DNA from: a virus
Virus record (IMG/VR): IMGVR_UViG_3300032315_000422
Location: 1-28,128 of that record
DNA: 28,128 nt
Reading direction: 5' to 3' (one strand)
Positions within the stretch are counted from its first letter, which is position 1, and every line of letters starts with the position of its first letter. Below are positions 1 through 28,128 of this stretch, piece by piece. A program made the translations under genes and the position numbers. Under the pieces are notes generated by a model. It was given only the letters and a program-made list of their open reading frames with translations, made no database searches and was not told the origin of the DNA.

Positions 1-5
1 TAATT

Positions 6-35
6 TTTGTAGTTTCAGTTCTTTATTTATATTTG
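6..35 (+). promoter_or_regulatory. Bacteroidota-type promoter (TTTG ... TATATTTG)
   Basis: A TTTG at 6-9 and TATATTTG at 28-35 are separated by 18 bases. This fits the -33 TTTG / -7 TAnnTTTG consensus of Bacteroidota vegetative promoters, with a spacer about one base shorter than usual. A start point near 41 is inferred. The transcript would begin roughly 90 bases before the first large gene and run into the structured leader described next. Confidence 0.6.
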
Positions 36-40
36 CAAAG

Positions 41-125
41 TTAACAGCCAGTGCAGGGCTTAACAACTAAAAGAAATTTACCTCTTACGGGGCGGGCTGC
101 ACTCCCAAACCGTAGGGGGTTTTTT
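41..125 (+). ncRNA. Candidate structured leader RNA or small RNA
   Basis: This stretch lies between the promoter at 6-35 and the ATG at 133. It contains a long hairpin (80-90 with 110-120). In addition AGTGCAG at 50-56 is perfectly complementary to CTGCACT at 97-103, which sits inside that hairpin's loop, so a pseudoknot is possible. Because the hairpin ends in a T run, transcription from the promoter could yield an RNA of about 85 bases, or the element could act as an attenuator or riboswitch for the helicase-methyltransferase. I do not recognise a known RNA family. The pairings are seen in the sequence; the role is inference. Confidence 0.4.
80..125 (+). terminator. Terminator-like hairpin just before the first start codon
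   Basis: Bases 80-90 pair with 110-120 as an 11-bp stem that includes two G-T wobbles, with a 19-base loop, followed by T at 120-125 and another T-rich stretch up to the ATG at 133. It has the form of an intrinsic terminator. It lies between a promoter and the gene, so it either attenuates that gene or ends a short RNA. It could alternatively terminate transcription entering from upstream of the window. Confidence 0.5.
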
Positions 126-132
126 ATTTTAT

Positions 133-2304
133 ATGGAATACTTAGATTTTCTCAAAACAAAACAAAAGCGAATTATTGAAAGTGGATTTGATTGTAATAA
201 TTTGCACACCGGGTTATTTGATTTTCAAAACTACATTGTTAAACGTGCTTTAAAACAGGGCAGGTTTGCCATATTTGCTGATTGTGGGCTTGGTAAAACA
301 TTTATGCAATTAGAATGGGCTAACCAAGTTTATAAGCATACTAAGCAACCTGTATTAATATTAGCACCTTTGGCAGTTGCAGGGCAAACCATAAAAGAGG
401 GTAACCGATTTGGTATTGATGTTAGGTTGGCTTTAGTTGATAATACAGCTAACATACAAATTGCCAACTATGAGCAACTTGATAATATTGATTGTTCTAT
501 TTATAGTGGAATTGTGCTTGATGAAAGTTCTATTCTTAAAAATTTTGAGGGAAAAATTAGAAATCTAATAATTGACGGTTTCGCTAATACTCCGTTTAAG
601 TTAGCTTGCACCGCAACTCCAAGCCCTAACGACCCTATGGAATTAGGCAACCATAGCGAGTTCTTAAACATTATGCCACGAAATGAAATGCTTGCTATGT
701 ACTTTGTGCATGACGGGGGCGAAACCGCTAAATGGAGAATAAAGGGGCATTGTGAGGTGTTGTTTTGGGAGTGGGTTAGCCAATGGGCTGTTATGCTATC
801 AAAGCCAAGTGATATAGGTTTTAGTGCTGGTGGTTATGATTTACCAAGTCTAAACTATATTGAAAAGCAAGTTGAAACAAAGGAGCGTGAAACGGGCAAA
901 CTATTTAATGATATAGCTATTTCAGCTACTAATTTTAATCAAGAACTAAGGCTTACTAAAGTTGAACGCTTAGAGAATGTTGCCGAAATAGTAAACAAAT
1001 CAACTGAAAACTTTATTATTTGGATTAAACAAAATGAAGAAGGCGACCTTATAAAAGCATTAATACCCGATGCTGTTGAGGTTAGGGGTAATGATAGCCC
1101 AGAACTAAAAGAAAAGCGTTTGTTAGGTTTTGCTAATAATGAATTTAGGGTATTAGTTACAAAAACCAAAATAGCGCAATTTGGACTTAACTATCAGAAC
1201 TGCCGTAATCAGATATTTGCAAGCCTTGATTTTAGCTTTGAGGGTTTATACCAAGCTATAAGGCGTTCTTACCGTTTCGGGCAAAAAAACGAGGTTAATA
1301 TATACCTTGTTACTACCGATACAATGCAAAATGTAATTGCCTCAATATGGCAGAAAGAAAACAACTTTAAAAAAATGCAGCAAGAAATGACACTTGCTAT
1401 TAACAAAAATCTTAATAACTCAATCAAACAAAAACAAAAAAGAGAAATGCGACAAGAACAAACCGAAAACTATAAAATAGCATTAGGCGATTGCGTTCAA
1501 CTATTGCCAACCGTAGAAAGTGAAAGCATTGGGTTTTCAATATTTAGCCCACCATTCGCAGAACTTTACACCTACTCCGATGAATTAGAGGATATGGGTA
1601 ATTCTAAAAACTATAAAGAGTTCTTATATGCTTTTAACTTTGTAGTTAAAGAGTTGCACCGGGTATTATGGTCGGGTAGGAATGTTGCGGTACATTGTAT
1701 GGATTTACCAATTCAAAAAGGTAAAGAGGGGTTTATAGGTTTGCGTGATTTTAGCGGGTTAATTTTGAAAGCATTTACTGAAGCCGGTTTTATTTATCAT
1801 AGCCGAGTTACAATTTGGAAAGATCCGGTTGTAGAAATGCAAAGAACAAAGGCTTTAGGGCTATTGCATAAGCAGGTTAAAAAAGATGCCGCAATGAGCC
1901 GTGTAGGCATACCTGATTATCTTATGGTATTTCGTAAACCAGGGGAACACCAACACCCTGTAAATTGCAATATACCTGTTGACCTTTGGCAGAAATACGC
2001 AAGCCCTGTTTGGTATGATATTGATTATGGCGATACATTAAACGCAAGGGCAGGGCGTGATGAACGTGATGAGAAGCATATTTGCCCTTTGCAATTGCAA
2101 ACTATTGAACGTGCTATACACCTATGGACAAACAAAGGCGATACTGTTTTAACTCCTTTTATGGGCATAGGTAGTGAAGTTTATAAGGCTTTAGAAATGG
2201 GAAGAAAGGGTATAGGTTTTGAATTGAAAACAAGCTACTTTGATGCTGCTGTTCAAAACATTAAAAATGTAGAATTGCAGAAAAATCAACTATCTATCTT
2301 TTAA
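133..2304 (+). CDS. SNF2-like helicase fused to a beta-class DNA methyltransferase
   Basis: This 723-residue protein has two parts. The N-terminal half is a superfamily 2 (SNF2-like) helicase/translocase with Walker A DCGLGKT (50-56), a DEAx-like LDES box (129-132), motif III-like CTATPSPND (159-167), and motif VI QAIRRSYRFGQ (374-384) with its arginines. The C-terminal part is a DNA methyltransferase with catalytic motif IV SPPF (472-475) before the AdoMet-binding motif PFMGIGSE (675-682) and GIGFELK (693-699). The order IV then I marks the beta class, which makes N4-methylcytosine or N6-methyladenine. A linker rich in K, Q and N (about 405-445) separates them. The fusion recalls Type ISP restriction enzymes, but no nuclease domain is visible, so restriction is unlikely. 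Protection of phage DNA from host restriction, or a replication role, is inferred. The AUG follows a terminator-like leader and has no Shine-Dalgarno sequence. Confidence 0.85.
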   Translation: MEYLDFLKTKQKRIIESGFDCNNLHTGLFDFQNYIVKRALKQGRFAIFADCGLGKTFMQLEWANQVYKHTKQPVLILAPLAVAGQTIKEGNRFGIDVRLALVDNTANIQIANYEQLDNIDCSIYSGIVLDESSILKNFEGKIRNLIIDGFANTPFKLACTATPSPNDPMELGNHSEFLNIMPRNEMLAMYFVHDGGETAKWRIKGHCEVLFWEWVSQWAVMLSKPSDIGFSAGGYDLPSLNYIEKQVETKERETGKLFNDIAISATNFNQELRLTKVERLENVAEIVNKSTENFIIWIKQNEEGDLIKALIPDAVEVRGNDSPELKEKRLLGFANNEFRVLVTKTKIAQFGLNYQNCRNQIFASLDFSFEGLYQAIRRSYRFGQKNEVNIYLVTTDTMQNVIASIWQKENNFKKMQQEMTLAINKNLNNSIKQKQKREMRQEQTENYKIALGDCVQLLPTVESESIGFSIFSPPFAELYTYSDELEDMGNSKNYKEFLYAFNFVVKELHRVLWSGRNVAVHCMDLPIQKGKEGFIGLRDFSGLILKAFTEAGFIYHSRVTIWKDPVVEMQRTKALGLLHKQVKKDAAMSRVGIPDYLMVFRKPGEHQHPVNCNIPVDLWQKYASPVWYDIDYGDTLNARAGRDERDEKHICPLQLQTIERAIHLWTNKGDTVLTPFMGIGSEVYKALEMGRKGIGFELKTSYFDAAVQNIKNVELQKNQLSIF

Positions 2305-2306
2305 TT

Positions 2307-2972
2307 ATGGCTAAAGACCCTGCATTTTTATTTTACCCTGGGGATTACTTACGAGATACCCAATGCTTATCAGAGGCTTGTCAGGTTGCATATGACCGTA
2401 TCATGTGTGAACATATGAGAAACATATGTATTACACAAGAGCAACTAAACTTCTTCACAAAGCGGTTAACAGCCGAAGAAAAAGCGGAGTTGATATTCAT
2501 TCTTAAAAAAATGCCCGGTGGGTTTCAGATTGAGTGGGTAGCTGAAAGCATTGTTAAACGTAAGGAATATAGCAATAGTCGTTCTAAAAATAGAACATCT
2601 AAACCTAAAAAAGATATGTTAACATATGTTCCACATATGGAAAATGAAAATGAAATTGTAAATGAAAGTATAGTTGTAGTTAATAATGTAAATGCAAAAT
2701 TTAAAAAAATGCTTTTAGAAAGTGAAAGCGTTATTGGCTCGGTTTGCTTTGCCTTAAAAATATCAAATGCTGATGCTGAACATTTGCGTGATATATTTAC
2801 AATGCAAGCTGAAGCAACAAATGAGCATCACAACAACTATTCCGATTACTCAAAGCACTTTATTAACTGGGCTAAACTTAACAAGGGTTTGCTAACAGAA
2901 AAGAAAAGCAAAACAGCAACCACAATAACAGTAGCAGAACGCATACGCAAAAACTTAGAAAATGCAGAATAA
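2307..2972 (+). CDS. DUF1376-type protein, probable replication function
   Basis: A 221-residue protein opening with PAFLFYPGDYLRDTQCLSE, the characteristic start of the DUF1376 family of phage and prophage proteins. That family has a winged-helix or DnaD-like flavour and usually sits among replication genes. Residues about 85-105 are basic (RKEYSNSRSKNRTSKPKK), consistent with nucleic-acid binding, and the remaining C-terminal half is helical and unassigned. It starts two bases after the helicase-methyltransferase stop and overlaps the next gene by 11 bases, so the three are probably co-translated. The family assignment is from the motif; a role in replication initiation or helicase loading is inferred from family context. 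Confidence 0.7.
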   Translation: MAKDPAFLFYPGDYLRDTQCLSEACQVAYDRIMCEHMRNICITQEQLNFFTKRLTAEEKAELIFILKKMPGGFQIEWVAESIVKRKEYSNSRSKNRTSKPKKDMLTYVPHMENENEIVNESIVVVNNVNAKFKKMLLESESVIGSVCFALKISNADAEHLRDIFTMQAEATNEHHNNYSDYSKHFINWAKLNKGLLTEKKSKTATTITVAERIRKNLENAE

Positions 2973-3741
2973 CCAACTAATAACGCAAGACCGTTACAAC
3001 TTAATGCAAACACCGGCAGAGCAAAAGATGTTGTTGCTGATGGATAGTGCCAAAGCCATACACACCGACTTAACAGCCTATGGTGATTTGGTTTCTATTC
3101 TCCACCATTACACCTACGGTAAAGTAACCGAAGAACAAGAACAAGATTTGACCGTTCAAGCCCGTGATTTAAAAGAGGAGATTAAAAAGCATTTCCCATC
3201 AATCAGTTTTGAAGAGGTTAAGATTGCTCTTAATAACACGATACGGAAAGTTTACGGAGACTTCTACGGGCTAAACATAGTTACATACCACAATGGAATT
3301 AAAAGCTATTTAAACGCAGCCGAAACGCTAAACACAAAAAGGGCAGTTTTAGCCCGATTAAACCCACCTATTGTTATTGAACTTACTCCCGAAGAAAAAG
3401 AAGCCATAAGCAAAGCGGGATTTGAAAGAATAAAAGCCAAAGTGTTAGCCGGGGAAAGCATAGTTGATGACATGGGCGCAATAGGCTGTTACAATTGGCT
3501 AAAAAAAAAAGGAATTTTAAACGGGGTAATGAGTGAAGAAGAACGGGATGCAATCAAAGAACGTGCTACCGATTTATTACACGCTGAATATACAGCTAAG
3601 GCTAACACGCTAAACAAAGACGTAAGGCGTGAGGCATTAAAAAAAGCCCAGGACTTAACATCAGGTTTATTAGAAAACGATTTAACATCTATTTGCAAAA
3701 AACTTGCATTGGAATGTTTAATAAAACAAGGTAAGATATGA
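2962..3741 (+). CDS. Hypothetical protein, early region
   Basis: A 259-residue soluble, mostly helical and highly charged protein that I do not recognise. It has no membrane segment and no obvious catalytic motif. Residues about 40-95 contain many acidic and lysine residues, and the C-terminal third is rich in E, K and A, possibly helical bundle. It overlaps the DUF1376 gene by 11 bases and the next small gene by 4 (ATGA), so it belongs to the early operon with the helicase-methyltransferase. A replication accessory function such as a loader or primase partner is possible from position only. A 110-residue minus-strand frame over its 3' end is treated as a shadow. Confidence 0.6.
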   Translation: MQNNQLITQDRYNLMQTPAEQKMLLLMDSAKAIHTDLTAYGDLVSILHHYTYGKVTEEQEQDLTVQARDLKEEIKKHFPSISFEEVKIALNNTIRKVYGDFYGLNIVTYHNGIKSYLNAAETLNTKRAVLARLNPPIVIELTPEEKEAISKAGFERIKAKVLAGESIVDDMGAIGCYNWLKKKGILNGVMSEEERDAIKERATDLLHAEYTAKANTLNKDVRREALKKAQDLTSGLLENDLTSICKKLALECLIKQGKI

Positions 3742-3902
3742 TATACCGATACCCAAATTGTAAAAGGAAATATAGGTTGGTAGAGGTTAGCGGTTTTATA
3801 TATCGATTTGCTTGCGGTCATTGGTGTACTGATAGCGTTTTTGCCGACCTAATAAATGTTGATACTGGCATTGCTAACTGGAAACAAACAACTTTATTTT
3901 AA
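3738..3902 (+). CDS. Small cysteine-containing protein (54 aa)
   Basis: A 54-residue frame that begins with an ATGA overlap with the preceding stop and ends with TAA at 3900-3902. It carries cysteines at residues 8, 26 and 30 and a histidine at 28, in NCKRKY and FACGHWC. The spacing suggests a degenerate zinc ribbon or a small disulphide-bonded protein, though a fourth clear ligand is missing. The translational coupling and unbroken frame up to the following promoter region support it being real. Function unknown; a small DNA-binding or anti-host protein is a guess from size and position. Confidence 0.5.
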   Translation: MIYRYPNCKRKYRLVEVSGFIYRFACGHWCTDSVFADLINVDTGIANWKQTTLF

Positions 3903-3944
3903 ACCTCTAATCCCCAAGCGATTAAGCCAAAAGCGAAAATAATG

Positions 3945-3976
3945 TTTGGTTTGTGTTATACGAAACTATAATATTG
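3945..3976 (+). promoter_or_regulatory. Promoter upstream of the small RHH regulator
   Basis: TTTG at 3945-3948, a 20-base spacer and TAATATTG at 3969-3976 match the Bacteroidota consensus with one mismatch in the -7 element. It lies in one of the few true intergenic gaps (3903-3992) and would start transcription about 10 bases before the ATG at 3993. Confidence 0.5.
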
Positions 3977-3992
3977 TAAAATAAAATATAGA

Positions 3993-4169
3993 ATGGAAAA
4001 AAAATCAACACACCAACAATTTGTGGAAATGCTTGCAGATGTAAAAAAGCCAGTTCAAATATCCGAGATGTTATTAACCCAAATAAAGGAACGCAAGAAA
4101 ACAACCGGCATAACCATAACCGCCTTTGTTGAGCAAGCCATACAGGACAAACTATCTAAAACAAAGTAA
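3993..4169 (+). CDS. Ribbon-helix-helix DNA-binding protein (58 aa)
   Basis: A 58-residue protein. Residues 37-54, reading TTGITITAFVEQAIQDKL, fit the end of a ribbon-helix-helix fold of the CopG/Arc type: GIxIxxFVxxAIxxKL is the usual second-helix pattern, with a turn at the glycine. The preceding SEMLLTQIKERKK would be the first helix, and the strand would lie near KPVQI. Such proteins bind DNA as dimers and commonly repress their own promoter or phage operons. The gene has its own promoter just upstream, unlike almost every other gene here, which fits an autoregulated repressor. Assigned by pattern only; the DNA target is unknown. Confidence 0.65.
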   Translation: MEKKSTHQQFVEMLADVKKPVQISEMLLTQIKERKKTTGITITAFVEQAIQDKLSKTK

Positions 4170-4187
4170 CCCTTTAAAACAAACACC

Positions 4188-4502
4188 ATGACAGAATTAC
4201 CGAAAGAAGATTTAAACTTAATAGCCCAAATAGATGCAAGGCTAAAGCACTACAACCTTATTCAGCCTATTGATACAACAGAGGGTGAGCCAATTGAAAC
4301 AGAGCAGAGTTGGAAACCAAGTAAAGGTCAGTTGTATTATTATGTAAACTTTACTCAAAAAGTCAAAATTGGTAGTTTTACTTGGGTGTCAGATGAAATA
4401 GATGTTGACCTTTATGAACTAGGCAACTGCTTTGAAACAAAAGAAGCCGCCCAAAAAACAGCCGAAGCCATCAAGCAATACCTAAGTACAACCAAGTTTT
4501 AA
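4188..4502 (+). CDS. Hypothetical protein, GNCFETKEAA domain
   Basis: A 104-residue protein. Its C-terminal pattern, ELGNCFETKEAAQKTAEAIK (about residues 78-97), resembles a short domain I have seen in many phage and bacterial proteins of unknown function (a GNxFxTxEEA element after an aromatic beta-strand region). The aromatic part here is GQLYYYVNF (46-54) and GSFTWVSDE. No catalytic residues are obvious and there is no membrane segment. It begins 18 bases after the RHH gene in an A-rich leader and is followed after three bases by the HNH gene, so it is probably in the same transcript. Function unknown. Confidence 0.6.
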   Translation: MTELPKEDLNLIAQIDARLKHYNLIQPIDTTEGEPIETEQSWKPSKGQLYYYVNFTQKVKIGSFTWVSDEIDVDLYELGNCFETKEAAQKTAEAIKQYLSTTKF

Positions 4503-4505
4503 ACA

Positions 4506-4811
4506 ATGCAATCGCACACTAAGATTTACTTTGACTATTTTGGCTACGATATTAATAGCTGGATAGAGTGCGAGTGCAAATGTGGTAGGCAAGCCGTAGA
4601 CATAAACCATATTAAACCAAAAGGTATGGGCGGCAGTAAGGTTATGGACTTTATTGAAAACCTTATGGCTATGTGCCGGGTGTGCCACGATAAGTACGGA
4701 GATAACCAGGGGGATTTTGAGTACCTTGTTTTAAAACACGCCGCAACTATGCACTTAGATTTTAAAACGGTAAAAGAAAGAATACTAACAGTACATTACA
4801 ACAGAAAATGA
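4506..4811 (+). CDS. HNH endonuclease
   Basis: A 101-residue protein with a compact HNH nuclease motif: DINH (32-35) supplies the first histidine, ENL (51-53) the asparagine, and CRVCH (57-61) the zinc cysteines and last histidine. Additional cysteines at 22, 24 and 26 probably complete the zinc site. HNH proteins beside terminase genes can assist DNA packaging cleavage, while stand-alone ones act as homing nucleases. This gene is about 1 kb upstream of the terminase, with a glycosyltransferase between, so either role is possible. It shares an ATGA overlap with the next gene. The fold assignment is firm; the role is uncertain. Confidence 0.8.
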   Translation: MQSHTKIYFDYFGYDINSWIECECKCGRQAVDINHIKPKGMGGSKVMDFIENLMAMCRVCHDKYGDNQGDFEYLVLKHAATMHLDFKTVKERILTVHYNRK

Positions 4812-5461
4812 AGTTAGGAGTAGTATACAACATATTTGACGGACTTGAAAACCTAAAAGAAAGCATTGCCGGTATTCAACCATTTGCACACCAAATAGAA
4901 TTAGTCTACGGTAAGTATGAAGACCACAAAGGCGAAATGGCAAAAAGGCAAAAAGGTATTGATAGGCTTATTGGCTGCACTCATGTGCTGCTAATGGATT
5001 GCGATGAGGTTTACAAACCCGAAGAGGTGGATAGAGCTATTTATTTTATCAACCGAAATAATTTACAAGCCACCGCTTGCCAAATGCAGACCTACTATAA
5101 GTATAAAAAGGTTAAGTTTGCCAAACCCGAAACATACTACATACCATTTATTCAAACATTCGGCAATCTAAAACTAAATGCCTGGGATATAAGAGTAGAC
5201 CCAACACGGGCAATCCCCGCAAAAAACATTCACATCTTCAAAAGAGAAGAGGTTGAAGCCCACCATTACAGCCACGTCAGGGATAGTGTAGAAAGCTACC
5301 GTGAAAAGCTAACACATAGCAACGCAAACCGAAATTATAAAGACAGAATTGAAGATATATTAAAAGATTGGGCTAACTTTGAGCCTGAAACACACGACTT
5401 TACCAAGCCCGTTCACATACCGGGCAAAGGAATTAGAAAAGAAATGTTAACTTTGGTATAA
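4808..5461 (+). CDS. GT2-like glycosyltransferase
   Basis: A 217-residue GT-A fold glycosyltransferase. The N-terminus KLGVVYNIFDGLENLKESI gives the first beta-strand and helix of the nucleotide-sugar fold. LLMDCDEVYKPEE (61-73) holds the DxD-type metal site preceded by a hydrophobic strand. A late HHYSHVRDS (about 158-166) resembles the histidine-containing loop often found near the end of phage-encoded GT2 proteins. It would act in the host cytoplasm on a sugar-nucleotide donor. It lies apart from the main glycan cluster at 16103-19749, between the HNH gene and the terminase. Possible targets are virion proteins, host surface glycans or DNA; none can be chosen from sequence. Confidence 0.75.
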   Translation: MKLGVVYNIFDGLENLKESIAGIQPFAHQIELVYGKYEDHKGEMAKRQKGIDRLIGCTHVLLMDCDEVYKPEEVDRAIYFINRNNLQATACQMQTYYKYKKVKFAKPETYYIPFIQTFGNLKLNAWDIRVDPTRAIPAKNIHIFKREEVEAHHYSHVRDSVESYREKLTHSNANRNYKDRIEDILKDWANFEPETHDFTKPVHIPGKGIRKEMLTLV

Positions 5462-5464
5462 ATA

Positions 5465-5477
5465 TCGTTAATAACGA
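5465..5477. repeat. Operator-like palindrome before the terminase operon
   Basis: TCGTTA-A-TAACGA is a perfect 6-bp inverted repeat around a single base, in the 25-base gap between the glycosyltransferase stop and the small terminase start. A dimeric regulator or the packaging initiation complex could bind it. Seen in sequence; function is inferred. Confidence 0.4.
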
Positions 5478-5486
5478 CCCGATACG

Positions 5487-5789
5487 ATGGGAACAAGGAA
5501 AGCACCAAGCACCGCATTTAAAAAGGGAAACCCTGGCAAACCAAAAGGGGCAACCAACCCTATTAAGAGGCAGTTAAGAGAAGCATTAACCGATGGTTTC
5601 AATACTGATATGGTTGATAAGCTATTTAAAGAAATGAACACGCTAAAAGGTTTAAGCTACGTTAAAGCATGTGGAGAGGTATTGCCTTACATATTACCTA
5701 AGCTGCAAAACGTCAGCTTCACCGATAAAGACGGAAACGAAAGCAACGAACTTACCATTCGCATAGTTCGCACAGATGGAACTAAATAG
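5487..5789 (+). CDS. terS: Probable terminase small subunit (DUF5681-like)
   Basis: A 100-residue basic protein with FKKGNPGKPKGATN at residues 12-25, which matches the glycine/proline/lysine-rich opening motif of DUF5681-type proteins that lie next to large terminases. The rest is helical (about residues 30-75), ending in an acidic/polar tail. Terminase small subunits bind the packaging site of phage DNA and hand it to the large subunit. The 14-base overlap with the large terminase gene strongly supports this role. It lacks a clear helix-turn-helix by eye, so an accessory packaging protein is the alternative. Confidence 0.65.
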   Translation: MGTRKAPSTAFKKGNPGKPKGATNPIKRQLREALTDGFNTDMVDKLFKEMNTLKGLSYVKACGEVLPYILPKLQNVSFTDKDGNESNELTIRIVRTDGTK

Positions 5790-6930
5790 CACAATAGTAT
5801 TTGAACAAACCTTAGCAGCCAACACCCGACTAATAGTACATCAGGGCGGTGCAAGGTCAAGCAAAACGTACTCTATCATTCAGTACATATTGTATAAAGC
5901 AATCAGCACCAAAGGTTTAAAAATAACTATTGCAAGGTCGGCTTTAACTAATCTAAAAGATACAGCATACAAGGACTTTATAGACGTTATCAGTCAGGCT
6001 GGGATAGCAAACCGCTTTAACGTACACCTTAGCAGCTTAACCTACACACTAAAGGATAGCGGCAGCGAAATACAATTCATTGGCTTAGATGACCCGCTAA
6101 AGCTACACGGGCGTAAACAGGATATTTTTTGGTTTAACGAAGCCAACTATTGTACCTATGAAGACTTTAAACAAGTAACAAGCCGTACCGCCGGGCAAAT
6201 ACTAATGGACTTTAACCCGTCCGACCTTTACCATTGGATATACGACAAGATACTAACCCGTGAGGATTGCACCCTGATTAAGTCTACCTACTTAGACAAT
6301 CCATTTTTGCCTAAAGAAATAGTTGCCGAAATTGAGGCAGCCCGTGAAGCTGACCCCGACTGGTTTAAGGTTTATGGAATGGGTGAACGTGCCAGTAGTA
6401 AAGACTTAATATACCCACGTTACGAATATTATCACGAAGAGCCTGATGGTTGCAGGGTAATGTATGGCTTAGACTTTGGCTATAATCACCCTACGGCACT
6501 TGTTAAGTGTTCCTACCGTGATGGTGAGATATACGCCCGTGAGTTGCTTTACCAATCGCACCTAACAACACCCGAATTGATAAACGCATTGGCAGCCGTA
6601 GTTGATAAACGTGCCGAAATATATGCCGATGGTGCAAGACCCGAAATAATAGCCGACATTCGCAAAGCCGGGTACAATATTAAAGCTGCAACAAAAGAAG
6701 TAAAGCACGGGATTGACAAATTAAAAAGTCAAAAGCTATTTGTCAATGGCGAGAACCTGGTTAAAGAGATACAGAACTATAAATGGAAACGACATAATGC
6801 TACTGATACTGTATTAGAAGAGCCCGTAAAGGCTAAAGACGATGCGATGGATGCGATGCGCTACGGTTGCTACCATTTAGTCAGCAAGCCGCTAACAAGG
6901 CAAAGGGTACAATTAGTTTCAAGTAGGTAA
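5776..6930 (+). CDS. terL: Terminase large subunit
   Basis: A 384-residue packaging motor with both expected domains. ATPase: Walker A GGARSSKT (24-31), Walker B IFWFNEA (117-123), and the coupling region around FNPSDLYHW (146-154). Nuclease (RNase H-like): GLDFGYNHP with Asp233, YADGARPE with Asp285, and KDDAMDAMRYG with Asp356/Asp359, giving the acidic metal-binding triad. This is the Terminase_3/6C family layout, slightly short but complete. The protein cuts concatemeric DNA and pumps it into the prohead through the portal. It overlaps the small subunit gene by 14 bases. The portal, usually adjacent, is about 16 kb downstream here. Confidence 0.95.
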   Translation: MELNSTIVFEQTLAANTRLIVHQGGARSSKTYSIIQYILYKAISTKGLKITIARSALTNLKDTAYKDFIDVISQAGIANRFNVHLSSLTYTLKDSGSEIQFIGLDDPLKLHGRKQDIFWFNEANYCTYEDFKQVTSRTAGQILMDFNPSDLYHWIYDKILTREDCTLIKSTYLDNPFLPKEIVAEIEAAREADPDWFKVYGMGERASSKDLIYPRYEYYHEEPDGCRVMYGLDFGYNHPTALVKCSYRDGEIYARELLYQSHLTTPELINALAAVVDKRAEIYADGARPEIIADIRKAGYNIKAATKEVKHGIDKLKSQKLFVNGENLVKEIQNYKWKRHNATDTVLEEPVKAKDDAMDAMRYGCYHLVSKPLTRQRVQLVSSR

Positions 6931-6939
6931 ATAAAAACA

Positions 6940-7263
6940 ATGGCAGCACGAATAATAATAACCAAGCAACGCGACAAATATCAGATAACCTACAAATCAG
7001 GTAGTGGTATGGATATGCAAACCAATAAACTGTATAGCAGTAAGTCTTTAGCTTATCGGGCTATTGCAGGGTTTATACTTTCAATCTATTCTTTAGGGGG
7101 TGTTGAGGTTAAGAAGTGCAAAAGGTTTAAGCAAACCAACGTAATACGGTTTGAATTAAACGGAACTAAGCACCTGATACAAGTAACTGACAAGTGTGTA
7201 GAAAGACAAAGCCCCGCATTAAGCAGGGCAAAGTCTAACCAATCAAACACTATGAAGCGGTAA
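6940..7263 (+). CDS. Hypothetical protein after the large terminase
   Basis: A 107-residue basic protein. Residues 1-45 form beta-rich strands (ARIIITKQRDKYQITYKSG) followed by LYSSKSLAYRAIAGFI, a layout loosely like small DUF1508/YegP-type domains, but the match is too weak to assert. The tail (residues 85-107) is rich in S, Q, N and K. It starts nine bases after the terminase stop in an A-rich leader. Near its 3' end, 7211-7230 can form a GCCC/GGGC hairpin without a T run. Function unknown. Confidence 0.5.
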   Translation: MAARIIITKQRDKYQITYKSGSGMDMQTNKLYSSKSLAYRAIAGFILSIYSLGGVEVKKCKRFKQTNVIRFELNGTKHLIQVTDKCVERQSPALSRAKSNQSNTMKR

Positions 7264-7280
7264 TATTAACTAAAATATTT

Positions 7281-7288
7281 TATATTTG
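7281..7288 (+). promoter_or_regulatory. -7 promoter element abutting the tail chaperone start
   Basis: TATATTTG is a perfect TAnnTTTG and is followed by only four bases before the ATG at 7293. No convincing TTTG is found 18-21 bases upstream. If it is active, the start point would fall at or next to the AUG, giving a leaderless mRNA for the tail operon. The 29-base gap is one of few between structural genes. Confidence 0.4.
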
Positions 7289-7292
7289 CAAC

Positions 7293-7925
7293 ATGCTAAA
7301 GCTAAAGATTGACAATAAAGATTATCAATTACCATTAGACTGGGAAGAATTAAGCCTCAAAAGCTATTCAGCCTTACGCAAGCTACCTGATACAGCCGAT
7401 GCAGTTACGGTGGCAGCTTGCTTGTTAGGTATTGATGTTGATACCCTTAATAATGCAGACTTAGCAAACTTTCACCTTACCATTGGTGTTAACTTAGGTT
7501 GGTTAAGCCGATTGCCAAAGTTTGAAAAACCTGAAGCGGTTGATTATAAAGACAAGGTGTTAAACATACCGGCAGGGTTTGAGTCTTTAAAGTTCGGGCA
7601 AAAGATAGCATTTCAGCAACTTGCGATTACCAATACATCAGGGGTAGAGGTTAACCCCGATTGCTATGCAAGATTACTGGCAATAGCTTTTTGTGTTGAA
7701 GCCTATGGCAGCTATTCCGATAAGGGAGTTGATGAGTTAGAACAATGGTTTAATGATTATCCCATAACCTCTGCAAAACCCTTAATTGATTTTTTTTTGA
7801 ACGGCTTGCTAAAGTCATCCAACGTGAAGCCGATTATCTCGGCAGCAAGCCAAAGCCCGAAGAGGTTGCAGCAGGTGTTGAAAGGTTTAAAAAATATGGG
7901 TCGTACCCGCAAATCCGTACAATAA
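7293..7925 (+). CDS. Tail assembly chaperone, short form (G-like)
   Basis: A 210-residue zero-frame product. Residues 1-168 look like a normal folded domain (MLKLKIDNKDYQLPLDWEEL, then a helical region with AACLLGIDVDTL). I assign it as the tail assembly chaperone mainly because of a frameshift signal at codons 166-168 (DFF over a T9 run), the hallmark of this gene in siphoviruses such as the lambda G/GT pair. After the slip site the zero-frame sequence becomes S/K/Q-rich and continues about 42 residues to TAA. The chaperone coats the tape measure during tail tube assembly. It is separated from the tape measure by distal tail genes here, which is unusual. Confidence 0.65.
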   Translation: MLKLKIDNKDYQLPLDWEELSLKSYSALRKLPDTADAVTVAACLLGIDVDTLNNADLANFHLTIGVNLGWLSRLPKFEKPEAVDYKDKVLNIPAGFESLKFGQKIAFQQLAITNTSGVEVNPDCYARLLAIAFCVEAYGSYSDKGVDELEQWFNDYPITSAKPLIDFFLNGLLKSSNVKPIISAASQSPKRLQQVLKGLKNMGRTRKSVQ

Positions 7926-8056
7926 TGAAAGCGCACGGTTTGACATCAGAGCAAGTACAAGACATGGAGTATTCTGATGCCTTTACTATATTAAGGTACG
8001 AAAAAGAAGTAAGCGACTACACCGAAAAACTACAAAAGATATATGCAAGCCGTTGA
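7293..8056 (+). CDS. Tail assembly chaperone, -1 frameshift long form (GT-like)
   Basis: A second, -1 frame is open from 7790 to TGA at 8054-8056, across the end of the short form and into the next gene. Slipping back one base at T TTT TTT (7790-7796) joins residues 1-168 to 86 more residues, total about 254. The added part reads as real protein, for example FKKYGSYPQIRTIMKAHGL and YSDAFTILRYEKEVSDYTEK, and its last 43 residues could also start independently at ATG 7925. The long form is expected in a minority, as in lambda GT, with the T part contacting tail tube subunits. A sequencing indel in the T9 run is the main alternative and would still make this the true coding frame. Confidence 0.65.
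7790..7851 (+). promoter_or_regulatory. Programmed -1 ribosomal frameshift signal
   Basis: The slippery heptamer T TTT TTT occupies 7790-7796 in the correct zero-frame phase within a run of nine T. After a 6-base spacer, GGCTTGCT (7803-7810) is perfectly complementary to AGCAAGCC (7844-7851). Enclosed between them, and stacked directly on the 3' arm, is a second hairpin: GCCGA (7829-7833), loop TTATC, TCGGC (7839-7843). An alternative pairing CGGCTT (7802-7807) with AAGCCG (7827-7832) also exists. Slip site, spacing and downstream structure all match classic -1 frameshift elements. Confidence 0.7.
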
Positions 8057-8519
8057 TATAGTAACCGTATTAAGTGAGATAGTAGGCTCTATTGGTGCAA
8101 GCCCCGCATTGGTGTTAACGCACGGTACAAGGTATGAGCAAAACAAAGACGGGGATAACGCCACGTTTCCAAAGGTTTATTTAGATGAGCCGTTACGTTC
8201 CCGTGAAACCATAGCAAGCATGGGTAATTCAACAGTTGTTTACCCGGTGGTTATGTTCTTTGCTGACAAAGCTATTTTAGATGCCACACCTGCCCAACAA
8301 AGGGTTACTATTTTAGAAATGCGTACCTATGCAAAGGAGTTTATCGTTAGGCTGCAAAGTGCTGAAGATGTAAACGGTAAAAAATACTTTAATGTAGCAA
8401 CGGGTACAAGCTACACCTTAACCGATGTAGTCAACCTTAACTATGATGTTGGCTTAACTGGGGTGTTATTAGAGATTGATTTGCCTATTGTTAACGGTGG
8501 TGCTATATGTATAGTATAA
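8043..8519 (+). CDS. Probable tail completion/terminator protein
   Basis: A 158-residue protein with alternating strands and helices, a conserved-looking PKVYLDEPL (near 48-56), and a beta-rich C-terminus ending in GAICIV. Size, position just after the tail chaperone and before a gp10-like protein, and strand-rich ending fit tail terminator or tail-completion proteins that cap the tail tube at the neck. There is no enzymatic motif and no membrane segment. It overlaps the end of the frameshifted chaperone by 14 bases and the next gene by 13. The assignment is mostly positional. Confidence 0.45.
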   Translation: MQAVDIVTVLSEIVGSIGASPALVLTHGTRYEQNKDGDNATFPKVYLDEPLRSRETIASMGNSTVVYPVVMFFADKAILDATPAQQRVTILEMRTYAKEFIVRLQSAEDVNGKKYFNVATGTSYTLTDVVNLNYDVGLTGVLLEIDLPIVNGGAICIV

Positions 8520-8992
8520 AAGAAATAATTGTTGAACAGTTAGAGTTGGCAAAAATGAACATTGCTAACAATATGGTTGTTCAAAACCGTAGAGCATCAG
8601 GTCGGTCAATTGCCGAAATGAAAATACAAGCCGATGACATCAAAGGCGTATTAATTGACGGGGCGGGTTATTTGTTTGCAAGCGAGTATGGCAGCCGACC
8701 AAGCCAAAAGACCACACGCCCACCTAAAGCAATGGTTGACAGTATTGAACGGTGGACATTGATTAAAGGCATAACAGCCGCCAACGGCAACCAAAGGTCA
8801 TTAGCCTATGCAATATCTACCAAGCTATTAAAAGAGGGTAACGTTCTTTACAGGTCGGGTAAAAATAGCGGGGTAATAACTGAAGCGGTCAATCAGGAAT
8901 GGTTAAACGATACAGCCGCTAAGTTTGGTGACTATTATGTATCTTTGATTAAAAGTGAAGTAATAAGAAACACATCAGCAACAGTAATATAA
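8507..8992 (+). CDS. HK97 gp10-like neck/tail protein
   Basis: A 161-residue protein. The N-terminal helix is followed by QNRRASGRSIAEM (about 26-38), then LFASEYGSRPSQK (near 57-69), a run of prolines, ERWTLIKGI (81-89) and a long amphipathic helix with KLLKEGNVLYRSG. This succession of a basic Arg/Ser/Gly segment, a YGSRP loop and an ERW...KGI stretch recurs in gp10-like minor tail or neck proteins of phages, especially in Bacteroidota prophages. It probably helps join head and tail. Overlaps both neighbours (13 bases before; a TAATG junction after). Moderately sure of the class, not of the exact role. Confidence 0.5.
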   Translation: MYSIKEIIVEQLELAKMNIANNMVVQNRRASGRSIAEMKIQADDIKGVLIDGAGYLFASEYGSRPSQKTTRPPKAMVDSIERWTLIKGITAANGNQRSLAYAISTKLLKEGNVLYRSGKNSGVITEAVNQEWLNDTAAKFGDYYVSLIKSEVIRNTSATVI

Positions 8993-9189
8993 TGGAAACA
9001 GCCGACCTAATAGAATGGGCAAAAACAACGGATTTTAAAAGCCCACAAAACCTATCATGCGGGGTGATAAAAGATGTTGATTATTTTGTAGACGTTCAAA
9101 TATTGCGTATTGAACGTGGTACGCACAAAGAACAATTGGCATCAATTGATAGGCTAAAAGAACTTAAAAAAGCAACCAATGGCAGTTAG
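8992..9189 (+). CDS. Small hypothetical protein in the tail operon
   Basis: A 65-residue protein starting on a TAATG junction and overlapping the next gene by 11 bases. It has a short hydrophobic beta segment (YFVDVQILRI) and a charged C-terminal helix (ASIDRLKELKKA). No motif is recognised. Tight coupling on both sides shows it is very likely translated with the tail genes; a small tail or assembly factor is possible. Confidence 0.5.
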   Translation: METADLIEWAKTTDFKSPQNLSCGVIKDVDYFVDVQILRIERGTHKEQLASIDRLKELKKATNGS

Positions 9190-10618
9190 CATAATAGAAA
9201 GACCACAAGCAACCGAACCTAACACCGGTGATATAAGTTACTGGACTGCTTGTTATAATTATGTACGCTTTATCTTCCAAAGGCAAGACAGGGTGTTTGC
9301 AACTGTAACTAATGTTAGCGGCTTTGCCCGTTTTAACTTTAGCACTACGCCACCAACAGGCGTAACAACCAACACCCCTATATATGTTCAGTCTTCAAAC
9401 GGCACTACTTATAATGCAACGGGTACGGTAACGGCTGTATCAGGCAACAACATAACAACGGATATCCCTTATGTTAGTTCAACATCAGGTTTTGGTATAT
9501 ACCCTACAATTATAAAAGACTGGAGAGTAGAACTTATTATTGACAAATGGAACGGGTCGGCTTATGTACCTATCAATGGGCAAAGTGTTAGTTCAACTAC
9601 CCCTATGGCTAAGTTTCAAAATTTACCTAACGGAAGTGTTGTTGCTCAAATAGAAGAGTACCTAAAAGGGGAGTTAAGCAATGATTACAGCTATTCCGAT
9701 AGTGCGCTTAACCAATTAGATACAGGCGGCAGTTTGCGTTACAGGGTGCGATACCGCGAAAATTACTACGGTTTAAGTGCCGGTGCTTACGATGTTGTTT
9801 CCGATAATGACGATGTTGATATTGCTTTCTTTGCCACCAATTCAGCTTTGCAGTTAAAAGCTACCTTAGCCCCTAACATGGCTCAATACTTAATGATTGA
9901 CGATGCCGATGCTGATGGTTTATATATGAGTGGGTTTGAAGAGCCAAGTATATGGTTGGGCTATCCGTTTGATTTAGCATTTTGCTTTAACTTAGGAGAT
10001 ATCTTAGAAGCCATACAACTATGGTACGATGAGAACAAAGTATTTATTGAAGCTACTTCAGTAGGCACGTTAGTTGATTATAACGGTCAGGTAAGCAGAA
10101 TTGGAGTTAACAGGGGAGTTGTAACAAGTAGCCCCTATTCATATACAGCCGTGCAAATTCGCAGGAGTGTATTCCCGTTTTTAGCCGTTGGTGAATTGAA
10201 GTACATAAGGGTAAAAGAAAGTTGCCCAGGTACTATGTTAGTTTGGAGAAACCAATTAGGAGGTTGGGATTACTGGTTATTTAATGAGCGTGAGATAGAA
10301 GTACAAACGACTTCAAGCGGTCAGGTGTATGAGCCTTACATTGAAGATATGGCAACAGCCGATGCTAAAGCGGTGCTACTTAGCAAAGCATCAGGTAACA
10401 GCATAACATTAACGGCAAGCAAGTTAGATGAGAACGATGTAAGGGGACTAATGGGATTGCCTAAGTCAATAGCCGTTTTTGTTGTTGATGAAAACGGGGC
10501 GGTGCTATATCGCACCAATGTTAATGCAGGTACTTTTAACGTATTTAATAACAAGCGTAAGACTTACGATGTTATCTTTACAATTAGTAAACCAACCGAC
10601 TACATACAAAGTGAATAA
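9179..10618 (+). CDS. Distal tail/virion structural protein
   Basis: A 479-residue beta-rich protein with few charged clusters, typical of virion proteins. Residues about 35-120 are T/S/N/G-rich with repeated short strands. A DDADADGLY stretch (near 242-250) is followed by the aromatic FEEPSIWLGYPFDLAFCFN. Later, LVWRNQLGGWDYWLFN (about 355-370) resembles a W-N-x-x-GG-x-D motif I associate with distal tail or receptor-side proteins of Bacteroidota phages. It sits upstream of a secreted protein and a large baseplate-type protein, consistent with the tail tip. Its start overlaps the previous gene by 11 bases. The structural class is likely; the exact position in the tail is unknown. Confidence 0.55.
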   Translation: MAVSIIERPQATEPNTGDISYWTACYNYVRFIFQRQDRVFATVTNVSGFARFNFSTTPPTGVTTNTPIYVQSSNGTTYNATGTVTAVSGNNITTDIPYVSSTSGFGIYPTIIKDWRVELIIDKWNGSAYVPINGQSVSSTTPMAKFQNLPNGSVVAQIEEYLKGELSNDYSYSDSALNQLDTGGSLRYRVRYRENYYGLSAGAYDVVSDNDDVDIAFFATNSALQLKATLAPNMAQYLMIDDADADGLYMSGFEEPSIWLGYPFDLAFCFNLGDILEAIQLWYDENKVFIEATSVGTLVDYNGQVSRIGVNRGVVTSSPYSYTAVQIRRSVFPFLAVGELKYIRVKESCPGTMLVWRNQLGGWDYWLFNEREIEVQTTSSGQVYEPYIEDMATADAKAVLLSKASGNSITLTASKLDENDVRGLMGLPKSIAVFVVDENGAVLYRTNVNAGTFNVFNNKRKTYDVIFTISKPTDYIQSE

Positions 10619-10622
10619 ACTT

Positions 10623-11372
10623 ATGATAAGAATAATAACATTGATAACAATTGCCTTGCTTATGGTTTTTACAGCCAAAGCGCAAGTGTTTAATGGCAGC
10701 TTTGAGATTGCCAGTTGCCCCACATTGATAGCGCAAAGCCCCGATGGTTGGCAAAATGTAAGGTGCGATATTGATTTGATTAGCGGGTGCGTGCCAAGCG
10801 GTCAGGCTGATTACTCAAACATAGGCACACCTTGCAATTGGTTTGGTTGCCAACAGCCGCAAGACGGTCAAAACTACATTGCTATCTGTTTAGGGTCAAC
10901 ACAACCTGAAGTTAGGGAGTGGGTAAGGGGTGAAATAGATGCAATGGTTAAAGATAGCGTGTACCTTGTTCAGTTTTATTATAGCCGGGCAGACCGTTAT
11001 CAAATGGCTTGCAACAATATGGGGGTTTACTTTGGTACAATACCATACCAAAACCCATACCTAATAGATTATAGCGGCATAGACTATTCTAAAGTAATTT
11101 ACTCACGGGAAACGGTAATCGATACAACCAACTGGATATTGTTTTCACAATACTACTTTGCTAAAGGTGGCGAAACGGTTATAAACTTAGGAAACTTCTT
11201 TCCTGACTACCTTACTAAGTATGTTGATTATGGCAGCGAGTTTCTTTATGCCTATTATTACATAGATAATCTTTCTGTTACCCGTGTAATGGCAACCGAT
11301 ATTAAGGAGTACCAAGTGTTAAAACCGAAACCTATTATTAATTTTAACCTTTTAGGTCAGATAACAAAGTGA
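10623..11372 (+). CDS. Secreted host-like surface/carbohydrate-binding-type protein
   Basis: I choose the ATG at 10623, giving 249 residues, because it opens with a clear Sec signal peptide: MIRIITLITIALLMVFTAKA with cleavage before Gln21. The mature protein starts VFNGSFE and continues with SCPTLIAQSPDGWQN, TPCNWFGCQ and a jelly-roll-like body (VYLVQFYYSRAD, NMGVYFG) ending YYIDNLSVTRV. This is the layout of a secreted domain common in Bacteroidota outer-surface proteins (NGSFE...CP...GW...DN). At least seven cysteines fit an exported, disulphide-bonded protein. The last residues, INFNLLGQITK, resemble the NLLGQ core of Type IX secretion sorting domains, though far too short for a full one. 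It ends in a GTGA overlap with a tail gene. An exported protein inside a virion operon is unusual; receptor modification or superinfection exclusion is a guess. Confidence 0.7.
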   Translation: MIRIITLITIALLMVFTAKAQVFNGSFEIASCPTLIAQSPDGWQNVRCDIDLISGCVPSGQADYSNIGTPCNWFGCQQPQDGQNYIAICLGSTQPEVREWVRGEIDAMVKDSVYLVQFYYSRADRYQMACNNMGVYFGTIPYQNPYLIDYSGIDYSKVIYSRETVIDTTNWILFSQYYFAKGGETVINLGNFFPDYLTKYVDYGSEFLYAYYYIDNLSVTRVMATDIKEYQVLKPKPIINFNLLGQITK

Positions 11373-13387
11373 GCGTAACGCTATACATAGGCAATACCCC
11401 TGCCGACCTTGCCCGTGAAACGGTTATTGCATTAACCTTGCAGGTGCATGACCTTACCAACTTAGAAAGTAGGGATGGTAATTACAGCAACTCTATTAAG
11501 CTACCGTTAACCTCACTCAATAAAGGGCTATTAGGCTTTGCCAATGATGTTAATTCCTATTCGGATATTCCTTATACAAGGATTGCAGCCCAGTTGCACG
11601 TTAACGGGATTGTTCAATCGGGCTTTTTGCAGTTAGATGGTGTTGATGGTGATTTTGCCAATGTGGTATTCTTTAGCGGCAATAGTGGCTTTTTTGAAGC
11701 GATGGGCGATAAGAAACTTAACGACCTTGACCTATCCGACTTTGACAGCTATTGGAATATAGTAGGTACAACACCTAATACCTTTAGCACAAAGAACAAT
11801 ACATCAGGCGTTGTATGGGGGATTGTAGAGTATGGCACTGATGAGGTTTACCGAACGCTAACCAATGCGCTAATTGTTAACCCTAAGACGTTACGCCCTT
11901 GCTTGTATGTTCACTCTATTATGCAAAAGATTTTAGAGTTGACGGGCTTTGAAATGCAGGGTGATTTTTTAACCGATAACCGTTACCTAACAGAGATAGT
12001 TCCTATTGTAACAAATGAGCCTAAACATTCCGATGCATGGAACGCAGACCAAGTATTTGAAGCCCGTAAGATTGGCAGCAGTCAAACAATAACATCGGGA
12101 ACAACGGCTAAAATTACATTTGCAACAGAGGTTACAGACCCCGATAATAACTATGCTAACCCTGATTACACCGTACCTGCATCGGGTAAGTATACAATAT
12201 CGGTTACCTATTTAGTTACCGGCGTTAATATTATAGTACCCGATTACCCAACTATAAGATTAATAGCTGAAGACACACAAGGCAACAGGACTGAATTGTA
12301 CGAATTGTCAATTCAAACAATAATGACTTTGCCCGACTCGTTTACGGTTAAAAATGTTGACTTGTCTCAAAATAGTATTGTTTATGTTGAAGTAACAGCC
12401 GCAACAAACAATGCTGTTTTTAACTCTTCATTATTTGACGGGGTGTTTAAGTGTACTGAAGTAATTGATACAACCATAGGGTACACCAACCTTTTTGAGT
12501 GTACAGGCAATATGCCTGAAATGACCTTAAAAGAGTTTGTTAAGTCATTAGCGCAAAGATACAACCTACTGTTTAAAGCCGATGTTGTTAGTCAGGTTAT
12601 AACCGTACTTACTTACGATGAGGTTTACAATGCTACGCCTTTAGACTGGACTGATAGATTAGACGTAGGGGGTAGAAAGGTAGATTTTCACCCTGCATTT
12701 TTTGGGCAAAACAATCAGTTTAGATGGGCTGATGAAACAAACAATCCCGTAGACTATGCCAATGGTCAACTGCTTATTAGTGATGAGATATTAAGCAAAG
12801 CAATTGTAACAATCCAACAACCATTTGCTGCAAGTTTAGACGTTATAAGGTTTGACAATGTTAGCGTTTCACAAATACCATTGCTTGAATACGATGAGAT
12901 TTCTGTTTCTTCAGGTGATGCCCCGGCTATTGCAGCCGCCAACCAGGTTATAATTTACAACGTAACACCTAATATTCTAAACACTTTAGGTTTTCAAACA
13001 AGTGCCGTTTATAAACTAACGACTGTTAAGCCCAGGTTGTTATATGTAGACCTTACGGTAATGAGTGATGAGTTGGTTTACGATGACGGTACAAATACAG
13101 CGCAAGATGCTAATGCCGAGCCGTTGACTTGGTTTTGGAATGATAGCGCATATAACCTTACATTTGTAGACAATGAAAACGGGCTAATAGATAACTACAT
13201 AAGCCTTGCATTTTCATTTGGTAGGTTTAAAAAGTTGACCGTATTAATGAATTTAACAGCCATAGATGCTTTAACTTTTGCATTTGATAGGACAATAACT
13301 ATTAACCCTTATGGTCGTTTCTACGTTAATAAAATAAACAACTACCAACCTAATCAATTAACCGAAGTAGAATTAATAAAGGTGTAA
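11369..13387 (+). CDS. Large tail protein (baseplate/tail-tip type)
   Basis: A 672-residue protein with a GTG start inside a GTGA overlap. The N-terminus has LYIGNTPADL and, near residue 40, SNSIKLPLTSLNKGLLGF, a pattern I associate with large tail proteins of Bacteroidota phages. The middle contains beta-sandwich-like stretches (about 225-350) and a later segment with LKEFVKSLAQRYNLLFKAD (near 387-405) and IKVL-type strands that recall Tal-like central domains. It most likely forms the tail tip hub. It lies directly upstream of the tape measure, whereas tip genes normally follow the tape measure. Ends on a TAATG junction. Confidence 0.6.
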   Translation: MSVTLYIGNTPADLARETVIALTLQVHDLTNLESRDGNYSNSIKLPLTSLNKGLLGFANDVNSYSDIPYTRIAAQLHVNGIVQSGFLQLDGVDGDFANVVFFSGNSGFFEAMGDKKLNDLDLSDFDSYWNIVGTTPNTFSTKNNTSGVVWGIVEYGTDEVYRTLTNALIVNPKTLRPCLYVHSIMQKILELTGFEMQGDFLTDNRYLTEIVPIVTNEPKHSDAWNADQVFEARKIGSSQTITSGTTAKITFATEVTDPDNNYANPDYTVPASGKYTISVTYLVTGVNIIVPDYPTIRLIAEDTQGNRTELYELSIQTIMTLPDSFTVKNVDLSQNSIVYVEVTAATNNAVFNSSLFDGVFKCTEVIDTTIGYTNLFECTGNMPEMTLKEFVKSLAQRYNLLFKADVVSQVITVLTYDEVYNATPLDWTDRLDVGGRKVDFHPAFFGQNNQFRWADETNNPVDYANGQLLISDEILSKAIVTIQQPFAASLDVIRFDNVSVSQIPLLEYDEISVSSGDAPAIAAANQVIIYNVTPNILNTLGFQTSAVYKLTTVKPRLLYVDLTVMSDELVYDDGTNTAQDANAEPLTWFWNDSAYNLTFVDNENGLIDNYISLAFSFGRFKKLTVLMNLTAIDALTFAFDRTITINPYGRFYVNKINNYQPNQLTEVELIKV

Positions 13388-15882
13388 TGGCAACAACCGA
13401 AAAGATAATAATTGAGATTGACGTACAAAGCAATACGTTAAAAGATACTGAAGACAAGATTAAGAAAGTATCGGGGGCTTTGGTTAAACTTCGGGGTGAT
13501 GAGAAAGCCAACGAAAACCAACTAAGGGCTACCGAAGCTGAATTACGCCTGTTAAATAAAACTTACCGTGAGCAAGACCGTGTACTGCAAGCAAGCATTA
13601 AAGCCAACAATGCGGCAGAGGGTAGTTTAGAGCAATTAAAAGCCCAGTATGTAGTAGCGCAAGCGGCACTTAACAAAATGAGTGCTGAACAACGGGAAAA
13701 CACGCAAGAGGGCAAAGACCAAATTGCAGAGGTAGCCCGTTTAAATGCTGAACTAAAGAGGATTGAAAGCAGCTACGGACAAAATGCACGAAACGTAGGT
13801 AACTATACTGAAGCCGTTAAACCTCTACGACAACAATTGCGTGAACTTACCATGCAATTGCAGCAATTAGAACTACAAGGTCAAGGCAATAGCGAAGAGT
13901 TTAGGAATTTAAGTGCTGAAGCGGGGCGTATTAAAGATACGATGAGCGATGTTAACAATACTGTTAAGGCGTTAGCATCGGACACAAGTTTAATTGACGG
14001 TGTAGCAACTGGCATAAGTGGAATTGCAGGGGCTTTTAGCGCAGCACAAGGGGCGGCAGCTTTGTTTGGTGATGAGAATGAAGACCTGCAAAAGACCTTA
14101 GTGCGAATACAGGCTACTATGGCTATTGCTAATGGGGTGCAACAGGTGGCAAACGCTTTGCAGAAAGATAGTGCCGCTATGGTTGCCTTAAACACAGCAC
14201 GAACACAAGCGGCAACAGCAGCACAGGCAATTTATACAGCCGTAGTTGGTGGCACTACTGGAGTACTTAAAGCATTGCGTATTGCATTAGCGGCAACCGG
14301 CATAGGGCTTGCAATAGTAGCAATAGGTTTTTTAATAGCTAAAATTGTTGAATGGACTGAAAAAACTGATGACCAAGCTAAAAGCGAAGCCGCTTTAAAA
14401 ATGCAACTTGAAGCCAACATAAAGGCTTATGAAGATACTAAAAAACAAATTGAGTTAGTTAATGACCAAAAGGACTTAGCAAATAAAAGAAATATAGAGT
14501 TAGCCAAGTCAACGGGTGCAACTACTGAAGCGGTTACTAAATTAGAATTAAACGCATACAAAGACCAAATAAAAGGACTTGAAGAGTTACGTTTAAGGGC
14601 AGCAGCAGCTTATGTTCAACTTACAGGTTTCCCCGCTAAATATGTTACCGATTTACTTGCAAGCAATCAAAAGATTATTGATGCACAAAAAAACCTACCA
14701 TTTGTAATTGATAAAAATAAAGTTGAACAAGCCCAAAAGTTATTAGCTGATGTAATTGATATTAATAATAGTATAGCTGATGCACAAACTAAAATTATAA
14801 CAGGAAGCAATGAGAAAGTAATAAAAGCACAAGAAGAGTTTAAAAAGAAAACACTTGATGCTTTATCAGCCCTTAACACTTTAGAAAATAGAATATTTTC
14901 AGACAATATTGAGTACAAACTTAATCAATTAGCAGAGGGGTACGAAAAGGAACAGTTAATAATTGATAATGCGTATAGCTTAGGGCTTATTAAAGAAGCT
15001 AAATACAACGCTGATAAACTTGCTTTAACAAATGATTATTTTGCAAAAGTAAAAGATTTAATAAGCCAACAGTTTAACTTTGAGCAAACAGTAAGAGATA
15101 CCCAATTAGTTGCAATTGATACTTTTAATCAACAAGTAACTGATAGCATACTTAAACGTGATGAGGATTTAAAAAAACAAACCGATGCCCGTATTGCATA
15201 TGACACCCAAGCAAGCACAGAGTTTTTAGCAAAGCAAGAAGAAGAAAAAGATAAATTAGTTGCTATTTATGTTCAAGCCTCCGATGCTATTAACCTTGCT
15301 TTTACTAACAGCTTAACAGCAGCCGGTATAGACTTAAAGAAATTTCAAAAGCAATTTATATCTATTATTATAGATACAATAGAAAAAACATTATTACTTC
15401 GTTATGCAGAGGTAATACTTTCATCTACTGCACAACTTGGACCTATTGCTGGTCCTATTGCGGGGGCTGCTGCTATTGGTAGTATTAAGGCTTTATTTGC
15501 AATAGCAAAATCGGTTGTTGCACAATTTGAAGATGGCGGCATAATACCTAAAGCGGCTGATGGTATGTTAGTAGGCAACCGCCACGCACAAGGTGGAATT
15601 AAAATAGGTACACCAAGCGGAATGATAGAAGCGGAGGGTGGAGAGGTTATTATTAATCGTAAGTCTGTTAGTATGTATAAACCATTGTTAAGCGCAATAA
15701 ACGAAGCGGGGGGAGGTGTTAAGTTTGCTGATGGTGGACAAATATACACACCGCCTGTTAGCCAAGAATTTAATATCTTAGCCGATATGTTTAAAACAAT
15801 GCCGCAACCAGTAGTATCAGTAGTTGATATTATTGATGTAACTCAAAAAGTAGGCAGGGTAAAAGCAACCGCAACGCTATGA
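13387..15882 (+). CDS. Tail tape measure protein
   Basis: An 831-residue protein with the expected layout. Residues 1-200 are long coiled coil rich in K, E, Q and A. A hydrophobic helix at about 295-322 (ALAATGIGLAIVAIGFLIAK) is the membrane-active segment. More coiled coil follows (about 340-600), then a glycine-rich C-terminal region with ADGG/EGGEVIINRKS repeats (about 715-800), typical of tape measure ends. It sets tail length and is ejected with DNA. At roughly 0.15 nm per residue it predicts a tail near 125 nm, an estimate from the general rule. It overlaps the next gene by 4 bases. Confidence 0.9.
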   Translation: MATTEKIIIEIDVQSNTLKDTEDKIKKVSGALVKLRGDEKANENQLRATEAELRLLNKTYREQDRVLQASIKANNAAEGSLEQLKAQYVVAQAALNKMSAEQRENTQEGKDQIAEVARLNAELKRIESSYGQNARNVGNYTEAVKPLRQQLRELTMQLQQLELQGQGNSEEFRNLSAEAGRIKDTMSDVNNTVKALASDTSLIDGVATGISGIAGAFSAAQGAAALFGDENEDLQKTLVRIQATMAIANGVQQVANALQKDSAAMVALNTARTQAATAAQAIYTAVVGGTTGVLKALRIALAATGIGLAIVAIGFLIAKIVEWTEKTDDQAKSEAALKMQLEANIKAYEDTKKQIELVNDQKDLANKRNIELAKSTGATTEAVTKLELNAYKDQIKGLEELRLRAAAAYVQLTGFPAKYVTDLLASNQKIIDAQKNLPFVIDKNKVEQAQKLLADVIDINNSIADAQTKIITGSNEKVIKAQEEFKKKTLDALSALNTLENRIFSDNIEYKLNQLAEGYEKEQLIIDNAYSLGLIKEAKYNADKLALTNDYFAKVKDLISQQFNFEQTVRDTQLVAIDTFNQQVTDSILKRDEDLKKQTDARIAYDTQASTEFLAKQEEEKDKLVAIYVQASDAINLAFTNSLTAAGIDLKKFQKQFISIIIDTIEKTLLLRYAEVILSSTAQLGPIAGPIAGAAAIGSIKALFAIAKSVVAQFEDGGIIPKAADGMLVGNRHAQGGIKIGTPSGMIEAEGGEVIINRKSVSMYKPLLSAINEAGGGVKFADGGQIYTPPVSQEFNILADMFKTMPQPVVSVVDIIDVTQKVGRVKATATL

Positions 15883-16109
15883 GGTTAGGCGATTTGATAA
15901 ACGAAAACCAAGAGTTAATGGATAAACTTGTTAAGTCAGGGGCTATGTCGTTCCTTGTTATTCAGCAATCAAAAATGTATGCAGAGGTAAAACAAGAAAT
16001 GTGTAAGCCATGCACAATTACAACAGCAGTCAATAATGTAGCTACCAACCACGATGTAAACGATACAACCGTTTGGAGGGCTGTTAAAAAAATGGGGCAA
16101 GAATGTTAG
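15879..16109 (+). CDS. Small helix-turn-helix protein at the head of the glycan cluster
   Basis: A 76-residue protein. The N-terminal half is a helical stretch (LINENQELMDKLVKSGAMSF); the C-terminal half, TTAVNNVATNHDVNDTTVWR (about 49-68) followed by AVKKM, has the spacing of a helix-turn-helix, with the TVWRAVKKM recognition-helix look. It overlaps the tape measure by 4 bases and the first glycosyltransferase of the cluster by 7, so it is co-translated with both. It may be a local regulator of the glycan genes, or a small virion-assembly protein whose HTH-like pattern is accidental. Confidence 0.5.
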   Translation: MRLGDLINENQELMDKLVKSGAMSFLVIQQSKMYAEVKQEMCKPCTITTAVNNVATNHDVNDTTVWRAVKKMGQEC

Positions 16110-16726
16110 CTGTTGTAATTCCAACCAGGGGAGATAGGGGCGAGTTCTTAGATTTTGCACTTAAACAAATCTTAATGCAAACAAAGCAACCCGACATAAT
16201 TGAAATTGTTGATTATCCTCCACGTTCCCACGATAAAGACATAACAGAACGATACAAATACGGAATACGGAACGCTGTTAAAAAAGGTGCTGAATGTATT
16301 ATCTTTTGGGAAGATGATGATTACTACCAACCCGATTACATAGCTTATATGTATGCTGAATGGGTGCAACACGGCAAGCCCGACCTACTGGGTATTGACT
16401 ATACTTACTATTATCACTTAAGGGCAAAAGGAGTACATTTTCAATCCCACGAAAAAAGGGCAAGTATGTTTTGCACAATGGTAAGCAAAAATTGTATAGA
16501 CTATCCTATGCCGGCAAACAACTATGCTTTTGCTGATTTGTTTATTTGGAGTAAATGGAAAGGCGTAACGGTGCGACCTGAAAGAATAATGGCAATAGGT
16601 ATTAAACACGGAGTAGGTATGTCGGGTGGGAGTGGACATACCCGCACTAACATTTACACCCCTGATACTAATTTTTTGAAAGAACATTGCACACCTGAAG
16701 CCTATGAATTTTACCAATCAATCTGA
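16103..16726 (+). CDS. GT2-family glycosyltransferase
   Basis: A 207-residue GT-A fold enzyme: LAVVIPTRGDRGEFLDFAL at the N-terminus gives the first nucleotide-binding strand and helix, and IIFWEDDDYYQPDYI (66-80) carries the DxD metal/sugar-nucleotide site. The C-terminal GIKHGVGMSGGSGH (near 172-185) supplies the histidine-glycine loop that often closes the donor pocket in phage GT2 enzymes. No membrane anchor. It overlaps the HTH gene by 7 bases and the next glycosyltransferase by 23. It should transfer a sugar in the cytoplasm, presumably working with the next three or four genes on one glycan. Donor and acceptor cannot be read from sequence. Confidence 0.8.
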   Translation: MLAVVIPTRGDRGEFLDFALKQILMQTKQPDIIEIVDYPPRSHDKDITERYKYGIRNAVKKGAECIIFWEDDDYYQPDYIAYMYAEWVQHGKPDLLGIDYTYYYHLRAKGVHFQSHEKRASMFCTMVSKNCIDYPMPANNYAFADLFIWSKWKGVTVRPERIMAIGIKHGVGMSGGSGHTRTNIYTPDTNFLKEHCTPEAYEFYQSI

Positions 16727-18023
16727 TGTTACAGTAGTGCTAACATCATGCAATAGACCTACCTTGTTAGCCGAAACACTAAAAAGTTTTGATGAGTTTA
16801 ATACATACCCTTTGCACTCGTTTATTATTATTGACGATAGTGGGGTAAAAGGCTGCAATGATAAATTAAAGGAGTTGTACCCGTTTATTACTTGGGTAGA
16901 AAACGATACTAACAAAGGGCAACCGTTTTCAATTGATACAGCCTATGCGCTTGTAACAACACCTTATATTTTTCATTGTGAAGAGGATTGGCAGTTTTAC
17001 AAATCGGGCTTTATTGAGCAATCAAAGGTTATTTTAGAAAACAACCCTAATATTTTGCAAGTTTGGATAAGGGCTGAAAATGACACAAACGGTCATCCAT
17101 TGTTACCAAAAATCTATAATTGTAAGGGTGTACAATACAAACATCCAACAACTAAACATTTGGGAATATGGAACGGGTTTAGTTTTAACCCTGGGCTAAG
17201 AAGATTAAAAGAATACAAGCTGTTAGGCTCGTTTAGTCAATATGCACAAAACGGGGAACACGGGGCAACTGTTGAAGCCAATGTAGGGATGTTTTACAAA
17301 AACAAAGGTTTTGTTTCAGCAATCATTACCGGCAATGGTTTTGTAAGGCATTTAGGAGATTTTAACAACGTGCCAAGAAATTTAAGAGAGCAAAAACAAC
17401 ACGCATCTTTTATTATTCCGTACCGTGATAGGCAAGCGCACCTAAATATATTTATTCCAACCTTAACACGCTATTTACAAAAACAAGGCTTTAGAAAATA
17501 CCATATTTATGTGGTTGAGCAAGCGGACAAAAAGCCATTTAACAGGGCTAAACTTTTAAATATCGGGGCTGATGTATCAAAAGAACAATGCGCTTACTAT
17601 ATATTCCACGATGTTGATATGCGCCCGGCTGATGTTGACTATCGCTATTCTTTAAACCCGTGCCACATAGCAACAAAGTGTAGTCAGTTTAGATATAAAA
17701 TGCCATACCCTGATTATTTTGGGGGTGTTACCATATTTGACAAAGAGGTGTTCTATTCAATCAACGGTTACTCAAATAATTTTTGGGGGTGGGGTGGTGA
17801 AGATGACGAGAGCCTAAACAGGGTAAAAGCAAAAGCACTTATTGTTGATAGGCGGCAATGTGTTTTTGAATGTGCAGAACACAAAAGAGATTACTCACAC
17901 GCTGCAACAAACGCTGAAAAGGTCAATACTATTGATGCTAATGATGGTCTTTCTAACTTAGAATATAAAGAATTATCACGGTCAACAAAAGCAAACGTAA
18001 CCCATATAAAAGTATTATTATGA
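16704..18023 (+). CDS. Two-domain glycosyltransferase: GT2-like plus GT7 beta-1,4-galactosyltransferase-like
   Basis: A 439-residue fusion. Domain 1 (about 1-225) is GT2-like: TVVLTSCNRPTLLAETLKSF (10-29), IIIDDS (41-46), NKGQPFSIDTA (70-80) and the acidic FHCEEDW (90-96). Domain 2 (about 234-439) carries the motifs of GT7 enzymes (beta-1,4-galactosyltransferases): FIIPYRDR (236-243), FNRAKLLNIG (279-288), metal-binding DVD (303-305), YFGG (338-341), WGWGGEDDE (361-369), His393 and DGLSNLEY (414-421). The Tyr of YFGG and the second Trp of WGWGG are 26 positions apart inclusive, as in animal enzyme B4GALT1 (Tyr289 to Trp314). That Tyr favours UDP-galactose over UDP-GalNAc in animal enzymes. 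The Met metal ligand (three before the His) is Cys390 here. The acceptor is unknown. It overlaps both neighbours. Confidence 0.8.
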   Translation: MNFTNQSDVTVVLTSCNRPTLLAETLKSFDEFNTYPLHSFIIIDDSGVKGCNDKLKELYPFITWVENDTNKGQPFSIDTAYALVTTPYIFHCEEDWQFYKSGFIEQSKVILENNPNILQVWIRAENDTNGHPLLPKIYNCKGVQYKHPTTKHLGIWNGFSFNPGLRRLKEYKLLGSFSQYAQNGEHGATVEANVGMFYKNKGFVSAIITGNGFVRHLGDFNNVPRNLREQKQHASFIIPYRDRQAHLNIFIPTLTRYLQKQGFRKYHIYVVEQADKKPFNRAKLLNIGADVSKEQCAYYIFHDVDMRPADVDYRYSLNPCHIATKCSQFRYKMPYPDYFGGVTIFDKEVFYSINGYSNNFWGWGGEDDESLNRVKAKALIVDRRQCVFECAEHKRDYSHAATNAEKVNTIDANDGLSNLEYKELSRSTKANVTHIKVLL

Positions 18024-18709
18024 AATTAGCTGTTTATACAAGAAGCAACAACCATGTATTGTGGGAACGTATGTGTGAGTTTATTCCGCAAGATGTAATA
18101 AAATATAGGTGTACTGGGTTTCATGGTTTTGAAGCGGCTGTTGACTACCTGTATTATATGTTTGAACACGCTGTTGAAAACAAGGTTAACTACATAATAA
18201 ACATTGATGAAGATTGCTTTATTACCGATTGGAATGTTGTGCTAAACTTGTTAAAGTATACAAAAGACAATTCATTCACTCACGTTGGTATGCCCGATGG
18301 TTGTGTTCACCCTGGGCGGTCAAATAGTTGGGCGGTACACAATCCATTCTTTAATGTTTTTAATGTTGTGGCTTGCTCTTTATTAGTACGGTCAAAGTCT
18401 AAAGAGTTTATTAATTCTTTTACCTTTGACGGAATAAAAAAGGCAACACGCCCAAAAGAAAGGGGGACTTTTCAGCATAATAACGATGAGCCGTTTGCAG
18501 GGCTGTTTTATTATTTGCACGCTAAAGGCAAACCATTAAATTTATCGGCTTATATTTGGGCTGATGGTATTACTACGGAATTGCTATTTAAGGGTAGCCC
18601 TTTTTGCGTTCATACTTGGTATAGCCGTGAGTATGGTTTTGATGAGAATGTTACTAACAGAATAGACACTATATATGAAAATTGCAAAAACAGGGTATTG
18701 GTCGGGTAA
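18020..18709 (+). CDS. GT-A-like glycosyltransferase
   Basis: A 229-residue protein beginning MKLAVYTRSNNHVLWERM, like the first strand-helix unit of GT-A enzymes. YIINIDEDCFITDW (58-71) holds an acidic DED in the DxD position after a hydrophobic strand. The later sections (VGMPDGC, HNNDEPFAGLFYY, CVHTWYSREYG) provide acidic and histidine residues suited to acceptor and metal binding. I do not recognise the exact family. ATGA overlap with the GT7 fusion and a 35-base overlap with the methyltransferase gene place it within one co-translated glycan module. The general class is likely; donor sugar unknown. Confidence 0.65.
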   Translation: MKLAVYTRSNNHVLWERMCEFIPQDVIKYRCTGFHGFEAAVDYLYYMFEHAVENKVNYIINIDEDCFITDWNVVLNLLKYTKDNSFTHVGMPDGCVHPGRSNSWAVHNPFFNVFNVVACSLLVRSKSKEFINSFTFDGIKKATRPKERGTFQHNNDEPFAGLFYYLHAKGKPLNLSAYIWADGITTELLFKGSPFCVHTWYSREYGFDENVTNRIDTIYENCKNRVLVG

Positions 18710-19253
18710 TGATACCGATAAACACCACGCTTTTGATGAGTCATTAGCTAATGAATTAGGTAATTTATTTAAAGGCAATTTAGTTATTGACTTAGGCTGC
18801 GGGGAAGGTAAGTATGTCTATGCTTTAAGACACCAAAAAGATACATTGGCTTATGGAATAGACGGCAACCCTAATACCGCAAGAAATAACCCGTATTGCG
18901 TTGTGCGTGATTTAACAGAACCTTTGCCGCAATCAAAAATTGACTTTGACAAATCGGTTGAAAGTTCATATAATGGTCTATGTGTTTTATCTTTAGAAGT
19001 CGGAGAACATATACCAAAAGAATTATGTAATGCCTTTATAAACAATATTAAGGTTTACGAGCCTAAAACAATTGTTATCAGTTGGGCTATCCCCGGTCAA
19101 GGTGGAGATGGACACGTTAACGAATTACCAAACGAAAAGGTAATAAAGATGTTTAGCGAGTACACATACGATGCTGCAACAAGCCAAAAGCTAAGAGATG
19201 CTGCAAGCCTTTGGTGGTTTAAGAATACTATTATGGTGTTTAGAAAAGTTTAG
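18675..19253 (+). CDS. Class I SAM-dependent methyltransferase
   Basis: A 192-residue Rossmann methyltransferase. Motif I is LVIDLGCGEGKY (36-47), the acidic residue ending strand 2 is in GIDGN (61-65), and the motif IV-like strand is CVLSLEVGEHI (103-113). The N-terminal TGYWSGND...HHAFD element matches small methyltransferases found beside sugar-modifying genes in phages. It has no DNA-target (DPPY-type) motif, so it more likely methylates a sugar or small metabolite than DNA. It overlaps the preceding glycosyltransferase by 35 bases, and its 3' end overlaps the minus-strand gene by 14. A cap-methylation role on the glycan is inferred from context. Confidence 0.75.
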   Translation: MKIAKTGYWSGNDTDKHHAFDESLANELGNLFKGNLVIDLGCGEGKYVYALRHQKDTLAYGIDGNPNTARNNPYCVVRDLTEPLPQSKIDFDKSVESSYNGLCVLSLEVGEHIPKELCNAFINNIKVYEPKTIVISWAIPGQGGDGHVNELPNEKVIKMFSEYTYDAATSQKLRDAASLWWFKNTIMVFRKV

Positions 19254-19749
19254 CCAAGCCACAATACAGATTAATTGTTACGCCCTTTTGCTTTAAATAC
19301 AAAAACAGTTGAAAAAGGTGTTTGACGGTGCTATTTAATTTATTCTTTTCTCCTAATACTGGGTGGTTAACAAGGTCGCATCCGTATATATTTATTTCAG
19401 TTGCCCCGTATATGTTATACGCTAAAGTTATTGCTGCATAAACGGAAGTAAACCCAAAAACAACCGTATTCTTTTTACCCATATTTTTAAGGCTATGAGT
19501 TCCGCCAATTTGGTATTCTTTAAAGCCTGGTTGGAACGGTTTAAACTCTAATCTATGCGACCAAAATTCCTTTGGTTGGTAACTGCATAGTGTTTTTTTT
19601 CTTTTTCCTTTAAACCTATAAAGGTTATCAACGCATATTACCACATCGGCAGGGTAGTAAGCTCCTATGTCATTTACACCAATAGTTAAATTGCCAGTTG
19701 GCTTGTATTCCTTTAGACTTTCTCCAAGCCCTAATATATCTACTTGCAT
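19240..19749 (-). CDS. Sialyltransferase/DUF115-like Rossmann protein
   Basis: A 169-residue protein and the only convincing minus-strand gene. It opens VDILGLGESLKEY, the glycine-rich loop pattern seen at the N-terminus of CstII-type sialyltransferases (GT42) and DUF115/MptE-like proteins. ADVVICVDN follows (about 34-42), and near 100-126 it has TSVYAAITLAYNIYGATEIN and YGCDL. This TSxxAxxxA...GAxEIxxxGxD arrangement is the second nucleotide-binding half of those families. It is short, so perhaps a minimal catalytic domain. It has its own upstream divergent promoter, unlike the neighbouring plus-strand operon, and converges on the methyltransferase with a 14-base overlap. A late-acquired accessory gene is likely. 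Donor specificity is not established. Confidence 0.65.
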   Translation of the reverse strand: MQVDILGLGESLKEYKPTGNLTIGVNDIGAYYPADVVICVDNLYRFKGKRKKTLCSYQPKEFWSHRLEFKPFQPGFKEYQIGGTHSLKNMGKKNTVVFGFTSVYAAITLAYNIYGATEINIYGCDLVNHPVLGEKNKLNSTVKHLFQLFLYLKQKGVTINLYCGLAKLF

Positions 19750-19772
19750 TTTTTTGTAGTAATGGTGTTCAG

Positions 19773-19803
19773 CAAAACTAACAATTTTGTATCAATGAGC
19801 AAA
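19773..19803 (-). promoter_or_regulatory. Divergent minus-strand promoter
   Basis: On the minus strand TTTG (plus coordinates 19803-19800), a 19-base spacer and TAGTTTTG (19780-19773) match the Bacteroidota -33/-7 consensus exactly. The start point would be near 19767, about 18 bases before the minus-strand ATG at 19749. The promoter overlaps the first codons of the plus-strand protease gene. Confidence 0.6.
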
Positions 19804-20937
19804 ATAGCTGAAATATACGCTTACGGAGAAGTAGATACAGTAGCGGCTGACATGGCTGATATGTTTGGTGTTGTTTCTTTGGATAGCATTAGAAAGCAAT
19901 TATCCAATGCAGGTGAGTTTGATACAATACGTTTACACATTCATTCACGGGGCGGTAGCGTTAGCGAGGGCTTTGCTATCCATGATTACATTAAGTCGTT
20001 AGGCAAACCCATTGAAACTATTATAGAGGGCTTATGTGCAAGCATAGCTACCGTTATAGCCTTGTCAGGCGAAACCCGATTAATGACTCCTAACAGCGAG
20101 TTCTTTATTCATAATCCCTGGACTGAAGCCGGTGGTGATGCAGCTAAGTTTACAGAGGTGGCGGAAATGCTTACCCAAAACGAAACTAAGTTAGCTGATT
20201 TTTACGCTAAAAAGACGGGGCAAGATGTTGATACACTACGTCAACTAATGGCTGTTGAAACAACCCTAACTGCTAACAAAGCATTAGAACTTGGTTTTAT
20301 TACCGCAATAGCAGAGCCGATAAAGGCTTATGCTAAAATTGATTTGCAACCTAAACGAAAAGTTGAAATAAAAATGACCACACAAAAAAAATCATTACTT
20401 GACAAGGTAAAAGCCTTGTTTGAGGCAGAGCCAAAGGCTTTGCATAGTGCCTTAGAAAATGGTACTGAACTGTATATTGAAACCGAAGCCGATGTTCCTA
20501 AAGTTGGGGATATGGTTTATGTAGGTTCAGACAATACAGGCGAAACCCCTACCGATGCAGAACACACGCTAACAGGCGATTTAGCAGGTTTCCGTATCGT
20601 TACAGAGGGCGGTAAAATTACTGAAGTGTACGCACCAAGCGAATACACTATGGCTGAACTACAAGAACAAGTAACAGCCCTGCAAGCTAAAGTTGCAGAG
20701 TACGAAGCTGAAGACAAAGAAGTAGAAAACGCATTGACAAAATCGGCTGAAACAATTGAAGCCTTGCAAGAAGAAGTAAAGGCACTTAAAGCCAACGTAA
20801 AATCTAATTACGTTCCAAAGGCACGCCAAAAAGACAACATGGCACGCCATACCGACAATAAAAAAGACGATAACCGTTTTGAGGGTATGAAAGAACGTAG
20901 GGCTGAATACAAACCTGTTAAAAAACAATTAACCTAA
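19795..20937 (+). CDS. ClpP/S14-type prohead protease with scaffold-like C-terminus
   Basis: I prefer the ATG at 19795 (380 residues, MSKIAEIYAYGEVD) because upstream in-frame codons overlap the minus-strand gene and look non-coding. Residues 1-180 are a ClpP-fold serine protease: IHSRGGSVSEGF (49-60), catalytic Ser83 in LCASIATVIAL, His106 in FFIHNPW, and an acidic residue expected near 155. Residues about 215-285 form a small beta domain (GDMVYVGSDNTGETPTDAEH, ending GGKITEV) seen fused to other phage proteases. Residues about 286-380 are coiled coil plus a basic/acidic tail, like a scaffold. The protein would guide capsid assembly, then cleave itself and the shell. It precedes the capsid gene by 18 bases. 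Confidence 0.85.
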   Translation: MSKIAEIYAYGEVDTVAADMADMFGVVSLDSIRKQLSNAGEFDTIRLHIHSRGGSVSEGFAIHDYIKSLGKPIETIIEGLCASIATVIALSGETRLMTPNSEFFIHNPWTEAGGDAAKFTEVAEMLTQNETKLADFYAKKTGQDVDTLRQLMAVETTLTANKALELGFITAIAEPIKAYAKIDLQPKRKVEIKMTTQKKSLLDKVKALFEAEPKALHSALENGTELYIETEADVPKVGDMVYVGSDNTGETPTDAEHTLTGDLAGFRIVTEGGKITEVYAPSEYTMAELQEQVTALQAKVAEYEAEDKEVENALTKSAETIEALQEEVKALKANVKSNYVPKARQKDNMARHTDNKKDDNRFEGMKERRAEYKPVKKQLT

Positions 20938-20955
20938 CCCATAAAAAGATAAGAA

Positions 20956-22035
20956 ATGGCAATTTTAAACCCAACTAATTATACGTTTACCCGTAGGGAA
21001 GTACAACTACTTTCAGAGGCTATCTACGAGGCGTTATTTACACGCCCTGCTATTACCGAATTTCACCAAGTATTTACTGGTATTAAGGCAAACAAACAGA
21101 TTGTTTTTCTTGGTAAATTAGGCTTGCTTGGTAAAGAAAAAACAACTTGTTCAACAACAGCCGATGCCGCATCTATTGATATTAGCGAAAAGGTATGGAC
21201 TCCAAAGTACATAGCCGCCCGTATTGAAGATTGCTGGACTGACTTAGAAGATACATTCTTTGCTTGGGCTACTAAAAACGGTGTTAACAAAACCAATATT
21301 CTTGATACTGACTTTGCAAACTTTGTTGAAGAGCGTTTGACTGATGCTGCCGTTGATGCAGCTTGGCGTATTGCATGGTTTGGTGATACTGATGCAGCTA
21401 ACTACAATGATAGCCCTGCTGGTGTTATTACAAACGGTATTGATGTTGACTACTTCAACCCTATTGACGGTTTTTGGAAACAACTTTTTGCAATTGGTAC
21501 AGCAACCCCGGCACGTTACGTTGACACATTGGCAACTAAAAACGGACAATCTACAAAAGCCTTGCAAGCGTTTGATGCAACTGACCTAACTAACCGTATA
21601 GCTACCAAAACCCTACACACTTTAAAAATATCGGCTGACTTCCGTTTGCGTGACCGTAACAACCTTATTTTTATTGTTACTCAAACAGTATTTGACCAGT
21701 ACGCATACGAATTAGAGATGCAAGGTGTTGACAGTTCTTTTGTACGCATTGAGGGCGGTTTTAGCGCACTATCTTACAACGGCATACCGGTTGTTGGTGT
21801 TAATTTCTTTGACCGTATGATTGACCTTTACCAAGATAACGGTACTAAATACTACCGCCCACACCGTGCCATTCTTACCACTACCGATAACTTAGGTTTA
21901 GGTGTTGAAGAAGAAGGCAACCTTGCTGAAGTTAAAGCGTTCTTTGACGAATACAACGAGAAATACGTTGCTAAATTCGCTTACAACCTTGATGCTAAAG
22001 TATTGGAAGATTACTTGGTAGAAGTAGCTTATTAA
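20956..22035 (+). CDS. Major capsid protein
   Basis: A 359-residue protein directly after the protease/scaffold gene, the usual place for the major capsid protein. It has a mixed strand/helix composition without enzymatic motifs, an N-terminal segment NPTNYTFTRREVQLLSEAIY, and later FRLRDRNNLIFIVTQTVFDQY (about 227-247) and YNGIPVVGVNFFDRM (275-289), patterns suited to an HK97-fold shell protein. The A-rich leader (AAAAAGATAAGAA) and abundant optimal codons suggest high expression. There is no Shine-Dalgarno sequence. Assignment rests on position, size and composition; a fold prediction would settle it. Confidence 0.75.
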   Translation: MAILNPTNYTFTRREVQLLSEAIYEALFTRPAITEFHQVFTGIKANKQIVFLGKLGLLGKEKTTCSTTADAASIDISEKVWTPKYIAARIEDCWTDLEDTFFAWATKNGVNKTNILDTDFANFVEERLTDAAVDAAWRIAWFGDTDAANYNDSPAGVITNGIDVDYFNPIDGFWKQLFAIGTATPARYVDTLATKNGQSTKALQAFDATDLTNRIATKTLHTLKISADFRLRDRNNLIFIVTQTVFDQYAYELEMQGVDSSFVRIEGGFSALSYNGIPVVGVNFFDRMIDLYQDNGTKYYRPHRAILTTTDNLGLGVEEEGNLAEVKAFFDEYNEKYVAKFAYNLDAKVLEDYLVEVAY

Positions 22036-22054
22036 CCTTTAAAAACTAAGAATT

Positions 22055-22630
22055 ATGGCACAATGCGGAGGCATAAGCGCAGATATATTGATTGATTGTG
22101 ATAACCCGCCTATTGCGGGGACTAAAGACACCCTATATCTATTTAACCTTGACGGGGCTGATTTTACCTACGACACAGCAGGTATTACACCACAAAAGAT
22201 TGTTGATGGTATTACATTAGCATCAGGTCAAACATTGTTTAAAATAGAGGGGCGTAACAACTCAATTACAGCAAGTGCTGAACTTGTAAAAGGGCAGTAT
22301 TTTGATAGCTACCAACACAATGTAGGTTTTGCAGCATTTGATATTACACCGGAAACAAAGGCGCAAATTGAAAAAATGGTACAATCGGGAAACCTTTGTG
22401 CTATTGTTGAAAATGCTAACCGTTCCGCTACTGGCAATTCAGCTTTTGAGATTTATGGCATAACCAACGGTCTTGAAGTGCTAACAGGTGTGCGTAACGT
22501 AATGGAAAATGACGGCATCTATGTACTGCAACTTGGTAGTTCGGAACTTGTAAAAGAGCCACACTTGCCATTTAGCGTATTTGATACCAATTATGCTACA
22601 ACATTGGCATTAATTGAAGCCTTACTATAA
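22055..22630 (+). CDS. Probable major tail tube protein
   Basis: A 191-residue beta-rich protein, 19 bases after the capsid gene and directly before a strong terminator, so probably made in quantity like the shell. The opening AQCGGISADILIDCDNPP, an internal EGRNNSITASAELVKGQYF (about 64-82) and the closing NYATTLALIEAL give the feel of a tail tube subunit in Bacteroidota phages. No other gene in the window is an obvious tube protein, which strengthens this by elimination. A head decoration protein is the main alternative given the head-module location. Confidence 0.5.
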   Translation: MAQCGGISADILIDCDNPPIAGTKDTLYLFNLDGADFTYDTAGITPQKIVDGITLASGQTLFKIEGRNNSITASAELVKGQYFDSYQHNVGFAAFDITPETKAQIEKMVQSGNLCAIVENANRSATGNSAFEIYGITNGLEVLTGVRNVMENDGIYVLQLGSSELVKEPHLPFSVFDTNYATTLALIEALL

Positions 22631-22647
22631 CATTGTTTAACTAAAGG

Positions 22648-22676
22648 AAAGGGGGCGATAAAAAGCCCCTTTTTTT
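22648..22676 (+). terminator. Rho-independent terminator after the tail tube/capsid genes
   Basis: AAAGGGGGC (22648-22656), an 8-base loop GATAAAAA, and GCCCC plus T (22665-22673) form a stem of about 9 bp with one G-T pair, followed by T through 22676. This is a textbook intrinsic terminator placed 12 bases before the next start codon. No promoter is visible between it and that gene, so partial read-through probably lowers portal expression relative to capsid. Confidence 0.85.
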
Positions 22677-22688
22677 ATACTAATTTTT

Positions 22689-23117
22689 ATGAAGTGGACA
22701 GTTAACGAGGTCATGTATAACTCACAGGCTCAAAAAGAGTTTGCTGTTTTATTTAAATCAACATTTGGTAAGGGTGTAGTTTGCGGCAGTTGCCCAGGCA
22801 ACCTTTACCGTGATTACTTTAAATTAAAAAATTACTTATCTTTACCATCAAACGAACAAGATATGCAATCAAATAACAATTTTACTCTAAAAACAGGCAG
22901 TTTAATCAGCTTTAAAGGCGTTACTTATTCAGAGAAGTATCTACCTGAAGCCGCTTGTATAGAAATGCTATTAGCACGCCCTGAACTACGCAAAAAGTTT
23001 AAGACTATCAACGAGGATTTGCTAAAAGAAAGCCTGGTTGTTGAAGATATTGATATAATTGAAGAGGCTGAAGAAGTAGTAGTAAAAGCTAAACGAGGTC
23101 GTAAAGCCAAAGCATAA
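22689..23117 (+). CDS. Hypothetical protein between tail tube and portal
   Basis: A 142-residue protein. It holds a CGSC pair (residues 32-35) near a basic, aromatic segment (NLYRDYFKLKNY), which could bind a metal or form a disulphide. The C-terminus is strongly acidic (EDIDIIEEAEEVVV, about 119-132) and then strongly basic (KAKRGRKAKA, 133-142), a bipartite end often used for partner or DNA contact. It starts just past the terminator and ends at a TAATG junction with the portal gene. Function unknown; a head assembly or neck factor is suggested by position only. Confidence 0.55.
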   Translation: MKWTVNEVMYNSQAQKEFAVLFKSTFGKGVVCGSCPGNLYRDYFKLKNYLSLPSNEQDMQSNNNFTLKTGSLISFKGVTYSEKYLPEAACIEMLLARPELRKKFKTINEDLLKESLVVEDIDIIEEAEEVVVKAKRGRKAKA

Positions 23118-24403
23118 TGCAATACAGAACTTCCATTGTTGATGTACCGCAAAGGCTAACAGTAAGACGTATAGCCACAGAGGGCATATTGGCTTATGAC
23201 ATTGATAATGCCTATCCGCAACGGGTAATGGACATTATTAAGGGTAGCGGCACGGCATTTAGGTGTAACGAAATCTACGCAAAGTTTATCACGGGGCAAG
23301 GTTTTGCAGACCAATCTTTTTATAAAGCTAAGGTTAACCAATTAGGGCAAACTAATGACTTTATTTTACGCAAAACAGCCAACGACTTAGCAATGTTTAG
23401 GGGCTTTGCCTTCCATGTTAACTACAATGCCAACTACCAAATTACCGATGTTTATTCAATACCTTTTGAGCATTGCCGGTTGGCAGTTGAAAAGGATAGC
23501 TACACCCCTTATGCTGTTGCCGTATATGACGATTGGAATAAACGCAGGTTAAAGCAGATTAAAAAAGAAAGTATTGATATAATCAATTTTTTTAACCCCG
23601 AAAAGGTAGAAGAAGAGGTTATTCAGGCGGGTGGTTTTGACAAATACAAAGGTCAGATACTTTATTTTTCTGTTGACGGACACGAATACCCAACGGCAAC
23701 AGCCGACCCAGTATTAGAAGATTGCGTTACCGATGGACAAATAAAAGTTAAAAAGTACCGTGACATTACCACTAACTTTATGGCATCGCACATCTATATT
23801 AATAGGGCAATAACTGAAGACGGTGATAGTACTGATGACTTAAACGGGGTGTTGGCATCATTTCAAGGGGCTGATAACAGTTCAAAAATAATGCGGGTTG
23901 ACAGTGCTGAAGAGAGCCAAGACCCTAAGTTAATTAAGGTAGACTACCAAGATACTGACAAACTTTTTGAGTATACCGAAAGTTCAGTTCAAGACAATAT
24001 CCGTATGAACTACGGAATGGCAAGCATATTAATAGGCAAAGAAGTATCGGGCAAACTTGGTACGGCAGGTGAAGAGATAGAAGCGGTTGAAAGCTACAAC
24101 AAAAAAACAGCTGATGAAAGGCTTATAGTTGAAGAGGTTTATAAAAAGATTTTTGCATTTTATTATATGCCTATTAACCCAACTGATGACTATTCTATTA
24201 TTCCTTTAACAGCTACTTCAGAGAACGTAGATAGCCAAAATTTAGCTACTGTTATTGGAGTTGGTGGGGTGCAATCAATTACTACTATTTTAGTTGACCC
24301 AGTATTAACTCCCGAACAAAAAACAAATATGATTAGGGTTATCTTTGGTGTTGATGAGAATAGTGCTAAAGCTATGGTTTACGGTACAACAATAACAGAA
24401 TAA
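23117..24403 (+). CDS. Portal protein
   Basis: A 428-residue protein with the portal layout: an N-terminal domain with many acidic/aromatic residues, a middle segment with DISTRIBUTED-type strands and helices including FRGFAFHVNYNANYQITDVY (about 95-114) and IPFEHCRLAVEKDSYTPYAV (116-135), and a long C-terminal helical region containing EEIEAVESYNKKTADERL (near 325-342) that fits the stem helix. Position between a head-region gene and a DUF6712-like connector supports it. It forms the dodecameric ring for DNA entry. It is distant from the terminase (about 16 kb), unusual for phages. Smaller than many portals but within range. Confidence 0.7.
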   Translation: MQYRTSIVDVPQRLTVRRIATEGILAYDIDNAYPQRVMDIIKGSGTAFRCNEIYAKFITGQGFADQSFYKAKVNQLGQTNDFILRKTANDLAMFRGFAFHVNYNANYQITDVYSIPFEHCRLAVEKDSYTPYAVAVYDDWNKRRLKQIKKESIDIINFFNPEKVEEEVIQAGGFDKYKGQILYFSVDGHEYPTATADPVLEDCVTDGQIKVKKYRDITTNFMASHIYINRAITEDGDSTDDLNGVLASFQGADNSSKIMRVDSAEESQDPKLIKVDYQDTDKLFEYTESSVQDNIRMNYGMASILIGKEVSGKLGTAGEEIEAVESYNKKTADERLIVEEVYKKIFAFYYMPINPTDDYSIIPLTATSENVDSQNLATVIGVGGVQSITTILVDPVLTPEQKTNMIRVIFGVDENSAKAMVYGTTITE

Positions 24404-24416
24404 TGGCACTAATAAC
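24400..24416 (+). repeat. 17-bp direct repeat, copy 1
   Basis: ATAATGGCACTAATAAC spans the stop/start junction of the connector gene; an identical copy lies at 26383-26399 at the start of another gene. Both encode the N-terminus MALIT. Copies flank the tail fibre gene. Confidence 0.7.
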
Positions 24417-24996
24417 GTTTAATGATTTTGAGCCTTATAGGGAGTTAACGGGTAACTTAGACGTTACTGAAAGGCTTAACCCTTATATTAACCAAGCGCA
24501 ACAATTTGACCTAAAAGAGTTAATGGGTAATCAGTTTTATACTGACCTTGTTAACAACCAATCCGATGCCAACTACCAAGCATTATTAAATGGTGGCGAT
24601 TACACCTATAACAACCTTACCTATTCATTTACCGGGCTAAAGGCTGTTATTGTAATGTTTGCCTATGCACGTTTATTAGCTAACCAAAATGTTAATGTAA
24701 CCCGCTTTGGAGTCGTATTTAAAAACAATAGCGATGTATCAGAAAGGGTAGATACTAAAACCTTACAAGCTGCAATAAGTAACGCTAAAGAACAAGGTAA
24801 GGCATATTGGAATGAGTGCGAAGAGTTCCTATGCAACAAATCAACTGACTATCCATTGTGGGGTAATGACCCTACGGTAAGTTCAAGAAAAAAGGGCGGT
24901 GTTGTTGTTATTGGTGTTGGCGGTAATTCAAACAATAGGTTACGTTATACTTGCCGAGATTGCAACCGATTGAACTGCAATTGCTATGAATTATAA
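24403..24996 (+). CDS. Head-tail connector-like protein (DUF6712-like)
   Basis: A 197-residue, mainly helical protein opening with MALITFNDFEPYRELTGNL and NPYINQAQQFDLKELMGNQF (about 27-46), the typical start of a DUF6712-type family of Bacteroidota phages placed just after the portal. These are adaptor or head-completion proteins that fit under the portal ring. The C-terminus is cysteine-rich (YTCRDCNRLNCNCYEL, 182-197), perhaps a metal-binding knuckle that contacts a partner. It overlaps the fibre gene by 11 bases and starts at a TAATG junction. Reasonably confident of class. Confidence 0.65.
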   Translation: MALITFNDFEPYRELTGNLDVTERLNPYINQAQQFDLKELMGNQFYTDLVNNQSDANYQALLNGGDYTYNNLTYSFTGLKAVIVMFAYARLLANQNVNVTRFGVVFKNNSDVSERVDTKTLQAAISNAKEQGKAYWNECEEFLCNKSTDYPLWGNDPTVSSRKKGGVVVIGVGGNSNNRLRYTCRDCNRLNCNCYEL

Positions 24997-26386
24997 ACCG
25001 TTTTCAAGCGATGTACTTTTTTTAGGTGGAGTAACTTTTCGCAGGGGTGCTGCGAATGGTTATGTGTGGACTTCCGATGCAAATGGTAGGGGCAGTTGGC
25101 AAGCGGCAGGTGGAGGTGGTGCAACCTGGGGAAGTATAACGGGAACGCTATCTTCACAGACCGACCTGCAAACGGCTTTAGATTTAAAGCAAAATGAAAG
25201 CATTGTAATTAACAGCAACACTACGGCTGTTTTAGACGGTGTTTATACAGTTGTTGCATCGGCTACATTTACTGACCCTACACCCGCAGAGGGTAAAGGG
25301 TTTATGGTGTTTGTAAGGAACGGCACGGCAACAGTAGGGGGAACGGGATATTCAACAGCCGGTACTGTAATAAACAGAATATACCATTCGGGTGCATGGG
25401 CTAATTATACTTTAGCACCTACGTCATTAGCAATAGGCACAACACCCATAACAGGGGGAACGGTTGGCAGGGTATTGTTTGAGGGTGCGGGTAATGTTTT
25501 GCAAGAAAACGCAATCTTAAATTTAGATACAACCAACGGTTTAATTATAGGCGGAGCAACTTCAAGGGGGACACGCTTAACAATTGTAAACAGTTCAGAT
25601 AGTGCGGCAGTTCAGAATTTAGTTATTAGAAACGCTGCCGATAGTGCTGACAGGTTAATAATTTATGGTGATGGCAATATAAAATCTTTGCCTTCTAACT
25701 TAGGTTTTAACGCATCTAATGAATTACAGCTACATATTGAAAATACAGGTGGAACAGCAGCTAATGTTGGCATAACTTTAAAAGGCCCGAATAGCCATAC
25801 GTTTATTACAAACAACCAAGCTAATCAAGATATAAGGATAGGTCAGGTAGTTTCGGGAACACCGCAGACAGTTTTATCATTTAGGTACAACAACGATTTT
25901 AGGGCAGCAACCGTAAGGGGTTTATCTACCACATCGGCAACAGTAGGGCTAACATTATTAAATACTGGCCCTAATCGTGAATGGGGTATATTAGTGGGTA
26001 ACACCTCTAATGCAATTTTGGGAACAGGTGGCTTAGGTTTTTTAGACATAACAAGCGATACGTTCGCAATAGCAATAAACGGTACAACAAGAAACGTAGG
26101 CATAGGGGCAATAGTAGCAACAGCCCGTTTACATATAAGGGCGGGTAGTGCTACGGCTAACACAGCCCCTTTAAAATTTACAACAGGCACTATACTGACA
26201 ACAGCAGAAGCGGGGGCAATGGAGTATAACAATACGTTCCATTTAACTAACAGCGATGCTACCCGTAGGCATATTGTAACAGCACCTAATACCACTAAAG
26301 TAACAGCAGGCGCACCCTACGCTAATGATGGTTATATAATAATGAACATAGGGGGAACGGATTTTAAAATAATGACAACAGCATAA
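24986..26386 (+). CDS. Tail fibre/receptor-binding protein
   Basis: A 466-residue, glycine/threonine/asparagine-rich, beta-structured protein. WGSITGTLSSQTDLQTALDL (about 48-67) is a common fibre shaft-head motif. Repeated short strands follow (NLDTTNGLIIGGATSRGTRL; NSSDSAAVQNLVIRNAADSA), and near 388-415 APLKFTTGTILTTAEAGAME is a recognisable segment of phage and bacterial fibre proteins. It lacks a visible chaperone or lipase domain. It probably trimerises and contacts the host surface. It follows the connector with an 11-base overlap. Composition and motifs are clear; the receptor is unknown. A 150-residue minus-strand frame on its 3' half is a shadow. Confidence 0.75.
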   Translation: MNYKPFSSDVLFLGGVTFRRGAANGYVWTSDANGRGSWQAAGGGGATWGSITGTLSSQTDLQTALDLKQNESIVINSNTTAVLDGVYTVVASATFTDPTPAEGKGFMVFVRNGTATVGGTGYSTAGTVINRIYHSGAWANYTLAPTSLAIGTTPITGGTVGRVLFEGAGNVLQENAILNLDTTNGLIIGGATSRGTRLTIVNSSDSAAVQNLVIRNAADSADRLIIYGDGNIKSLPSNLGFNASNELQLHIENTGGTAANVGITLKGPNSHTFITNNQANQDIRIGQVVSGTPQTVLSFRYNNDFRAATVRGLSTTSATVGLTLLNTGPNREWGILVGNTSNAILGTGGLGFLDITSDTFAIAINGTTRNVGIGAIVATARLHIRAGSATANTAPLKFTTGTILTTAEAGAMEYNNTFHLTNSDATRRHIVTAPNTTKVTAGAPYANDGYIIMNIGGTDFKIMTTA

Positions 26387-26399
26387 TGGCACTAATAAC
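26383..26399 (+). repeat. 17-bp direct repeat, copy 2
   Basis: Identical to 24400-24416 (ATAATGGCACTAATAAC), overlapping the end of the fibre gene and the start codon of the next gene. The two copies flank the fibre gene almost exactly. Confidence 0.7.
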
Positions 26400-26760
26400 A
26401 GCACCCTTAAACCAAAAGCACCCGCTATTACCCGAATGTGATAGAGAGGTAGATATTAAACGTATTATCATATCCGATGATGAGGTTACACTTGTATTAA
26501 GTGTTTATTACCTTGTTGATAGCGAAAGGATAAACAATACAACGGTTAACAATCCCGAATTTATATTAAGGGCTACACCCGATAGTGATATATACAGGAA
26601 CGCACAAACGGGGGCAATAATGCCAAAGGATGAGAACGACCCTTATTGTGTTCAGGAGTATCAACTATTTATGCTGATGTTAAGCCAACCAGTTAAGATA
26701 CTTGAAATGGCTACTAACATTGCCTTAGAATATGAAGCCTATGGTCGCTACGATAACTGA
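26386..26760 (+). CDS. Hypothetical protein after the tail fibre
   Basis: A 124-residue acidic protein. It starts MALITAPLNQKHPLLPECDR, has beta strands VTLVLSVYYLVDSE (about 34-47), and a helical C-terminus (LFMLMLSQPVKILEMATNIA). No motif is recognised. It starts on a TAATG junction with the fibre gene and overlaps the DUF1353 gene by 29 bases. It might be a fibre accessory or assembly protein from position; a minor virion protein is equally possible. Confidence 0.5.
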   Translation: MALITAPLNQKHPLLPECDREVDIKRIIISDDEVTLVLSVYYLVDSERINNTTVNNPEFILRATPDSDIYRNAQTGAIMPKDENDPYCVQEYQLFMLMLSQPVKILEMATNIALEYEAYGRYDN

Positions 26761-27115
26761 TAACCCAAAGGTAGAGTTGCTGCCAAAATCAACACGAGGT
26801 AGGTTTAAGACCTTAGAACACTTAGACCATCAACTTATTAATGGTAGGCAATTGTATGTACCAAGAGGCACAGTAAGCAACGGGGCAAGCGTTCCACGTT
26901 TATTATGGGGTATATACTCGCCTTATGGCACTTATACTTACCCGGCGGTTATACACGACTTTTTATATGAGAATAACCTCTACACAAGGGAGTTTGCAGA
27001 TAGGCAATTTTTGATTGATATGGGGAGATGTAATACAAATAAATTTACAAAGTGGCTTTTTTATTACATTGTGCGTATATTTGGCTCACTAAATTGGAAT
27101 AAATACAAGAAATAA
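26732..27115 (+). CDS. DUF1353 protein
   Basis: A 127-residue protein of the DUF1353 family: LYVPRGTVSNGASVPRLLWG (about 41-60) followed by YPAVIHDFLYENNLYTREFAD (near 70-90). The family signature is a VPxGxxxxGASVPR strand-loop, then HDxLY and a later aspartate, giving a possible metal or active site (His75, Asp76, Asp90). It is widespread in phages, near tail and lysis genes, with no agreed function; roles in peptidoglycan processing during entry or lysis have been suggested by context. Start could be codon 1 or Met4; both overlap the previous gene. The C-terminus is basic and aromatic. Confidence 0.8.
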   Translation: MKPMVATITDNPKVELLPKSTRGRFKTLEHLDHQLINGRQLYVPRGTVSNGASVPRLLWGIYSPYGTYTYPAVIHDFLYENNLYTREFADRQFLIDMGRCNTNKFTKWLFYYIVRIFGSLNWNKYKK

Positions 27116-27249
27116 TGGTAGAACTTACTTTAGAACAAGCAACTCAAATAGCAAATATGTTGGGTACATTACCCGCCAATCAATGCTATAATGAGATTAC
27201 TATATTATTACAGGCTATAAACAAAGCGCAACTACCAAAAGCGGAATAA
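27115..27249 (+). CDS. Small hypothetical protein (44 aa) before the lysis genes
   Basis: A 44-residue frame starting on a TAATG junction and ending on another TAATG junction with the next gene. The sequence VELTLEQATQIANMLGTLPA followed by NQCYNEITILLQAIN is helical, a pattern I have seen for short proteins near lysis modules of Bacteroidota phages. Coupling at both ends supports it strongly. Function unknown. Confidence 0.6.
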   Translation: MVELTLEQATQIANMLGTLPANQCYNEITILLQAINKAQLPKAE

Positions 27250-27593
27250 TGGAGGGGTGGGTAGAAACAATTGTAACAGCTATTGGAGGCGCAGGGGGCG
27301 GTGGTTTCTTTGGTTGGTTTTTTACCCGCAAGAAAAGCAATGCTGATGCCAAAGGTAGTGAGTTGGAAAACGTAGAACACGCCATCAAGATTTGGCGAGA
27401 AACAGCCGAGAAACTAAGTGCCAGGGTTGATGAGTTGAGCAAAGAGATTGATGAGATGAGGCTTGACTTAATAACCGTACACCGTGAAAACAAAGCCCTA
27501 AAAGATTATTTGTATAAGCGTGGTATTGATTTTAGCATAATACAAAACGAAAGCACAATCATATTTGATGAAGCAGCTAATAAAAGGAAGTGA
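27249..27593 (+). CDS. Membrane-anchored coiled-coil protein (holin/spanin-like)
   Basis: A 114-residue protein. Residues about 5-27 are a glycine-rich transmembrane segment (VTAIGGAGGGGFFGWFFT) followed directly by RKK, so the C-terminal part probably faces the cytoplasm, although an inner-membrane spanin with the opposite topology cannot be ruled out. Residues about 40-92 form a long coiled coil (AEKLSARVDELSKEIDEMRL). It is located directly upstream of a holin-like gene and the endolysin, so a lysis role is likely. No signal peptidase site or lipobox is seen. It overlaps the next gene by 29 bases. Confidence 0.55.
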   Translation: MEGWVETIVTAIGGAGGGGFFGWFFTRKKSNADAKGSELENVEHAIKIWRETAEKLSARVDELSKEIDEMRLDLITVHRENKALKDYLYKRGIDFSIIQNESTIIFDEAANKRK

Positions 27594-27789
27594 TGGTAAG
27601 TATTCGTTAAGGCGTGTGTTGGCTGTTTTTTTTTCAGCCGGTATTTGCTTTCATGTTACCTATTGCACCTTTAAAAACCAACCTATGAACGATGGTGCTA
27701 TTGCAAGTATGGCAGCATTGGTAGCAGCTTTACTATCTCTAACAACTTGGCAAAACACTAAAACAGATGCAACTAACAAAGAACTTTAG
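27565..27789 (+). CDS. Holin-like two-span membrane protein
   Basis: A 74-residue protein with two hydrophobic helices, RVLAVFFSAGICFHVTYC (about 17-34) and AIASMAALVAALLSLTTW (45-62), joined by a short polar turn and ended by a polar tail (NTKTDATNKEL). DGKYSLRRVLA at the start is a common opening of holin-type proteins in Bacteroidota phages. Holins collect in the inner membrane and open it at lysis time to release endolysin. It lies immediately before the M15 peptidase gene, with which it overlaps by 23 bases. Good fit by size, topology and context. Confidence 0.7.
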   Translation: MMKQLIKGSDGKYSLRRVLAVFFSAGICFHVTYCTFKNQPMNDGAIASMAALVAALLSLTTWQNTKTDATNKEL

Positions 27790-28128
27790 CCTTAACGAGT
27801 TTCTACATAGCGATAAAGCTAATGACTTAGGAATAAAAGAGCAATACACTCCACCTCAATTTGTACTGGATAACATTGATAACCTTGCAAATCAATTACA
27901 GGTTGCCCGTGATATATTAGGAGAGCCTATGGTATTTACAAGTGGCTACCGATGCCTAAGAGTAAACAAGGCTGTTAATGGTGTTTCAACATCAGCACAC
28001 TTATCAGGTATGGCAGTTGATATTAAATTTACAAGTCAAGACCACGCTAAAAGAATTATTGATGCTGTTATAAAGGCTGGGTTTAAACGCATTGGTTTGG
28101 GTTGGTCTTTTATCCACGTTGATATTGA
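27767..28128 (+). CDS. M15-family peptidase endolysin (3' end outside window)
   Basis: The first 120 residues of an endolysin of the D-Ala-D-Ala carboxypeptidase / L-Ala-D-Glu peptidase M15 family (Peptidase_M15_3 type). The N-terminus NFSLNEFLHSDKANDLGI matches the substrate-side helix of these enzymes. MVFTSGYRCLRVNKAVNG (55-72) is the typical core; zinc ligands are His78 and Asp85 in STSAHLSGMAVDI, and His117 in FIHVDI. It would cleave peptidoglycan stem peptides for host lysis. The gene starts inside the holin-like gene (23-base overlap) and is cut by the window end just after the last zinc ligand, so little is probably missing. No signal peptide is present, consistent with holin-dependent export. 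Confidence 0.85.
   Translation, partial: MQLTKNFSLNEFLHSDKANDLGIKEQYTPPQFVLDNIDNLANQLQVARDILGEPMVFTSGYRCLRVNKAVNGVSTSAHLSGMAVDIKFTSQDHAKRIIDAVIKAGFKRIGLGWSFIHVDI

Follow-up and report, generated by a model that had tools for sequence, protein, structure and literature searches.

What does a tailed phage do with a single protein that joins two glycosyltransferase domains, the second resembling the animal β-1,4-galactosyltransferases, and that is encoded among its structural genes? The window, by which we mean the whole stretch of DNA analysed, comprises 28,128 nt from an uncultured tailed phage (IMG/VR record IMGVR_UViG_3300032315_000422, positions 1 to 28,128). A sequence-only reading had proposed that the gene at 16704-18023 fuses a GT2-like domain to a GT7 domain, in that order, in a phage structural setting. 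Profiles, structure prediction and relatives bore out the fusion, and the neighbouring structural genes in the window bore out the setting.

A phage protein with GT2 and GT7 domains

The gene overlaps with both of its neighbours, 16103-16726 on the 5' side and 18020-18709 on the 3' side, which fits a single operon. Its features are the following:

16704..18023, + strand: GT2::GT7 predicted bifunctional glycosyltransferase; 439 aa, single open frame with an ATG start
16704..17357, + strand: GT2 domain, residues 1-218, defined by Pfam PF00535, GT-A fold matches and conservation
17358..17396, + strand: linker, residues 219-231, pLDDT <50
17397..18020, + strand: GT7 (beta-4-galactosyltransferase-like) domain, residues 232-439, defined by PF13733 and PF02709, B4GALT1 and 1tvy
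17610..17618, + strand: DVD motif; D303 and D305 correspond to D252 and D254 of bovine B4GALT1
17715..17726, + strand: YFGG; Tyr338 is the donor-selecting position, Tyr289 in B4GALT1
17784..17810, + strand: WGWGGEDDE; Trp363, Glu366 and Asp367 correspond to W314, E317 and D318 of B4GALT1
17871..17882, + strand: metal-site region CAEH; Cys390 is at the M344 position and His393 corresponds to H347

All of the GT7 hallmark motifs quoted in the sequence-only reading were located in the 439-aa protein: FIIPYRDR (residues 236-243), FNRAKLLNIG (279-288), DVD (303-305), YFGG (338-341), WGWGGEDDE (361-369), C390, H393 and DGLSNLEY (414-421). The B4GALT1-like spacing that it described between the donor tyrosine and the tryptophan also holds, with Tyr338 and Trp363 lying 25 residues apart (26 inclusive) and ungapped relative to B4GALT1.

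When the protein was compared with Pfam profiles, as that reading had advised, GT7N, GT7C and GT2 all scored over their curated cut-offs. In the C-terminal half, GT7C (PF02709, which pairs with GT7N, PF13733) matched with an E-value of 6.4e-23 and 80.6 bits against a cut-off of 23, and GT7N with an E-value of 1.4e-21 and 77 bits against a cut-off of 27; the presence of both domains places the protein in CAZy family GT7. The N-terminal half matched GT2 PF00535 with an E-value of 1.4e-8 (35.3 bits; cut-off 23.3) and belongs to GT2 by this score together with a conserved Asp (D45), ExD (E93/D95) and Glu base (E191), present in 36 of 36 aligned rows. The best match among solved structures in a phmmer search was bovine B4GALT1 (E 1e-36, residues 234-422, ~36% identity), and a 36-row profile matched human B4GALT1 with an E-value of 1.2e-68. 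Judged by sequence, the GT7 and GT2 matches are all far beyond chance.

The structure of the 439-aa protein was predicted by AlphaFold2 from a 36-row alignment (A5); an earlier mixed alignment of GT2-only and GT7-only rows (A3), which put GT7 N-termini on the GT2 half, was left out of folding. The model (mean pLDDT 87, pTM 0.58) consists of two confident GT-A domains joined by a floppy linker, residues 219-231, and because the pLDDT of this linker is below 50 and the pTM is 0.58, the relative orientation of the domains is unsure. The GT7 half superimposed on bovine B4GALT1 in complex with UDP-Gal and Mn (1tvy) with a Z-score of 29.7 and 1.9 Å over 213 residues, which puts its DxD and (E)DD motifs, gap-free in the sequence alignment with B4GALT1, in the predicted donor pocket; the next structural match was human B4GALT7 (Z 28.1). 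The sequence-only reading had tied its case to a GT7 profile match and to the meeting of these residues in one pocket; the profile match was found, and the superposition on donor-bound B4GALT1 speaks against residues that lie apart. The GT2 half matched ordinary GT-A enzymes with Z-scores of ~17 (Leptospira glycosyltransferase 6p61, GalNAc-T2 and cellulose synthase).

In the predicted model two GT-A domains thus lie on a single chain, as in the GAG polymerases K4CP and CHSY, and Foldseek matches to the whole model included the two-domain K4 chondroitin polymerase (E 4e-15), heparosan synthase 2 and COLGALT1. On these grounds the fusion could polymerise two sugars in alternation, as K4 chondroitin polymerase and CHSY3 do, the more so as CHSY1/3 likewise pair a GT31 with a GT7 domain (PMC12748766). 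We nevertheless give this reading little credence. K4CP aligned over both domains (365 residues) only at an rmsd of 13 Å, so that a common two-domain arrangement is unsupported, though the model's own domain orientation is unsure; the modelled linker has little order, GT2 and GT7 are encoded by separate genes in other phages (see below), and no export system was seen.

Conservation of the two catalytic sites

Conservation was counted over 36 GT2 rows and 36 GT7 rows, the window's own GT7 row included. Among the GT2 rows, D45, E93, D95 and W96 (EEDW), E191 and H216 are identical throughout. Among the GT7 rows, D303, D305, W363 and D367 are invariant, E366 is kept in 35 and H393 in 34, and the Tyr338 position is occupied by Tyr in 29. 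Tyr289 of B4GALT1 selects the sugar donor, and Tyr338, taken alone, suggests UDP-Gal as the donor of the phage enzyme. Between near relatives, dN/dS was 0.04-0.13 in each half. These low values and the near-invariant catalytic residues indicate that both active sites are under purifying selection, and both halves appear to have been kept active.

The metal ligands of GT7 enzymes are the Asp of DxD, a His, and a Met or His three residues before it. The Asp and His are conserved here, and the third position is Cys in the window's protein and Ser in most phage members. The Cys that the sequence-only reading had pointed out in place of the Met is indeed present (Cys390), but it is no oddity: the Met344 position, three before the conserved His, holds Ser in 24 and Cys in 6 of the 36 GT7 rows. 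Cys390 was therefore ruled out as a special feature of this protein, and it is a family trait.

This metal site, with Cys or Ser where B4GALT1 has Met, is one of two points that speak for a dead, non-catalytic half that only binds a glycan or a partner; the other is that non-catalytic partners such as CHPF accompany GT7/GT31 enzymes (PMC12748766). Such a half is nevertheless very unlikely in view of the residues found in all 36 rows of each domain (including Trp363 and Asp367 in GT7) and of the low dN/dS in both halves.

Relatives of the fusion and a recurring gene cassette

A search for proteins with the same domain order, also advised by the sequence-only reading, found the two-domain protein in seven other IMG/VR contigs, at 93-95% identity in three, 58% in two, and 57% and 53% in the remaining ones. 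Because seven further contigs encode the fusion, an assembly artefact is excluded. In L001-L005 the gene order of the window is kept as far as each contig reaches; L006 and L007 are otherwise different phages, in which the fusion, a gene for a 229-aa protein and a methyltransferase gene follow in the same order as in the window. A tblastn search of 50,697 deposited phage records with the 439-aa protein gave no match at 1e-5 and, with E allowed to reach 1, three partial matches, all weak. The fusion was also absent from scans, of limited sensitivity, of 84,980 species genomes, in which only stand-alone GT2 or GT7 relatives were seen, and of 395 Bacteroidia genomes. GT7 relatives as such are encoded by 223 IMG/VR stretches (confirmed candidates), and GT7-like proteins also occur in giant viruses, some inside long multi-domain chains. 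The architecture had been called unusual for a phage; this stands for the GT2-GT7 fusion, which is rare, but not for GT7 itself.

Two other GT7 groups were seen in these searches. L097 and L098, from SAR86 genomes, are GT7-type genes distantly related to those of the phages. L152:7771-12852 carries three adjacent GT7-domain genes of ~490 aa each, all fused to a laminin-G-like (ConA-type) domain; similar triple runs occur in L108, L113, L135-L137, L140, L141, L143, L145-L147, L149, L150, L153-L156, L160, L161, L163, L167-L169 and L172, mostly on large uncultured phage contigs, and form a separate, possibly more unusual GT7 architecture.

We searched for the neighbouring genes as a set with four profiles, one for each half of the fusion (GT2 and GT7), one for the 229-aa protein and one for the methyltransferase. 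GT2 and GT7 were found as separate nearby genes in 13 further contigs (~nine distinct groups), of which 12 also have the 229-aa gene and five the methyltransferase gene (L009, L010, L011, L013 and L014). The order is GT2 - methyltransferase - 229 aa - GT7 in L010, GT2 - 229 aa - GT7 in L044 and L047, and GT2 - methyltransferase - GT7 in L009. Since GT2 and GT7 are separate neighbours in about nine other phage groups, the fusion unites genes that belong to a travelling cassette. The fusions all fall in one clade (96/93) of the GT2 tree, and this clade adjoins the cassette GT2s from separate-gene phages; in the GT7 tree L006 branches openly with the unfused L104/L106/L107, a pattern that is compatible with a single fusion origin but does not resolve it. 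The simplest reading of these sequences would be that two cassette genes were joined once (a 'Rosetta stone' case). Such a joining argues that the GT2 and GT7 enzymes act in one pathway, and the fusion indicates that they probably act together. Elsewhere, proteins related to the GT2 half are joined to different transferase domains, to Galactosyl_T in L015:9167-10714 and to a GT92/GT2-type domain in L026:7621-9024, which makes this GT2 domain a repeated fusion partner.

In the window, the genes adjoining the fusion are the following:

16103..16726, + strand: probable GT2-type glycosyltransferase, 207 aa (EDDDYY); PF00535 E 0.0014, below cut-off, and phrog_14775 glycosyltransferase 0.0019
18020..18709, + strand: 229-aa protein, predicted third GT-A glycosyltransferase, GT31-like; AlphaFold fold, travels with the GT2 and GT7 genes
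18675..19253, + strand: class I SAM methyltransferase, 192 aa; matched by MetW (Pfam, 6.8e-5) and by further methyltransferase models

The 229-aa protein had no Pfam match and no match at 0.01 in the 50,697 deposited phage records, and its family profile had none among solved structures. Its AlphaFold model (pLDDT 91.6, pTM 0.90) has a GT-A glycosyltransferase fold, with CHSY3-CHPF as the top neighbour (Z 13.4), followed by C1GalT1 and B3GalT5 (12.4), B3GalT6 (11.9) and a PBCV-1 capsid glycosyltransferase (11.9). Within the family a DxD (D63, D65) is conserved and His198 is invariant. We predict from the fold alone that the protein is GT31-like, the Z gaps among several families being ~1. Homologues of the methyltransferase adjoin GT2/GT7 genes in several unrelated phages, and the 16103-16726 gene is limited to the window's own lineage (L001, L003, L004 and L005). 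The window encodes at least three predicted glycosyltransferase domains within 3.2 kb, probably four counting that of 16103-16726, plus one methyltransferase.

Amid this + strand operon lies an antisense open reading frame (19240-19749, - strand, 169 aa) that is 81-98% conserved in four relatives. A profile search of solved structures with it was negative; by eye, it may resemble sialyltransferase- or Maf-like proteins.

A candidate virion glycan and its known counterparts

The window also encodes a large terminase, tape measure, head protease, major head protein, portal and tail assembly chaperone, and the cassette is flanked by the genes for the tape measure and the protease. In L007, L009, L010 and L044, too, the cassette has terminase, tail, baseplate or portal genes in its vicinity. 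The window's capsid protein has relatives of 49-53% identity in 4 of 395 Bacteroidia genomes, at least three of which share the order protease, capsid, portal with the window; these relatives and this order point to a probable host among the Bacteroidota. The cassette was absent from the related Bacteroidia prophage stretches that were read.

In two Bacteroidia prophages that share this head module, the position upstream of the head protease is taken by a distant, different GT2 gene (L177:11299-11955 and L179:11231-11887). The tape measure gene (13387-15882) has conserved ends and a strongly divergent middle relative to L001, most neighbouring genes being 95-100% identical.

We lean towards a cytosolic assembly line in which the GT2, GT7, GT31-like and methyltransferase enzymes of the cassette would build a short, possibly methylated glycan, most likely on a virion protein. 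The 439-aa gene product would be a soluble two-headed glycosyltransferase, whose N-terminal GT2 domain would add one sugar to an acceptor and whose GT7 domain, of the inverting, metal-dependent B4GALT type, would attach the next, most likely galactose taken from UDP-Gal, in beta-1,4 linkage. The GT31-like transferase (18020-18709) and the SAM methyltransferase (18675-19253) of the same operon would work with the fusion, and the product, a short and possibly methyl-capped glycan, would be made in the host cytosol late in infection on what is most likely a tail or head protein. We infer the activity, donor, linkage, order of addition, glycan methylation and virion target. A location among late genes does not prove modification of the virion, the methyltransferase may act elsewhere, and since the viral records are possibly incomplete, genes acting elsewhere could be missed. 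Epimerase genes supplying UDP-Gal were not found in 16 records, which are possibly fragments; this fits the use of host UDP-sugars but proves little.

If these enzymes instead altered the surface of the host (its LPS, capsule or O-antigen), for instance to block superinfection, they would have counterparts in the serotype-converting glycosyltransferases known in temperate phages (PMC12619734), and the capsid relatives in Bacteroidia genomes make a link to lysogeny possible. We consider this unlikely, as no cassette protein has a transmembrane-like stretch (19-residue hydropathy peaks at 1.42), the window genes searched included no recognisable flippase or lipid-carrier transferase, the cassette sits in a late structural cluster, and the related prophage stretches that were read lack it.

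Decoration of hydroxymethylated phage DNA with a glycan has precedent in the multi-sugar DNA glycans of phages (Pyle et al. 2024, as cited in PMC12619734), and the window encodes, at 133-2304, a phrog_16-related protein in which a helicase is fused to an N6/N4 DNA methylase domain. The cassette, however, adjoins structural and not replication genes. The 16 cassette-bearing records, possibly fragments, contained no thymidylate-synthase-type gene in a search whose controls worked and no match to Tet/JBP, a weak result given that the control for the latter gave no signal. Glycosylation of DNA is in our estimate quite improbable.

Returning to the virion glycan, we entertain a bolder form of it tentatively and as less likely than not, namely that a mobile, self-contained assembly line gives unrelated tailed phages a virion coat of methylated, beta-1,4-galactosylated, animal-like oligosaccharide, two of its enzymes having been fused in one lineage into a bifunctional synthase. 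Few cases of glycosylated phage particles are known, and the enzymes responsible are poorly sorted; a recurring gene set can now be named. The previously unannotated phage protein at 18020-18709 gains a predicted glycosyltransferase fold, and the small soluble enzyme pair is open to direct assay. Should a beta-1,4-galactosylated glycan be made, the fusion would offer a compact soluble galactosyltransferase and a route to why phages make animal-like sugar bonds.

GT7 domains in viruses are already known, as is the pairing of GT7 with another GT-A domain in animal CHSY (PMC12748766). In the literature searched we found no description of phage GT7 enzymes, of a GT2-GT7 fusion in tailed phages, of the recurring cassette or of a GT-A assignment for the 229-aa protein.

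Glycans decorate the capsid and the tail tube of mycobacteriophages (Freeman et al. 2023, as cited in PMC12619734), whose particles thus resemble those proposed here; on kinship of the enzymes there is only the lack of a good tblastn match in deposited phage records. Chlorovirus PBCV-1 encodes multi-domain glycosyltransferases, A064R and A111/114R, that build its capsid glycan, and in A064R a single chain holds two glycosyltransferase domains together with a methyltransferase (PMC7826918); PBCV-1 is a giant algal virus whose three-domain proteins have proven activities, whereas those of the phage are inferred. The GT7 proteins of giant viruses (a Megaviridae sample, Aureococcus virus and Homavirus) share a GT7-like fold, in some cases within long multi-domain proteins, but belong to eukaryotic viruses, differ in size and arrangement and are 15-27% identical in structural matches. 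E. coli K4CP/KfoC is a bacterial enzyme with two GT-A domains that matches the whole model in Foldseek, at ~12% identity and in another arrangement, so far as the model's unsure orientation allows. CHSY1/CHSY3 (GT31 and GT7) likewise have two GT-A catalytic domains with GT7 C-terminal (PMC12748766), and the 229-aa neighbour is predicted to resemble their GT31 domain; the phage partner of GT7 is GT2 and not GT31, and the phage protein has neither a Golgi anchor nor a middle domain. B4GALT1 and B4GALT7 of CAZy GT7 share both GT7 Pfam domains, the core motifs, the fold and ~36% identity with the phage protein; the latter differs in having no membrane anchor or stem, in its fusion to GT2 and in having Cys (Ser in most phage members) for the metal ligand Met344.
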